Shown one piece after another: positions 1-64,000 of a stretch of 64,000 nucleotides of DNA. Where the stretch lies: assembly GCA_029564935.1 (NCBI GenBank), contig JAKQPD010000058.1:1-64000 (forward strand), in the 5' to 3' direction. The position numbers were made by a program, and so were the translations under genes. Source of the stretch: Bacteroidota bacterium (GTDB lineage: Bacteria; Bacteroidota; Bacteroidia; Bacteroidales; VadinHA17). The notes under the pieces are model-generated. The model was not told the origin of the DNA and did not search any database. It saw only the letters and a program-made list of their open reading frames with translations. Position 1 is the first letter of the stretch. Each line of letters begins with the position of its first letter.

Positions 1-374
1 ATATATGCGAGCTTCGGGAAATTATCGATTGCTGCATGCATATCATTTACAGCAAATATGACAGCTTGTTTTTCCTGAGGTCTTACAGTAATTAATTTCC
101 TGCCGGCACTGCATCCTGACAGAACTGCGATTGCCAGAAACAAAGAAACAATCTTCGCAGGCAAAATGCTCTTTCTGTGCCTTACTCCGACAAAAAGGGT
201 GTTGCCATCAGTCAGTTCACCATCGCCGGAAACTTTATTCCCAAAGCGGTCTTCAACCGGTGGGAGCCTCCCGGGTTTTTTTTTGCCCAAATGATAATAG
301 TATTTCAGAACAGCATCTCTGACCCTGGCTCCGGAGTGTAGTTCAAGCTGGGTATTGTTTACCGTGATTTTCAT
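1..374 (-). CDS. metallophosphatase/5'-nucleotidase-like protein (C-terminus truncated by window edge) with short N-terminal beta-grasp-like region and TM segment
   Basis: Manual minus-strand translation from ATG at 374: MKITVNNTQLELHSGARVRDAVLKYYYHLGKKKPGRLPPVEDRFGNKVSGDGELTDGNTLFVGVRHRKSILPAKIVSLFLAIAVLSGCSAGRKLITVRPQEKQAVIFAVNDMHAAIDNFPKLAY; open to the window edge; NDMH resembles the metallophosphoesterase NDxH motif. Not in the ORF track because it is incomplete. Confidence 0.7.
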   Translation of the reverse strand, partial: MKITVNNTQLELHSGARVRDAVLKYYYHLGKKKPGRLPPVEDRFGNKVSGDGELTDGNTLFVGVRHRKSILPAKIVSLFLAIAVLSGCSAGRKLITVRPQEKQAVIFAVNDMHAAIDNFPKLAY

Positions 375-389
375 TTACCTGTCACCTGA

Positions 390-857
390 CTACCATGTGT
401 ATCGTATACCGAGGGCAGCGCCCCAGCCAAGGCCGTTTACATCTCCGAGGAAATCCCACATGGGACGTCCGTCAAGGCTGATGAGTAATGGCAGATCCTT
501 AAACTTATACTCGATGCCTATCTGTCCGCCAAGACCTATATTAATATAGGAATTATTTTCAAAGTTGTCATAGGAGAGGCTTGCTCCGGGTCCGATATAC
601 CAGTTAAAACCGCCTGCTATATTCCAGTCCCAGTGATATACACCAACGAGAGCAATTCTGGTGAAATCTTTCTTGAATCCGAAGCTTCCGTCAAGCTCCA
701 GTCTGTTTCTGTCATTAAGTCCTTTCTGATATGACAATTCGGCTCCGCTGAATGTATCACCTCCATAAAGTCTTGCACCTAATGCGTGGGAACTGATCTG
801 TGCAGAAGCTATGGCTCCCAAACTGACAAATGCAATAAATAAAAACAATTTCTTCAT
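390..857 (-). CDS. small outer-membrane/beta-barrel-like secreted protein
   Basis: Signal peptide MKKLFLFIAFVSLGAIASAQ, then aromatic/glycine alternating strands ending in RYTW; start re-assigned from 923 to 857. Confidence 0.65.
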   Translation of the reverse strand: MKKLFLFIAFVSLGAIASAQISSHALGARLYGGDTFSGAELSYQKGLNDRNRLELDGSFGFKKDFTRIALVGVYHWDWNIAGGFNWYIGPGASLSYDNFENNSYINIGLGGQIGIEYKFKDLPLLISLDGRPMWDFLGDVNGLGWGAALGIRYTW

Positions 858-1065
858 AAATGTTAAGTTTAAAATTTCACTTAAAATAGAATATAAATAC
901 TCTTTATACGAAAAGTTTAACAAATTTCATTCCATTTTGTTTTAAGTTTTATGCATGGCGTCAGACGGACTATCCGAAAAATGACAGTATACTTATTAAT
1001 AAATTCTTTTATACCTGATCTTTTACCGGGAGTTATTATTTTTACATACTGACAAAAATAAAGAA

Positions 1066-1833
1066 ATGAAATTAGTATCATGGAACATTAATGGTATTCG
1101 TGCCATAACGAAGAAGTCTTTTTTTACCGATCTGGAGCGGCTCGATGCAGAAATTATTTGCCTTCAGGAAACAAAAGCCAATGATGAACAGGTTCGGGAA
1201 GCTCTTGTTTCTCTGGATGGGAGCAATCTATATACAAATTCTGCAGAAAGGCCCGGCTACTCCGGAACTGCGGTCATTTCAAAGATCAAACCACTTAATG
1301 TTATAAAGAATACCGGAATAAAGGAATTTGATTCTGAAGGAAGAGTTCTGTGTCTTGAGTTTGACTGGTTTTTCCTGGTAAATGTTTATGTTCCGAATTC
1401 CGGAAGTGAGCTTGCCCGACTGGCGTACAGGCAGGAGTGGGACAAGACTTTCCTGGGTTATCTCAAGGGCCTTGAAAAGATTAAACCTGTAGTCGTGTGT
1501 GGGGATTTGAATGTGGCTCATAAAGCGATTGATCTGGCACGTCCGAAGGAAAATTATAACAAGGCAGCGGGCTATATGCAGGAAGAGATTGACGGAATGG
1601 ACCGGCTTACCGCAAGCGGCTTGACAGATACATTCCGCCATTTCTATCCTGACGCTAAGGGGAGATACTCATGGTGGAGCTTCAGAGCTGCGGCAAGATC
1701 AAAGAATATAGGCTGGAGAATTGATTATTTTCTTGTAAGCAGTTCGTTCCTGCCAAAAGTTAAGGATGCATTCATTATAGAGGAAATGACCGGATCAGAT
1801 CATTGTCCCGTCGGAATAATTATAGAACCCTGA
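1066..1833 (+). CDS. xth: exodeoxyribonuclease III
   Basis: MKLVSWNINGIRA, ICLQETKA, GDLNVAH, SDHCPV motifs. Confidence 0.95.
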   Translation: MKLVSWNINGIRAITKKSFFTDLERLDAEIICLQETKANDEQVREALVSLDGSNLYTNSAERPGYSGTAVISKIKPLNVIKNTGIKEFDSEGRVLCLEFDWFFLVNVYVPNSGSELARLAYRQEWDKTFLGYLKGLEKIKPVVVCGDLNVAHKAIDLARPKENYNKAAGYMQEEIDGMDRLTASGLTDTFRHFYPDAKGRYSWWSFRAAARSKNIGWRIDYFLVSSSFLPKVKDAFIIEEMTGSDHCPVGIIIEP

Positions 1834-2377
1834 GTGAACCGGCAATCGGGTCCCTGTGAATATCATCTGAATGGGAATTGACTTTTTCATAGATCTTCCT
1901 GAACCAATATGTATAATCTGCAGGATTTTTAAGAATACCGGAATGAAGCTCATCAAAAGATACTGCTTTCCATTCACCTACTTCAGAAGTATTTATCACC
2001 GGGATAATATCGGTTACACCATGGAATACATGGTCAAACTCATTTTCGGTAAGTTCATTATCAAGCTTTTCCCTGTAAGTGAAGGAAAATAATTCAATCA
2101 GGCTGCAATTAATTCCCATTTCCTCCCTGAGCCTTCTCACGGCAGCCTCCATACTTGATTCCCCCGGAAATGGGTGGGTACAGCAGGTATTGGTCCAGAG
2201 ACCGTTTGAATGATATTTGTCAAATGCCCTGCGTTGAAGGATCCATTGGCCATCACGATTTACTATAAATACTGACATTGCCCGGTGAAAAAGCGCTTTC
2301 CGGTGTGCCTCCATTTTTCCGGCAATACCTGTCTGGATATCATTCTCATTGACCAGTATTACAAATGGGTTTTCCAT
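1820..2377 (-). CDS. idi: isopentenyl-diphosphate delta-isomerase (NUDIX fold)
   Basis: LVNENDIQTGIAGKMEAHRKALFHRAMSVFI, LWTNTCCTHPFPGES, RRLREEMGI motifs. Confidence 0.95.
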   Translation of the reverse strand: MENPFVILVNENDIQTGIAGKMEAHRKALFHRAMSVFIVNRDGQWILQRRAFDKYHSNGLWTNTCCTHPFPGESSMEAAVRRLREEMGINCSLIELFSFTYREKLDNELTENEFDHVFHGVTDIIPVINTSEVGEWKAVSFDELHSGILKNPADYTYWFRKIYEKVNSHSDDIHRDPIAGSLRVL

Positions 2378-2569
2378 TATATATTCACTTAAAGGTCTTA
2401 AGTTTCAGGTTACTAAAAATAAACAATTATTTAGTAAAATAGTTTAACCTGGGGAGAAATATTTTTCCGTGTCACTTTCACATGCAGTCGGCTCATTGTT
2501 TTGTTGATTAGTTTGTTTCCTGATTTATTCCGGAACAATTACTTTTGAAATAAATTCAGACCGCTTGAT

Positions 2570-3397
2570 ATGAAAATTAACAAAAGCAGGCTTTATGAGA
2601 TAATCTTTGAAGCTGATACAAAAGCAGGAAGGTTTTTTGATCTTTCACTTATAATCCTGATCCTCTTAAGCATTCTGATAGTATTGATGGACAGCATTCC
2701 TCCGGTCCACGAAAAGTATTCAATGCTCCTGAGGATAACGGAATGGATCATAACATTGCTTTTCACAATCGAATATATGATGAGGATATATGTTGTTGAC
2801 AAGCCTGTCAGGTATATTCTGAGCTTTTATGGAATTATTGACCTTATGGCAATTTTACCGGGGTTAATAGTATTTATTTTTCCCGGAGCCCAGAGTCTGC
2901 TGGTTATCAGGGCAGTCAGACTTCTAAGGGTTTTCAGGATCCTGAAATTCAGCAGGTATACATCAGCAGGACGAATGCTTATGATAGCCCTGTACCGGAG
3001 CCGTGAAAAGATATTAATGTTCATTTCAGTCGTGATCACCCTGGTTGTGATCTTTGGAACTATAATGTATTTGGTTGAAGGTGAAGAGAGTGGTTTTACA
3101 AGCATTCCTGTCAGCATATACTGGGCTGTCGTAACCCTGACAACAGTAGGTTATGGTGATCTGGCCCCGGTAACAGGTTTAGGTCAGTTCCTGGCAAGTG
3201 TTGTAATGATAATGGGCTATGCAATTATTGCGGTCCCAACGGGAATAGTCACAAGTGAAATGATAAGAACTTCTGACAGGAGCAACACCCAGGTCTGTTC
3301 GAACTGCATGTTCGATAAGCACGATAATGATGCTAAGTTCTGTAAAAAATGCGGGATGAAGCTTGATCTGCATCCTGATCCGGAACCTTCATTCTGA
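2570..3397 (+). CDS. voltage-gated potassium channel-like protein with C-terminal zinc ribbon
   Basis: S4-like RAVRLLRVFRILKFSR, selectivity filter TTVGYGDLAPVT, C-terminal CSNCMFDKHDNDAKFCKKCGMKL. Confidence 0.9.
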   Translation: MKINKSRLYEIIFEADTKAGRFFDLSLIILILLSILIVLMDSIPPVHEKYSMLLRITEWIITLLFTIEYMMRIYVVDKPVRYILSFYGIIDLMAILPGLIVFIFPGAQSLLVIRAVRLLRVFRILKFSRYTSAGRMLMIALYRSREKILMFISVVITLVVIFGTIMYLVEGEESGFTSIPVSIYWAVVTLTTVGYGDLAPVTGLGQFLASVVMIMGYAIIAVPTGIVTSEMIRTSDRSNTQVCSNCMFDKHDNDAKFCKKCGMKLDLHPDPEPSF

Positions 3398-3402
3398 AAA
3401 TT

Positions 3403-3597
3403 TCACTTTTCTCTCCGGCTTGTTAAATGCCATAAACCGCATACCGGGCATTTGTAGAAGTGTATTGGCCTGGTAACTCTTGTTTCCATAATATTACGGA
3501 TCATCTCCTGTGCTTCTTCAGGAGAATTATATACCTTTTTTCTGCAAAGGGGACCTAAAGGCTCTATTTTTCTGTTTTTTAAAAGTTTGTACGCCAT
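3403..3597 (-). CDS. small zinc-ribbon-like protein
   Basis: 64 aa ORF with CPVCGLWHLTS; uncharacterised. Confidence 0.55.
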   Translation of the reverse strand: MAYKLLKNRKIEPLGPLCRKKVYNSPEEAQEMIRNIMETRVTRPIHFYKCPVCGLWHLTSRREK

Positions 3598-3786
3598 CTG
3601 TGAAAAGCCGGAATTAGTCCCGCAAATTTCAGAAGAATCGGGGATTCTGACAACAAAACTCTGATTTCATTTTATCTGTTCATTTGTCAGGTTTAAATGC
3701 TTATTTATAAGCCTTAAATCTGAATAAACATGATTTCGGAAATAAATATTACCTTCATATCTGTAAACCAGATTAAATTTCTAAAG

Positions 3787-4710
3787 ATGAATCACCTTTT
3801 CAGAATGCTTATTTCAGCGTTATTGCTACTGCCCGGGATCTTCAATCTTTCAGCACAATTACCAGAGGAAGAACTTTTATGGCCGGATGGCATTCCCGGT
3901 AATCCGTTAGAATATAAAGAAGAGAAACTTACAGTAAATGAATTCCGGGAGAGTTCACTTTCGCAGTCGAACCGCGTCTTCAGTTGTGTTTCGGTGCCAA
4001 CATATATTATCCATAAACCTGCAAAAGGTACAGCTAACGGCGTGGCAATGGTTATCTGTCCGGGAGGAGGATTCCGTGATGTATGGATCGACCGCGAAGG
4101 AAATGACATGGCTTTATGGCTTGCAGGACATGGAATAACATCACTGGTTCTGAAGTACAGAACCTTCAACTCTGATGCCGAAGAACTTAAAATATCACGG
4201 GATGAATATAATAATCATGTATATGCCGATGCCAGGAAGGCAATTTATGTGCTTCGTAGCCGTGCAAAAGAACTTGGGATTGATGAAAACAAAATAGGGA
4301 TAGGGGGCTTTTCCGCAGGCGGTTCTCTTTCCATTATCACGGCACTTTCTCTTTTTGAGAAATCCCTTCCGGCATATGCAAAATTTGGCCAGATCAACAC
4401 GAATCCTGATTTTGTCGGGCTCTTTTACCCGGGACTGAACCAGGGTTTCTTAAAGGTACTTAAAGAAAAAAATACTTTTCCTCCTGTCTTTATAATGAAC
4501 GGAGGAGAGGACAATGTAACGCCACCCGAAAACTGCATTCAGCTTTACAATGTATTAAAAGAAAAGAAACTCAGTGTAGAATTGCATATATATTCAAAGG
4601 GCAGCCATGGTTTTGACTCGGGTATCGGAAGAGGATATGCAGTCAGCACCTGGAGAGATAGCTTCATAGCCTGGCTGAAAGATGGAGGATTTATAAAAGA
4701 TGAACAGTAA
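3787..4710 (+). CDS. alpha/beta hydrolase (acetyl esterase/acetylxylan esterase-like)
   Basis: Signal peptide, VICPGGGF, GIGGFSAGGSLS nucleophile elbow, C-terminal SHGFD; start at internal Met 3787 preferred. Confidence 0.85.
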   Translation: MNHLFRMLISALLLLPGIFNLSAQLPEEELLWPDGIPGNPLEYKEEKLTVNEFRESSLSQSNRVFSCVSVPTYIIHKPAKGTANGVAMVICPGGGFRDVWIDREGNDMALWLAGHGITSLVLKYRTFNSDAEELKISRDEYNNHVYADARKAIYVLRSRAKELGIDENKIGIGGFSAGGSLSIITALSLFEKSLPAYAKFGQINTNPDFVGLFYPGLNQGFLKVLKEKNTFPPVFIMNGGEDNVTPPENCIQLYNVLKEKKLSVELHIYSKGSHGFDSGIGRGYAVSTWRDSFIAWLKDGGFIKDEQ

Positions 4711-5467
4711 GCTTAAACGCAGAATATTCTTTGATCTGCTGATCCTGTCCTATTTATTGTTTTCCTATTATGCTTTTGGCAAATGGTGGCACTCCTCTGT
4801 CGGATCAATCCTGATAGTATTTTTCAGCTATCTGATATGGAAGAAGGATTTTTTGAAGAATACCGGTCTTGATCTGAACCTGACGACCATAATAAAATCT
4901 GTTATTCTGGCAGTTGTTATCCTGCTTGGCTCCTTATTGATAATGAAATATATAGCAGGGAAGCAAGGGGTGATCATAACATATACCGGATGGAAGAACT
5001 ATTACCACGATGTCTTCTATATCCTTAATGAGGAAATAGTTATAGGTGCAATTATACTATTCTGGATGGTTGACAAGCGGAAAATCAATCCACTCGCAGC
5101 AACTGCCGGTCTGGCTGTCTTCTTTGCTTTAATACATTATGTCTTTTACAGATGGATATTTAACGACAGAGGAATAATGGGTATTTCTGCGTTGATTACT
5201 TTATTCCTTGTTGGATTTGTCAGGAACAGCTTAATACTTCATACAAGACATATCGGATATTCCTGGGCGCTCCACTTTGGCTGGATGACAATAATGTTCG
5301 GGAGTATGCACATATACTCAGAGACAAATCTCAGATTAACCGAACTCGAAAGATTTAATACCTATTTAGGTTCGGTCTGGATGGTCATAATATCGGCTTT
5401 AGCAGCGGGACTGACATTTATGTTTGGAATAAAAAAAGTATCCTATAAGGCTATCCCGGATCAGTAA
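4700..5467 (+). CDS. CPBP-family-like intramembrane protein
   Basis: Multi-TM; NEEIVIGA, FALIHYVFY and SWALHFGW resemble CPBP motifs; overlaps the upstream hydrolase. Confidence 0.6.
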   Translation: MNSKLKRRIFFDLLILSYLLFSYYAFGKWWHSSVGSILIVFFSYLIWKKDFLKNTGLDLNLTTIIKSVILAVVILLGSLLIMKYIAGKQGVIITYTGWKNYYHDVFYILNEEIVIGAIILFWMVDKRKINPLAATAGLAVFFALIHYVFYRWIFNDRGIMGISALITLFLVGFVRNSLILHTRHIGYSWALHFGWMTIMFGSMHIYSETNLRLTELERFNTYLGSVWMVIISALAAGLTFMFGIKKVSYKAIPDQ

Positions 5468-5515
5468 AATATTTACGGGGTTGATTAGTATATTCATCAA
5501 TAACAGGATCATCTT

Positions 5516-6835
5516 TCAGAACTGATAGTTTAGTCCCAGGTATAAGCCGGATGTGCCATCCTGGCTGCTTAACGGTTTGCCGAATTCTACTGAAAGCACA
5601 AAGTTTTCATTCATTGCCATTTTCAATCCTCCTCCGACAGTCTGATGGATGGATTTATCTGAAGGCTTGAAATATAGCGGTAAATATTCGCCGGGGACAG
5701 CATCAAGATCAATCTTTATGGGTTTCAGTATCCTTCCTGCATCTGTAAAAATTATAGCTCCGATATACCAGTTTTGTTTTATGAACTGGAAGTTCAGTAG
5801 CCTTGATCTGAGCTCAATTGTGCCCAGAAAAAAATCATCGGCGACAATTCTTTGCATCAGGACCCCACGGAGAGTGGCTGAGCCGCCAAAACCTTCATTA
5901 CCCGTAAAGTTTGTCAGTAACTGCCGCGAAAAGAACGGCTGGTTATCCATTATATTGGCATTCAGCCATAAACGATAAGCAAGAATCAGCCGCTGATTTA
6001 TAAGTGTGAAGTACTGTTTGTGGATGAGCCCGATGCTTAAACAGGAATAATTTCCTTTGTTTATGAAGGATGGCATCCACCTTAAATTCAGCTCTGTAAA
6101 TATTCCATTGCCGGGATTTGTAAGCTTATTCCTTGAATCATAGATCAGACCTGCCATAAAATTGTTAATTATTCCTCCATCCTTTTCCTCATCAGTTATG
6201 ATACCCCAATTATAATATTCTTCAAAAAGTGTTGCAGTATCCGGCAGTATCTCATCACCTTTAAGCTTCCTGTTCATTTTTTCAATATTCACAGGTGCAA
6301 TTTTGTAATATCCCGTTGCCCAGCCTGCCCTCCACTGGAATTTGCTTTCCCCGATTGTGTCCTGAAGGTCTGCGGATATCCTTAAATACTTCTTTTCGAT
6401 CCTGTAAAACATCCTCGTTTTATATGAAGGATCATCCGGGTCTTCCCACTTATGATTATAAACTGATTCATTTCCGTTATATCCGTAAAACGGGTATGCT
6501 TTATAACCATCATATTTTGCCTTTGCGAACAGCTTTATTCCCGGGATGAGATTGTAAGATACATATTCCAGAATATGTTCCGAACTGCCTTTTGAATAAC
6601 CTGCAATCTGGAGATAAAGTGATTGAAAATAATTTGGATAAATCGACCCGTCACCATAATCGAACGGATTAAATATGATACCATAATAAACCCCAAGGTC
6701 TGAGTCGTACGCGACAGCCGGAAGAACTCCCAAATTCCAGCCTCTCTTTATGATATCTGTTTTCTCCTGAGAAAAGCACAAAACAGCAAGCATCAAAACA
6801 ACCATTAAACAGACTACCTTCCTCATGATGGGCAT
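5516..6835 (-). CDS. BamA/TamA-family surface antigen-like outer membrane protein
   Basis: Signal peptide; AGLIYDSRNKLTNPGNGIFTELNLRW; terminal LGLNYQF. Confidence 0.8.
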   Translation of the reverse strand: MPIMRKVVCLMVVLMLAVLCFSQEKTDIIKRGWNLGVLPAVAYDSDLGVYYGIIFNPFDYGDGSIYPNYFQSLYLQIAGYSKGSSEHILEYVSYNLIPGIKLFAKAKYDGYKAYPFYGYNGNESVYNHKWEDPDDPSYKTRMFYRIEKKYLRISADLQDTIGESKFQWRAGWATGYYKIAPVNIEKMNRKLKGDEILPDTATLFEEYYNWGIITDEEKDGGIINNFMAGLIYDSRNKLTNPGNGIFTELNLRWMPSFINKGNYSCLSIGLIHKQYFTLINQRLILAYRLWLNANIMDNQPFFSRQLLTNFTGNEGFGGSATLRGVLMQRIVADDFFLGTIELRSRLLNFQFIKQNWYIGAIIFTDAGRILKPIKIDLDAVPGEYLPLYFKPSDKSIHQTVGGGLKMAMNENFVLSVEFGKPLSSQDGTSGLYLGLNYQF

Positions 6836-7085
6836 GATTTTGTTTATGAAAGTTAAGCAATCTTAACAAAATCCTCTATCTATTTTAATTATTTCAGAGC
6901 GGATAATTTTACACAGCCAGCCTGTTAACAGGAATGGTTACCTGCTGGCAAACCCGGATTGTTTTCTTATTTTTACATTGACATGATGCCTTTTAATAAA
7001 ACCGGCAGCAATTAATGCCCGGGGACTTTCAGGAAGAAATCAATTACTGCCACTAACTAGTTGGAATATAAATAAATAATACTGT

Positions 7086-8147
7086 ATGAAGAATTCTATT
7101 TTTGTTTTAATTGTACTTATGAGTACCTGTCTGAGTGTACAGGCACAGGTGAAAACCGACCCCGACAGGAAAACCGACTGGTGGGGAGATATTGATGGTT
7201 TTCTGAACCAGCAGGCAAAAGTGTCCCTAAGCCTTGTTAATGAAGCATTAATAGCAAATCCCCCATCACTTCAGGAGAACATGGCACGTAAAATGGCCCT
7301 GGTGATGATAGATAATGTCCTTCATGAGGAAAAAGCACAGCATCGTCCGGCAGTTCAGGCATTTTACAGGGAAAGGATTGAAAATGCGATAAGAGAGATT
7401 GGAACTTTACAGGTTGAGTCAGGGGCAGTCATCTGGAAACTGTATAATCATACTTTCATTGTAAAAACCCCTTCGGTTACCATCGGTTTCGATATCCAGA
7501 GAGGTATCCCGGGAAATGAAAGCTTTGCATTCAGCAAGGACCTTATCAAAAGTCTGATTGACGTTACGGATGTACTTTTTGTTACTCATTATCATGGCGA
7601 TCATGCCGACGACTGGGTTGCCGGCACCTTTATTGAACAGAATAAACCTGTTATCACACCTCCCGGGTTATGGGAGAAACTACCGGTTTACAAAAGTGTC
7701 CTTCATCCTGAAAGAACAGTTGATAAATTGCAGACAGTCAACCTGCCGCTGAAAAAGAAGGATCTGAAAGTTGTTGTTTGTCCGGGACATCAGGGAAACA
7801 ATATCCTGAATAATGTTTACCTTGTATATTCGCCTGAGGGCATGTGCTTTGCTCATACCGGAGATCAGTCGAATACAGAAGATCTGAACTGGATAGATAC
7901 AATCGGAGACAGATATAAAATAGATGTGATCATGATTAATTCATGGTCTTATTATCCCGGGATGAGGCTGGCAAAGGGTTTCAGGCCAAGACTTATTATT
8001 CCTGGTCATGAAAACGAGCTGAATCATACAATTGACCACCGTGAACCATACTGGCTCAATTATGTAAGGCTGGGAGATGATCCTTCGTTCCCATGGGTCC
8101 AGATGGCAACAGGGGAACGGTTTCATTATATTATTCCGGCTGAATAA
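7086..8147 (+). CDS. secreted MBL-fold metallo-hydrolase
   Basis: Signal peptide; THYHGDHADD motif; FAHTGDQ; IIPGHENE. Confidence 0.9.
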   Translation: MKNSIFVLIVLMSTCLSVQAQVKTDPDRKTDWWGDIDGFLNQQAKVSLSLVNEALIANPPSLQENMARKMALVMIDNVLHEEKAQHRPAVQAFYRERIENAIREIGTLQVESGAVIWKLYNHTFIVKTPSVTIGFDIQRGIPGNESFAFSKDLIKSLIDVTDVLFVTHYHGDHADDWVAGTFIEQNKPVITPPGLWEKLPVYKSVLHPERTVDKLQTVNLPLKKKDLKVVVCPGHQGNNILNNVYLVYSPEGMCFAHTGDQSNTEDLNWIDTIGDRYKIDVIMINSWSYYPGMRLAKGFRPRLIIPGHENELNHTIDHREPYWLNYVRLGDDPSFPWVQMATGERFHYIIPAE

Positions 8148-8156
8148 GCGGCCGGG

Positions 8157-8188
8157 GAGTGGGAGAATAGGAGAGTGGGAGAATAGGA
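8157..8188. repeat. two tandem copies of a 16-bp purine repeat (GAGTGGGAGAATAGGA)
   Basis: Identical units at 8157-8172 and 8173-8188. Confidence 0.9.
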
Positions 8189-8259
8189 GACAGATATTCA
8201 ACAAAAAAATTAACTATCGCTTCAACAATTTATAATTTTGGTTTTGAATAATTAAAATC

Positions 8260-8790
8260 ATGAAAAAGAACATCCTGATCATTGTGCTTATAGTAAGCCT
8301 GGTTTCACTTTCATTTTTCGCCGGAAGATTGTCTCAGAAAGAGCCTGTGATCACTTCTAAAAAAGTCACCCAGGTGGGGATTATAGTTAAAGACATTGAT
8401 AAAGCCCGTATTGCCTGGTCTGAAATGCTGGGAGTGAAACCTCCTCAACCCAGTGTAGCTGAAGGGCATTCATCAAGACCGACACGATTCATGGGAAATC
8501 CTTCTGATGCAAAAGCAAAGCTTGCCTTTTTTTCAATGGAAAACCTGCAGATTGAACTTATCCAGCCTCTTGGAGGTAAGAGCACCTGGCAGGAATTTCT
8601 CGATAAAAACGGAGAAGGGATCCATCATATCGCTTTCCAGGTGAAGGATATCAATGGAAAGGAGAAAGAATTCCGCATGTTAAATATGCCGACACTCCAG
8701 AGCGGCGGATGGGACGGAGGTGCATACAGTTATATAGACGGCTCAAAAGAAATAGGCTGTATACTTGAGCTGCTTGAGAACTATAAATGA
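8260..8790 (+). CDS. VOC (glyoxalase/bleomycin resistance) family protein
   Basis: VTQVGIIVKDIDKARIAWSEMLGV and GIHHIAFQVKDI; N-terminal membrane anchor. Confidence 0.85.
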   Translation: MKKNILIIVLIVSLVSLSFFAGRLSQKEPVITSKKVTQVGIIVKDIDKARIAWSEMLGVKPPQPSVAEGHSSRPTRFMGNPSDAKAKLAFFSMENLQIELIQPLGGKSTWQEFLDKNGEGIHHIAFQVKDINGKEKEFRMLNMPTLQSGGWDGGAYSYIDGSKEIGCILELLENYK

Positions 8791-8805
8791 GAATAGGGAA
8801 ATGGT

Positions 8806-9125
8806 ATCTACGTATTATAATACGTATTAAAAAACGTATTAAAAAACGTATTATAATCGCTTTGATCTAAATTACTAAGCAGTAATACGATAAGATCCCT
8901 CGCTAACGCTCGGGATGACAGGCTTATAGGAGAGACAGGGGAGGGAAGCCGGGGCGTTTTGAATAAAACTTAGTTTTTAAAGTACTGTAACGGCAAAACG
9001 CCCCGGCTTCCCTCCCCCCTCATCTTTAATAAATGCCTGTCATTCTGAGCGTAACGAAGTGAAGCGAAGAATCTTTCACGACATGAGGGTCGTAATCCAT
9101 AACATCGCCATTATAATACGTAGAT
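8806..9125. repeat. MITE-like nested inverted-repeat element
   Basis: 16-bp terminal inverted repeats ATCTACGTATTATAAT (8806-8821) and ATTATAATACGTAGAT (9110-9125); internal 24-bp inverted repeat GGGGAGGGAAGCCGGGGCGTTTTG (8938-8961) / CAAAACGCCCCGGCTTCCCTCCCC (8994-9017); 9-bp pair ATGACAGGC (8915-8923) / GCCTGTCAT (9035-9043). Confidence 0.85.
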
Positions 9126-9128
9126 TTC

Positions 9129-10823
9129 TTAGTTTCTGTCGTATACCTTAAAGCGTTTCTTCCTGTCAAATCCACGATGCCCGTTTTTAGCAGTCTTTTC
9201 CTGCGCTACTTCAACAGCAACCTTACGTTTCATGAATCTGGAGTTGTTCAGTGCTCCCATAAGATCATCGGCATGACCGGCTTCAACCTCAAAGAAGGAA
9301 AAACTTTTAAGCAGGTCAATCTTCCCGATAGGAATTTTTCTTCCCCTTGTATTTGTATTAACAAGGTCAATAAGCTGTTCGGGATAAAAGCCATCGGATT
9401 TTCCAAGATTGATGAAAAGCCTCGTATACTTACCTGCTGATTTAAATTCCTTCTTATCTCTGAATGATTTCCGCGGGTTCTCTTCCCTGTCGGATACCTT
9501 TTCGATGATCTCCTCTCCATTCCTGTAAGCTCCAAGGAGCCTTTCAAATTCAAGTGATATGACTTTTTTAAGGAGATCTTCCTTATTCAGTCCCCCGAGT
9601 TTCATTTCAATCTCAGGCAGGATTTTATCAATCTCGTGATGATCAGTGTTTGCTGTTTCAAGCTTGTTTACCCAGTTAAAAAGTTGTGCTTTACAGATTT
9701 CACTTCCTGTCGGGACCTGCATTTTCTTAAAAGGTTTCCTGATAAGTTTCTCTATCTTGAAGAGATTCTGTTTCTCTCTGAGATGAATTATTGAAACAGA
9801 TTTGCCTGTTTTCCCGGCTCTACCTGTACGGCCGCACCTGTGAGTATAAATTTCCGTATCATCGGGAAGGCTGAAATTGATAACATGGGTAAGATCATCA
9901 ACATCCAGTCCCCTTGCCGCAACATCCGTTGCTACAAGCAGATTAAGATTTCTCTGCCTGAATTTCTGCATTACCGAGTCGCGCTGTGCCTGTGACAGAT
10001 CGCCATGAAGAGAATCAGCATTATAACCGTCATTTATAAGCATCGATGCCACTTCCTGGGTTTCCCTTCTGGTCCTGCAAAAAACTATCCCGTAGATATC
10101 AGGTTCGTAATCGGCTATACGCTTCAGAACATTATATTTATCCCTGGCATGTACAAGATAATATTCATGGCTTACATTCTCGGCTGATGAATTTTTCACT
10201 CCTACAGTTACTTCAACAGGATCGTTCATATATTTTCTTGCGATCGATGCAATTTCTGAAGACATTGTAGCGGAGAAAAGAAGGGTTCTCCTGTCTTCAG
10301 GAACTTCTTCAAGAATCTCATTTATATTGTCGAGGAATCCCATATTCAGCATTTCATCGGCTTCATCAAGGATCACTGTAGTTACATCCGACAGATGTGC
10401 TGCGCGTCTTTTAATAAGATCGATAAGCCTTCCCGGTGTGGCAACGATTATATGTACTCCTTTCTTAAGGCTTCTTATCTGGTTTTCAATACTTGATCCG
10501 CCATATACAGCCAGTATATTCAGATTGCCCGTATATCTTGCATAATCATTGAGATCACCGGTGATCTGCATACAAAGCTCCCTTGTAGGGCAGAGAATAA
10601 GGGCCTGGGTATTATTTATTTCTGTATCTGTCGCTTGTACGAGAGGCAATCCGAAAGCGGCTGTTTTTCCTGTTCCTGTCTGTGCAAGCGCTATAATATC
10701 AGCATCATCTTCCAGCATAAGGGGGATCACTTTTTCCTGAACCGGCATGGGTTGTTCAAATCCAAGTTCCTGAATTGCTTTCAGGACAGCGGGAGTAAAT
10801 CCCATTTCATTAAAATTTGTCAT
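9129..10823 (-). CDS. DEAD-box ATP-dependent RNA helicase
   Basis: AQTGTGKTAAF, PTRELCMQ, VILDEADEMLNMGF, SATM, HRCGRTGRAGKTG motifs; basic C-terminus. Confidence 0.95.
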   Translation of the reverse strand: MTNFNEMGFTPAVLKAIQELGFEQPMPVQEKVIPLMLEDDADIIALAQTGTGKTAAFGLPLVQATDTEINNTQALILCPTRELCMQITGDLNDYARYTGNLNILAVYGGSSIENQIRSLKKGVHIIVATPGRLIDLIKRRAAHLSDVTTVILDEADEMLNMGFLDNINEILEEVPEDRRTLLFSATMSSEIASIARKYMNDPVEVTVGVKNSSAENVSHEYYLVHARDKYNVLKRIADYEPDIYGIVFCRTRRETQEVASMLINDGYNADSLHGDLSQAQRDSVMQKFRQRNLNLLVATDVAARGLDVDDLTHVINFSLPDDTEIYTHRCGRTGRAGKTGKSVSIIHLREKQNLFKIEKLIRKPFKKMQVPTGSEICKAQLFNWVNKLETANTDHHEIDKILPEIEMKLGGLNKEDLLKKVISLEFERLLGAYRNGEEIIEKVSDREENPRKSFRDKKEFKSAGKYTRLFINLGKSDGFYPEQLIDLVNTNTRGRKIPIGKIDLLKSFSFFEVEAGHADDLMGALNNSRFMKRKVAVEVAQEKTAKNGHRGFDRKKRFKVYDRN

Positions 10824-10977
10824 TAAATGTTTTATAATGTGATCCCGGGAGCGATTGTTTAAATATCCCGGCTGAAATGAATTCAAATGCAGACTGGATT
10901 AATTGCGTTACAACGCTGTAAGGAAACCACTTTGTTAATAAGGGCGCAAATATAGTCAAATTATTCTGACTGCAAAC

Positions 10978-11433
10978 TTATTCCTTGAAGAGCTTTACCT
11001 TCAGGGCTGACGGGCCTTTAGGCCCTTTTGTAAGTTCAAAAGTGACTATATTGTTCTCGGTTATCGGTTCAAGAAGGCTGTTTGCATGTACAAAGATCCG
11101 CTGGTTTGATTCCATCTCGCGGATGAAGCCATACCCTTTTGAATCATTAAAGAAAATAACGATTCCCTTCCTGACGTAATCCGGGACAGATTCAGGGCTG
11201 TTCTTATTAACAGTAAGTTCGATACTTTCAGCATCCACAACTGTTTTTTTATCAGGATCGGGAGGTGTTGAGGTTATAACCCCGAATTCATTTACATAGG
11301 CTATCATATCGTCGAAGCTGTTCTTTTTCCCTTCGCTTTTCTTTTTTGCACGCTTTTGTTCTTTTTCTTTTCTCTTCTTCTCTTTCCTTGTTCTTACTTC
11401 TTTTTTGCCGAATGTCTCCTGCGATCTGCCCAT
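10978..11433 (-). CDS. cold-shock-domain protein with basic N-terminal extension
   Basis: KGIVIFFNDSKGYGFIRE...IFVHANSL; Lys/Glu-rich N-terminus. Confidence 0.9.
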   Translation of the reverse strand: MGRSQETFGKKEVRTRKEKKRKEKEQKRAKKKSEGKKNSFDDMIAYVNEFGVITSTPPDPDKKTVVDAESIELTVNKNSPESVPDYVRKGIVIFFNDSKGYGFIREMESNQRIFVHANSLLEPITENNIVTFELTKGPKGPSALKVKLFKE

Positions 11434-11617
11434 ATAATTGATTTATAGTGTTACAATTTAAGAATTTTTACCAGCAGGGAAATGATGGTGTGCATGAAAA
11501 ACTAACCGGGAAACTGATTAGAAGATGAATGCGCAAAATCGCGAAGCCGGGTTTTGCGTAAAGGTACAACAAAATCCCGTCATTACCTATTCCCATTGTT
11601 TTCGTCCGGCTGTTCAA

Positions 11618-12058
11618 TTACCGGAAATATTTTCTGTCTGCCGACCATTTTCCCCCGCCATGAATAAGAAGAAAAACAAGCAGAAGAGTAAGGGCAAAAT
11701 CGGTTGTATATTCATGCAGGAATGCCCAGATTCCACTCGTTTCTATTATCGGGATTTTTGTTTCGAAAAAGGCAGTTATCATAACGATGAGTAATGGTAT
11801 GGATGCCAGCCTGGTGATTAATCCGGTTAAGACCAGTGTTCCGCAAAGGATTTCAATTCCACCGGTAAAGTATGCCCAGAAGAAAGGATGGGAGAAACCG
11901 ATCTCGGTGAAGCGGCCTGGACCCATCCATTGTGCCTGTTTATATTTCAGGATACCTTCTGAAATGAAAATCAGTCCTGCAATTATCCTGATTATGATCA
12001 TTTTACTGTCATCTCCGGTTCCCAGGATCTTCGTTTTTAAGCTGCTGACCGTTTTCAT
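11618..12058 (-). CDS. DoxX family membrane protein
   Basis: RIIAGLIFISEGILKYK, GGIEILCGTLVLTGLITRLA; 4 TM-like segments. Confidence 0.85.
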   Translation of the reverse strand: MKTVSSLKTKILGTGDDSKMIIIRIIAGLIFISEGILKYKQAQWMGPGRFTEIGFSHPFFWAYFTGGIEILCGTLVLTGLITRLASIPLLIVMITAFFETKIPIIETSGIWAFLHEYTTDFALTLLLVFLLIHGGGKWSADRKYFR

Positions 12059-12181
12059 GACTTTTTAGTCTTATATTAACAATAAACAACCTGATCAGAG
12101 AATTGTTTATTGATCCCGGACTAAAATGATCCTATGGGTGATATGCCGTGAGTTTTAAACCTGAATGAGGCCGGAAGATCC

Positions 12182-13951
12182 TTACTTTGTAAACTGAAGT
12201 TCGGTAAGGCTTTTATATAATCCGTTACCGTTTGACATCAGTTCATTATGTGTTCCCTGTTCGACGATCCTTCCCTGATCGATCACAATTATCTTATCGG
12301 CATTACGGACAGTTGACAGCCGGTGTGCGATTACAAGTGACGTTCTTCCCCTGAGCAGCTTGTCCAGGGCTTCCTGGACCAGTCTTTCGGACTCGGAATC
12401 GAGTGAAGAAGTGGCTTCATCGAGAATGAGGATGACCGGATCTTTGAGCATTGCCCGGGCTATAGCGATTCGCTGTCTCTGTCCGCCTGAGAGCTGTACC
12501 CCTCGTTCTCCGACGACAGTATCAAGCTTATCGGGGAAGGACCGGATAAAATCCCAGGCATTTGCCCTTGTGGCAGCGTTGATTATTTCATCTTCGGAGG
12601 CGCCTGGTTTACCGTATGCTATATTCTCACGGATAGTACCGCCGAACAGGAAAACATCCTGCATGACTATAGCCATCTGGGATCTGACAGCCGTAACGGG
12701 AAAATCGCGGCTGCTACGTCCGTCAAAAAGGATATTGCCTCTTTCAGGCTCATAGAATTTGAGCAGAAGAGATGCAATTGTTGATTTTCCTGCACCGCTC
12801 GGACCAACGATTGCTACTTCCTGTCCCCGTTCAATACTGAAGGATACATCCTGCAAAACTGTAAGTTCAGGTCGTGAGGGATAACGAAATTCAACGTTTT
12901 CGAAAGTAATCTGTCCGCGCAGTGTAAATTCTGGAGGTGCAACATAGTCCCCGTCTATCTTTTCGGTCGGCTCATCCATAAGAAGCAGCAGATTCTCCGC
13001 TGCCCCTATGGTCCTCTGAAGCCTTGTATAAACTCCGGCCATCCCTGCTATGTTCCCTGCAATGAATCCCGAATAAATAACAAAGGAAAACAGCTGTCCG
13101 GATTCCATTTCCCCTTTTGAGATAAGAATTGCACCTCTCCAGATAACGAGCCCCATCGCTATGAAGAATCCGAGGATAACAAAAGAAACGGCAGCCTGGT
13201 ATTTGCCTCCTTTTATTCCCGTAGTGGCTACCTCATCTGTCTTTTTACGGTAACGGCCTATCTCAAAATATTCATTTGTAAATGCTTTTACATTCTGGAT
13301 TCCCTGAAGTGTTTCCTCAACAATAGTGTTTGATTCGGCAACATGAGATTGTGCCTTTTTGGAATATCTGCGGATAGCCCGTCCGAAGAAAAAAGCAAAA
13401 AGTGCCATTGGAGGAACTATCGCAAGCATGAAAAGTGTAAGCTTGTGAGAGGTTAACATCATAATTGTTATACCTCCGGTTATTATAAGAACCTGGGAGA
13501 GCAGGTCGGCAAGTGTTTCGGTTATTGAATGCTGAAGGATGGATACATCAGAAGATATACGGCTGTTCAGTTCGCCAACCCTCCTTTCGGCAAAAAATGA
13601 CATTGGCAGCCTGATAAGATGATTGTATACATGCTGTCTGATAGAAGCAAGTGTCTTCTCGGTCACATAAACGAAAATCCTGGTACGCAGATAGGAGAAT
13701 ATAGCCTGAGTGACAACAATTATCAGTAATATAATTCCAATACGGCTGATCTCACCGGGGACGCTTCCTTTGTTGGCAATATCAACCATGGTCCCGAGAT
13801 ATTTCGGGAACATCAGACTTGCTGCGCTTGATATGAGCAGGAAGAACAGCCCTGCCATGAATATCCAGCGATAAGGCCTGAGAAACCTGTAAAGTTTCAT
13901 AAGCTCCCGCAATCCCGACGAACTGTTATTCCCGGACTTTCCCATCATCAA
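12182..13951 (-). CDS. ABC transporter permease/ATP-binding fusion (MsbA/multidrug type)
   Basis: TM domain plus VGPSGAGKST, LSGGQRQRIAIARAMLKDPVILILDEATSSLD. Confidence 0.95.
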   Translation of the reverse strand: MMMGKSGNNSSSGLRELMKLYRFLRPYRWIFMAGLFFLLISSAASLMFPKYLGTMVDIANKGSVPGEISRIGIILLIIVVTQAIFSYLRTRIFVYVTEKTLASIRQHVYNHLIRLPMSFFAERRVGELNSRISSDVSILQHSITETLADLLSQVLIITGGITIMMLTSHKLTLFMLAIVPPMALFAFFFGRAIRRYSKKAQSHVAESNTIVEETLQGIQNVKAFTNEYFEIGRYRKKTDEVATTGIKGGKYQAAVSFVILGFFIAMGLVIWRGAILISKGEMESGQLFSFVIYSGFIAGNIAGMAGVYTRLQRTIGAAENLLLLMDEPTEKIDGDYVAPPEFTLRGQITFENVEFRYPSRPELTVLQDVSFSIERGQEVAIVGPSGAGKSTIASLLLKFYEPERGNILFDGRSSRDFPVTAVRSQMAIVMQDVFLFGGTIRENIAYGKPGASEDEIINAATRANAWDFIRSFPDKLDTVVGERGVQLSGGQRQRIAIARAMLKDPVILILDEATSSLDSESERLVQEALDKLLRGRTSLVIAHRLSTVRNADKIIVIDQGRIVEQGTHNELMSNGNGLYKSLTELQFTK

Positions 13952-14009
13952 TTTGTTGAATTACGGCTGCAACATTCATTGCCAGACAATAAAAATATCC
14001 GGCAGCTTG

Positions 14010-14459
14010 TTATCCGAGGAGCTGTTTTACCTTTACAGAGATATCTTTCCCATCTGCTTTTCCGGCAAGTTCTTTGGTTGCTACCCCCATCACCTTACCC
14101 ATTTCCGCCAGGGATTTTGCACCGGTTCTTTCAATTATCGCTTTTACGATCCGGGTAAGCTCTTCATCACTCAGACGCGCAGGAAGGTATTTTTCAAGAA
14201 CATCTGCTTCGATGGTCTCCTTTTCGGAAAGATCCTGCCTGTTGTTTTCTTTGTATATGGCAGCAGATTCCCTTCTCTGCTTCACCAGTTTCTGAATGAT
14301 CTTTAGCTCCTCTTCACCGGATAATACCGAATCCGTACCTTTTTCCGATTTCGCGAGAAGAAATGCTGTTTTTGCAGCTCTTATTGCCTCAAGAGCAACC
14401 TTATCATTTCCTTTCATTGCCTTTATCAGATCGGCGGCAATTTGTTCTGTAAGTGACAT
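14010..14459 (-). CDS. GatB/YqeY domain-containing protein
   Basis: MSLTEQIAADLIKAMKGNDKVALEAIRAAKTA; MGKVMGVATKELAGKADGKDISVKVKQLL. Confidence 0.9.
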   Translation of the reverse strand: MSLTEQIAADLIKAMKGNDKVALEAIRAAKTAFLLAKSEKGTDSVLSGEEELKIIQKLVKQRRESAAIYKENNRQDLSEKETIEADVLEKYLPARLSDEELTRIVKAIIERTGAKSLAEMGKVMGVATKELAGKADGKDISVKVKQLLG

Positions 14460-14722
14460 TGTAATCTGTATTAATAATTTTTCTGTATAATCGTTCAAAG
14501 ATATAAAACAGTATCTATTCCTGTTATTATTATAAAGTGTAATTGTTTTTACGACCAATGTATATAGTCGTTGATCCCGTAAAATTATCGGCTACAATTC
14601 ATTACAATAAATTTTAAAAATCCCATTAATACCCGGTTTTTTATGTCCGCGGATTCATGTATTTTTTTAAACAACTAATCGGGGAATTTCCTATATTGCA
14701 TTTATTCGCTGCATTAACATTT

Positions 14723-15601
14723 ATGGATTCTCTTTACAGGAACAAATTCAGAACCGGTTCTGCCCGGTGTCGTGGATATGATTATACATCTCCAGGCAGA
14801 TATTTCATAACCATTTGTACCAGGAACAGAATCCCGTATTTCGGTAAGATCGAAAACGGTAAAATGATTTTATCAGCATCAGGAGTAATTGCTGAGAGAT
14901 ATTGGAGGGAAATACCAAAACATTTTCCTTTTGTTGATTTGGATGTATTTATAATTATGCCTGATCATATGCATGGAATAATTATAATAAATCGCCGTCC
15001 CCCATCAACAAAAAATCCCGGGAAATTAATTTCTGGTTTCGATGGTGCCATTGGTGTTAACGGTGCGGGTAATGTTGGCGGTGCGGTTAACGTTGATGGT
15101 ACGGTCGGGTTTGACGGTACGGGCGTGGTTGACGGGACGGGTGTGGTTGATGGGGGCGGGATGGTTGATGGGACCGGTATGGTTGACGTGGACGGTATGG
15201 TTGATGGGACGGGTATGGTTGACGTGGACGGGATGGTTGACGGGACGGGTGTGGTTGACGTAGAGACGCCCAATTTGGGCGTCTCTACCGGGAATTCCAA
15301 TGAACCATCCCAATTCCCCGTTTCGTATATTCCATCCACACCGGTTATTTTACCGGTAATGGGCGTTACAAATACCATACCGGCACCACATGCGGATTCA
15401 AAAAATCAATATTGGAAATCACAATCCGTCGGTTCGATAATAAATCAATATAAGAGGATCTGTACAATTAAAATCAGATCTGAGGGTTATGATTTCGAAT
15501 GGCAGGCACGGTTTTATGATCGCATCATCAGGGCGGGAAAAGAATATTCGGCAATTCGTAAATATATTATTATGAATCCAATGAAATGGAACCGGCAATA
15601 A
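14723..15601 (+). CDS. REP-associated tyrosine transposase (RAYT, Y1/IS200-like) with internal low-complexity insert
   Basis: RCRGYDYTSPGRYFITICTRNR, HUH-type MPDHMHGIIII, C-terminal FEWQARFYDRIIR...YIIMNPMKW; the two halves are separated by a GTGVVD-repeat stretch and an in-frame palindrome; start at Met 14723 preferred. Confidence 0.88.
   Translation: MDSLYRNKFRTGSARCRGYDYTSPGRYFITICTRNRIPYFGKIENGKMILSASGVIAERYWREIPKHFPFVDLDVFIIMPDHMHGIIIINRRPPSTKNPGKLISGFDGAIGVNGAGNVGGAVNVDGTVGFDGTGVVDGTGVVDGGGMVDGTGMVDVDGMVDGTGMVDVDGMVDGTGVVDVETPNLGVSTGNSNEPSQFPVSYIPSTPVILPVMGVTNTIPAPHADSKNQYWKSQSVGSIINQYKRICTIKIRSEGYDFEWQARFYDRIIRAGKEYSAIRKYIIMNPMKWNRQ
15041..15259 (+). repeat. 18-bp coding minisatellite inside the RAYT ORF
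   Basis: Units such as GGGACGGGTGTGGTTGAC (GTGVVD) and GTGGACGGTATGGTTGAT (VDGMVD); 36-bp higher-order unit GTGMVDVDGMVD present twice. Confidence 0.9.
15260..15288. repeat. REP-like palindrome inside the RAYT coding region
   Basis: GTAGAGACGCCCAATTTGGGCGTCTCTAC, perfect palindrome around one central base; in-frame translation VETPNLGVST. Confidence 0.9.
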
Positions 15602-15632
15602 ATAAAACGACCATGTGTAATTTGTTTTGATC

Positions 15633-15817
15633 GTAGAGACGCCCAATTTGGGCGTCTCTGTATAAATACCGGAATTATCGTAACAATGAGACGCCCAATT
15701 TGGGCGTCTCTGTATAAATACCGGAATTGTCGTAACAATGAGACGCCCAAATTGGGCGTCTCTACGTTAATATGGGAATTATCGTAACAATGAGACGCCC
15801 AAATTGGGCGTCTCTAC
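15633..15817. repeat. array of four REP palindromes downstream of the RAYT, exact 52-bp period
   Basis: GAGACGCCCAATTTGGGCGTCTC or its centre-swapped form starts at 15636, 15688, 15740 and 15792; conserved spacer ...CCGGAATTATCGTAACAAT. Confidence 0.95.
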
Positions 15818-15963
15818 GGATTACGGAAATGCCGGATTTATCGTAACCTCACCAACCAGGATAATTTTTAACAAATTTTTAAGAAATTTTTTTTTAACAT
15901 GTTTATATTCAAATTTATATTTGCCATTCGTGATAAACACCATTAAAATCAGGAGGACTTATT

Positions 15964-17115
15964 ATGTCAGATTCTGCGAAATTAAGAGGAATATTATTTA
16001 TCCTGCTGACAGTAATATTTGCATTTGATTGTAATGCAGCTGCCACAGCAGACAGTGTAACGTTATTCACCCCCTACACCCGGATCACTGTACCTCCCGG
16101 GGAATCAATAAATTACAGTGTGGATGTGATTAATAACAGCAAAGATCTCCGGAACATGGAAATTACGGTTTCAGGGATACCCAGAAGCTGGAATTATACC
16201 CTTACCTCGGGGAGTTACAAGGTTGGCCAGATAGCAATAATGGGAGGCCAGAAGCAAACTCTTTCCTTAAAGGTGGATGTACCTCTGAATGTTAACAAAG
16301 GAAGTTACAGATTCACTGTTTCAGCCGGAGCCGAAACCTCACTTCCGCTGGTCGTTGTGGTGTCGGAGCAGGGTACTTTCGAGACCGAATTCACCACAAA
16401 GCAGTCGAATATGCAGGGTCATTCTGCATCGACTTTTACATTTACCGCGGAATTGCGGAACAGGACTGCAGAAAAGCAACTATATGCATTCAGGACCAAT
16501 GCCCCGAGGGGATGGAATGTTATCTTCAAACCGAATTATAACCAGGCCACCTCTGTGGAGATAGAGCCGGCCGGGACTGTTAATGTCACAATTGAGATTA
16601 AACCTCCTGTAAACATACAGGCCGGGACATACCAGATACCGGTTGTTGCCGGGACCAATGCAACATCTGCATCGCTGAACCTCGAGGTTGTGATAACCGG
16701 ATCGTTCAATATGGAGCTCACCACACCGACAGGTTTGTTAAGCACCGATATTACTGCCGGAGACGAGAGAAGGATTGAGCTTATGGTAAGAAATACCGGA
16801 TCATCCGGTCTGTCGGATGTGGAACTGACCTACTCGGCGCCTGTAAACTGGGATGTTGTATTTGATCCTAAAAAGATCGACAGGATTGAAGCAGGGAACA
16901 ATGCCACTGTTTTTGCAACGATAAAAGCTGACAGGAAGGCTATTGCCGGCGATTATGTGACTAATCTTGAGGCAAAGACACCTGAAGTGGCCGCCAAGGC
17001 AACATTCAGGATATCCGTCAAAACACCGATGCTTCTTGGCTGGATCGGAATATTTATAATTCTTGCTGCTCTTGGAAGCGTATATTATCTGTTCCGGAAA
17101 TACGGAAGGAGGTAA
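15964..17115 (+). CDS. NEW3/CARDB-like repeat protein with signal peptide and C-terminal TM
   Basis: Repeated Ig-like segments with LELRNTGSS-type motifs; C-terminal LLGWIGIFIILAALGSVYYLFRKYGRR; next to ABC genes. Confidence 0.8.
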   Translation: MSDSAKLRGILFILLTVIFAFDCNAAATADSVTLFTPYTRITVPPGESINYSVDVINNSKDLRNMEITVSGIPRSWNYTLTSGSYKVGQIAIMGGQKQTLSLKVDVPLNVNKGSYRFTVSAGAETSLPLVVVVSEQGTFETEFTTKQSNMQGHSASTFTFTAELRNRTAEKQLYAFRTNAPRGWNVIFKPNYNQATSVEIEPAGTVNVTIEIKPPVNIQAGTYQIPVVAGTNATSASLNLEVVITGSFNMELTTPTGLLSTDITAGDERRIELMVRNTGSSGLSDVELTYSAPVNWDVVFDPKKIDRIEAGNNATVFATIKADRKAIAGDYVTNLEAKTPEVAAKATFRISVKTPMLLGWIGIFIILAALGSVYYLFRKYGRR

Positions 17116-17117
17116 AC

Positions 17118-18092
17118 GTGGCTGAGAATATCATTGAACTTACTGATCTTACAAAGCAGTACGGATCGTTTACGGCTGTCGATCATCTTAACCTGAAGAT
17201 AGGCAGAGGAGAGATCTTTGGCCTTCTGGGTCCGAACGGCGCCGGAAAGACAACCACCATACTGATGATGCTGGGGCTTACTGATCCGACTTCGGGAACC
17301 GTCAGAGTTTGCGGTATTGACTCAACAACCCATCCTGTCGAGGTTAAAAGAAGGGTAGGGTACCTGCCTGAGAATGTCGGATTCTATGATGATCTGACAG
17401 GCCTCCAGAATCTTGTTTTTACTGGCCGGCTGAATAACCTGTCAGGAAGAGCGGCTACCGAAAAAGCCACAGAGCTCCTTGAAAAGGTCGGCATGTCGGA
17501 GAATTCAAATAAAAAGACAATAAAATATTCCCGTGGTATGCTGCAACGACTGGGTCTTGCAGACGTACTGATAAAAGATCCCGAGATAATCATTCTCGAC
17601 GAACCTACTCTTGGCATCGATCCCTCGGGTGTAAGGGAGTTTATGGACCTTATCGTATCTCTTAGCCGGGAACAGGGTATCACGGTATTATTCTGTTCGC
17701 ATCACCTTCACCAGGTACAACAGGTATGCGACCGTGTGGGGATATTTGTAAAAGGCAGGCTTATCGCTGAAGGAAATATCGGAACTTTGTCGGGGAACCT
17801 TTTTGCCGGCAGCCCATATATAATAGAAGTCGGCCTTGACAGTATTCCCGGGAATATATCAGGGCAGTTTTCCGAAGAAAATATGAGAGAACTTTTGAAA
17901 GATATTGAAGGGATCACAAAGGTCGAGAATAAGAACGGAAGGTTCATGATCGAATCTTTACGTAATTCAACCTCAGTAATCTCAAGGCGGATCGTTGAGG
18001 CTGGCGGAGGGTTGAATTTCCTGAACAAAAAAGAATACGGGCTTGATGATATTTACTACCGTTATTTTGAAGGAGGAGAAGGCCATGATTAG
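17118..18092 (+). CDS. ABC transporter ATP-binding protein
   Basis: GLLGPNGAGKTTTILMMLGL, YSRGMLQRLGLADVLIKDPEIIILDEPTLGIDP. Confidence 0.95.
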   Translation: MAENIIELTDLTKQYGSFTAVDHLNLKIGRGEIFGLLGPNGAGKTTTILMMLGLTDPTSGTVRVCGIDSTTHPVEVKRRVGYLPENVGFYDDLTGLQNLVFTGRLNNLSGRAATEKATELLEKVGMSENSNKKTIKYSRGMLQRLGLADVLIKDPEIIILDEPTLGIDPSGVREFMDLIVSLSREQGITVLFCSHHLHQVQQVCDRVGIFVKGRLIAEGNIGTLSGNLFAGSPYIIEVGLDSIPGNISGQFSEENMRELLKDIEGITKVENKNGRFMIESLRNSTSVISRRIVEAGGGLNFLNKKEYGLDDIYYRYFEGGEGHD

Positions 18093-19125
18093 TACGGTAA
18101 CAGGTAAAAAGAAGACAGGATTTTCAGGATTCATTTCGAATCTTCTCATAAGGAAGAAACTTGGAACCGATGATGAAGTTGTACATCCTTTCAGGGTGAT
18201 CGTTTATAAGGAGATATCGGATCAGGTAAGCAGCTGGCGCTTCATAATACTGCTTATCATCATCGCACTTACATGTTTTGGTTCATTGTACACAGCACTT
18301 ACCAATATAGGAAGTGCGGTTAAACCGAATGATCCGGAGGGAACGTTTTTATTCCTAAAGCTCTATACAATTTCTGACGGAACCCTTCCATCCTTTTTTG
18401 TTTTTATAAGTTTTCTGGGCCCGCTTCTGGGAATAAGTCTGGGTTTTGATACGGTTAATTCAGAGCAGACCCGGGGTACTCTAAGCAGACTGATGTCACA
18501 GCCGATCCATCGTGATTATCTTATAAATGCAAAGTTCCTTGCAGCTCTTACTGTGATCAGTGTGCTTCTCTTTGCTCTCGGTTTTCTGGTGATGGGGCTT
18601 GGTATGATAATGACAGGACTGCCGCCCGCGCCGGAAGAATTCTGGCGGGTAGTGTTTTTTATTCTGGTGAGTATTATTTATGTTGCATTCTGGCTGAATC
18701 TGGCTATTCTCTTTTCTGTTGCCTTCCGTCAGCCTGCAACCTCGGCTCTGGCATGTATTGCAGTCTGGCTGTTCCTTACGGTTTTCTATAACATTATAGT
18801 AAATCTGATCGCCAAAGCTATTGCTCCTTCTGAGATGGCAACCACACATCAAGTATTCCGTTACCAGGAGATTATACTGACCCTGATGAGGATACTTCCT
18901 GGAGAGCTTTATACGGATGCAACAACTACCCTCCTTATGCCTTCGGTCAGGAGTCTCGGTCCGCTCACAATGGAGCAGATAGTAGGAACTATACCGGGTC
19001 CGCTTCCGCTTGGACAGAGCCTGTTGCTTGTATGGCCGCAGCTTACAGGACTTATCGCAGCTACTGTGCTCTGTTTCGTAATATCTTATATGTCGTTTAT
19101 GAGAAGGGAGATACGGTCGAGATAA
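18085..19125 (+). CDS. ABC transporter permease
   Basis: Multi-TM; FDTVNSEQTRGTLSRLMSQPIHRDYLINAKF; start ATG 18085 overlaps the ATPase stop. Confidence 0.9.
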   Translation: MISTVTGKKKTGFSGFISNLLIRKKLGTDDEVVHPFRVIVYKEISDQVSSWRFIILLIIIALTCFGSLYTALTNIGSAVKPNDPEGTFLFLKLYTISDGTLPSFFVFISFLGPLLGISLGFDTVNSEQTRGTLSRLMSQPIHRDYLINAKFLAALTVISVLLFALGFLVMGLGMIMTGLPPAPEEFWRVVFFILVSIIYVAFWLNLAILFSVAFRQPATSALACIAVWLFLTVFYNIIVNLIAKAIAPSEMATTHQVFRYQEIILTLMRILPGELYTDATTTLLMPSVRSLGPLTMEQIVGTIPGPLPLGQSLLLVWPQLTGLIAATVLCFVISYMSFMRREIRSR

Positions 19126-19145
19126 TCTTCGTAACCGCTTTACTG

Positions 19146-19994
19146 TTAAACAGGTTCGACATGAATTGTTACCGTGAGATTCTCATATTCATCCGATAGT
19201 TTATCCTCGATCATATCACAATATTTATGTGCGTCGCCGACAGACTCACCTTCGGGGATTTCAACATGGATGTCGATGAATCTGTAATTACCTGCCACCC
19301 GGGTCCTGAGGTCATGATAATTTACACTCATCTGCTTAAGTTTTTTCTGGAGTACTTTTATTTCATCATCATTCCATGCTGTATCCAGCAGAGGCCGGAA
19401 GGCCTTCCTGAGGAGGGAGTAAGATTCATAAATTATAAGGCAGGCAACAAGTATGGCCACGACAGGATCGAGCCATTTAATACCTGTGATCATTATCAGT
19501 CCAAGGCCTGCTGCCACTCCCAGTGATGTATAAACATCTGTTTTGAGATGGAGTGCGTCGGCTTCAAGAGCTATTGATTTTGTCTCACGGGCTACTTTAT
19601 AAAGCCTGTGGGAGACAACAGAATTGACAATGGCGGATATCAGCATTACAATGGCGCCTACCCAGATTATTTCAAGTTCAAAAGGTTCTCCCGAAAGTTT
19701 TTTTATCGCCTCGGATATGATAAGGGCAGCAGCGATAAAAATCAGCAGGGCTTCAATGACCCCGGAAATATTTTCAACTTTTCCGTGACCATAAGGATGA
19801 CGTGTATCCGGAGGGTTGTCCGACACTCTCACGGAGAAGAAGGCTATCAAAGCTGCCAGCAGATCCATACCAGAGTGAATGGCTTCGGATATTATACTTA
19901 CCGAACCGCTTATTATTCCAACAGTCAGCTTCATAATTATTAAAAAAGTGTTCGAAGCTATCGAAAGGGTTGCCGTCCTTACTTTAGAGTTCAT
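19146..19994 (-). CDS. cation diffusion facilitator family transporter
   Basis: SEAIHSGMDLLAALIAF, DTRHPYGHGKVENISG, DIHVEIPEG. Confidence 0.95.
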   Translation of the reverse strand: MNSKVRTATLSIASNTFLIIMKLTVGIISGSVSIISEAIHSGMDLLAALIAFFSVRVSDNPPDTRHPYGHGKVENISGVIEALLIFIAAALIISEAIKKLSGEPFELEIIWVGAIVMLISAIVNSVVSHRLYKVARETKSIALEADALHLKTDVYTSLGVAAGLGLIMITGIKWLDPVVAILVACLIIYESYSLLRKAFRPLLDTAWNDDEIKVLQKKLKQMSVNYHDLRTRVAGNYRFIDIHVEIPEGESVGDAHKYCDMIEDKLSDEYENLTVTIHVEPV

Positions 19995-20050
19995 CTAGAT
20001 CAAAATATGCAGCCTCAAAGGTAATCAGAAATTCAATGAGACATTGATAA

Positions 20051-21172
20051 TTATTTTAAATCGATCAGCTCATAATCCAGGGAGCCAAGTCCTATCTTAA
20101 CTGCATGTTCGATTCCGGCCTGCCAGTAGGTATCAGGATGTGAGATCCTGAATTTATCTTCCCCCCGGAGATCTTTATTATTATCGCTTTCGCGGATGCT
20201 GCTTCCGGCAAGGGCCGGAGCCGAATTGACCATATCGGTACAGGCTTTATCTAGAGCTACCGGGTCAAAGGAAGCTGCTAAACCAATATCTGGAACCAGG
20301 GGGTAATCATTTAAATCCCAGCAGTCACAATCGGGAGATACATCCATAATAAAGTTGATGTGAAATGAAGGTTTGTCCTTAACTGCGGCCAGGGCATATT
20401 CTGAAATCCTTTTACATGCGGTTTCTGAGGATTGCTTCCAGACAACCCTTGCCGCATCATACTGGCATACGGCAACACATTGCCCGCAACCGACACATTT
20501 CTTATAATCTATTCGCGCGATCTTGTCCTTACCTACTTTTATTGCATCGTGAGCACAGTATTTTTCACACATTTTACATCCAGTGCAATTCTTTTCATAT
20601 ATCCGGGGAGATGATCCTGAATGAAGATAAAGTTTACCACCCACCGAAGCACAACCCATCCCGAGATTCTTGAGCGCTCCTCCGAAACCTGTGAGCTCAT
20701 GGCCCTTGAAGTGATTCATTGAAATAATTATATCGGAATCAACAATTGCAGAGCCGATCTTTGCACTGGGTGTAAGTTCGGAATTGATCTCTACCTCATG
20801 GTATTCGGCGCCTCTCACACCGTCTGCTATTATCACGGGGCATCCTGTCACAAGCGGATTGTACCCATGTTCAAATGCTGCTTCAAGATGATCGGGAGCA
20901 TTTGACCGCCTCCCGCGATATAATGTATTGCAATCCGTAAGAAAGGGACTGGCACCCTTCGATCTCAGGAATTTAACGACCTGAGCTGCATAATCCGGAC
21001 GGATATATGCAAGATTACCAGGTTCTCCAAAATGGATCTTAATAGCCACAATTTTTTTATCGAATTCAATCTTCCCTATTCCGGCTTTTATAATGAGGTT
21101 TTCGAGTTTTTTGAGAAGATTATGTCCCGGCCTGGTCCTCAGGTTGGTAAAATATACTTGTGATTTTGTCAT
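20051..21172 (-). CDS. DUF362 family 4Fe-4S protein
   Basis: CTGCKMCEKYC and CVGCGQCVAVC clusters; KIHFGEPGN; FKGHELTGFGGALKNLGMG. Confidence 0.9.
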   Translation of the reverse strand: MTKSQVYFTNLRTRPGHNLLKKLENLIIKAGIGKIEFDKKIVAIKIHFGEPGNLAYIRPDYAAQVVKFLRSKGASPFLTDCNTLYRGRRSNAPDHLEAAFEHGYNPLVTGCPVIIADGVRGAEYHEVEINSELTPSAKIGSAIVDSDIIISMNHFKGHELTGFGGALKNLGMGCASVGGKLYLHSGSSPRIYEKNCTGCKMCEKYCAHDAIKVGKDKIARIDYKKCVGCGQCVAVCQYDAARVVWKQSSETACKRISEYALAAVKDKPSFHINFIMDVSPDCDCWDLNDYPLVPDIGLAASFDPVALDKACTDMVNSAPALAGSSIRESDNNKDLRGEDKFRISHPDTYWQAGIEHAVKIGLGSLDYELIDLK

Positions 21173-21201
21173 GATTTAATGAAAATAGAGCGCAAAAATA
21201 G

Positions 21202-22080
21202 TCAGAAATTTGATATCAGATTACGGATCTCTTCAATGAGCCATTTAGGTGTCGAAGTTGCTCCGCAGATACCGGCTGTTTTTCTTCCTTCAAACCATGA
21301 TCTCTCAATCTCTCCGGGTGAGGAAACAAAGTAAGTTTCGGGATTGACCATTTTACAAACATTATACAGGAGCTTTCCGTTTGAACTTTCTTTTCCGCTT
21401 ACGAAGATTATTATATCATGTTTTTTTGCAAAATCCCTCAGATGGGGCTCCCTTCCGGATACCTGTCCGCAAATTGTATTATGAACCTTAAGAAAATTAT
21501 CCGTATCGCTAATACCTGCACGCTTCATTCCTGTTCTGATCAGCTCCGCAATATTATCATAGCTGCTCCTGCTCATCGTGGTTTGCGAGAAGAGTGAAAC
21601 AGGTCCTGAAAAATCAATTTTTGAAAGGTCTTCCGGACCTGAAATGAGTATGGCTTCGTTGTTGGTCTGGCCCAGTAATCCGACAACTTCATCATGTCCC
21701 TGTTTGCCGTAAATCACTATCTGTCCTTTCTGATCCCTGATAGCGAGCCATGTATTTTTTATTCTTAACTGAAGTCTCTTAACGATCGGGCATGTGGCAT
21801 CAATTATTGTAATATTATTCTTTTCGGCAAGAAGATAAGTTGATGGAGGTTCCCCGTGAGCTCTTATAAGCAGGTTACAATCTTTCAGCTTTCCAAACTT
21901 TTCACGGTCTATAGTAATGAGGCCAAGCCCTGCAAGCCTGTTAACCTCCATATCATTATGGACGATTGGTCCGAGTGAATAAACTTTCTCGCCTTTAAGA
22001 AGAGCTTTTTCGGCGATCCCGACAGCATTCTGCACACCAAAGCAAAAACCGGATTTATCGTCAGTTTCGACTAACATCAA
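21202..22080 (-). CDS. ispH: 4-hydroxy-3-methylbut-2-enyl diphosphate reductase
   Basis: GFCFGVQNAV, SLGPIVHN, RAHGEPPSTY, DATCPIVKRLQ, ICGATSTPKWLIEE. Confidence 0.95.
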   Translation of the reverse strand: MMLVETDDKSGFCFGVQNAVGIAEKALLKGEKVYSLGPIVHNDMEVNRLAGLGLITIDREKFGKLKDCNLLIRAHGEPPSTYLLAEKNNITIIDATCPIVKRLQLRIKNTWLAIRDQKGQIVIYGKQGHDEVVGLLGQTNNEAILISGPEDLSKIDFSGPVSLFSQTTMSRSSYDNIAELIRTGMKRAGISDTDNFLKVHNTICGQVSGREPHLRDFAKKHDIIIFVSGKESSNGKLLYNVCKMVNPETYFVSSPGEIERSWFEGRKTAGICGATSTPKWLIEEIRNLISNF

Positions 22081-22762
22081 ACTTTTCCTCTATTATTTTT
22101 CGTACCCATTCCATCTGATCTTCAACAGTCATTCTGCTGTTGTCCAGAACCAGAGCATCATCAGCCCTGCGGAGCGGACTGATATCCCTGTTCTCATCAG
22201 TAATATCCCGGGCTATTATATTATTTCTGATCTCTTCAAAATTGATATCAATGCCTTTGCCTCTCAATTCGTCATATCTCCTTTTTGCCCTTATATCAAC
22301 CGAAGCTGTCATAAATATTTTAAGGTCGGCATCAGGAAAAACTACGGTGCCAATATCTCTTCCATCCATCACAATTCCTTTCAGCACACCTATCTGCCTT
22401 TGCAGTTCGACCATCCGTGAGCGAACCTGGTGGATCTGGCTTATCCGGCTTACATGTGAAGAAACGTTCATACCTCTTATTTGTTCTTCAACATTCTCGG
22501 AATTAAGGAAGGTCTCATATTCGCTGATGTCCGGGTTGTACACAAATTCTATATGAATATCCTTCAATTCACCAAGTATTCCTGGCATATTGAGCTCTTT
22601 ATCACCGATAAAACCTCTCCTTAAACAGTAAAGAGTAACAGCCCTGTACATTGCACCACTGTCGATATAAATATAATTCAGTTCCTTCGCAATTGCTTTT
22701 GCAAATGTACTCTTGCCGCACGAGGAATATCCGTCGATGGCTATAATCAGTTTTTTGTCCAT
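22061..22762 (-). CDS. cmk: cytidylate kinase
   Basis: IAIDGYSSCGKSTFAKAIAKELNYIYIDSGAMYRA; VMDGRDIGTVVFPDADLKIFMTAS. Confidence 0.95.
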   Translation of the reverse strand: MDKKLIIAIDGYSSCGKSTFAKAIAKELNYIYIDSGAMYRAVTLYCLRRGFIGDKELNMPGILGELKDIHIEFVYNPDISEYETFLNSENVEEQIRGMNVSSHVSRISQIHQVRSRMVELQRQIGVLKGIVMDGRDIGTVVFPDADLKIFMTASVDIRAKRRYDELRGKGIDINFEEIRNNIIARDITDENRDISPLRRADDALVLDNSRMTVEDQMEWVRKIIEEKFDVSRN

Positions 22763-23775
22763 AGTTTCCTGTATACCTTGTCAGTCTTAACTATCAGCGA
22801 AACATGATTTGATGATCCTGCAAGATGGTAGGATGCTCTTCCGAACTCTATATTCAGGATAGAAGTATTGATTCCGAACCCCCATGAAAATCCCACTGCA
22901 GAAGTCTTTGATTCAAGTTTCAGTTCACTTCTTCTCTGGTAATTATAACCTGCACTCATGTACAAGTTCTTATGCGGAATCATTTCCACGCCAGGGATCA
23001 TATGCCGGAGCATATTTTCAAAGAAGCCGGAATTATTGTTTCCATCTTCGGGATCATCATACATATGTGTAAGGTCGAATTTTTCAAGATGCCTGATGGC
23101 GAGGGAGAAGCGGAAAGGAGCGTGGGCAAGCTGCTGCGTCAGACCTGCCTGGATCTCAAAAGGCGGACTGAGCCTTTTTTCACCGGCATATGTGGTGACC
23201 TGAGCCCCAAGGTTTTTTATTACTAATCCTGCCGAAAAAAGGCCTGATGAAGTATGATAGTTCCCGCCGATATCAAATGCAAATCCGAATGATGTATATT
23301 TTTCGAGATGTGACAGAACAGGTTTGAAATTTATTCCGGCAGAGAAGTTATCATATATTTCATGTGACCAAATAACTGAGAAGGCATATTCAGATGCATG
23401 AAAGCTGCCGGTTATTACCCCTGAAGGGTCAGCTTCAGTGAAAGAACCGTAATTAAGATATGTAAGCCCGGCTGCAAAGTTGCCTGCTGAAGGATGTGAC
23501 AATGAGTACATTACCAGGCCGTAGTTGACTCCTGCGAAATAGTTCACATAGTTAAGTGCCAGCGACTTATCCATACTTTTTGTCAGAAGGGCAGGATTAT
23601 GCCATGACAGGTTCAGGTTATCGCTGCGGAGCGAAACGTTTGTCCCTCCGAGAGACGACACAAGCCCGGAATGGGTAAGATTAAGGAATTCATAAACATT
23701 ATCACCGCCTGTCTGAGCAGAGGAATCAAGTATCATTATACTTAAAATAAATATATATATGCTTTTTCTGCCCAT
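22747..23775 (-). CDS. PorQ-like (type IX secretion-associated) outer membrane protein
   Basis: Signal peptide; NVYEFLNLTHSGLVSSLGGTNVSLRSDNLNLSWHNPALLT resembles PorV/PorQ N-terminal region; adjacent to cmk. Confidence 0.8.
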   Translation of the reverse strand: MGRKSIYIFILSIMILDSSAQTGGDNVYEFLNLTHSGLVSSLGGTNVSLRSDNLNLSWHNPALLTKSMDKSLALNYVNYFAGVNYGLVMYSLSHPSAGNFAAGLTYLNYGSFTEADPSGVITGSFHASEYAFSVIWSHEIYDNFSAGINFKPVLSHLEKYTSFGFAFDIGGNYHTSSGLFSAGLVIKNLGAQVTTYAGEKRLSPPFEIQAGLTQQLAHAPFRFSLAIRHLEKFDLTHMYDDPEDGNNNSGFFENMLRHMIPGVEMIPHKNLYMSAGYNYQRRSELKLESKTSAVGFSWGFGINTSILNIEFGRASYHLAGSSNHVSLIVKTDKVYRKLWTKN

Positions 23776-23869
23776 CTTTTAATATGCTGATCAAATATAG
23801 CAAGAATTAGTAAACGGAAGGCATCCGTAAATTAGTATTAATGAACATGATATCAGTCATCGGAAGTTA

Positions 23870-24793
23870 TCATGCGGTTTTTCCGGTAAGTATCATTGAT
23901 TCTCCGCTCTTTTTCGGACGGCCGTTTATCTGCGACATGAAGAGACCTGCGATCACGATTATCATCCCGGCAATATTCTGCATTGTCATTTCATCTCCCA
24001 GAACGATGAATGAAAAGAATGCTGTGAATATCGGGATACAATTAGTAAAAACATTGGCCCTGGATATTCCCATTTGTCTTACCGAATAAGCGAAAAGTAT
24101 GAAGGCGCCGCAGGAAGCGAACAGGGAAAGCTCGGCAACTGGTATAAGACTGCGGAATGTAATTGTAGTATCGGCTAAATGCCTGAGTTCAAATATAAGA
24201 AATAAGGGAAGAAAAAGAAGGGCCCCAATCATATTCTGAATATTGACAATATAAACAGGATCGTAGGATACAACGAGCCGGTTCAGGGTAAGATTATAGC
24301 CGACAGCTGAAAATACAGCAAACAAAAGCAGGATAATACCTCTGACATCGAACGACAGACTGCCGTCCTTATTAAAAATAAATACAAGTATCCCGATGAA
24401 AGATATTATAATACCCATGTAATTGATGATACGAAGTTTTTCCCTGTAAAGAAACCAGGCTCCCAAAGCTGCTATTACAGGTATTGTGGAGATAATTACC
24501 GAACCTGTTGTTGCGGAGACATATGTTAATCCGAAGCTTTCTCCAAGGAAATAAAGAAATGGCTCGAACAGCGCCAGAAGTAAAAATAACTTCCTGTCTT
24601 CCTTCCTTATTTTTATATGGCTCCCGGTAAGGGAAATAAACACATTCAGGATTATTATTGCAATAACAAGCCGGATGAATACAATTGTAAGAGGCCGGAA
24701 CGTTTCATTTGCCACCTTAAACCAAATGAAGGAAAATGACCAGAAGATCATTGAGAGTATTACTGCCCCGTATTTCACAAACAGATTTTTCAC
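23870..24793 (-). CDS. EamA/DMT family transporter
   Basis: Ten TM-like segments in two repeats. Confidence 0.9.
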   Translation of the reverse strand: MKNLFVKYGAVILSMIFWSFSFIWFKVANETFRPLTIVFIRLVIAIIILNVFISLTGSHIKIRKEDRKLFLLLALFEPFLYFLGESFGLTYVSATTGSVIISTIPVIAALGAWFLYREKLRIINYMGIIISFIGILVFIFNKDGSLSFDVRGIILLLFAVFSAVGYNLTLNRLVVSYDPVYIVNIQNMIGALLFLPLFLIFELRHLADTTITFRSLIPVAELSLFASCGAFILFAYSVRQMGISRANVFTNCIPIFTAFFSFIVLGDEMTMQNIAGMIIVIAGLFMSQINGRPKKSGESMILTGKTA

Positions 24794-25010
24794 AAAAAGA
24801 TCCGGATTAATTTTTCCGGCGGGTCGAATTTATAGCATAAAATTTAAATTATGCAGATATGGTGCTGTAAACTTACAAGAAATTTTGACGGATCATTATT
24901 TTTCGAATAGTACAATCTGTTTTCAATGATGATATATGTATATGCCATTAATTCAGGAGGTTATTTTAATATTATATATCGAATACATTTTAAACATCAT
25001 TTAACCGCGG

Positions 25011-25041
25011 TTTGTATGTGAATCATAAATTATTATATTTG
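25011..25041 (+). promoter_or_regulatory. candidate Bacteroidetes-type promoter upstream of etfB
   Basis: TTTG (25011-25014), 19-bp spacer, TATATTTG (25034-25041) matching the TTTG/TAnnTTTG architecture. Confidence 0.55.
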
Positions 25042-25146
25042 CCGCCTCTGATATTATTATAACAGTTATGTGGTACGGATATGACAGTAATGGTTTTAAT
25101 TTGTATCACAGTATTATGATGATTTCTTAAACTCAGTCAAGATAAA

Positions 25147-25896
25147 ATGAAGATTCTGGTTTGTATAAGCAATGTTCCCGACACGACTACTAAAATCAGG
25201 TTTTCTGAAGGGAATACTTCCATCGACACTGCTGGTGTTCAATGGGTCATTAATCCATGGGATGAGCTCTCGCTTACAAGGGCTCTTGAACTTAAGGACA
25301 ATTCTTCAGCCGGGGTAAAATCGGTAACTGTTGTCCATGTTGGACCTGCTTCTTCAGAACCGACCATACGAAAGGCACTTGCAATAGGGGCTGATGATGC
25401 TGTTCGGGTAAATGCAGAGTCAAAAGATGCATATTACGTTGCTGCCCAGATAGCAGAAGTTGTTAAGAAAGAGCAGTATGATATGATCCTTTGCGGAATT
25501 GAATCAAGCGATTACAACGGATCCCTTGTCGGAGGTATGCTGGCCGAATTTCTTGGTATTCCTTCAGTATCCTCGGTTTCGGGTATTTCAGTTGAAGGCG
25601 GAGATACGGTTCTCACCCGTGAGATTGACGGAGGGAAGGAGGTTGTTAAGGTACCTGCGCCATTTGTCGCGGTTGTCCAGAAAGGGATCGCAAAAGAACC
25701 CAGAATTGCAGCAATGAGAGGAATAATGATGGCCAGAACGAAACAGATCAGGTTATATGAACCTTTATCTGTTGATCCACTGACGGCCGTTACGGTTTTT
25801 GAGAAACCTGAACCCCGTGCTGCATGTAAATTCGTTGACCCGGAACATCCGGAACAACTTATCGACCTGCTGCAGAATGAAGCTAAAGTGATCTGA
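25147..25896 (+). CDS. etfB: electron transfer flavoprotein subunit beta
   Basis: MKILVCISNVPDTTTKIRF; NPWDELSLTRALELK; followed by etfA. Confidence 0.95.
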   Translation: MKILVCISNVPDTTTKIRFSEGNTSIDTAGVQWVINPWDELSLTRALELKDNSSAGVKSVTVVHVGPASSEPTIRKALAIGADDAVRVNAESKDAYYVAAQIAEVVKKEQYDMILCGIESSDYNGSLVGGMLAEFLGIPSVSSVSGISVEGGDTVLTREIDGGKEVVKVPAPFVAVVQKGIAKEPRIAAMRGIMMARTKQIRLYEPLSVDPLTAVTVFEKPEPRAACKFVDPEHPEQLIDLLQNEAKVI

Positions 25897-25923
25897 TTTT
25901 TATCAATATAAACTATTAAATCT

Positions 25924-26883
25924 ATGTCAGTTCTTGTATATGTAGAAAACTGGGACGGGAAATTCAAGAAACTTTCTTTTGAACTGGTCTCATTTGCTTC
26001 GGAAACAGCGAAGATGATGAATTCCTCTGTCATCGTTCTGTCAATCGGTAAGGTGGAGGATTCTGAACTGAAAAAACTTGGAGATTATGGCGCCGGCAGG
26101 GTGCTGGCTCTCGAAAATGAACTTCTTGCCACTCTTGACAGTCAGGCTTATTCCAACGCTATAGCGGAAATTGTACTGAAGACCGGTTCCAAAGTCGTTA
26201 TCCTGTCAAATAATAACACAGGAAAAGCATTGGCTCCGAGATTGTCTGTAAGATTGAAGGCAGGGGTAGGGTCAGGGGTCAGCAAACTCCCGCTTTCAAC
26301 AGATCCTTTCGTTGTATATAAACGTACCTACTCCGGTAACGCATTTGCCAGGGTTGAAATAAGATCGCCTGTTAAGATACTGACACTTGCCCAGAATACT
26401 TTTCACCTGACTGAGACTCCCGGCAATGCAGTTATTGAAAAAATTGAATTACCTGAAGAAATTACAGGCAGCACAAAAGTCCTTGATACAAAGAAACAAT
26501 CCGGAAAGATCCTTCTTACAGATGCAGATATAGTGGTTTCAGGCGGAAGGGGTATGAAATCTCCCGATAACTGGGGTCCGCTTTTAGAGCTTGCCGATGC
26601 ACTCGGCGGGGCGACTGCCTGTTCAAGACCTGTTTCGGATGAAGGATGGAGACCTCATGAAGAACATACCGGTCAGACCGGAAAGATAATTGCTCCAAAC
26701 CTTTATCTGGCAGTAGGTATCTCTGGCGCAACACAACATCTGGCAGGGGTAAGCTCTTCAAAATATATTGTCGCAATTAACACCGACAAGGATGCACCTA
26801 TCTTTGAAGCTGCACAATATGGTATAGTAGGCGATGCAATGAAGGTTCTTCCAAAGCTGGTTGATGCCCTGAAGAAAAGATAA
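25924..26883 (+). CDS. etfA: electron transfer flavoprotein subunit alpha
   Basis: [71 protein letters not shown]. Confidence 0.97.
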
Positions 26884-26912
26884 TTGCAGGGTCAGAAATG
26901 GGCCATTACCAA

Positions 26913-26966
26913 AGACAAGGCATGCCTTGTCTCAACAATTATACAGGTCAAGACATGCCCTGTCTC
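26913..26966. repeat. REP-like palindrome plus degenerate second copy between etfA and the Fe-S oxidoreductase gene
   Basis: Perfect 20-bp palindrome AGACAAGGCATGCCTTGTCT (26913-26932); related AGACATGCCCTGTCT at 26951-26965. Confidence 0.85.
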
Positions 26967-26990
26967 AATAAATAAATTAAGGATATTCCC

Positions 26991-29078
26991 ATGGTCCGTC
27001 AGATAATATTCGCGATAACACTGCTGATCACACTGGCAGTATTCTTCTATACGATCAGAAATCTGATCAGCTATTTCCGGCTAACAAGGCCTGCCGGGCC
27101 GGTTAAGGACTTCGGAAGGAGGTTTGGCCTCATGATGAAGGTCGCATTCGGACAGACAAAGATCTTCCGCCGGCCGGTAATAGGATTTTTTCATGCACTT
27201 GTATTCTGGGGATTCTGTATTATCATCTTCGGAAGTATCGAAATGGTAATTGACGGACTTACCGGTTCTGAAAAGATCCTTAAGTTCCTTGGGCCGTTCC
27301 ACGACTTCCTTATGGCCTCAGGGGATATTTTTGCCATACTGGTTGCTGTCTCGATAATAATCTTTCTTATACGCCGGTTGTTTTTGCATATAAGGAGATT
27401 TGAGGGTATCGAAATGAAAAAAAGATCCCACAGGGATGCAAATATCTCGCTTATACTCATCCTCCTGCTGATGTTGTCACTTATTGCGATGAACACCGGA
27501 TATACCGGATTAAGGAGGATTTCAGGTGAAGCGGTTGCAGGGGTTTATCCGGTCGGATCTTTTTTATCAGGCATTGCCGGAGGAATATCCGGAAAAGGAT
27601 TCGGAATGATTCATGAGATATCATGGTGGTCACATATTCTGCTTATATTCTTTTTTGCGAACTATCTTCCTTATTCAAAACATTTCCACGTTTTCATGTC
27701 GGTTCCAAATGTTTTCCTGTCAGGACTGGAGCCGGCCGGTAAACTTCCCAACATGGAAAACATTACCAGGGAGGTGAAGCTTATGCTCAATCCTGATACG
27801 GCATTTGCTGCATCTCCCGCAAATACTCCTGTTGAACGCTTCGGCGTTAAGGATGCCGAAGATGTGACATGGAAAAATTACTTTGATTCATTGTCGTGTA
27901 CCGAATGCGGCAGGTGTACATCTGTGTGTCCTGCCAATATTACAGGAAAATTACTCTCTCCCAGGAAAATAATGATGGATCTGCGTGCAAGGATGAAGGA
28001 GAAAGGCCCTGAAATGGTTAAGCAGGGAAGAGATTATAACGATAACAGGTCCCTTGTCAGGGATTATATTTCAGAGGAAGAGATCTGGGCATGTACTACC
28101 TGCAATGCCTGTGCAACGGAATGTCCGGTGAACATTAATCAGCCTTCCCTGATCGTCGATATGAGAAGATATCTTGTCCTTGAAGAAGCATCTGCGCCGG
28201 GAGAACTGAAATCGGTATTTAATAATATAGAAAATAACGGAGCTCCATGGCAGTATTCTGCCGAGGAAAGACTAAACTGGACAAAAGGCCTTGATTTTGA
28301 GGTGCCTGTTATATCGGATCTTTATTCAAAGGGAGAAAAGCCTGATTACCTGCTGTGGGTAGGTTGTGCTGGAGCTTTCGATGACAGATATAAAAAGGTT
28401 GTAAGGGCTTTTACCAGGATTTTAAATTACCTTAAAGTCAGTTATGCAGTTCTCGGGAAGGAGGAGACCTGTACCGGAGATCCGGCAAGAAGGGCCGGGA
28501 ATGAAATGCTTTTCCAGATGCAGGCCCTTCAGGTTATTTCGACACTTAATTCCTATGAGGTATCCAGGATAATTACAATTTGTCCGCATTGTTTTAATAC
28601 TTTCAGGAACGAATATCCTGATCTCGACGGGAAATTTGAAGTGATCAGTTATCTTCAGCTTATCCTCAGACATATTGATGAAGGCCGGCTGAAGCCTGTT
28701 TCATCTGAATTTAAAAACCTTTCTCTCACCTATCATGATCCGTGTTACCTGGGCAGGGCAAACGGTATTTATGATGAACCCCGGAAGATTCTGAAAAGTC
28801 TGCCGGTTGAGTTTACGGAAATGGAGAGGAGCAGGAGTTTTGCACTTTGCTGTGGTGCAGGTGGAGCTCAGATGTTTAAGGAGGCAGAAAAAGGAGAGAA
28901 GGAGATATTCCTGGAAAGAACTGAAGATGCTATCAGTACAGGAGCAAAGATAATTGCAACAGCCTGTCCTTTCTGTATGACAATGATAACCGACGGTCTT
29001 AAGTATAAAAACAGGGAGGATGAATTACAGAATCTCGATATAGCAGAGATAGTTGCACAGTGCCTGGGTTTACAGTAA
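26991..29078 (+). CDS. membrane-bound (Fe-S) oxidoreductase, HdrD/GlcF-type (putative ETF:quinone oxidoreductase)
   Basis: N-terminal NarI-like TM region; CTECGRCTSVCP and CTTCNACATECP ferredoxin motifs; two CCG-type domains. Confidence 0.9.
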   Translation: MVRQIIFAITLLITLAVFFYTIRNLISYFRLTRPAGPVKDFGRRFGLMMKVAFGQTKIFRRPVIGFFHALVFWGFCIIIFGSIEMVIDGLTGSEKILKFLGPFHDFLMASGDIFAILVAVSIIIFLIRRLFLHIRRFEGIEMKKRSHRDANISLILILLLMLSLIAMNTGYTGLRRISGEAVAGVYPVGSFLSGIAGGISGKGFGMIHEISWWSHILLIFFFANYLPYSKHFHVFMSVPNVFLSGLEPAGKLPNMENITREVKLMLNPDTAFAASPANTPVERFGVKDAEDVTWKNYFDSLSCTECGRCTSVCPANITGKLLSPRKIMMDLRARMKEKGPEMVKQGRDYNDNRSLVRDYISEEEIWACTTCNACATECPVNINQPSLIVDMRRYLVLEEASAPGELKSVFNNIENNGAPWQYSAEERLNWTKGLDFEVPVISDLYSKGEKPDYLLWVGCAGAFDDRYKKVVRAFTRILNYLKVSYAVLGKEETCTGDPARRAGNEMLFQMQALQVISTLNSYEVSRIITICPHCFNTFRNEYPDLDGKFEVISYLQLILRHIDEGRLKPVSSEFKNLSLTYHDPCYLGRANGIYDEPRKILKSLPVEFTEMERSRSFALCCGAGGAQMFKEAEKGEKEIFLERTEDAISTGAKIIATACPFCMTMITDGLKYKNREDELQNLDIAEIVAQCLGLQ

Positions 29079-29095
29079 TTTAAATATATATAGTA

Positions 29096-30874
29096 ATGGA
29101 AGACATAAAGAACCTGAAGAGTGGTGAATTTCTGGTGGCAGAAACAAATCCTGAAAGTATTTTCATTCCTGAGGAATTCAGTGAGGAACAGCGGATGATA
29201 GCACAGACATGTCAGGATTTTCTCAACACGGAGGTATATCCGAAGATGACTGAACTTGAGAAGGGCAACCGGGAACTGATGAAGGAAGTACTGAAGAAAG
29301 CCGGTGCGCTTGGCCTGATGGGGATCTCCATACCGGAAGAGTACGGAGGTTTCGGACAATCATTCGTTACGCAAATGCTTGTTGCAGAAACAACGGGAGC
29401 GGGATATTCATTTTCTGTCGCCTTTATGGCTCATTGCGGAATAGGTACACTTCCTATACTTTATTACGGAAATAAATATCAGCGCGATAAATACATTCCC
29501 GGCCTTGCATCAGGCGAACTCATCGGTTCATATTGCCTCACAGAACCGGGCGCAGGTAGTGACGCAAATTCCGGGAAGACTAATGCCAGATTATCCGACG
29601 ATGGTAAATTCTATATCCTGAACGGCCAGAAAATGTGGATCACAAATGCAGGATTTGCAGATACTCAGGTTGTATTTGCCAAGATTGACAACGACAGGGT
29701 ACTGAGCGCTTTTATAGTTGAATCCGCTTCACCCGGATTAGTCATTGGTCCCGATGAACACAAAATGGGAATAAAAGGCTCTTCCACAGCCCAGATATAC
29801 TATAATGATGTTAAAGTTCCGGTTGAAAATCTCCTGGGTAAACGGGGAGAAGGCTTCAGGATAGCTCTGAGCATCCTTCATATGGGCAGGATCAAGCTTG
29901 GGGCAAATGTCCTTGGCGCTGCTAAAAAAGCTATAAATGATTCAGTAAAATATGCCAGCGAAAGGAAGCAGTTCGGTGTGTTCATTTCAACATTTGGAGC
30001 TATTAAGCATAAACTTGCTGAGCAGGTTATCAGGTTGTTCGCATGCGAATCGGCCGTATACAGGGTAAGCAGGGATATTGATGACCTTATCACCAGACTG
30101 AAATCTGACAGCGGAGACACCGGACGGGCAACTATAGAAGCAATAAGCCATTATGCTGTCGAGGCAGCCATTCTTAAGGTTGTCGGATCCGAAATGCTTG
30201 ATTTTGTCGCTGATGAAGCTGTACAGATACACGGAGGTATGGGCTACTCGGCAGAGATGGACGTTGAAAGGAATTACCGCGATTCGAGAATAAACAGGAT
30301 ATTCGAGGGAACCAATGAGATCAACCGCCTTCTTGTAGCCGATACTGCTATGAAACGTGCAATGAAAGGTGATTTTGACCTGTTTGGTAAAGCAGCGGAA
30401 CTATACGAAAACCTTAATAAAATAACTGAAACCGGAATTCCCGGGGAAAGTTATTTTGAAGAAAAATCAGGATATATATCCGCTTTCAAAAAGCTGATCC
30501 TCATTTGTGTCCATGTTGCTGTCAAAAAATTCGGAAAGAGCCTGGTGAGTGAACAGGAGGTCATGATAAATATTACTAACATGATGATGGAGACCTATCT
30601 TTCCGAATCTCTTGCTCTCAGGATACAGAAGCTTAATTCACTCAGGGACAATATTTCTGTTTACAGAGACATTCTTGACGTGAACCTTTATGATGCTTCA
30701 CATAGTATAAGGAAATCAGCTTTCGACGCCATCAGTTCATTTGTTCAGGGAGACGAAGCTGAGCAGCTTTTAAAAGCTGCAGATATACTTACCAGGGTCA
30801 ATGGTGTGAATGTTAAAGATGCCCGTCGAAGGATTGCTGATAAGCTTATTGAGGATAATTGCTATAAGTTCTGA
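29096..30874 (+). CDS. acyl-CoA dehydrogenase
   Basis: GSYCLTEPGAGSDANS, MWITNAGFAD, QIHGGMGYSAEMDVERNYRDSRINRIFEGTNEINR; C-terminal extension. Confidence 0.95.
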   Translation: MEDIKNLKSGEFLVAETNPESIFIPEEFSEEQRMIAQTCQDFLNTEVYPKMTELEKGNRELMKEVLKKAGALGLMGISIPEEYGGFGQSFVTQMLVAETTGAGYSFSVAFMAHCGIGTLPILYYGNKYQRDKYIPGLASGELIGSYCLTEPGAGSDANSGKTNARLSDDGKFYILNGQKMWITNAGFADTQVVFAKIDNDRVLSAFIVESASPGLVIGPDEHKMGIKGSSTAQIYYNDVKVPVENLLGKRGEGFRIALSILHMGRIKLGANVLGAAKKAINDSVKYASERKQFGVFISTFGAIKHKLAEQVIRLFACESAVYRVSRDIDDLITRLKSDSGDTGRATIEAISHYAVEAAILKVVGSEMLDFVADEAVQIHGGMGYSAEMDVERNYRDSRINRIFEGTNEINRLLVADTAMKRAMKGDFDLFGKAAELYENLNKITETGIPGESYFEEKSGYISAFKKLILICVHVAVKKFGKSLVSEQEVMINITNMMMETYLSESLALRIQKLNSLRDNISVYRDILDVNLYDASHSIRKSAFDAISSFVQGDEAEQLLKAADILTRVNGVNVKDARRRIADKLIEDNCYKF

Positions 30875-30976
30875 ATATGACAAAAAGCATACCGGCAGGG
30901 GTAAAATTAAGATCGTTTATTATGGTTAATTTGTTTTGACTAATATCTTTGTGGTAAATAACGAATATACCTACTA

Positions 30977-31357
30977 ATGGAATTTTTAAACAACCTGAAA
31001 AAGCCCGGTATTGTAGTTTTTACCATTCTTGCAGGGATCATTATTCTTGCTTCATGCGAAAAATATTCATTCAGGGTTGAGACTGTCGATCCGGTCGATT
31101 CAGTTCATTTTAAAACGGTAATTCAGCCCCTTCTTGACAATAAATGTACAAATTGTCACGGAGGTTCACGGGAACCGGATCTTCGTTCGGCATATTCTTA
31201 TGAATCACTTACAACCGGCGGATATGTAACCCTTCCGGCAGATAAAAGCAAGCTTTATACGAAGGTGATCTCCAGCGGGCATGCCTCATTCACTCTTCCG
31301 GAAGAAAAACTCAGGATACTCTACTGGATCTCCCAGGGCGCAAAAAACAATAAATGA
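30977..31357 (+). CDS. monoheme c-type cytochrome lipoprotein
   Basis: Lipobox-like ILASCEK; heme motif CTNCH. Confidence 0.85.
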   Translation: MEFLNNLKKPGIVVFTILAGIIILASCEKYSFRVETVDPVDSVHFKTVIQPLLDNKCTNCHGGSREPDLRSAYSYESLTTGGYVTLPADKSKLYTKVISSGHASFTLPEEKLRILYWISQGAKNNK

Positions 31358-31383
31358 ACTAAAACCTAACCATACCGGATCAA

Positions 31384-32247
31384 ATGAAAAAGATTTTTTT
31401 AGTATTTACATTATCAGCCGTGATGGCAACTCTTTCAGGGCAGGAAGAGAGTCAGACCAAGGCAGAACCCAAACCTGTAAGATTTACATTCGGGACCGGT
31501 TTGCTTATTGATAACCAGACAATAATGTCGCCATTCAAAGGGGGGCTTGAACTTGAAATCCATCACAGGTTCAGTCTTATCGAAAACATTGACAATCTCT
31601 TTGGGATTTATGGAGCAGCCAATACGAGGCTCGGACTAAATTATGGTATAACTGACAGGCTAATGGTTGGAGCAGGGACTACTAAAGATTACAAGCTTCA
31701 GGATATACAGTGGAAGTATCTGATCCTTCGTCAGATGGATGATAACAGCATGCCCGTTTCCCTTTCATATTACGGTAATATGGTTCTCGACCTCAGGGAG
31801 GATGCTGCCTTCGGCCCAGAGGCTTCTTACAGGCATATACACAGGTTATCCTATTTCACCCAGTTTATACTTGCACGGAAAATGACTGAAAAGATCTCTC
31901 TTCAGATTGCACCGTCGGTTATTTACTTTAATTCAGTACCACGATACAGCGATACTGAAGGGTATAAGAACTTCAACTTCGGTCTGTCTGCAGGCGGTCG
32001 TGTGAATTTCTTCAGAGACCACTGCCTGATATTTGAATACGACCAGCTACTGACAAAACAGGAACTGGATGTACAGCCAAAGCCTAATCTTTCAATCGGC
32101 TGGGAGATTGGAACAGCAACTCACTGTTTCCAGCTCTTTGTTGCCAACTATTCACAGATAATAAATCAGCGCAACCTGGTCTTTAACACAAATGATTTTT
32201 CGAATGGAGATTATCTGGCAGGATTCAACATTACTGTCAGATTTTAA
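31384..32247 (+). CDS. DUF5777-like beta-barrel protein
   Basis: Signal peptide; TGLLIDNQTIMSPFKGGLELEIHHRFS; terminal GFNITVRF; flanked by cytochrome genes. Confidence 0.7.
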   Translation: MKKIFLVFTLSAVMATLSGQEESQTKAEPKPVRFTFGTGLLIDNQTIMSPFKGGLELEIHHRFSLIENIDNLFGIYGAANTRLGLNYGITDRLMVGAGTTKDYKLQDIQWKYLILRQMDDNSMPVSLSYYGNMVLDLREDAAFGPEASYRHIHRLSYFTQFILARKMTEKISLQIAPSVIYFNSVPRYSDTEGYKNFNFGLSAGGRVNFFRDHCLIFEYDQLLTKQELDVQPKPNLSIGWEIGTATHCFQLFVANYSQIINQRNLVFNTNDFSNGDYLAGFNITVRF

Positions 32248-32258
32248 TATATACCGGA

Positions 32259-33251
32259 ATGAATTCCCTGTATACCAGAATACTGGTGATTATTTGTTTC
32301 AGCCTGCCGGTACAACTGTCATCTGCCATAAACTGGTCCACACCGAATGCTCAGGAAACAGATACCGGAACCTATGTCTCACCGTTTGCTGAAGCCAATG
32401 AAACATGCTTTAAATGTCACGGGCATGAGAAATATGAATATTCAAACGACCTGCTGGGTACCAAGGTCAGAGCTCTGATGTGCTCCGAGCGTATTATTAA
32501 ACGGGAAGAATTTTATATATCTAATCATAAAAGTTTTGCATGTATCGATTGTCATTCAGCAGAATACGATACTTTTCCTCATCCCGGGGAGCTGAGGATG
32601 GAATTGAAATATAATTGTCTCGACTGTCACGGTGGTGACGATATGTATTCCAGCTTCAATTTTGAAAAGATCGATGCAGATTACCGTAAAAGCACCCATT
32701 TCAAGCTTGAGGAGGAGGGCTTTACGTGCTGGAAATGTCATGATCCGCATACTTACAGGATTAATATAAGGAACAGTAAGAACCTGAAGGAAACCATTCT
32801 TTATGATAATGCCATCTGTCTGAATTGCCATTCAGATTTCAGCAGGTTTCAGCTTCTTTCCGACCGTGATGAGATAAACCTGATGGAAACACACAACTGG
32901 CTCCCCGATCAGACTGCTCATTTCAGAAGTGTCAGATGTATTGAATGTCATACACAGCTCAACGACAGCTTGCTGGTCTCACATCTGGTACTTCCGAAAG
33001 ACAAAGCTGTTAAACTATGCAATGAATGTCATTCTAAGAATTCGATGCTTATGGTCTCCCTGTATAAATACCAGTCGATGGAACAGCGACGCGACGGATT
33101 CCTTAACGGGATAATACTGAATGAGTCCTATGTGATCGGAGCAAACCGGAATGCATATCTCGGTATTGCGAGTATTGTGATATTCGGAATGGTTACACTT
33201 GCTATACTGGTACATATATTTTTCAGAATAAGAAGAAAATATAATAAATAA
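32259..33251 (+). CDS. heptaheme membrane-anchored c-type cytochrome
   Basis: Seven CXXCH motifs: CFKCH, CIDCH, CLDCH, CWKCH, CLNCH, CIECH, CNECH; signal peptide and C-terminal TM. Confidence 0.93.
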   Translation: MNSLYTRILVIICFSLPVQLSSAINWSTPNAQETDTGTYVSPFAEANETCFKCHGHEKYEYSNDLLGTKVRALMCSERIIKREEFYISNHKSFACIDCHSAEYDTFPHPGELRMELKYNCLDCHGGDDMYSSFNFEKIDADYRKSTHFKLEEEGFTCWKCHDPHTYRINIRNSKNLKETILYDNAICLNCHSDFSRFQLLSDRDEINLMETHNWLPDQTAHFRSVRCIECHTQLNDSLLVSHLVLPKDKAVKLCNECHSKNSMLMVSLYKYQSMEQRRDGFLNGIILNESYVIGANRNAYLGIASIVIFGMVTLAILVHIFFRIRRKYNK

Positions 33252-33258
33252 AATAAAA

Positions 33259-33876
33259 ATGTATTTATATCCGGTCTGGATAAGATTATGGCATGCCCTG
33301 AATGCACTTCTGATCATAATACTGATCATTACAGGCATCAGCATGCAATATACCGATAAGGACAGTTCCATATTTATAGTGAATTTTGCAGGTGCTGTAA
33401 AGTGGCATAACATTGCCGCCTCGGTATTAACAGTGAGCTATATCTTTTTTATTGTAATGAACATTGTCACAGGTAACGGTAAGTATTACAGGATAAGCAG
33501 AAAGAACTTCTTCGGGGATCTTGTTAAGCAAATGAAATATTATGCTTACGGGATGTTTAAAGGTGAAAAACATCCTTTTCCGGTTACTATGGAAAGCAAG
33601 TTCAACCCTATGCAAAAACTTACCTATGTCCTGATAATGTATGTAGGGTTGCCGCTAATAATCATTTCAGGTATCGGACTGATGTTCCCGGAAGTCACAA
33701 TTAAAAGGGTTTTTGGAATAAGCGGACTGATCCTTACCGATATCCTTCATATTACAATGGGATTCCTGGTTTCGTTATTCCTCGTAATACATATCTATAC
33801 ATGTACCCTCGGTCATAAGCCTGCTTCTCTGTTCAGGAGCCTGCTTTCGGGTTATCATGAGCCGGAAGAAGAGTGA
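33259..33876 (+). CDS. membrane cytochrome b (b561/formate dehydrogenase gamma-like)
   Basis: Four TM segments with His residues (RLWHALNALL, VKWHNIAAS, LHITMGFLVSLFLVIHIYT). Confidence 0.85.
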   Translation: MYLYPVWIRLWHALNALLIIILIITGISMQYTDKDSSIFIVNFAGAVKWHNIAASVLTVSYIFFIVMNIVTGNGKYYRISRKNFFGDLVKQMKYYAYGMFKGEKHPFPVTMESKFNPMQKLTYVLIMYVGLPLIIISGIGLMFPEVTIKRVFGISGLILTDILHITMGFLVSLFLVIHIYTCTLGHKPASLFRSLLSGYHEPEEE

Positions 33877-33929
33877 GTACAAAAATTTGCATGATATTTG
33901 TAATAATAATCAAAAATAAATTTTTTACT

Positions 33930-34343
33930 ATGAAGAGAAACAAATCAATTATTGCAACTGCCGTTCTGTTTATGAGCATTTCGCTTATATCGATCAATGC
34001 ATTTGGCCAGCAGCAGGTTAAGCCATGGCCGGTGCCGGATGAATTTAAGAATATGAAGAATCCTGTAGCCAAAGGTGAAGCAAGTAACAAGGCAGGCATG
34101 GTCCTTTATACAAAATATTGTGCTTCATGCCATGGGAAGACCGGACTTGGAGATGGTGTAAAATCACGTACCCTTAAAGATTTCGCAGGAGATTTTTCAG
34201 GTTCCTATTATCAGGATCAGACCGACGGGGAGCATTTCTACAAAACCAGGGTCGGAAGGGGTGAGATGCCCAAATATGAAGGCAAACTTACTGATGACGA
34301 TATATGGAACATCGTAAACTACATGCGTACATTCAAAAAATAA
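33930..34343 (+). CDS. monoheme cytochrome c
   Basis: Signal peptide; GMVLYTKYCASCHGKTGLGDG; GRGEMPKYEGKLTDDDIWNIVNYMRTF. Confidence 0.93.
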   Translation: MKRNKSIIATAVLFMSISLISINAFGQQQVKPWPVPDEFKNMKNPVAKGEASNKAGMVLYTKYCASCHGKTGLGDGVKSRTLKDFAGDFSGSYYQDQTDGEHFYKTRVGRGEMPKYEGKLTDDDIWNIVNYMRTFKK

Positions 34344-34366
34344 TACCGCATTCGTCGAAATATCCT

Positions 34367-34393
34367 AGGGCATTGCATTCAATGCCCTTTTTA
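34367..34393 (+). terminator. hairpin/terminator-like sequence after the cytochrome cluster
   Basis: GGGCATTG-CATT-CAATGCCC followed by TTTTT. Confidence 0.6.
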
Positions 34394-34409
34394 CAACCAT
34401 TAAAATGAC

Positions 34410-34437
34410 GTAGGGACATTGCATGCAATGTCCCTAC
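34410..34437. repeat. 28-bp perfect REP-like palindrome
   Basis: GTAGGGACATTGCATGCAATGTCCCTAC. Confidence 0.9.
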
Positions 34438-34472
34438 ATTTTTTTGAAACATATATAAACCGATCAGGTTTG

Positions 34473-35666
34473 TCAGAAAGCTGTAAGAGAATTATCGAGA
34501 AGTGTTTTGATGTAAGGATAGTTATGTACGCCAGTACTTGCATCCCTGACGATCAGCTGGTAATTCAGGATAGCACCGAACTGGGCATTTGTAAGAGCCG
34601 GGAAAGCAGGTGTACCGTTGGACGGATTCTTCCAGTAACCTGTTCTGTTTGACCCGGAATCATAAATATCGAAATATCCATGGTAGAGGCCGTCTTCAGG
34701 ATCTTTCTGAAGAATGTCGTGTCCGTTTCCGAGAGCATTGATCTTATCGACAAGTTCCTTAAGCTTATCGGTTACATAAGTGCGTGCAGCTGTAAGTGTT
34801 GTGTTTGAGGCGTTCATACCTGAATGGCAATTGGTGGTATTACATCCCGAATAGTTCCCTGCCGGGCTGAAAGAATGTCCTCCCGCCAGTCCTGAAGGAG
34901 TTGCCATATGACAGGAAGCGCATGAAGCTTTTGTTGCATGCTGTGAATTTGTATAACCTGAACCGAATTCGATCCCGCCTACCCCTGATGCCATAGCTGC
35001 ATGTGTCCCGTAATGTACTCCCGTCCGGTAACTTATCGATGACATATTATAAGTGGCAGTTGGTTCCGAAACAAGTTTGGAATAATCTATCATCGCCCCT
35101 GATGCAGCTGTTATAGGTCTTGGCTGATGACACCTGGCACAAAGATTTCCTCCGCTCTTTGTGAAGTTTATTGTCTTCGTACCACCCCACATTGTCATTG
35201 GAACAGCAGCAGTAGTCGTTAATGGCAGGAATTCCGTTGCGGCATAATCCTTATGCAAGGAACTGTGGCAGGTAAAACAGTTTATTGGTCCGGGTAATGC
35301 GAGAACTGAAGAACTGGCAACATAATTATTTATGAATTTTGTAGGATCTGAAGGATTTGCAGTAATTGTTGCAGGAGTGTTCTTTGTAACTACATCCAAG
35401 AATCCCTGATGGGAATGGCATGGTGCACAGGCATTTCTGGTTCCCTCCTCAAAAGCTTCGCCTTTATAGTGAAGTGAATATTCGTATTCAAAAGCCTTGG
35501 CCAGTACCACATTGTTGTTGTGGCACAATTTGCACGTTTCGTTGGCGTCTTTGCCGTCAATACCATCGGTCCCATCTGCACCGGAAGGCCCCGCCGGCCC
35601 TTCACAGGACGCAAATAAAAATCCGATGGTAATTATGCAAATTGAAATGTAACCGGTCTTTTTCAT
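34473..35666 (-). CDS. multiheme c-type cytochrome lipoprotein with short collagen-like segment
   Basis: Lipobox FASCEG followed by GPAGPSGADGTDGIDGKD; CKLCH, CAPCH, CFTCH, CARCH, CASCH plus CX4CH (CNTTNCH). Confidence 0.9.
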   Translation of the reverse strand: MKKTGYISICIITIGFLFASCEGPAGPSGADGTDGIDGKDANETCKLCHNNNVVLAKAFEYEYSLHYKGEAFEEGTRNACAPCHSHQGFLDVVTKNTPATITANPSDPTKFINNYVASSSVLALPGPINCFTCHSSLHKDYAATEFLPLTTTAAVPMTMWGGTKTINFTKSGGNLCARCHQPRPITAASGAMIDYSKLVSEPTATYNMSSISYRTGVHYGTHAAMASGVGGIEFGSGYTNSQHATKASCASCHMATPSGLAGGHSFSPAGNYSGCNTTNCHSGMNASNTTLTAARTYVTDKLKELVDKINALGNGHDILQKDPEDGLYHGYFDIYDSGSNRTGYWKNPSNGTPAFPALTNAQFGAILNYQLIVRDASTGVHNYPYIKTLLDNSLTAF

Positions 35667-35848
35667 GATACAACTGTTAAGTATAATTACGGCATGCAAT
35701 CTACAAAAATCTCTGTTTATTTTTTCACAGTTCATATGATAAATGCAATATTAAACATTAAAATTAATTTGATCAATCAGTGTTTCACATATGGAATTGA
35801 TCGAATTTTGTTAGTTTTAATTTTTTCTTTTTTAGAGAATCCGGTATT

Positions 35849-38530
35849 ATGAAAATATTAAAATTCCTGCTTTCACCAGTCTTTATGGGTTCCTTGTTCA
35901 TCATTTTTGCCTTTGCGATGGCAGCTGCCACATTCATTGAAAACGATTATGGTTCAGAAGCTGCCTACGGGATGGTATATGGAACAAGATGGTTTGAACT
36001 TGTCCTTTTCCTGCTTGCTGTCAATCTTACAGGTCAGCTTATAATAAACAGATTATTCAGGAAAAACAAGCTTCCTGTCGCATTGTTCCATCTTGCATTT
36101 ATCCTCATGATCGCCGGAGCCGGTATAACAAGGTATTTCGGATGGGAAGGTATCATGCATATACGTGAAGGTGAATCCTCTGACAAATGTTTTTCAGATG
36201 ATAAATACTTAAGGTATCAGGTCAGAAACAGTTCCGGCGAGATCCTTGCTGAAGAATCAGAAGATTACAATCTTTCTTCATCATCAGCATCCGGCTTCAG
36301 GAAGAAGATCATGGCGGGAGGCAGGGAATATGAACTTGTATTTGCCGGTATGATGTCGGAAACGCCTGTTTTTCATCTTTTCGCAGATGGTAAACCCGAA
36401 ATGATCCTTCTTAAACAGGGGCCGGATGAATCCTTTGTTTCGGGATCATTCAAATCGGATGACATGGAGTTCGAGATAGCATACGGTTCTAATGCAACCT
36501 TACTTCCTTTCAAACTTTTACTCAATGATTTTATCCTCGAAAGATATCCCGGATCAGACAGCCCTTCGGGTTACAGAAGCGACGTAATCCTTATCGATGA
36601 GCCTGAAAATGTAAAAATGCCTTTTGAGATTTATATGAATAATGTCCTTAAATATAAAGGTTACAGGTTTTACCAGTCTTCATATGATCCCGACGAAAAG
36701 GGAACTGTCCTTTCTGTTAACCACGACAGGGCAGGAATGATCGTCACATATACCGGTTATGCCGTTCTTTTTCTTTTTATTGTCCTTTCATTACTTATCA
36801 GAAATTCAAGATTCCGGACAGTTCAGCCGGGATTATGGAATTCATATCTCAGGAAGACCGTTCCGGTAGTTTTATTGATGTTCATGGTTCCCGGACTTAA
36901 TGATATTTCGGCCCAGCATTTCATTCCCGGTAAAAATGCATCGGATGAACTTGGAAAGATACTTGTACAGGATCAGAGAGGCAGAACCAAGCCTCTTTTT
37001 ACCCTGAGCAATGATATAGTCAGGAAGGTGACCGGTGAAAATAAATTTGAAGGATATTCCTCGATGCAGTTTTTCATGGGACTGCTTCTTGACTTTGACC
37101 ACTGGAAGGATCTGCCTTTAATCAAAGTAACAAATAATGAATTACGCAGGAAGATAGGGGTAAGAGGAAGATATGCTGCCTTTTCAGATCTTGTAGATAT
37201 GAGCGGAGGCGGGTCCTATAAGCTTTCAGCTGACGTAAATTCTTCATATTCAAAATCACCGGGGAACAGGAATAAGAAGGATAAAGAGATAATGAAGGTT
37301 GATGAAAGGGTCAATATTCTTTTTATGATCTACAGGGGTGATTTCCTCAGGATGTTTCCCACTAAAGACAGTACCCATACCTGGGGCCCCCCGCATGAAG
37401 CTCTTACGGGGGCTGTGAACAGGGAGGATTCATTATATCTTCAGAATATTGTATCTGCAATGGCACAGGCTGTACAGGCAGATAATACTGTAAGAGCCCG
37501 TCAGGTTGTCTCATCAGTATCATCATATCAGGAAAGACACACAGAGTACCAGCTACCTTCACAATCAAGGGTCAAAGCCGAAATAATTTACTACAAACTT
37601 GCTGTATTTGAAAGACTGTTCCCGTTTTATCTGTCCCTTGGTCTTATCATGATAATCTTACTGATAATTAAGGTCATAAGTAATAATCCGGGAGGATACT
37701 CTCTTATAAAAGTCCTGAGATGGATCCTTCTTGCCGGTTTTATCCTTCATACTTCAGGAATTGCGCTGAGGTGGTATATTGCAGGTCATGCACCTCTGAG
37801 TAATGGATATGAGTCTATGATTTTCATTTCATGGATAACACTTCTTGCCGGGTTCATTTTCAGCCGGAAGTCGGATTTTGCTCTTTCCTCAACCGCAGTT
37901 CTGTCAGGCCTTACCCTTCTGGTGGCACATATGAGCTTTATGGATCCTGAGATCACTAATCTTGTTCCTGTGCTGAAATCATACTGGCTCACTCTTCATG
38001 TTTCAGTAGTTACCGGCAGTTACGGGTTCCTGGGTCTGGGAGCTCTTCTCGGACTTCTTTCATTGGTACTGCTGGTAATGGTTAACGGGAAGAACAGGGA
38101 AAGGATCTCGGGAACAATCGATGAGCTGACAGTTATTAATTACAAAACGCTTACACTCGGATTATATTTTCTTACTATCGGGACCTTTCTTGGCGCCGTA
38201 TGGGCAAATGAATCATGGGGAAGGTACTGGGGCTGGGATCCGAAGGAAACATGGTCGCTGATCACAATAGTTGTTTATACACTGGTCACACACTCAAGAA
38301 TGATACCCGGGATGAAAGATATCTATACATTTAACCTGTTGTCTTTGTTTGCATTCTCATCTGTCCTGATGACATATTTCGGGGTTAATTATTATCTGTC
38401 GGGACTTCATTCCTATGCAGGAGGCGATCCGGTACCGGTACCGGTATTTGTATATGTTACAATAATTTTGCTTGTAACGCTTTCGGTTACGGCATATATA
38501 AGGTATAAGAAATTCAGAACGGGAGAATAG
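35849..38530 (+). CDS. cytochrome c biogenesis protein, ResB-CcsA fusion (CcsBA type)
   Basis: N-terminal ResB-like TM region; C-terminal WGWDPKETWSLITIVVYTLVTHSRM. Confidence 0.93.
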   Translation: MKILKFLLSPVFMGSLFIIFAFAMAAATFIENDYGSEAAYGMVYGTRWFELVLFLLAVNLTGQLIINRLFRKNKLPVALFHLAFILMIAGAGITRYFGWEGIMHIREGESSDKCFSDDKYLRYQVRNSSGEILAEESEDYNLSSSSASGFRKKIMAGGREYELVFAGMMSETPVFHLFADGKPEMILLKQGPDESFVSGSFKSDDMEFEIAYGSNATLLPFKLLLNDFILERYPGSDSPSGYRSDVILIDEPENVKMPFEIYMNNVLKYKGYRFYQSSYDPDEKGTVLSVNHDRAGMIVTYTGYAVLFLFIVLSLLIRNSRFRTVQPGLWNSYLRKTVPVVLLMFMVPGLNDISAQHFIPGKNASDELGKILVQDQRGRTKPLFTLSNDIVRKVTGENKFEGYSSMQFFMGLLLDFDHWKDLPLIKVTNNELRRKIGVRGRYAAFSDLVDMSGGGSYKLSADVNSSYSKSPGNRNKKDKEIMKVDERVNILFMIYRGDFLRMFPTKDSTHTWGPPHEALTGAVNREDSLYLQNIVSAMAQAVQADNTVRARQVVSSVSSYQERHTEYQLPSQSRVKAEIIYYKLAVFERLFPFYLSLGLIMIILLIIKVISNNPGGYSLIKVLRWILLAGFILHTSGIALRWYIAGHAPLSNGYESMIFISWITLLAGFIFSRKSDFALSSTAVLSGLTLLVAHMSFMDPEITNLVPVLKSYWLTLHVSVVTGSYGFLGLGALLGLLSLVLLVMVNGKNRERISGTIDELTVINYKTLTLGLYFLTIGTFLGAVWANESWGRYWGWDPKETWSLITIVVYTLVTHSRMIPGMKDIYTFNLLSLFAFSSVLMTYFGVNYYLSGLHSYAGGDPVPVPVFVYVTIILLVTLSVTAYIRYKKFRTGE

Positions 38531-38574
38531 GCAAGAGGAGTAATCGTTAGTAAGAATTGTGGCTAAAGAGGGTT

Positions 38575-38623
38575 GGGATTACCAATTGAGTTCCGCAAGT
38601 GGCGGAACTCAATTGGTGATCCC
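38575..38623. repeat. long near-perfect hairpin
   Basis: ACCAATTGAGTTCCGC (38581-38596)-AAGTG-GCGGAACTCAATTGGT (38602-38617), extended to ~22 bp by GGGATT/GATCCC with one G-T-type mismatch. Confidence 0.9.
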
Positions 38624-38639
38624 CGGGGGGGAGAACCAT

Positions 38640-38766
38640 CAAAAATAAAAAGTCTGTCCCGGCTGGCGCCGGGCCAGCCATATTTTTTTTAATCGCTTCC
38701 AAAAGCAAGCTTTTGTCGCTATTAAAAAAATATGGCTGTCGCTACGCGTCAGCCTTTTTATTTTTG
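38640..38766. repeat. nested cloverleaf-like inverted repeat next to tRNA-His
   Basis: Outer arms CAAAAATAAAAAG (38640-38652)/CTTTTTATTTTTG (38754-38766); hairpin GGCTGGC-GCCGG-GCCAGCC (38661-38679); inner AGCCATATTTTTTT../..AAAAAAATATGGCT arms; central AAAAGC-AA-GCTTTT; third hairpin GGCTG..CAGCC. Confidence 0.85.
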
Positions 38767-38842
38767 GGGTGGAAGATGGGATTCGAACCCACGACCCTCG
38801 GAACCACAATCCGGTACTCTAACCAGCTGAGCTACATCCACC
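38765..38842 (-). tRNA. tRNA-His (anticodon GTG), CCA encoded
   Basis: Minus strand GGTGGATGTAGCTCAGCTGGTTAGAGTACCGGATTGTGGTTCCGAGGGTCGTGGGTTCGAATCCCATCTTCCACCCCA; TTGTGGT anticodon loop; 8-bp acceptor consistent with G-1:C73. Confidence 0.95.
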
Positions 38843-38943
38843 GTTTCAGGAATGCAAAAATAGCCCCAATATTTTTATTAGCAAAATTTTGTTTTTAATT
38901 TCTTACCAAAACCTCCAATTACTATATTTGTGCGTTTTTTAGA

Positions 38944-40302
38944 ATGATGAAACTGAAATTAATAAAATTTGTCGATAATATTTCAGGTCTTCAGATCTAC
39001 CAGCTTTCAAGGTTTATCGTCTTCCTTATTATAAGTATTGTATTTACAAAGACCCACCTGTCAAGTGCGGAAATAGGAAAATGGGAAATGTTCCTCTTTA
39101 TCGCCGGCATGCTGAGCTTTTTCTGGGTAACTGGTATTATACAGGCACTGCTGCCGCTTTACCACCGTAACAGGACATACAGGAAAATGGGGGATACAGG
39201 TGCGGGAAAATCTCCGGAAATATTCAATGCTTTCCTTCTTCTTACATTTTTCAGCCTGCTGACTTTCGTTCTTGGCCATTCGGTTAAGGGTAGTATATCG
39301 GTTTTCCACCTGTCGGGAAACATACCATTCATGAACCTCCTGCTGCTCTATCTTCTTCTGAGCAGTCCGGTCTGCCTTATTGAATACATTTATCTGCTTA
39401 ACAACAGATCATACAGGATCATCCAGTACGGATTTTATACATTCTCGGCGCAGCTTATTCTGGTTATTGCACCTATCCTTGCCGGGAAGGATATTATCTG
39501 GTCGATTTATGGCCTTCTGGTTATTACGGGAGTGAGATGGATATGGCTGATAGTTCTCCTCAAACGCTATACAGCCCCGGAATTTTCATGGAAATTCATG
39601 AAGGAACATCTTTATCTTGGAGCTCCTCTTATTATAACTTCACTAATAAGCGGTTCGGCACAGTATATTGATGGTGTGATAATATCAACGGTATATCGCG
39701 ATCCGGCAATGTTCGCGTGGTTCCGCTATGGTGCAAAGGAATTTCCCCTTGTCCTTCTTCTTGCAAACGGGCTCAGTAATGCAATGCTCCCCGAATTTGC
39801 AACAAGAGCTAAAATGAAAGATTCGCTGGTTAAACTGAAGCTTAAGTCAAAACGGCTTATGCACCTTCTGTTCCCGGTGACAATGGTGATAATGCTTTTT
39901 ACCCGATGGCTTTATCCGCGGCTGTTTGCACCAGAGTTTCATAAGAGTGCCGGGGTATTCCTTGTTTATTCACTCCTGATAATACCACGGCTTGTATTCC
40001 CACAGACAATCGTCATTGGCAGAAAGAAAACAAGAATTACCCTTATTGCAGCACTTATTGAGATCGGACTCAATATCCCCCTTAGCCTCCTTATGATAAA
40101 ATGGGGTTACGGAATTGTAGGCGTGGCGCTCGCCACTTTCATCGTATATTGTATTTCAAAGATCTTCCTTGCCGGGTATGTCTGGGTTAAAATGAAAATT
40201 AAACCAACCGAATATATCCCGCTGAAGTTATTTATTATCTACTCAATCCTTACAGCTGTGGTATTCATTCTGGTAGACCGTGGGATAATTGATATCCGGT
40301 GA
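38944..40302 (+). CDS. polysaccharide/oligosaccharide flippase-like membrane protein
   Basis: ~12 TM-like segments; LYLGAPLIITSLISGSAQYIDGVIISTVY. Confidence 0.85.
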   Translation: MMKLKLIKFVDNISGLQIYQLSRFIVFLIISIVFTKTHLSSAEIGKWEMFLFIAGMLSFFWVTGIIQALLPLYHRNRTYRKMGDTGAGKSPEIFNAFLLLTFFSLLTFVLGHSVKGSISVFHLSGNIPFMNLLLLYLLLSSPVCLIEYIYLLNNRSYRIIQYGFYTFSAQLILVIAPILAGKDIIWSIYGLLVITGVRWIWLIVLLKRYTAPEFSWKFMKEHLYLGAPLIITSLISGSAQYIDGVIISTVYRDPAMFAWFRYGAKEFPLVLLLANGLSNAMLPEFATRAKMKDSLVKLKLKSKRLMHLLFPVTMVIMLFTRWLYPRLFAPEFHKSAGVFLVYSLLIIPRLVFPQTIVIGRKKTRITLIAALIEIGLNIPLSLLMIKWGYGIVGVALATFIVYCISKIFLAGYVWVKMKIKPTEYIPLKLFIIYSILTAVVFILVDRGIIDIR

Positions 40303-40303
40303 C

Positions 40304-40368
40304 AGGAAGAGAAGGAGAGGGGAAAAGGAGAAGAGGAGATGAGGAGATGAGGGGAAAAGGGGAAGGGA
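40304..40368. repeat. purine-rich simple-sequence tract
   Basis: Near-uninterrupted G/A tract (aggaagagaaggagaggggaaaaggagaagaggagatgagg...). Confidence 0.75.
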
Positions 40369-40380
40369 TTTAAAAAATCA

Positions 40381-40412
40381 TTTGGCAAATTGAAAATTAC
40401 TAGTTAATTTTG
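40381..40412 (+). promoter_or_regulatory. candidate Bacteroidetes-type promoter for rpmE
   Basis: TTTG (40381-40384), 20-bp spacer, TAATTTTG (40405-40412), 51 bp before the start codon. Confidence 0.6.
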
Positions 40413-40463
40413 CACTCCCTAAACAGAGACGATTTATATTAAAAATAATAAACAGATTTAACA

Positions 40464-40733
40464 ATGAAACAGGGAATACATCCGGGGAATTACAGATTTG
40501 TTGTATTTCAGGATATGTCAAACGGTTATTCATTCCTGACAAAATCTACTGCTCCTTCACGGGAAAATATTAAATGGGAAGATGGGAATGAGTATCCCCT
40601 TATTAAGCTTGAGATCTCAAATACGTCTCATCCGTTCTATACCGGTAAGATGAAGCTTGTTGATACGGCAGGAAGGGTTGATAAGTTCATGAACCGCTAT
40701 AAAGATCACGTTAATAAGAAAAAGGAAAAGTAA
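40464..40733 (+). CDS. rpmE: 50S ribosomal protein L31 type B
   Basis: [29 protein letters not shown]...[25 protein letters not shown]. Confidence 0.95.
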
Positions 40734-40753
40734 TATTCAGATAACTGAAATGC

Positions 40754-40782
40754 AAAGGGGCTCTGTCAGAAGCCCCTTTTTT
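40754..40782 (+). terminator. Rho-independent terminator after rpmE
   Basis: AAAGGGGCT-CTGTCAGA-AGCCCCTTTTTT. Confidence 0.9.
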
Positions 40783-40985
40783 GTAGTTCCTGGTTGCCCG
40801 GAGCAGGCAGGGATTCAGGTGGATAAGTGCCTTGCCGGTCAGTATCCTGAAGGTTCAGAGTGATAAAAAGAATACGGTTTGTGAAACATTTGGCATAATC
40901 ATTGCGTAGGATTGAAACGGCTTTTTTGAGAAAATATTCAGTAAATTTGGCACTTACGGTAGCAGGTTTTGACAGGAGACACTAA

Positions 40986-43448
40986 ATGGAGAAGAAATTC
41001 AGACGTACGGTAAATGATCTGTTCATCCCGGACATGCTTGATGGTGAGGGAGATATAATACCCATAATATCTGATGGCGATGACAGGGATCTTGAGAATG
41101 TTGAGGTACCTGATGTAATTCCGGTGCTTTCGCTAAGGAATACCGTACTTTTCCCGGGGGTGGTGCTTCCGATATCAATAGGCAGGCCACGTTCCATACA
41201 GCTGATAAAAGATGCTTACAGGACCGATAAAATAGTAGGGACAGTTGCCCAGAAGGATCCGGATCAGGAGAATCCGGGATTTGCCGACCTTCATCAGGTC
41301 GGTACCATCGGACAGATCGTCAAGCTGCTTGAAATGCCGGATGGTTCGACCACTGCCATAATACAGGGCAGGAAAAGAATGATACTCAGCGAACTGATCT
41401 CCGACGATCCGTACTTTGTAGCCAAAGTCAGATCCATTCCTGAAAAAAAACCTGAAAAACAAAGCAAAGACTTCGATGCGATAGTCGGGTCCCTCAAAGA
41501 TCTTTCCCTCAAGATCATAAAGATAAATCCGAATATAAGTCCCGAAGCAACTTTTGCCATAAAGAACATCGAGAACAATACTTATCTTATCAACTTTATA
41601 TGTTCCAATACTGACATAAAGGTTCAGGACAAGCAGAAGCTTCTGGAAATAAACAATATACGTGACAGGGGATTTATGCTTCTTGAGTTCCTTGTACAGG
41701 AGATCCAGGTCCTTGAGCTGAAGAATGAGCTTCAGTCTAAGGTTAAAAGTGACCTTGATCAGCAGCAGAGGGAATTTCTGCTTCATCAGCAGATGAAGAC
41801 CATACAGAATGAGCTTGGCGGGAATCCTGTTGAAAAAGAAATAGAGGAATACCTAAGGAAAGCAGATAACAAGAAATGGAACGCCGATGTCAGGAAAATA
41901 TTTGATAAGGAACTCGATAAGCTTCGCCGTCTGAATCCTGCTGCCGCAGAATATTCGGTTCAGGTCAACTATATCCAAACCCTGCTTGATCTGCCATGGG
42001 GTGAATACACGCCTGATAATCTTGATCTTAATAATGCACGCCAGGTACTTGATGATGATCATTTCGGACTTGATGACGTTAAGGAAAGGATTCTTGAGCA
42101 CCTTGCCGTTCTTAAGCTCAAGGGTGATCTGAAATCGCCGATCCTGTGCCTTTACGGACCTCCAGGAGTCGGAAAAACATCCCTTGGGAAATCTGTTGCC
42201 AGGGCCCTTGGCAGAAAATATGTCAGGATGTCACTCGGCGGACTTCATGATGAAGCGGAAATAAGGGGTCACAGAAAAACATATATCGGTGCAATGCCGG
42301 GAAGGATAATCCAGAACATCAAGCGTGCAGGTACTTCAAATCCTGTATTCATCCTTGATGAAATAGATAAGGTTGGTCAGGATTTCAGAGGTGATCCTTC
42401 ATCAGCTCTTCTTGAAGTACTCGATCCGGAGCAAAACAGCACTTTTTTCGATAACTTCATCGAGATGGAGTATGATCTGTCGAGGGTACTCTTCATTGCA
42501 ACTGCAAATACTCTTAGTACGGTAAGTCCGGCTCTGCGCGACAGAATGGAAACAATAGAGATAACCGGCTATCTTGTTGAGGAGAAGCTGGAGATTGCCA
42601 GACAACATCTTTTGCCCAGACAGCTTGAGAATCATGGTGTTAAACCCAATCAGCTGATCATCAGCAACAATATCTTTGAAAAGCTTATCGAAAGATATAC
42701 CCGCGAATCGGGTGTCAGGGAACTTGACAAACGTCTGGCAAAGATTGTCAGGGTAACAGCAAAGAACATTGCATCCGGCACAAAATACCAGCCTGCACTG
42801 GCTGAAAAAAATCTTGCGGAAATACTGGGTCCTCAGAAGTACACAAAAGACCTTTATACCGGTAATGAACAGGCCGGCATTGTGACCGGTCTGGCATGGA
42901 CCGCAGCAGGAGGGGAGATCCTTTTTGTGGAAACAAGCATAAGCGCCGGCTCCGGAAAGCTTACAATGACGGGAAATCTCGGAGAGGTCATGAAGGAATC
43001 AGCCATTCTTGCCCTCGAATATCTGAAAGCAAATGCAGGACTTCTAAATTTGCCGGAGAACTTTTCGGAAAAATGGAATGTACATGTTCATGTTCCCGAG
43101 GGAGCGATACCAAAGGACGGTCCGTCTGCAGGAATAACGATGGCAACATCCATCGCATCGGCATTTACCCAGAGGAAAGTTAAGAAATATGTAGCTATGA
43201 CAGGTGAGATAACCCTTCGTGGTAAAGTCCTGCCTGTAGGAGGTATTAAAGAAAAGATCCTTGCTGCCAAAAGAGCAAACATCAGGGAGATAATTCTCTC
43301 GGAAGAGAACAGGAAAGATGTTGAGGATATCAAGGAGATCTATATTAAAGGATTGAAATTCCATTACGTAGGCACTATTATGGATGTGCTTGAGCTGGCC
43401 CTTCTGAAGCAAAAGGTCAGCAATGCCAGGAAAATTTCTTTCGGATGA
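40986..43448 (+). CDS. lon: ATP-dependent protease Lon
   Basis: LYGPPGVGKTSLGKSVARALGRKYVRMSLGG; EGAIPKDGPSAGITMATSIASAFT; KVLPVGGIKEKILAAKRA. Confidence 0.97.
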   Translation: MEKKFRRTVNDLFIPDMLDGEGDIIPIISDGDDRDLENVEVPDVIPVLSLRNTVLFPGVVLPISIGRPRSIQLIKDAYRTDKIVGTVAQKDPDQENPGFADLHQVGTIGQIVKLLEMPDGSTTAIIQGRKRMILSELISDDPYFVAKVRSIPEKKPEKQSKDFDAIVGSLKDLSLKIIKINPNISPEATFAIKNIENNTYLINFICSNTDIKVQDKQKLLEINNIRDRGFMLLEFLVQEIQVLELKNELQSKVKSDLDQQQREFLLHQQMKTIQNELGGNPVEKEIEEYLRKADNKKWNADVRKIFDKELDKLRRLNPAAAEYSVQVNYIQTLLDLPWGEYTPDNLDLNNARQVLDDDHFGLDDVKERILEHLAVLKLKGDLKSPILCLYGPPGVGKTSLGKSVARALGRKYVRMSLGGLHDEAEIRGHRKTYIGAMPGRIIQNIKRAGTSNPVFILDEIDKVGQDFRGDPSSALLEVLDPEQNSTFFDNFIEMEYDLSRVLFIATANTLSTVSPALRDRMETIEITGYLVEEKLEIARQHLLPRQLENHGVKPNQLIISNNIFEKLIERYTRESGVRELDKRLAKIVRVTAKNIASGTKYQPALAEKNLAEILGPQKYTKDLYTGNEQAGIVTGLAWTAAGGEILFVETSISAGSGKLTMTGNLGEVMKESAILALEYLKANAGLLNLPENFSEKWNVHVHVPEGAIPKDGPSAGITMATSIASAFTQRKVKKYVAMTGEITLRGKVLPVGGIKEKILAAKRANIREIILSEENRKDVEDIKEIYIKGLKFHYVGTIMDVLELALLKQKVSNARKISFG

Positions 43449-43927
43449 AGAAGATAGCTGTATTCCCGGGTTCATTTGACCCTTTTACGATAGGCCATGA
43501 GGGAATAGTCAAACGCGGACTGAATATTTTTGATGAGATAATAGTATCAGTCGGCGCTAATCCGCTCAAACAAAGCTATTACTCTCTTGAAACACGGAAA
43601 TTAATGATAACCAAAGTCTTTCAGGATGAGCCGAGGGTAAAGGTCGACCATTATGAAGGACTTACGGTTGATTATTGCAGGCGGCACGGTGCAAGGTATA
43701 TTCTCAGGGGCCTGAGAACTGCTGCCGATTTTGAGTTTGAACGGGCAATCGCCCAGTCAAATAAAGTTCTGGAATCTGAGATTGAATCGGTCTTCCTTCT
43801 TACCATACCTGAGCATGCACATGTAAATTCAACCATCGTTCGCGACATTATCCGTTGCGGCGGAGATGCTTCGGCATTTGTACCGGATTCAATTAATATT
43901 AAAGATTACACTGGCGGCGAAAAGTGA
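43445..43927 (+). CDS. coaD: phosphopantetheine adenylyltransferase
   Basis: MKKIAVFPGSFDPFTIGHEGIVKRGLNIFDEIIVSVG; ILRGLRTAADFEFE; ATGA overlap with lon. Confidence 0.97.
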   Translation: MKKIAVFPGSFDPFTIGHEGIVKRGLNIFDEIIVSVGANPLKQSYYSLETRKLMITKVFQDEPRVKVDHYEGLTVDYCRRHGARYILRGLRTAADFEFERAIAQSNKVLESEIESVFLLTIPEHAHVNSTIVRDIIRCGGDASAFVPDSINIKDYTGGEK

Positions 43928-44001
43928 AATAAGTTATGAGTAGTGAGTGGTGAGTCTTGCCATCCCTACAAATCGTCGAAATTTCGTCGCTTCGTTCCTC
44001 A

Positions 44002-44169
44002 ACTTCCGACTTCCGGCTTCCGACTTCCGGCTTCCGACTTCCGGCTTCCGACTTCCGGCTTCCGACTTCCGGCTTCCGGCTTCCGGCTTCCGGCTTCCGA
44101 CTTCCGGCTTCCGACTTCCGGCTTCCGACTTCCGGCTTCCGACTTCCGGCTTCCGACTTCGGACTTCCA
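44002..44169. repeat. heptanucleotide array, 24 in-phase units (RCTTCCG)
   Basis: ACTTCCG/GCTTCCG units at an uninterrupted 7-bp period. Confidence 0.97.
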
Positions 44170-44172
44170 ACC

Positions 44173-44784
44173 CTATACTTTAAGGACCGATATATTGATC
44201 ATATCCATCAGAGACAACCATGCACTTCCTTTGATCTTATTAAGTTCATCGGGCAGAAGCCATTCCACCTTGGTAATTCCCTCTTTTATCTGTGGCTCGG
44301 TTATCATTTCACCATTATATTTCATAAGGAACCAGCTTGTCTTTTTCAGGTAGGAGATACCTTCCCATGTATATGTATGATAGCTTGGTTCCAGTGGTTT
44401 TACAATTGTCTGGCCCCTGATACCTGATTCTTCGCTGACTTCCCTTAATGCACAGGCCTCAGCTTCCTCCCCTGGTTCGATATGACCTTTCGGCAGGTCG
44501 AGCCTTCCTTTCTTCTCTATAAACAGGAATCTTCCGGAGGTATGCCTTACAAGCCCGCCGGCTGCACCTACCTCGGTAAAATAGATCCTGAAGATCTTCC
44601 AGATATGCAGGATATCCGGACCGTAGATATTTATTGCTGATATCTCCGGATTTGCCTGAAAATCTGCAATTATCCTATAAAGTTCTTTGGTGTCATTGAA
44701 TTTAAGGAATAACCCGTATTTTTGTAACCGGTCAGGTTCAGGGCTTATCAGAATGAATCTGTTTTCAAAATGAACCTTATACAT
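44173..44784 (-). CDS. NUDIX hydrolase
   Basis: GHIEPGEEAEACALREVSEESGI Nudix box. Confidence 0.93.
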   Translation of the reverse strand: MYKVHFENRFILISPEPDRLQKYGLFLKFNDTKELYRIIADFQANPEISAINIYGPDILHIWKIFRIYFTEVGAAGGLVRHTSGRFLFIEKKGRLDLPKGHIEPGEEAEACALREVSEESGIRGQTIVKPLEPSYHTYTWEGISYLKKTSWFLMKYNGEMITEPQIKEGITKVEWLLPDELNKIKGSAWLSLMDMINISVLKV

Positions 44785-44790
44785 ACTTTT

Positions 44791-45426
44791 ATGGAGACTA
44801 ATGCAAAACGAATAGCTGAATATCTTTTACAAATTAAAGCAATAAAATTGCAACCGTCAAATCCTTTTACATGGGCTTCCGGCTGGAAATCCCCGATTTA
44901 CTGTGATAACAGGAAAACACTTTCCTTTCCTGAGGTAAGAAAATATATTCGTGATTCATTTGTATCCCTGATCAATAACCTTTATCCGCAGGCTGAAATT
45001 ATTGCGGGTGTTGCTACCGGTGCGATATCTCATGGTGCTCTGGTTGCCGACAGACTGGAACTGCCGTTTATCTATGTCAGGTCAGGAGCAAAGGAACACG
45101 GACTGGGTAACCAGATAGAGGGTTATTATCAGGAAGGCCAGAAAGTTGTTGTGATTGAAGATCTTATTTCGACAGGTTCCAGCAGCCTTAATGCTGTTAA
45201 AGCCCTGAGGGACAAAAATTGTGAAGTCCTTGGAATGACTGCAATTTTTACATATGAATTTAAAAAATCATATGATGCTTTTGCGGCAGCTTGCTGCAAT
45301 CTGCATACCTTATGCAACTATACAGTATTGATTGATACAGCCCTTGCCACCGGATATATAACTGAAGCAGATGTGGAGACTCTCAGGAAGTGGAGGACGG
45401 ACCCTGAAAACTGGGGAATAAAATAA
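44791..45426 (+). CDS. pyrE: orotate phosphoribosyltransferase
   Basis: NPFTWASGWKSPIYCDNRKTLSFPEVR; VVVIEDLISTGSSSLNAVKALR. Confidence 0.95.
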   Translation: METNAKRIAEYLLQIKAIKLQPSNPFTWASGWKSPIYCDNRKTLSFPEVRKYIRDSFVSLINNLYPQAEIIAGVATGAISHGALVADRLELPFIYVRSGAKEHGLGNQIEGYYQEGQKVVVIEDLISTGSSSLNAVKALRDKNCEVLGMTAIFTYEFKKSYDAFAAACCNLHTLCNYTVLIDTALATGYITEADVETLRKWRTDPENWGIK

Positions 45427-45435
45427 TCAGGTGAA

Positions 45436-45864
45436 ATGGGAAGTATGACTCGTTTTGACAGCCGCAGCGCAAAGGTGAACCAGGCTCCTGAAGTGATATT
45501 TGATTTTGCAACGGATTTAAGGAATTTCAGCCGTTTTGTCCCGGCTTCATCATTCACTGATCTCGAATTTAACCAGAATTCATGCTCCTTCAGGGCTGAT
45601 ACACTTGGAACAGTGACCGTTCAGTTAAAAGAAAAGATCATGTACAATAAAATCGTTTTTACGGGCAATGCCCTGTTGCAGAACGATTTTTTAATTACTG
45701 TCTTCCTTCAGGAAACTCCTGATAAATATTCTGAGATAAAGCTGTCATTTGAGGCAGAAATGAACCCCTTCCTTAAAATGGCTGCTTCGGAACCGGTAAG
45801 ACAATTTCTTGACGTGCTGGTTAAGGAAATTGAAAAATTCGATGGTTGGGGCAAAATGACTTAG
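45436..45864 (+). CDS. SRPBCC-fold (START-like) protein
   Basis: RSAKVNQAPEVIFDFATDLRNFSRFVP; conserved small-protein pattern. Confidence 0.75.
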   Translation: MGSMTRFDSRSAKVNQAPEVIFDFATDLRNFSRFVPASSFTDLEFNQNSCSFRADTLGTVTVQLKEKIMYNKIVFTGNALLQNDFLITVFLQETPDKYSEIKLSFEAEMNPFLKMAASEPVRQFLDVLVKEIEKFDGWGKMT

Positions 45865-45875
45865 ATAATTCATAA

Positions 45876-45970
45876 CCTTTGTGTCCTTTGTGTAATCCTT
45901 TGTGTCCTTTGCGGTTAAATAAAGTTTTTAAACCACAAAGAGCACAAAGTTCACACGAAGGGCACAAAGG
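45876..45970. repeat. imperfect inverted repeat built from CCTTTGTGT/ACACAAAGG units
   Basis: CCTTTGTGTCCTTTGTGTAATCCTTTGTGTCCTTTGCGGTTAAA against TTTAAACCACAAAGAGCACAAAGTTCACACGAAGGGCACAAAGG. Confidence 0.9.
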
Positions 45971-46007
45971 GATATAGTAAATTATGAATATTTATGAATT
46001 AAAGAGA

Positions 46008-46748
46008 CTAAATAAGGTATTCTACTTCCTTGAAAGAGTAACTGTTGACTGACCTGTCTTTCCTTTCAATTTCAAGGTTTCCGGTTGCTGAGATTCCTTT
46101 TATCATTCCCCTGAAAACTTTTCCTTCTGCGCTGTATTCATGCCATTCACCAGCCCTGTACAGCAGTGAAATGTATTCATCCCTTATTAGTTGCCTGTCA
46201 CCGTAAAGAAGTTGCTTATACCTGCTATCGAGAGAATTAAGCAACTGTTTAAGGCAGGCACGGATATCGCTCTCCTTACCGGTTATAAGCTTGATTGAAA
46301 CAGGATTCGGAATTCCGGAACTGAATTTCTCCTGGTTGATATTTAGACCTATACCGGCAACACTGCTTTCTATTGTGTCTCCGATCAAAGTGTTCTCGAT
46401 AAGTATGCCTGCAATTTTATCATCTTTTACATAAATGTCATTAGGCCATTTGATCTTTACCTCAGGAATTATACCCTGCAGAAAATCAGATATTCCGAGT
46501 GATATGGCCATTGATATAAGGAACTGATCCTCAGGCCTTACGGATGAGGGGTAAAGGATTATGCTGAAAATAAGATTCTTTCCGTTTTCACTTTCCCACC
46601 TGTTCCCCTGGTGCCCTTTACCGGCAGTCTGGAAATCGGCATAAATGACGGTACCTTCCTGTAATTCAGAAACTTTCAGACATTCTGATGCATAAGTATT
46701 TGTGGATTCAAGCAATCCGTAGAACTGAATATTTGATCCAATAATCAT
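46008..46748 (-). CDS. birA: biotin--[acetyl-CoA-carboxylase] ligase
   Basis: LESTNTYASECL, QTAGKGHQGNRWESENGKNLIFSIIL, KWPNDIYVKDDKIAGILIEN. Confidence 0.95.
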   Translation of the reverse strand: MIIGSNIQFYGLLESTNTYASECLKVSELQEGTVIYADFQTAGKGHQGNRWESENGKNLIFSIILYPSSVRPEDQFLISMAISLGISDFLQGIIPEVKIKWPNDIYVKDDKIAGILIENTLIGDTIESSVAGIGLNINQEKFSSGIPNPVSIKLITGKESDIRACLKQLLNSLDSRYKQLLYGDRQLIRDEYISLLYRAGEWHEYSAEGKVFRGMIKGISATGNLEIERKDRSVNSYSFKEVEYLI

Positions 46749-46901
46749 AGTGGACAGAATAACAGTGTTTTTACTGAAGGAATACTTGTCGGACAGGTGG
46801 TACGCAATGTATTTGGTACTGTTCTTGTAAAAATGGACTTAAGTAACAAAAATACAGATAAAAGTTCGTACTTTTGCACCTTGATTTGTAACTATTAATT
46901 T

Positions 46902-47282
46902 TTGATGAAAAAAAGGTCCGACGGCGCCGAAGTTCTTTTGAAAAGCATAATAAAGGGAATCTTTGATAAAAAGGGGAAGGATGTACTTAAGATAGATCTG
47001 CGAAAACTTGAAAACCCTGTCACTGATTATTTTGTTATATGTCATGGTTCATCGGTAACCCAGGTTGATTCCATATGTGATTCAGTTGAAGATGTTGTTA
47101 TGGAAAAAACCGGAGAGAAGCCGTTACATGTTGAGGGACTTGAAAATTGTTTCTGGGTGCTTATTGATTACGGGAATGTGGTTGTCCATATTTTCCTTGA
47201 GCAGTACAGGAGTTTTTACAGTCTCGAATCACTCTGGGCAGATGCCCATATTGAAATTATGGAAGATAAGCTAAGCAAGTAA
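46902..47282 (+). CDS. rsfS: ribosomal silencing factor RsfS
   Basis: VTDYFVICHGSSVTQVDSICDSVED; WVLIDYGNVVVHIFLEQYRSFYSLESLWADA. Confidence 0.95.
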   Translation: MMKKRSDGAEVLLKSIIKGIFDKKGKDVLKIDLRKLENPVTDYFVICHGSSVTQVDSICDSVEDVVMEKTGEKPLHVEGLENCFWVLIDYGNVVVHIFLEQYRSFYSLESLWADAHIEIMEDKLSK

Positions 47283-47288
47283 TTTTCT

Positions 47289-49409
47289 ATGACCCAGAAT
47301 ACAAATAAGCCTTCTCCCGAAAAAAAGGGAGACAAGAATGTCAAGCCGAGGTTCAACAGCAACTGGATATTTGCAATTATAGCGCTTTCCTTCATCCTGT
47401 TTGAGATCTTATTCAACAGGAATGTCGCGCAGCGGGCAACGACCAGCATGATAAAGGAGATGATCGCAAAGCATGATATTGAAAAGCTCGTTGTTGTCAA
47501 CAAGGATATTGCGGAGATCTATCTGACCGGTGACGCGGTCAGTTCGGGCAGGTACGAGAACCTTCCCAAGCCAGGAGGAGGAATGGGACTGCAGGTACCA
47601 AAACCCCATTACACATATAATATAGGTGATATTAGCAATTTTGAACCATTTATCCTCGAAACTCAGAAAAATGCGGGATATAGTGACAGTGACCTGATTT
47701 ACCCCGAATATATTACAAGGAAGAACTATTTTACCGATATCCTGGGGTGGCTTATTCTTCCGGCGCTTCTTATAGTGGTCTGGCTTTTTATGATGCGCAG
47801 GATGGCAGGAGGTGGTTCAGGTGGAGCCGGAGGTATTTTCAGTGTCGGTAAATCGAGGGCGCAGATATTTGATAAGGATACAAACGTCAAAATTAATTTT
47901 AGTGATGTTGCGGGCCTTGAGGAAGCCAAGACCGAAGTGATGGAGATAGTTGATTTTCTCAAGAATCCGAAAAAATATACCCAGCTGGGAGGAAAGATCC
48001 CGAAGGGAGCTCTTCTGATTGGTCCTCCGGGTACCGGCAAGACACTTCTTGCAAAAGCAGTGGCCGGTGAAGCCAACGTTCCGTTCTTTTCAATATCCGG
48101 ATCGGATTTCGTTGAAATGTTTGTCGGAGTAGGCGCTTCGCGGGTAAGAGACCTTTTCAAACAGGCTAAGGAGAAGGCTCCCTGTATAGTATTCATTGAT
48201 GAGATCGATGCAGTAGGCCGGGCAAGGGGCAGAAATGCAAATTTCGGATCGAATGATGAACGTGAGAACACCCTGAACCAGCTTCTTACCGAGATGGATG
48301 GTTTCGGGACGAATATGGGGGTCATCATTCTCGCTGCCACAAACAGGGCCGATATCCTTGACAGGGCATTACTGAGGGCAGGCCGTTTCGACAGGCAGAT
48401 ACATGTTGAGCTTCCCGACCTTAATGAAAGGGAAGCCATTTTCAAGGTACATCTGCGGCCAATAAAGCTCGCAAAGAATTTCGATGTAGCTTTTCTTGCC
48501 AAACAGACTCCCGGATTTTCCGGAGCCGATATTGCCAATGTATGTAATGAAGCTGCACTTATTGCTGCCAGGAAAAACAAGACAGTTGTTGAAAAGCAGG
48601 ATTTCCTTGATGCCATTGACAGGATTGTGGGCGGACTTGAAAGAAAGAACAAGATCATTTCCCTTCAGGAGAAAAAGACAATTGCCTACCATGAAGCTGG
48701 TCATGCTACTGTAAGCTGGCTTCTTGAGCATGCAAGTCCTCTCGTGAAGGTAACAATTATACCACGTGGCAGGGCATTGGGCGCTGCATGGTATCTTCCC
48801 GAAGAAAGGCAGATAACGACCCGCGAACAGCTCCTCGATGAGATGGCATATGCACTGGGTGGAAGGGCTGCCGAAGAACTGGTTTTCGGAAAAGTATCCA
48901 CCGGAGCTCTCAGCGACCTGGAAAAGATAACAAAACAGGCTTATGCAATGGTATCATTCTTCGGAATGAGCGATAAGGTTGGAAATATAAGCTTCTATGA
49001 TTCATCAGGGCAATCAGACTTCGGATTTACAAAGCCCTACAGCGAAAAGACAGCCGAGCTTATAGACCGTGAGGTAAAGGAAATAATTGAAGAATCATAC
49101 AACAGGTCCAAGGATGTTCTCAGGGCAAATATGAAGGGACTGACAGAACTGGCTGAACTGCTGCTTGAAAAGGAGGTTATTTTTGGCGAAGACCTCGAAA
49201 GGATATTCGGCAAGAGAAAAGCTGACAAACTGAAAGAAGAGCAGGAAGAAAAAGACAGAAAAATGGCTGATAATAATACAGCCAGTGTCGTAACAGAAGA
49301 TGAGGTTAATAAAACTGCTACTGCTGGTGATCCGACTGTAAAGGATGCCGGTCTGAAAGTGACTGTTGATCCTGAAAAGCCAGCAGAAGAATCCACTGGC
49401 GGAAAATAA
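47289..49409 (+). CDS. ftsH: ATP-dependent zinc metalloprotease FtsH
   Basis: [51 protein letters not shown] zinc site. Confidence 0.97.
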
Positions 49410-49421
49410 AATATTGGCAGG

Positions 49422-50264
49422 TTGAAAGAGATATACAGACGGACCTTAACGGGAGCCTGGATTGTAATATTCACTCTGGGTGGCTTCTGGCTTCACCCTG
49501 TCTCATTTTTCCTCACCGGTCTTATAATCCTTTCGGGGACACAATATGAATATTTAAGGATAATCAGAAGTACGGGAGTAAATGCACAAATGATCCCGGG
49601 TATGCTTACAGGTATAGCTGTTTATATTCTGGCAACCCTGGTTGCCTCAGGGATACTCGGTTTCAGGTACCTGCTGATTCTGATCCCTTTTATTGCCGGG
49701 ATTATGATTTTTGAACTTTACCGCAGACAGGATAACCCGTTTGATTCTCTTGCCCATACAATATTTAGTGTCATTTATACCGCACTTCCTTTTTCTTTCT
49801 TCCCATTTGCCGCGTTCGGAAGAGAAGGAATAAATCCGTTGATCCGATATGATGGAGGTGTTTTCTCACCGGGAATAATAATAGGTTTTTTTGTCCTGCT
49901 GTGGGTCAACGATACAGGAGCCTATCTTTCGGGAATAACCTTTGGGAAGCACAGGTTGCTTGAGAGGATCTCACCTAAAAAATCATGGGAAGGATTTGCC
50001 GGAGGAATTATTTTATCAGTATTATCTGCCTGGTTATTATCAGGTCTGCTCGGTGTGCTTGATACACCTGAGTGGATAATTGTCGCTTTGCTGGTAGCGG
50101 TCAGCGGGACATTCGGGGATCTTATAGAATCGATGTTCAAGAGGAGCACGGGAATAAAAGATTCCGGATCCATTATGCCCGGGCACGGTGGTTTTATGGA
50201 TCGGTTTGACAGCACCCTTTTGTCATTCCCTCTTGTATTTCTTTTTATAACGTTTTTTGGTTGA
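49422..50264 (+). CDS. cdsA: phosphatidate cytidylyltransferase
   Basis: WVNDTGAYLSGITFGKHRLLERISPKKSWEGFAGG; GDLIESMFKRSTGIKDSGSIMPGHGGFMDRFDS. Confidence 0.95.
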   Translation: MKEIYRRTLTGAWIVIFTLGGFWLHPVSFFLTGLIILSGTQYEYLRIIRSTGVNAQMIPGMLTGIAVYILATLVASGILGFRYLLILIPFIAGIMIFELYRRQDNPFDSLAHTIFSVIYTALPFSFFPFAAFGREGINPLIRYDGGVFSPGIIIGFFVLLWVNDTGAYLSGITFGKHRLLERISPKKSWEGFAGGIILSVLSAWLLSGLLGVLDTPEWIIVALLVAVSGTFGDLIESMFKRSTGIKDSGSIMPGHGGFMDRFDSTLLSFPLVFLFITFFG

Positions 50265-50303
50265 TTGAGCTTACTTAGTTAGTTTTGTTATAATTTTCAG
50301 GAA

Positions 50304-50960
50304 ATGAGCATTCACAGAGAAGGATATAAAATACTGATCTTCGGGTTTATTCTGCTGATCCTGTTCAATGTGTTGCTTTGGATAATTCTTCCGGGCAATA
50401 CGCTTATCAGATGGCTTGCAGTATTGTTTTCACTCATGATGTATACTTTCCTTCTGTTTTTTTTCCGGCTGCCTGCCAGAAGACTTGATCCCGATCCGGG
50501 ACTTGTATATGCACCGGCAGACGGGAAGGTAGTTGTTGTTGAGGAGACTGAGGAGAAGGAATATTTCAGGGACCTGCGCTTACAGGTTTCAATTTTCATG
50601 TCGCCTTTCAATATGCACAGCAACAGGTATCCTGTCTCAGGTAAGATCAAATACGTGGAATATCATCCCGGGAACTATATGGTGGCATGGCATCCCAAAT
50701 CGTCAGAACTGAATGAGAGGAGTACAATAGTCATTGAAACTGATACGGGGAAGGAGATACTTATAAGGCAGGTGGCCGGCGCTGTTGCCAGAAGGATCGT
50801 CACATATGCCAAACTTAGTGATAATGTCAGACAGGGCGATGAACTGGGATTTATAAAATTCGGATCCAGAGTTGATATATTTCTGCCCGTGGGGACTGAA
50901 ATCGAGATACCCTTACTGCAGCAGGTGAAAGCAAACAAAAGTGTAATTGCAAAGATCTGA
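50304..50960 (+). CDS. psd: phosphatidylserine decarboxylase family protein
   Basis: YAPADGKVVVVEE; SIFMSPFNMHSNRYPVSGKI; KFGSRVDIFLP. Confidence 0.93.
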   Translation: MSIHREGYKILIFGFILLILFNVLLWIILPGNTLIRWLAVLFSLMMYTFLLFFFRLPARRLDPDPGLVYAPADGKVVVVEETEEKEYFRDLRLQVSIFMSPFNMHSNRYPVSGKIKYVEYHPGNYMVAWHPKSSELNERSTIVIETDTGKEILIRQVAGAVARRIVTYAKLSDNVRQGDELGFIKFGSRVDIFLPVGTEIEIPLLQQVKANKSVIAKI

Positions 50961-50975
50961 AAAGAAAGAAGAGAA

Positions 50976-52214
50976 ATGAGAAGTAAAGATGACAGGATAA
51001 TAAATATAACTGAGGATGTAAAGTGGATCGGTATCCTTGATTTTGATATCACGACTTTTGATATAGTCATGACAACCGAATTTGGTACCACATATAACTC
51101 TTACTTCATCAACGGGGAGAAAAAAGCCCTTGTTGAAGTGGCAAAGGAAAAGTTCAGTGATGTTTATTTTGAAAAGCTTAATTCGGTTACTGATCCGGCC
51201 TGCATCAGCTATATAATCCTTGATCATACCGAACCCGATCATTCAGGAAGCCTGAAGCTGTTGCTCGAAGCTGCTCCGGAAGCAACTGTAGTCGGCAGCG
51301 GTAATGCAATAAAATATCTTGAGGAAATGCTCAATGTCCCCTTCAGGTCTATGGTCGTAAAAGACGGCGATACTCTTGATCTGGGGAACAAGACCTTACA
51401 CTTCATTTCAGCCCCAAACCTTCACTGGCCGGATTCTATCTATACATGGCTGGAGGAAGACGGGATACTCTTTACCTGCGATTCCTTCGGCGCTCATTAT
51501 TGCACCCGGGAAATGACAGATGAACTTACTGATAATTACCTGAAAGCCTTCAGATATTATTTTGATGTGATCCTTAAGCCTTACAGCAGGTTTCTTATCA
51601 AAGCTATTGAAAAGATAAAGCCGCTGGATATAAGGTATATATGTCCGGGACACGGACCTGTGCTTGATAAGAACAGAGCAAAGATCGTTAAACTGACTGA
51701 AAAATATGCAAATGAATACATCGCAAAAAATGCAGGTGTAACCGGTAAAAATATTCTTGTCGCTTATGTTTCAGCTTATGGTTTTACAGGAATTGCCGCT
51801 GAGGCAATTGCAAAGGGGATAAGGGAAACAGGGGATTTTAGCGTAAAGGTCGTTGATATTGAACATATTGATCTTAATGAGCTGGATGGACTCATAACTG
51901 AGTCAAGTGCTCTGCTGATCGGTTCTCCCACAATTAATCAGAATACCCTTCTGCCGGTTTATAAAATGTTTGCAGTGATCAATCCTATACGTGACAAGGG
52001 CAAGATGGCCGGAGCATTCGGATCTTACGGCTGGAGCGGAGAAGCTGCCGGAATTATCCTTGAAACATTGAAAACTCTCAAACTGAAGATATTTGAAGAA
52101 ACAGCTGCATTCAGGTTCCGGCCTTCAGGCCAGAAGGAAGAGGACCTGAGACTCTTCGGGAAAAGATTTGCAGAAAGATTTGCGCAAGAATGTAAACAAA
52201 AAGAAAGAGGCTGA
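50976..52214 (+). CDS. FprA family A-type flavoprotein (flavodiiron protein)
   Basis: ILDHTEPDHSGSL metal ligands; YICPGHGPV; flavodoxin domain VAYVSAYGFTGIAAEAIAKG. Confidence 0.93.
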   Translation: MRSKDDRIINITEDVKWIGILDFDITTFDIVMTTEFGTTYNSYFINGEKKALVEVAKEKFSDVYFEKLNSVTDPACISYIILDHTEPDHSGSLKLLLEAAPEATVVGSGNAIKYLEEMLNVPFRSMVVKDGDTLDLGNKTLHFISAPNLHWPDSIYTWLEEDGILFTCDSFGAHYCTREMTDELTDNYLKAFRYYFDVILKPYSRFLIKAIEKIKPLDIRYICPGHGPVLDKNRAKIVKLTEKYANEYIAKNAGVTGKNILVAYVSAYGFTGIAAEAIAKGIRETGDFSVKVVDIEHIDLNELDGLITESSALLIGSPTINQNTLLPVYKMFAVINPIRDKGKMAGAFGSYGWSGEAAGIILETLKTLKLKIFEETAAFRFRPSGQKEEDLRLFGKRFAERFAQECKQKERG

Positions 52215-52226
52215 TATTCAGCCTCT
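52206..52226. terminator. hairpin between convergent FprA and hsp20 genes
   Basis: AGAGGCTGA-TAT-TCAGCCTCT, 9-bp perfect stem overlapping the fprA-type gene's TGA stop; no strong adjacent T-run. Confidence 0.55.
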
Positions 52227-52253
52227 CTCTTCAAGCGGTCTTTTTTTCAAAAA

Positions 52254-52676
52254 TTACGAGATCTTTACCTGCCTTGTGATCTTACTCTTTTCTTCTTCAT
52301 TCTTCGGAAGCTCAACAATCAGAACCCCGTCTTTGTAATTGGCTCCGATCTTGTCAACATTAACATTCTCGGGAACATAGAAACTCCTGCAGAATGAGGA
52401 ATAGCTGAACTCTTTCCTCTTGTAACCATCATGGTTCTCTTCCGTTTCACTTTTTGATTCGTGTGAAATTGTAAGAACATCCTCGTTGATGTCAATCTTA
52501 AGATCTTTCTTGTCAATACCGGGAACAGCAAGTTCAAGTGTGAAATTCTTTTCATTTTCCCTGATGTTGACTGCCGGCATCGAACTGTTGCGACCTGTCA
52601 GTACAGGAAAGAAATCATCATCAAAAAGATTCGACAGAAACGGGCTGAAACTTCTCCTTGTAATCGTTGGTAACAT
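52254..52676 (-). CDS. Hsp20/alpha-crystallin small heat-shock protein
   Basis: FTLELAVPGIDKKDLKIDINEDVLTISHE; YKDGVLIVELPK; start at internal Met (MLPTITRR) preferred. Confidence 0.93.
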   Translation of the reverse strand: MLPTITRRSFSPFLSNLFDDDFFPVLTGRNSSMPAVNIRENEKNFTLELAVPGIDKKDLKIDINEDVLTISHESKSETEENHDGYKRKEFSYSSFCRSFYVPENVNVDKIGANYKDGVLIVELPKNEEEKSKITRQVKIS

Positions 52677-52861
52677 AGCTTTGTCCTCCATTATTTTTAA
52701 GTTAAACATATTTTTAAGTTTTATATCCCATATATTTCAAGATCTGTTCCAAAATCATTTTCATGACATAATGGCGGGCAAGTTGTCATTTAACTGGCAA
52801 TATGGCAGGGCATTGAATTTTCAGAAATTTAAGTTAGGTTTGTAAAAGAAACTATATAAGC

Positions 52862-54076
52862 TTGAAGCCCTTATTCAGGAACATTTTGATATTTTTTGCG
52901 GTTGTACTGCTTCTGGCCGCAGCATGGTACTTCCGGAGCATAGTGGTCTATATCCTTGTTTCAGGGGTTCTGTCAATAATGGGACGTCCGCTGGTCGATC
53001 TTTTCAGCAGTATACGGATCAGGAAATGGGGTTTTCCGAGGACTCTGGCGGCTCTTCTGACACTCATTATAATATGGGGTCTTATAATTCTTTTCTTTTT
53101 AATTTTTGTACCTCTCGTAACAAAGCAGATAAATTATTTTTCAACCTTAGAGACTGAAAAGATTGTCAGTCTTGTAGAAAAACCGATCAAATTCATTGAA
53201 GATCTGATCCGCTCAGTCGGGCGGAATATGAACTCTGATTTTTCTGTTCAGGAATTCATTAACCAGAAGCTTTCAGAAATTCTGGATATTGAAAAGGTAA
53301 AGGGTTTTCTCGGATCACTTCTGGGAGTTCTTGGAAATATAGCAGTGGCTGTTTTTTCGATCACATTCATAACTTTCTTTTTCCTGAAAGATCAGCATCT
53401 GTTCTTTGAATCTATACTGATGTGGGTTCCCGACAAATATACGGAGGGTTTTACCCATGCATTATATTCAATCAAGAACCTTCTGACAAGGTATTTCATT
53501 GGGATACTCATTCAGTGTACCTGTGTCATGATACTTATTGATATAGGGATGACGATTGCTGGGATTGACTTTCAGCAGGCTCTTGTTATGGGTCTGATTA
53601 TCGGGATACTGAATGTAATACCTTATATAGGTCCCTGGCTGGGCTTTTTTATAACAATTGTAATGGGAGTGGCATCACATGTTAACCAGGATTTTACAAC
53701 GGTTGTCGTTCCTCTTGTATATTTTATGACGGCAGTGGTAGCCATAACTCAGTTAATTGATAATGTCATATTTCAGCCCCTGATTTTTTCAAACAGCGTT
53801 AAAGCCCATCCCCTTGAGGTCTTCATTGTTGTGCTGGCTGCCGGGTTTGCTGCAGGAATACCCGGTATGATACTGGGGATACCGGGTTATACAGTTCTGA
53901 GGGTTTTTGCCCGGGAGTTCTTTTACAGCTTCAAGCCTGTGCAGAAGATCACTTCCGGACTGGCACAGAGCGATCTTTCCCATGAAACACCTGATAATGA
54001 GGCTAAGGGAAAAGATACAAATAACACATCCGGAAATGATCCGGGGCAGAAGACCAATTTAGCATCCGGAGATTGA
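52862..54076 (+). CDS. AI-2E family transporter
   Basis: Multi-TM; LNVIPYIGPWLGFFITIVMG; IFQPLIFSNSVKAHPLEVFIVVLAAGFAAGIPGMILGIPGYTVLRV. Confidence 0.9.
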   Translation: MKPLFRNILIFFAVVLLLAAAWYFRSIVVYILVSGVLSIMGRPLVDLFSSIRIRKWGFPRTLAALLTLIIIWGLIILFFLIFVPLVTKQINYFSTLETEKIVSLVEKPIKFIEDLIRSVGRNMNSDFSVQEFINQKLSEILDIEKVKGFLGSLLGVLGNIAVAVFSITFITFFFLKDQHLFFESILMWVPDKYTEGFTHALYSIKNLLTRYFIGILIQCTCVMILIDIGMTIAGIDFQQALVMGLIIGILNVIPYIGPWLGFFITIVMGVASHVNQDFTTVVVPLVYFMTAVVAITQLIDNVIFQPLIFSNSVKAHPLEVFIVVLAAGFAAGIPGMILGIPGYTVLRVFAREFFYSFKPVQKITSGLAQSDLSHETPDNEAKGKDTNNTSGNDPGQKTNLASGD

Positions 54077-54129
54077 AAGGTTACAGATATTCTTATTTGT
54101 ATATTGCAAGGATCAACATAGTGCTTATA

Positions 54130-54360
54130 ATGAAAGATCTTTTAAAGAAGGTTTTCCGCTTTTATTATGATGGATTTTCAAACATGTCATCCTGGGGAAA
54201 GAAAGTCTGGATCATAATTCTTATTAAGCTTTTTATTATTTTCGCTATACTTAAACTCTTCTTTTTCCCAGATTTTCTTAAGAAGAACTTTGAAAATGAG
54301 AAACAGAGAAGCGACTATGTACTTGATCAATTAACACCCTCAAATAAATCTCATGATTGA
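54130..54360 (+). CDS. DUF4492-like small membrane protein upstream of cydA
   Basis: MKDLLKKVFRFYYDGFSNMSSWGKKVWIIILIKLFIIFAILKLFFFPDFL; position directly before cydA. Confidence 0.8.
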   Translation: MKDLLKKVFRFYYDGFSNMSSWGKKVWIIILIKLFIIFAILKLFFFPDFLKKNFENEKQRSDYVLDQLTPSNKSHD

Positions 54361-55912
54361 AAATGCTGATTTGTCACTTGTTGACTGGTCGCGGGCACAG
54401 TTTGCCCTGACTGCCATGTATCACTGGATCTTTGTTCCTCTGACCCTGGGTCTGTCATTTATAGTTGCTATAATGGAGACAATATATGTCAGGACAGGTA
54501 AGGAGGAATGGAAAAGAATGACAAAGTTCTGGATGACCCTGTTCGGGATTAATTTTGCTATTGGAGTGGCTACAGGGATTATTCTGGAATTTGAATTCGG
54601 AACCAACTGGTCAAATTATTCCTGGTTTGTCGGGGATATTTTCGGAGCACCTCTGGCTATAGAAGGTATACTCGCATTTTTCCTTGAATCGACTTTTGTA
54701 GCCGTTATGTTTTTCGGATGGAACAAAGTTGGAAAAAAATTCCATCTCGCATCGACCTGGCTGGTCGGGATAGGCGCTAACCTATCGGCATTATGGATAC
54801 TGGTCGCAAATGCATGGATGCAGAATCCGGTAGGAATGACATTCAATCCCGAAACTGCACGGAACGAGATGACTGACTTCTGGGCTGTCCTCTTTAATCC
54901 CGTCGCTATTGATACATTCTTCCATACAGTTACTTCAGGGTTTTTACTTGCATCTGTATTTGTCCTGGGTGTGAGCGCCTGGTTCCTTCTGAAAAACCGT
55001 GAGGAATGGCTTGCAAAGAAGAGTATACTTATCGCGGGGATATTCGGGCTGGCATCTTCGCTCACAGTGGCATTTACAGGAGATACATCGGCACGAACCT
55101 TAGCTGAACATCAGCCAATAAAATTTGCGGCTTTTGAAGCTCATTACAATGGGAAAAGTAATGCTGGTCTTGTTGCTGCAGGTATACTTAAAGACTCCGG
55201 TCAGAAACTGGGGGAAAAGACAAAAAAAGACTTTGTCTTCAAAATAGAGATACCAGGTTTCCTGTCAGTTATGACCGGTGGTGATAAAAATGCCTATGTT
55301 CCAGGGATAACAGATCTGCTTTACGGTTCACCCGAAAGATCTGATATTATACCTGTCACCGAGAAGATGGAAAGGGGGAAGTTTGCCAGGGAAGTGCTGA
55401 TGGACTATAAGAGGGCAAGGATGATAAACGATACTGAACAGGCTAATAACATTAAAGAAATGTTCAATGATAAGGACTTCATCGATAATTATTTCAGTTA
55501 TTTCGGATATGGTTTCCTGAATAAACCCGAAGATGCAATCCCTAACGTATCAGTAGCCTTTTATACATTCCACCTTATGGTAATGCTGGGTTTCTTTTTC
55601 ATACTTGTCTGCGCCCTCGCATTGTTTTTTAACTACAGGGGGACGATCACTAAACAAAAATGGTTCCTATGGATTCTTATAATCTCCATCCCGCTTGTGT
55701 ATATTGCCAGTCAGTCAGGCTGGGTTCTTGCCGAGATGGGCCGTCAGCCATGGATAATACAGGACCTTATGCCTGTATCTGCTGCAGTCTCCCAGATCGG
55801 CACTGGTTCAGTGATCACGACATTCATCCTTTTTGCAATTCTATTTACAGCACTTCTGTTTGCCGAAGTGTCTATTATGATAAGACAGATTAAAACAGGA
55901 CCAAAACATTAG
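54353..55912 (+). CDS. cydA: cytochrome bd ubiquinol oxidase subunit I
   Basis: DLSLVDWSRAQFALTAMYHWIFVPLTLGLSF; FEFGTNWSNYSWFVGDIFGAPLAIEGILAFFLESTF; GRQPWI. Confidence 0.97.
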   Translation: MIENADLSLVDWSRAQFALTAMYHWIFVPLTLGLSFIVAIMETIYVRTGKEEWKRMTKFWMTLFGINFAIGVATGIILEFEFGTNWSNYSWFVGDIFGAPLAIEGILAFFLESTFVAVMFFGWNKVGKKFHLASTWLVGIGANLSALWILVANAWMQNPVGMTFNPETARNEMTDFWAVLFNPVAIDTFFHTVTSGFLLASVFVLGVSAWFLLKNREEWLAKKSILIAGIFGLASSLTVAFTGDTSARTLAEHQPIKFAAFEAHYNGKSNAGLVAAGILKDSGQKLGEKTKKDFVFKIEIPGFLSVMTGGDKNAYVPGITDLLYGSPERSDIIPVTEKMERGKFAREVLMDYKRARMINDTEQANNIKEMFNDKDFIDNYFSYFGYGFLNKPEDAIPNVSVAFYTFHLMVMLGFFFILVCALALFFNYRGTITKQKWFLWILIISIPLVYIASQSGWVLAEMGRQPWIIQDLMPVSAAVSQIGTGSVITTFILFAILFTALLFAEVSIMIRQIKTGPKH

Positions 55913-55924
55913 GAGGAAAATAAG

Positions 55925-57055
55925 ATGATAACACTGATTTCATATTCATTCCTGCAAAGCTACTGGTGGATAATAATATCTCTCCTGGGAGCGCTGCTGG
56001 TTTTCCTGATGTTTGTCCAGGGTGGCCAGTCGATGATCTTCTCGCTTCCTGCCAATGAAAAGCAAAAGACAATTCTTGTAAATGCCCTGGGACGGAAATG
56101 GGAGTTTACTTTCACTACACTTGTCACTTTCGGCGGTGCATTTTTTGCATCCTTCCCTCTCTTCTATGCTTCCAGCTTTGGAGGTGCATACTGGGTCTGG
56201 ATAGCGATATTGTTCAGTTTTATAATCCAGGCAATAGCCTATGAATACAGGTCTAAACCGGCAAATGTATTTGGCAGGAAAACCTTTGATATTTTCCTGT
56301 ATCTGAACGGTGCGCTGGGGCCTTTCCTTATAGGCACGGAAGTTGCTACATTCTTTACAGGATCACAGTTCAGCCTCGACTATATGAACCATGTTAAATG
56401 GGCTAATCAGTGGCACGGCCTCGAAGCCCTGCTCGATGCAAGGAATGTAGCTCTCGGACTTGCAGTACTCTTCCTTGTAAAATGCAACGCATCAATGTTC
56501 ATTATTAATTCAGTAAGCGATGAAGATCTTACAGACAGATCGGTAAGGAAGCTGATTATAAATTCTGTTGCATTCCTTGTATTTTTCCTGTTTTTCGTAG
56601 TCTCACTTTTTGTCTCGAAAGGCTATGCGGTCGATGAGGTGACAGGCAATGTAGTGATGGAGAAATTCAAATACCTGTCCAATCTGATTCAGATGCCTGT
56701 GGTACTGATCCTTTTCCTTGCCGGTGTCGCAGGAGTACTGTATGGATTAATTACTACGATCTTTAATGGCAGCCGGAAGGGGATCTGGTTTAGCGGAGCC
56801 GGGACTATCCTCACTGTTTTTTCCCTCTTCCTTATTGCAGGCTTCAACGGGACTGCATTCTATCCGTCGTCATTCGACCTCAGGAGTTCCCTGACGATCC
56901 GGAATGCTTCCTCCAGCCTCTTTACCCTGAAAACCATGATGTATGTATCATTTATTATACCTTTTGTAATATTGTATATATGGTATGCATGGAGAGCGAT
57001 CAGCCGGGAAAAGATAACTGAGGAAGAGCTTTCAGAAGAGGGACATGTTTATTAG
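55925..57055 (+). CDS. cydB: cytochrome bd ubiquinol oxidase subunit II
   Basis: Multi-TM protein downstream of cydA; QGGQSMIF, GRKWEFTFTTLVTFGGAFFASFPLFYASSFGGAYW. Confidence 0.95.
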   Translation: MITLISYSFLQSYWWIIISLLGALLVFLMFVQGGQSMIFSLPANEKQKTILVNALGRKWEFTFTTLVTFGGAFFASFPLFYASSFGGAYWVWIAILFSFIIQAIAYEYRSKPANVFGRKTFDIFLYLNGALGPFLIGTEVATFFTGSQFSLDYMNHVKWANQWHGLEALLDARNVALGLAVLFLVKCNASMFIINSVSDEDLTDRSVRKLIINSVAFLVFFLFFVVSLFVSKGYAVDEVTGNVVMEKFKYLSNLIQMPVVLILFLAGVAGVLYGLITTIFNGSRKGIWFSGAGTILTVFSLFLIAGFNGTAFYPSSFDLRSSLTIRNASSSLFTLKTMMYVSFIIPFVILYIWYAWRAISREKITEEELSEEGHVY

Positions 57056-57210
57056 GCGCAGGGCACAGGGCGAAGAGTTCAGGGCAAAGGGCGGAGAGCG
57101 GAGAGCAGAGAGCGGAGAGCTCAGAGCAAAGAGCGGAGGGCAAAGAGCAAAGAGCCGCAAGCCGCAAGCCGCAAGCCGGAAGCCGGGAGCCGGAAGCCGG
57201 AAGCCGGAAG
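57056..57210. repeat. heptanucleotide array, 22 in-phase units (consensus GCNNNRR), filling the cydB-pssA gap
   Basis: GCGCAGG GCACAGG GCGAAGA ... GCCGCAA x3, GCCGGAA x4 with one GCCGGGA; begins right after cydB TAG and ends one base before the pssA stop. Confidence 0.95.
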
Positions 57211-57960
57211 TTAAAGGTTATGAGCTTTTTCTTTGAAAAGAAGTGAGGCGAGCGATGCAAGTATATACAAAGGTATTATCAGCGGGGCTGCATTTATCCC
57301 TCCGAAAGCAAATGACAGTACTGTCATTATTATGAGTAAATATCTGCCTTCATTACCTTTGAACCTTAGATGGGAAGTTTTCAGGGAAAGGAGCGGTATA
57401 CGGCTTACCATAAGAAGTGAGAGGACCAGAGTAAGTATCAACATTGCAGCCGGAGATCCTGTTATTGATTTGCTGATACCCGGATCGCCGTAAAATGATG
57501 CAAAAACAATTGAAATTACTGCGAGTGCACTTGCAGGAGTGGGCAAGCCTTTGAAGGATCTGGCCTGGGTTTCGTCGATATTGAAGATAGCAAGGCGCAA
57601 TGCGGCACAAACCGGCATAACAGCTGAGGAACATAACAGAAGGAATACAGGCAAAGAGTCGGAAGTGATAGTAAATGGCTGTGAAACCCCGAGGGCTTCT
57701 GCCAGGAGCAGGAATATTATTAATCCGGGTGCAACACCGAAGCTTACCACATCTGCCAGAGAATCAAGCTCTTTCCCGATATCCGAATAAGCCTTCAGCA
57801 ACCTTGCGGAGAAACCATCCAGAAAATCAAATATCATCGCTGCAAGTATGAGCCAGGAAGCGGAAACAGGATCTCCGTTAAGGGTGAAAATAATTGAAAC
57901 AAAGCCTGATGTCAGGTTGAGAGATGTAATAAAGTTGGGAATATGCTTCATTTTGGTCAT
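57211..57960 (-). CDS. pssA: CDP-diacylglycerol--serine O-phosphatidyltransferase
   Basis: MIFDFLDGFSARLLKAYSDIGKELDSLADVVSFGVAPG; start at MTKMKHIPN preferred. Confidence 0.93.
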   Translation of the reverse strand: MTKMKHIPNFITSLNLTSGFVSIIFTLNGDPVSASWLILAAMIFDFLDGFSARLLKAYSDIGKELDSLADVVSFGVAPGLIIFLLLAEALGVSQPFTITSDSLPVFLLLCSSAVMPVCAALRLAIFNIDETQARSFKGLPTPASALAVISIVFASFYGDPGISKSITGSPAAMLILTLVLSLLMVSRIPLLSLKTSHLRFKGNEGRYLLIIMTVLSFAFGGINAAPLIIPLYILASLASLLFKEKAHNL

Positions 57961-58045
57961 TTGATATCGCGAAGAAGTTAAAATTAAGATAAATTTCAGT
58001 AATAACTTCAATTTGGTTAAATTTGGCTCCTCGGAGAAACACAGG

Positions 58046-58498
58046 ATGGATGATCTATTGAACATAAAAATTGCTGTGGACTTTGACGGCACTATTGTTG
58101 ATCACGAATATCCTGCGATAGGAAAGGAGAAGCTGTTTGCATTCCGGACCCTGAAGGAGCTTGAGAAAAAAGGCGCCAGACTGATCCTCTGGACATTCAG
58201 GGCAGGGAAGGAGCTTGAGGAGGCAGTCGAATACTGCAGACTGAACGGTATCGAATTTTATGCTGTCAATAAAAATTATCCCGAGGAAATTCTTACCGAA
58301 TCAATAAGCAGGAAAATAGATGCTGATATTTATATCGATGACAGGAATCTTGGCGGATTCCCGGGCTGGAGTGAAGTGTGGCAAATGCTTTTTCCTTACG
58401 ATCTTGAGATGAAGGTTGCAGAAAAAAGGATTAATTCTGCAAGAAAAAATATATTTAAACGACTAATTACCAGGATAATAAGTCCGGATGAGAAATAA
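58046..58498 (+). CDS. HAD-like hydrolase (BT0820-type)
   Basis: IAVDFDGTIVDHEYP; LILWTFRAGKELEEAVEYCRLNGIEF; DADIYIDDRNLGG. Confidence 0.88.
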   Translation: MDDLLNIKIAVDFDGTIVDHEYPAIGKEKLFAFRTLKELEKKGARLILWTFRAGKELEEAVEYCRLNGIEFYAVNKNYPEEILTESISRKIDADIYIDDRNLGGFPGWSEVWQMLFPYDLEMKVAEKRINSARKNIFKRLITRIISPDEK

Positions 58499-59609
58499 TT
58501 CTGTTAAATATCTTTCCCTGATCTTATCAGTGTTGCTTACAGTTTGGACTCTTTCATGCTCAGGCCGCCCGGGGAAGGCCGGGGAGGAGAAAGGGGAAGC
58601 AATACCTGCAGTCAAGGCAGATGAAGAGATCAGACTGATAAGGATGAAGAGTCCTGAAGAGAATTCGACATTCAGATCAGGCTATCCGGTAAATGTTATT
58701 CTTACCTCAGTAAATCCTGGTCCTGAACCCGATTCGGTACTGCTCTATTATGACGGTAAGGCTGTAGTTACTCTGAGGCAGGGCCCGTGGGATTATTCAA
58801 TTCCCGGATCTTTTACTCTGAGTACCGGGAGAAGATCGCTGAAGGCTGTTGCATACCGAGGAGGCAGGCCCCGGACAACTATTGCACGATTCATGGTCAT
58901 CCTTTCAGATATCATACCGGTAAAAAACAGTTATAAGGTCATTAACGAATATCCTCATGACCGGGAAGCATTTACACAGGGATTATTCTATGACAACGGG
59001 TTATTGTATGAAGGAACAGGACAGGAAACCGGATCAACGTTGAGAGAAGTAGAACTGCATACAGGGAAGGTGCTGCGCCAGCTTAACCTGAGTCAGGATC
59101 TTTTTGGGGAAGGAATTACATTGTTTAAAGACAGGATATACCAGGTAACCTGGAGATCGAAAGTTGGATTTGTCTATGAAAAATCCACATTCAACCTTAT
59201 TAATAAGATCTATTACCAGTCCGAAGGGTGGGGACTTACCACTATGGATGATCATTTAGTAATGAGTGACGGTACGAATGTGCTCTATATTATCGAACCG
59301 GAAATGTTTACCGTTGTATCCAGGCTTGAAGTATATAACAACGAAAAAATGGTTGATCAGCTTAACGAGCTGGAATATATAAATGGCGAAATATGGGCAA
59401 ATATCTGGAATACAGATCTGATCGCCAGAATAGATCCTTCTGCCGGGAAACTTCTTGGTTATATTGATCTTAAGGGAATACTGAAGGATCCGGGGACCGA
59501 TACAAGCATAAATGTATTGAACGGGATAGCTTTTGACAAAGCGACGGGCAGGATATTTGTAACCGGAAAGAACTGGCCCAGACTCTTTGAGATCAGGGTT
59601 GTTGAATGA
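58488..59609 (+). CDS. glutaminyl-peptide cyclotransferase (glutamine cyclotransferase) lipoprotein
   Basis: Lipobox LSCSG; EYPHDREAFTQGLFYDNGLLYEGTGQETGSTLREVEL; LNGIAFDKATGRIFVTGKNWPRLFEI. Confidence 0.92.
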   Translation: MRNNSVKYLSLILSVLLTVWTLSCSGRPGKAGEEKGEAIPAVKADEEIRLIRMKSPEENSTFRSGYPVNVILTSVNPGPEPDSVLLYYDGKAVVTLRQGPWDYSIPGSFTLSTGRRSLKAVAYRGGRPRTTIARFMVILSDIIPVKNSYKVINEYPHDREAFTQGLFYDNGLLYEGTGQETGSTLREVELHTGKVLRQLNLSQDLFGEGITLFKDRIYQVTWRSKVGFVYEKSTFNLINKIYYQSEGWGLTTMDDHLVMSDGTNVLYIIEPEMFTVVSRLEVYNNEKMVDQLNELEYINGEIWANIWNTDLIARIDPSAGKLLGYIDLKGILKDPGTDTSINVLNGIAFDKATGRIFVTGKNWPRLFEIRVVE

Positions 59610-60552
59610 TCTTTGTCCCGTAAACAACATTGATTCCGGAAGGAATAATGCCGAATTCTGCCGGTGTGTGACCAAGTGATTCCCCATCTGCTTCGACGGA
59701 CAATAATGACTCTGAATTCACTATTACATTCTTGCACCTGTATCCGTCTACCTTTGGATGGCTGAGGATAGTTCCGTCATATAGTAATTTCAGGCTTCTT
59801 ATTATTTCAATCCTCCCCATTTCCCGGATCACTGTTACATCCAGAAATCCGTCGTCGGGCAGTGCATCCGGAGTCTGTCTCATCCCTCCGCCGCAATATC
59901 TTCCGTTCCCCACATTGACGGAGAATATCGATGCACGGGTACCTTTCCCGTCAATGATTATCTCTGCCGGAGTGATCCTGTAAGACACCAGGCTCGATAT
60001 CAGGTTGTAAAAATAAAGCGCCTGGTTGCTCTTTCCCTTATCCTTCTGTTTATTTGTCTTTTTTACAACCAGAGCCTCAAATCCCAGTCCGGCAATATTT
60101 ATAAAATATCTTTTCTGTTGTACGCTTCCTGAATAATAGCTTACTGTTCCGACATCGTGAAGCTGGGTTTTCCTGTCCTTAATTACTCTTACTGCACCTT
60201 CATAAACAGTTGGAATACCGAACATCCTTCCCCAGTCATTGCCAGTCCCGACGGGTATCATTCCTATTGTAATCTCTGAGCGAGAAATTTTTTCCTGGGA
60301 ATAGATGCCGTTGACAACCTCATTCAGAGTTCCGTCACCTCCAACCGAAATTATCTGGCGGAATCCTTTGATGACCGCATCCCGTGCAAATTCAACTGCC
60401 TGACCTTTCCTTTCAGTGAACTTCGCCTCAAAAGAGATCTCTTCTTTCCCGAACAGAGCCGAGATCCTTTCCCAGTCCTTGCTCCCTTTCCCGTTACCGG
60501 CATTGGGATTGACGATTACCAGCCAGGTATTGTTCCGAGAATTATTTGCCAT
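59593..60552 (-). CDS. diacylglycerol/lipid kinase family protein
   Basis: VNPNAGNGKGSKDW; ISVGGDGTLNEVVNGI; IPVGTGNDWGRMFGI. Confidence 0.93.
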   Translation of the reverse strand: MANNSRNNTWLVIVNPNAGNGKGSKDWERISALFGKEEISFEAKFTERKGQAVEFARDAVIKGFRQIISVGGDGTLNEVVNGIYSQEKISRSEITIGMIPVGTGNDWGRMFGIPTVYEGAVRVIKDRKTQLHDVGTVSYYSGSVQQKRYFINIAGLGFEALVVKKTNKQKDKGKSNQALYFYNLISSLVSYRITPAEIIIDGKGTRASIFSVNVGNGRYCGGGMRQTPDALPDDGFLDVTVIREMGRIEIIRSLKLLYDGTILSHPKVDGYRCKNVIVNSESLLSVEADGESLGHTPAEFGIIPSGINVVYGTKIIQQP

Positions 60553-60556
60553 GATG

Positions 60557-60624
60557 AAAGTGCCTAAAGTGCCTAAAGTGCCTAAAGTGCCTAAAGTGCC
60601 TAAAGTGCCTAAAGTGCCTAAAGT
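60557..60624. repeat. 9-bp tandem array (AAAGTGCCT), seven full units plus partial
   Basis: Exact 9-bp period; begins 4 bp upstream of the lipid kinase start codon (minus strand). Confidence 0.97.
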
Positions 60625-60674
60625 TATCGTTTTATAGTTAATGTTGTAATATTATGAGATCAATTATCTTAGTA

Positions 60675-60719
60675 AACTTTATGAATTTTATGAACTCTAT
60701 GAACTTTAGGCACTTTATT
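60675..60719. repeat. degenerate 9-bp array in inverted relation to the 60557 array
   Basis: AACTTTATG AATTTTATG AACTCTATG AACTTTAGG CACTTTATT; ACTTTAGGCACTTTA is the reverse complement of TAAAGTGCCTAAAGT. Confidence 0.85.
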
Positions 60720-60899
60720 ATCCTAAGAAGCATTAATTCAAAGACATATAATTATTTGCGTGTAAAAACGTTGTTAATAAGATGTTGAAAACCGCAAATA
60801 AAATGTTTACAACTACATCTTTCACTTACCGCAGCAGTGGTACATTAAATAGTAAATTTGAAGCTCAAAATAAAACTGTTAAATACTAAAGGAAAGCAG

Positions 60900-61682
60900 A
60901 TGGGAAGGATAATTGCGATAGCCAATCAGAAGGGTGGAGTAGGCAAGACGACTACTGCAATAAATCTGGCAGCGAGCCTCGCGGCTCTTGAAAAGAAGAT
61001 ATTGATAGTTGATGCGGATCCGCAGGCAAATGCTACCTCCGGGATCGGGATTGACACTCGTCAGATGAGGAGTACGATTTATGATTGTCTTATTGAGAAT
61101 AAGGAGCCGGCCGAAGCTATTTTGCGTTGTGAGATAGAGAATCTTTCACTGATGCCATCGAACATAGATCTTGTGGGGGCTGAAATTGAGATGCTTGACC
61201 GGCCGGAAAGGGAGAAGATACTGAAGAATGTGATAAGCAGGATAGAGAATGATTATGATTTCATATTTATTGATTGCTCTCCTTCGCTCGGTTTGCTTAC
61301 TGTAAATGCACTTACCGCAGCTCATTCGGTTATAATACCGGTTCAGTGTGAATATTTTGCCCTTGAAGGTCTGGGGAAGCTGCTTAATACTATAAAGATA
61401 ATTCAGAATAACCTGAATACTGGCCTTGAGATTGAAGGATTTCTCCTGACTATGTATGATGCCAGGCTGAGGTTATCAAATCAGGTTGCCGATGAGGTGA
61501 ACAAGCATTTCCAGCAGATGGTATTCAAGACAATTATTCAGAGGAATGTCAAGCTTTCCGAAGCGCCAAGTTTTGGACAGCCTGCAATTCTTTATGATGC
61601 TGATTCGCGTGGGACAGTCAATTATCTTAATCTGGCCAAGGAGCTTCTTGAGAAGGAAGAGGCGAGGGTTAAGCAGGTTTAA
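60900..61682 (+). CDS. parA: ParA family chromosome partitioning ATPase
   Basis: MGRIIAIANQKGGVGKTTTAINLAASLA; FIDCSPSLGLLTVNAL. Confidence 0.95.
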   Translation: MGRIIAIANQKGGVGKTTTAINLAASLAALEKKILIVDADPQANATSGIGIDTRQMRSTIYDCLIENKEPAEAILRCEIENLSLMPSNIDLVGAEIEMLDRPEREKILKNVISRIENDYDFIFIDCSPSLGLLTVNALTAAHSVIIPVQCEYFALEGLGKLLNTIKIIQNNLNTGLEIEGFLLTMYDARLRLSNQVADEVNKHFQQMVFKTIIQRNVKLSEAPSFGQPAILYDADSRGTVNYLNLAKELLEKEEARVKQV

Positions 61683-61709
61683 AGGATTTTTACCAGATAA
61701 GGAATGGTT

Positions 61710-62591
61710 ATGGCAAAAAAGAATGCATTGGGAAGAGGGCTGGGCGCTTTGATCGAAGGTGTTGAAAAGGAGATCCTCGAGAAGAAAGTTGAAGCTAACA
61801 CTGATATACCGGTTGATCTTATAGACGGGAATCCATATCAGCCGAGGAGCAGCTTTGATGAGCAGGCCATGGAAGAGCTTGCCGCTTCGATCAGAAAGCT
61901 TGGCATCGTTCAGCCTCTCACGGTAAGGGAAACCGGTAGCGGAAGATACCAGCTGATAGCAGGTGAAAGACGCTTAAGAGCTTCCAGGCTGGCAGGGCTG
62001 ACACATGTTCCCGCCTATATAAGGACTGCTGATGACCAGGCGATGCTTGAGCTGGCTCTGGTTGAGAATATACAGCGTGAAGACCTCGACGCGGTGGAGG
62101 TTGCCATCAGTTTTCAGCGTCTTATTGAAGAGTGCAGGCTTACCCAGGAACAACTCAGCGAACGGGTGGGAAAACAAAGATCGACGGTCGCGAATTACCT
62201 GAGATTGCTGAAGCTTCCGGCCGAGATCCAGCTGGGGATACGGAACAAACATGTGACTATGGGCCATGCCAGGACCCTTGTGAATATTGAAGATCCAAAA
62301 AAACAGATCTCCGTATATTATAAAATTATCGACGGCGATCTGTCGGTACGGCAGACTGAAGAACTTGTAAGACATTTGCAGACCGCAACGGGAAAGGATT
62401 CCGAAAAGACCAGAAGGAAACAACAACTGAATCAGGATTTTATACAGCTGACAGATCAGCTGAATAAGATATTTTCAGTAAACGTAAATTTCAGGATCAA
62501 TGAACAGGGAAAAGGGAAAATCGTCATTCCTTTTGACAATAACGAAGAGATGGAACGCATTTTAGGCCTGCTTGATCGCCTGAACACCTGA
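61710..62591 (+). CDS. parB: ParB/Spo0J family partition protein
   Basis: MAKKNALGRGLGALIEG; NPYQPRSSFDEQAMEELAASIRKLGIVQPLTVR; LIAGERRLRASRLAG. Confidence 0.96.
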   Translation: MAKKNALGRGLGALIEGVEKEILEKKVEANTDIPVDLIDGNPYQPRSSFDEQAMEELAASIRKLGIVQPLTVRETGSGRYQLIAGERRLRASRLAGLTHVPAYIRTADDQAMLELALVENIQREDLDAVEVAISFQRLIEECRLTQEQLSERVGKQRSTVANYLRLLKLPAEIQLGIRNKHVTMGHARTLVNIEDPKKQISVYYKIIDGDLSVRQTEELVRHLQTATGKDSEKTRRKQQLNQDFIQLTDQLNKIFSVNVNFRINEQGKGKIVIPFDNNEEMERILGLLDRLNT

Positions 62592-62642
62592 AAATATTAT
62601 CTTTACTGCGCCGTTTAACTGGTACGTCCGGTTTCATAACTG

Positions 62643-63278
62643 ATGAAGGCGCAGATATTAATAACAATATTGATAATTTCTTTGCTGTTCTGCATTCTGC
62701 AGAGCAGTACAGCACAGGATACTATTGCCGTTCCGGAAAAGGTTAAACGCTTCCTTAAAGCTGATCCCATGAGAGCAACAATGCTGGCTGTTGCATTGCC
62801 AGGACTGGGACAGATCTATAACAGGAAATTCTGGAAAGTACCTTTTGTCTATGCAGGCTTCGGCGGCGCCGTCTTTGCAATAACATATAATTCAACAAAT
62901 TATAATAAGTTCATGAAGGCTTATCAGGATTTCACTGACGATATTCCGCAGACAGATTCCTACCTCGAACTTATTAAAAATGCTGATCCTGCAACATACG
63001 ACCCTGTACTCCATCCTAAAACCTACGATCCTTCTGCGGCATCGTGGTACACGGAAAGAATGTTAAGACAGGTAGATTATTTTAAAAAATACCGTGACCT
63101 TTCGTATATTGGCTTCGCTGCGTGGTACCTTCTTACGGTTCTCGATGCAAATGTAGACGCAAGTCTGTTTAACTATGATATCAGCAATAACCTCAACCTG
63201 CAGATTGAACCGGTTCAGGTACCACAGGAAGGTTTTGCTGCTCTGGGACTGAATGTCAGTTTCAGACTGTTTTTTTAA
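62643..63278 (+). CDS. DUF5683-like secreted/membrane protein
   Basis: PMRATMLAVALPGLGQIYNRKFWKVPFVYAGFGGAVFAI; follows parAB. Confidence 0.85.
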   Translation: MKAQILITILIISLLFCILQSSTAQDTIAVPEKVKRFLKADPMRATMLAVALPGLGQIYNRKFWKVPFVYAGFGGAVFAITYNSTNYNKFMKAYQDFTDDIPQTDSYLELIKNADPATYDPVLHPKTYDPSAASWYTERMLRQVDYFKKYRDLSYIGFAAWYLLTVLDANVDASLFNYDISNNLNLQIEPVQVPQEGFAALGLNVSFRLFF

Positions 63279-63293
63279 CTTAATGACGGGACG

Positions 63294-64000
63294 ATGAGGA
63301 TAAGAGATTTTGTTACGATTATTTGCATTGCACTGACTGTAAATATCAATGCTATAGCAGTTAACGATACAATAATAATCAGATCGGATACCAGTGCCGA
63401 TATTATTACGGCCAACCTGGACAGCCTTGTGAACAGCTGGTATGTAAAAATGGCTCTTGCGGATAATCCGGACCTGTTGTCGGATGACTCCAATGGAATT
63501 ATGTTTACGGATTCCGTTTATAAGGAAAGACTGGGCAGGATCAATACAATAATTAGGCTTCCATACGGATCCATAATCCGGAATCATATCCATGTTTATA
63601 CGGTGAAGAAAAGGGAGCTTTTCAGTTCGATCATGGGATTGAAGGATTATTATTTCCCTATGATCGAGAATATTTTCGATTCCTATGGAATACCCGTTGA
63701 GCTGAAATATATGGCAATAATTGAATCGGCTCTTAATCCGAATGCCGTATCAAGGGTAGGGGCAACGGGTCTGTGGCAGTTCATGTACAGCACCGGCCGT
63801 TCTTACGGTCTTACTGTAAATTCGATAGTCGACGAGCGCAGGGATCCCGTTAAGGCAACTCATGCAGCTGCGCGGTATATGAAGGATCTGTATGCTATTT
63901 ATAAAGACTGGATCCTTGTAATTGCTGCTTATAACTGTGGTCCCGGTAATGTGAACAAAGCCATCCGGAGGTCGGGAAACAAAAAAGATTACTGGGAGAT
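63294..64000 (+). CDS. membrane-bound lytic murein transglycosylase (MltD-like), C-terminus truncated by window edge
   Basis: Manual translation from ATG 63294: ...YFPMIENIFDSYGIPVELKYMAIIESALNPNAVSRVGATGLWQFMYSTGRSYGLTVNSIVDERRDPVKATHAAARYMKDLYAIYKDWILVIAAYNCGPGNVNKAIRR. Absent from the ORF track because incomplete. Confidence 0.93.
   Translation, partial: MRIRDFVTIICIALTVNINAIAVNDTIIIRSDTSADIITANLDSLVNSWYVKMALADNPDLLSDDSNGIMFTDSVYKERLGRINTIIRLPYGSIIRNHIHVYTVKKRELFSSIMGLKDYYFPMIENIFDSYGIPVELKYMAIIESALNPNAVSRVGATGLWQFMYSTGRSYGLTVNSIVDERRDPVKATHAAARYMKDLYAIYKDWILVIAAYNCGPGNVNKAIRRSGNKKDYWE

Follow-up and report, generated by a model that had tools for sequence, protein, structure and literature searches.

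The RAYT (TnpA-REP) gene at positions 14723-15601 of the window, i.e. of the whole 64,000-nucleotide stretch of DNA analysed, contains in frame, between the parts encoding its HuH and Tyr motifs, a perfect REP palindrome, and comparison of many such genes argues that elements of this kind are conserved as nucleic-acid hairpins with GTAG/CTAC feet while the peptide that they encode drifts. The in-gene REP as a phenomenon is already published (Quentin et al. 2018, PMC6006769), and what the present survey adds is evidence that the DNA is kept while the peptide drifts. In the best explanation, to which we give about an even chance, the in-gene REP is kept, in an arrangement resembling that of TnpA-REP subclass 2.4, through recognition by its own RAYT, of which it would be the resident cognate REP.

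The gene lies on the forward strand and encodes 292 aa plus a stop (an alternative ATG upstream, at 14657, would give 314 aa); it was assigned from its ORF and from family and fold matches. Alignment with homologues places three motifs on the same strand, the HuH motif DHMH (residues 81-84, 14963-14974), the WQ motif (residues 260-261, 15500-15505) and the Tyr motif YIIMNP (15563-15580, with Tyr 281 at 15563-15565), all in register with 55 homologues and forming one Y1 transposase core with a single catalytic Tyr; H82 and H84 are invariant in the alignment of 56 sequences. The original prediction of a RAYT-type transposase was borne out by a match to NF047646 (REP-associated tyrosine transposase; E = 1.8e-13, 50.6 bits, short of the curated cut-off of 80) and by the fold. 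The Pfam Y1_Tnp match is also weak (12.3, against a cut-off of 23); the long linker splits the match. A profile of the 56 homologues found 4ER8 (TnpA-REP; E = 2.7e-8) as the only PDB sequence, and the predicted structure matches this entry, a RAYT bound to a REP hairpin, over 270 columns (TM 0.61 by target length, E = 7.2e-4); in fold comparison the predicted core also resembles the ISDra2/IS608 transposases. Structure prediction of the two halves, proposed together with the original prediction, is confident for both (block pLDDT mostly 84-98) and drops below 50 over most of residues 100-218, the REP-encoded residues 180-189 included. As modelled, the window protein is an intact enzyme of the RAYT type, and its long, disordered linker accommodates both an 18/36-bp repeat and the REP. 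That the ORF might instead be a frameshifted or inactive relic, a possibility raised at the same time, was rejected, since it is uninterrupted and retains its motifs, and since the prediction for the core halves is of high confidence. In our own tree the protein sits on a long branch, 1.52 changes per column from the nearest row, and a plasmid search gave three partial matches only.

The linker repeat, a coding tandem repeat of 18/36 bp at 15056-15261 (forward strand), encodes GxVDGTG-type peptides, directly precedes the REP and has a G+C content of 0.59, against 0.37-0.40 in the two gene halves. Repeats of several kinds are thus tolerated in the linker, as that of other RAYTs contains unrelated coding minisatellites (e.g. 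at loci L154, L166 and L223).

The in-gene REP (15260-15288, forward strand) is a double-foot element, GTAGAGAC...GTCTCTAC, whose full sequence, GTAGAGACGCCCAATTTGGGCGTCTCTAC, is a perfect 29-nt palindrome with 14-nt arms, a 1-nt loop and no mismatches. As originally described, it is translated in frame, within the uninterrupted ORF, as VETPNLGVST (residues 180-189) and sits between the HuH and Tyr halves; structure prediction places it in the disordered linker. Its reported match to four REPs just downstream holds for the 23-bp core GAGACGCCCAAWTTGGGCGTCTC, common to all, and not for the full 29 bp, as the feet differ. Among these copies, all identified by core match, the first (15633-15659, forward strand) has a GTAG foot on the left side only, the second (15688-15710, no strand assigned) consists of the core with neither foot, and the third and fourth (15740-15765 and 15792-15817) have the GTAG foot on the minus strand, i.e. 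CTAC on the right side only; both feet, GTAG and CTAC, occur together only in the in-gene copy. The five occurrences of the core in the window compare with 0.00 expected from shuffles, and the four downstream copies form a tandem array with a 52-bp period. The further claim that the bases following the palindrome resemble the downstream spacer (TACCGGGAATT / TACCGGAATT), as if a whole REP unit had entered the gene, is not supported: the likeness is out of register, since the TAC of the gene belongs to the REP foot, and it is not significant, an equally good alignment being obtained with 98 of 890 random stretches of the window. There is thus no evidence for a REP-plus-spacer unit entering the gene. 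A genome-wide count, which had been proposed as a check, was made by pattern searches and located the core at 19 sites with at most two mismatches in the 4.18-Mb, 441-contig assembly (backwards control, 0), i.e. the in-gene copy, the four downstream copies and 14 sites elsewhere in the assembly. The gene is flanked, at 15633-15817, by GTAG-footed palindromic repeats, the same four copies, that recur in the genome. Elsewhere, at L004 (G000:C377:500-5000, about 2170-2400), a window-family REP lies at the edge of a CACGGAATCACGGAAC-type minisatellite.

The only other full-length RAYT found in this genome (L013, at 252-995 of G000:C197, minus strand), the N half of which is 47% identical, holds GTAGAGACAAGGCATGCCTTGTCTCTAC in frame (VETRHALSL) between HuH and WQ. 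The ends of this second in-gene REP are the same as those of the REP in the window, and the core is different. Its core has no exact copy elsewhere in the assembly, and its single one-mismatch copy there lies in the window at 26912-26933 (GACAAGGCATGCCTTGTC), just past a gene end, with a similar imperfect palindrome, AAGACATGCCCTGTCTC, within the 40 bases that follow. A long Gln/Pro-rich coding repeat lies next to it.

Survey loci were gathered by queries ending just past HuH, or by a family model, so that linker content played no part in their choice. A near-perfect linker palindrome was found in 97 of the 158 distinct RAYT ORFs, compared with 0/790 codon-shuffled linkers and 28/601 neighbouring ORFs (which amount to 582 kb, the linkers to 34 kb), while the catalytic parts yielded two palindromes in the stretch of 65 aa leading up to HuH and one in the 45 aa from W. 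Palindromes that the first survey placed 84-134 aa before HuH, and which probably precede the actual start codons, were left out of the in-gene count. The named loci with an in-gene palindrome come from Bacteroidota, Ignavibacteriota, Chlorobiota, Chloroflexota, Fidelibacterota, Cloacimonadota, Spirochaetota, Thermodesulfobacteriota, Pseudomonadota and several candidate-phylum groups (e.g. Parcubacteria). Most units start 6-20 aa after HuH, and the REP in the window, which starts 95 aa past it, is the farthest among those surveyed. Since 61/158 RAYTs have no near-perfect linker palindrome and presence or absence switches, by a rough count, at least 39 times on the RAYT tree (11 of these switches being forced by well supported branches), the in-gene REP is dispensable; it is a recurrent part of such genes that is conserved at the nucleic-acid level. 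The confinement of the palindromes to the disordered linker and the many gains and losses demanded by the tree are in accord with a scenario in which REPs copied by the RAYT frequently land near or in the gene and survive only in the linker, where an insert in frame does no harm, as passive passengers, renewed by insertion or conversion, the hairpin itself having no role there. Neutral insertion in flexible loops has indeed been favoured in earlier studies (PMC6006769, PMC3733652). However, this scenario, which we consider rather unlikely, does not readily account for the clustering of start positions a short distance past HuH.

Conservation of the hairpin was assessed in linkers picked by the left foot GTRGRGRC alone, so that palindromy itself was no selection criterion. 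At least 13 of the 14 pairs are formed in 61/92 of these linkers, and all six inner pairs in 48 of the 90 distinct sequences, against a mean of 2.1 and a maximum of 7 when the right arms were dealt anew (500 deals); when the register is shifted, inner pairing falls from 0.77 to between 0.20 and 0.35. Kinship inflates this contrast but, judging from the 24 different inner 6-mers found among the perfectly paired sequences, not to the extent observed. Conservation of the outer bases is equal in both reading frames that are used, GTA GAG AC (74 units) and GT AGA GAC (23 units), so one conserved DNA sequence gives rise to two different peptides; the third frame, which would turn the foot into a TAG stop, is absent. 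Conservation at the level of the peptide was rejected on these grounds. A peptide kept over a diverged palindrome had been named as the outcome that would speak against the original prediction, and the homologues display the opposite. There is hardly any variation in the GTAG foot or at positions 6 and 8 of the stem, while three or four pair types are seen at positions 9-12, in both frames. Such a near-fixed foot and outer stem, combined with a free but paired inner stem, is the profile that a hairpin recognised by TnpA-REP should have, and in other TnpA-REP groups recognition is known to depend on the GTAG foot and the stem (PMC8266576). A few in-gene REPs are starting to decay (L097 compared with L182), and in L049 the linker contains two imperfect copies of the REP, against a single perfect one in the closely related L048, as though the region with the REP had undergone a duplication within the gene.

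Paired changes separate close homologues at the same place (L053/L223, L232/L241 and L048/L049), which would not be expected of passengers. Such changes can also be produced by template switching during replication, which creates and mends stems (PMC8794818), and a purely mutational upkeep, in which one arm is rewritten from the other, would lead to paired drift without selection for the hairpin; the changes in L053/L223 and L232/L241 are its expected product. Nevertheless, this upkeep predicts equal drift of all stem positions, which seems difficult to reconcile with fixed and variable positions side by side in the same stem, and we hold it to be improbable as an explanation of the pattern. 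Template-switch repair may supply the paired changes, but it does not explain the fixed feet.

The REP core follows the RAYT lineage rather than the host genome. On a tree built from the catalytic parts with the linker omitted, a quick one with many weak branches and hence rough counts, the core requires 69 changes, compared with a mean of 86 and a minimum of 83 for shuffled cores (200 shuffles). With rising tree distance, 75, 23, 12, 9, 4 and 0% of pairs from different genomes share a core, and a core is common to 0/16 surveyed same-genome pairs, an exception being G007, in which three recent paralogues share theirs. At L088 (G007:C2:2299200-2303500), RAYT paralogues adjoin, and GTAGGGGCAATTCATGAATTGCCCC has three copies in that genome, all at RAYT genes. 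This tracking of the lineage argues against passive passengers, and so does the finding that 12 of 19 in-gene cores, in the 13 genomes covered in full, have no exact copy outside RAYT genes, a count made by hand, which would miss altered-foot copies and takes the G007 paralogues as one; the REP in the window is among the other seven. About a third of the genes have a near match in their own flanks (32/97 with at most 2 of 20 mismatches, vs about 1.8 expected from the flanks of other RAYTs), which speaks for the best explanation and for passengers alike, and the presence of the core in the window at 18 other genome sites also favours passengers. About half of the genes have no similar REP in their own flanks. 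Re-seeding from REPs elsewhere agrees well with the window but poorly with the unique cores.

In the preferred reading, recognition by the cognate enzyme, the catalytic core of a TnpA-REP is split by a long linker, the disorder of which would make an insert tolerable to the protein, and the double-foot REP lies there in frame. The RAYT would recognise the in-gene hairpin, most likely as single-stranded DNA, and this recognition would keep the hairpin; the resident REP would hold enzyme and substrate together as the gene moves, and the in-gene copy would serve to seed or refresh flanking REPs. The hairpin is most likely, on the sequence evidence, a gene-borne candidate recognition site for its own enzyme. 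Dispensability, the many genes lacking a similar flank REP and the alternative origin of paired changes in template switching can all be held against this explanation. A more far-reaching proposal, that selection maintains the in-gene REP as a cis element, is possible but more doubtful; the REP would be an address carried by the gene and co-evolving with the enzyme, would keep each RAYT together with its own core as the gene passes between phyla, and would act as a founder or refresh copy for the REP population. As RNA, the in-gene hairpin is also predicted to be strong (-23.3 kcal/mol, z -8.9), and by construction it is on the mRNA of its own enzyme, where binding by the RAYT protein could limit the synthesis of the latter. 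Such autoregulation, as put forward in the original prediction, is very improbable, however, because hairpins inside an ORF are normally melted by ribosomes and because the hairpin is absent from many RAYTs. Moreover, the known substrates of TnpA-REP are single-stranded DNA (PMC8266576), and no report of RNA binding by TnpA-REP was found in the literature searched. No known RNA family was found in the region 14000-16500, in which Rfam has no match at gathering score.

These observations bear on the question of what keeps a REP transposase in step with its dispersed repeats over long periods. Because an in-gene REP varies by paired changes, tracks the transposase lineage and is in many cases the sole exact copy of its core in the genome, such REPs provide dozens of natural combinations of enzyme and substrate that can each be read from a single gene, making recognition rules directly testable. 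They also represent an extensive natural example of hairpin conservation within a protein-coding gene at the expense of the peptide. The paired-change statistics, the two-frame conservation and the RAYT-linked inheritance of the core were not found in the literature searched (freely readable main texts), and no priority is claimed for them.

In TnpA-REP subclass 2.4, REPs are found within tnpA-REP genes, in frame and between HuH and Y, double-foot REPs (GT[AG]G ... C[TC]AC) occur, and a variable domain contains short repeats; the in-frame REPs are expected to affect protein activity little (PMC6006769). The window gene resembles this subclass in its length-variable HuH-to-WQ/Tyr domain with short repeats and in its in-frame double-foot REP, and subclass 2.4, like the surveyed loci, is scattered over many phyla. 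However, the subclass motifs are NH[IFV]H, WQ and YIxNNP, vs DHMH, WQ and YIIMNP in the window protein, whereas the second RAYT of the genome has them exactly (NHVH, WQ and YIINNP); HuH and Tyr are about 197 residues apart in the window protein, compared with a published subclass median of 88. Among the copies in the window the double foot is confined to the in-gene one, the flanking copies having one foot or none. The window gene, the motifs of which deviate and the linker of which is unusually long, is a further case of the subclass-2.4 arrangement, strict membership of the subclass not being claimed. With the classical RAYT/REPIN systems (E. coli TnpA-REP, Pseudomonas, Stenotrophomonas) it shares the enzyme fold (4ER8) and GTAG-footed flanking palindromes, but in those systems the REPs are described as flanking the gene and not as lying inside it, and the 23-bp core of the window has few copies in the assembly (19 sites). 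Finally, intragenic GTAG and CGTC REPs, including Rickettsia palindromic elements, have been described (Di Nocera et al. 2013, PMC3733652), which are likewise short palindromic repeats read in frame in protein genes; those reside in unrelated genes and mostly at differing sites, whereas the host gene here encodes the kind of transposase to which the REP belongs, and the REPs lie at a recurrent site.
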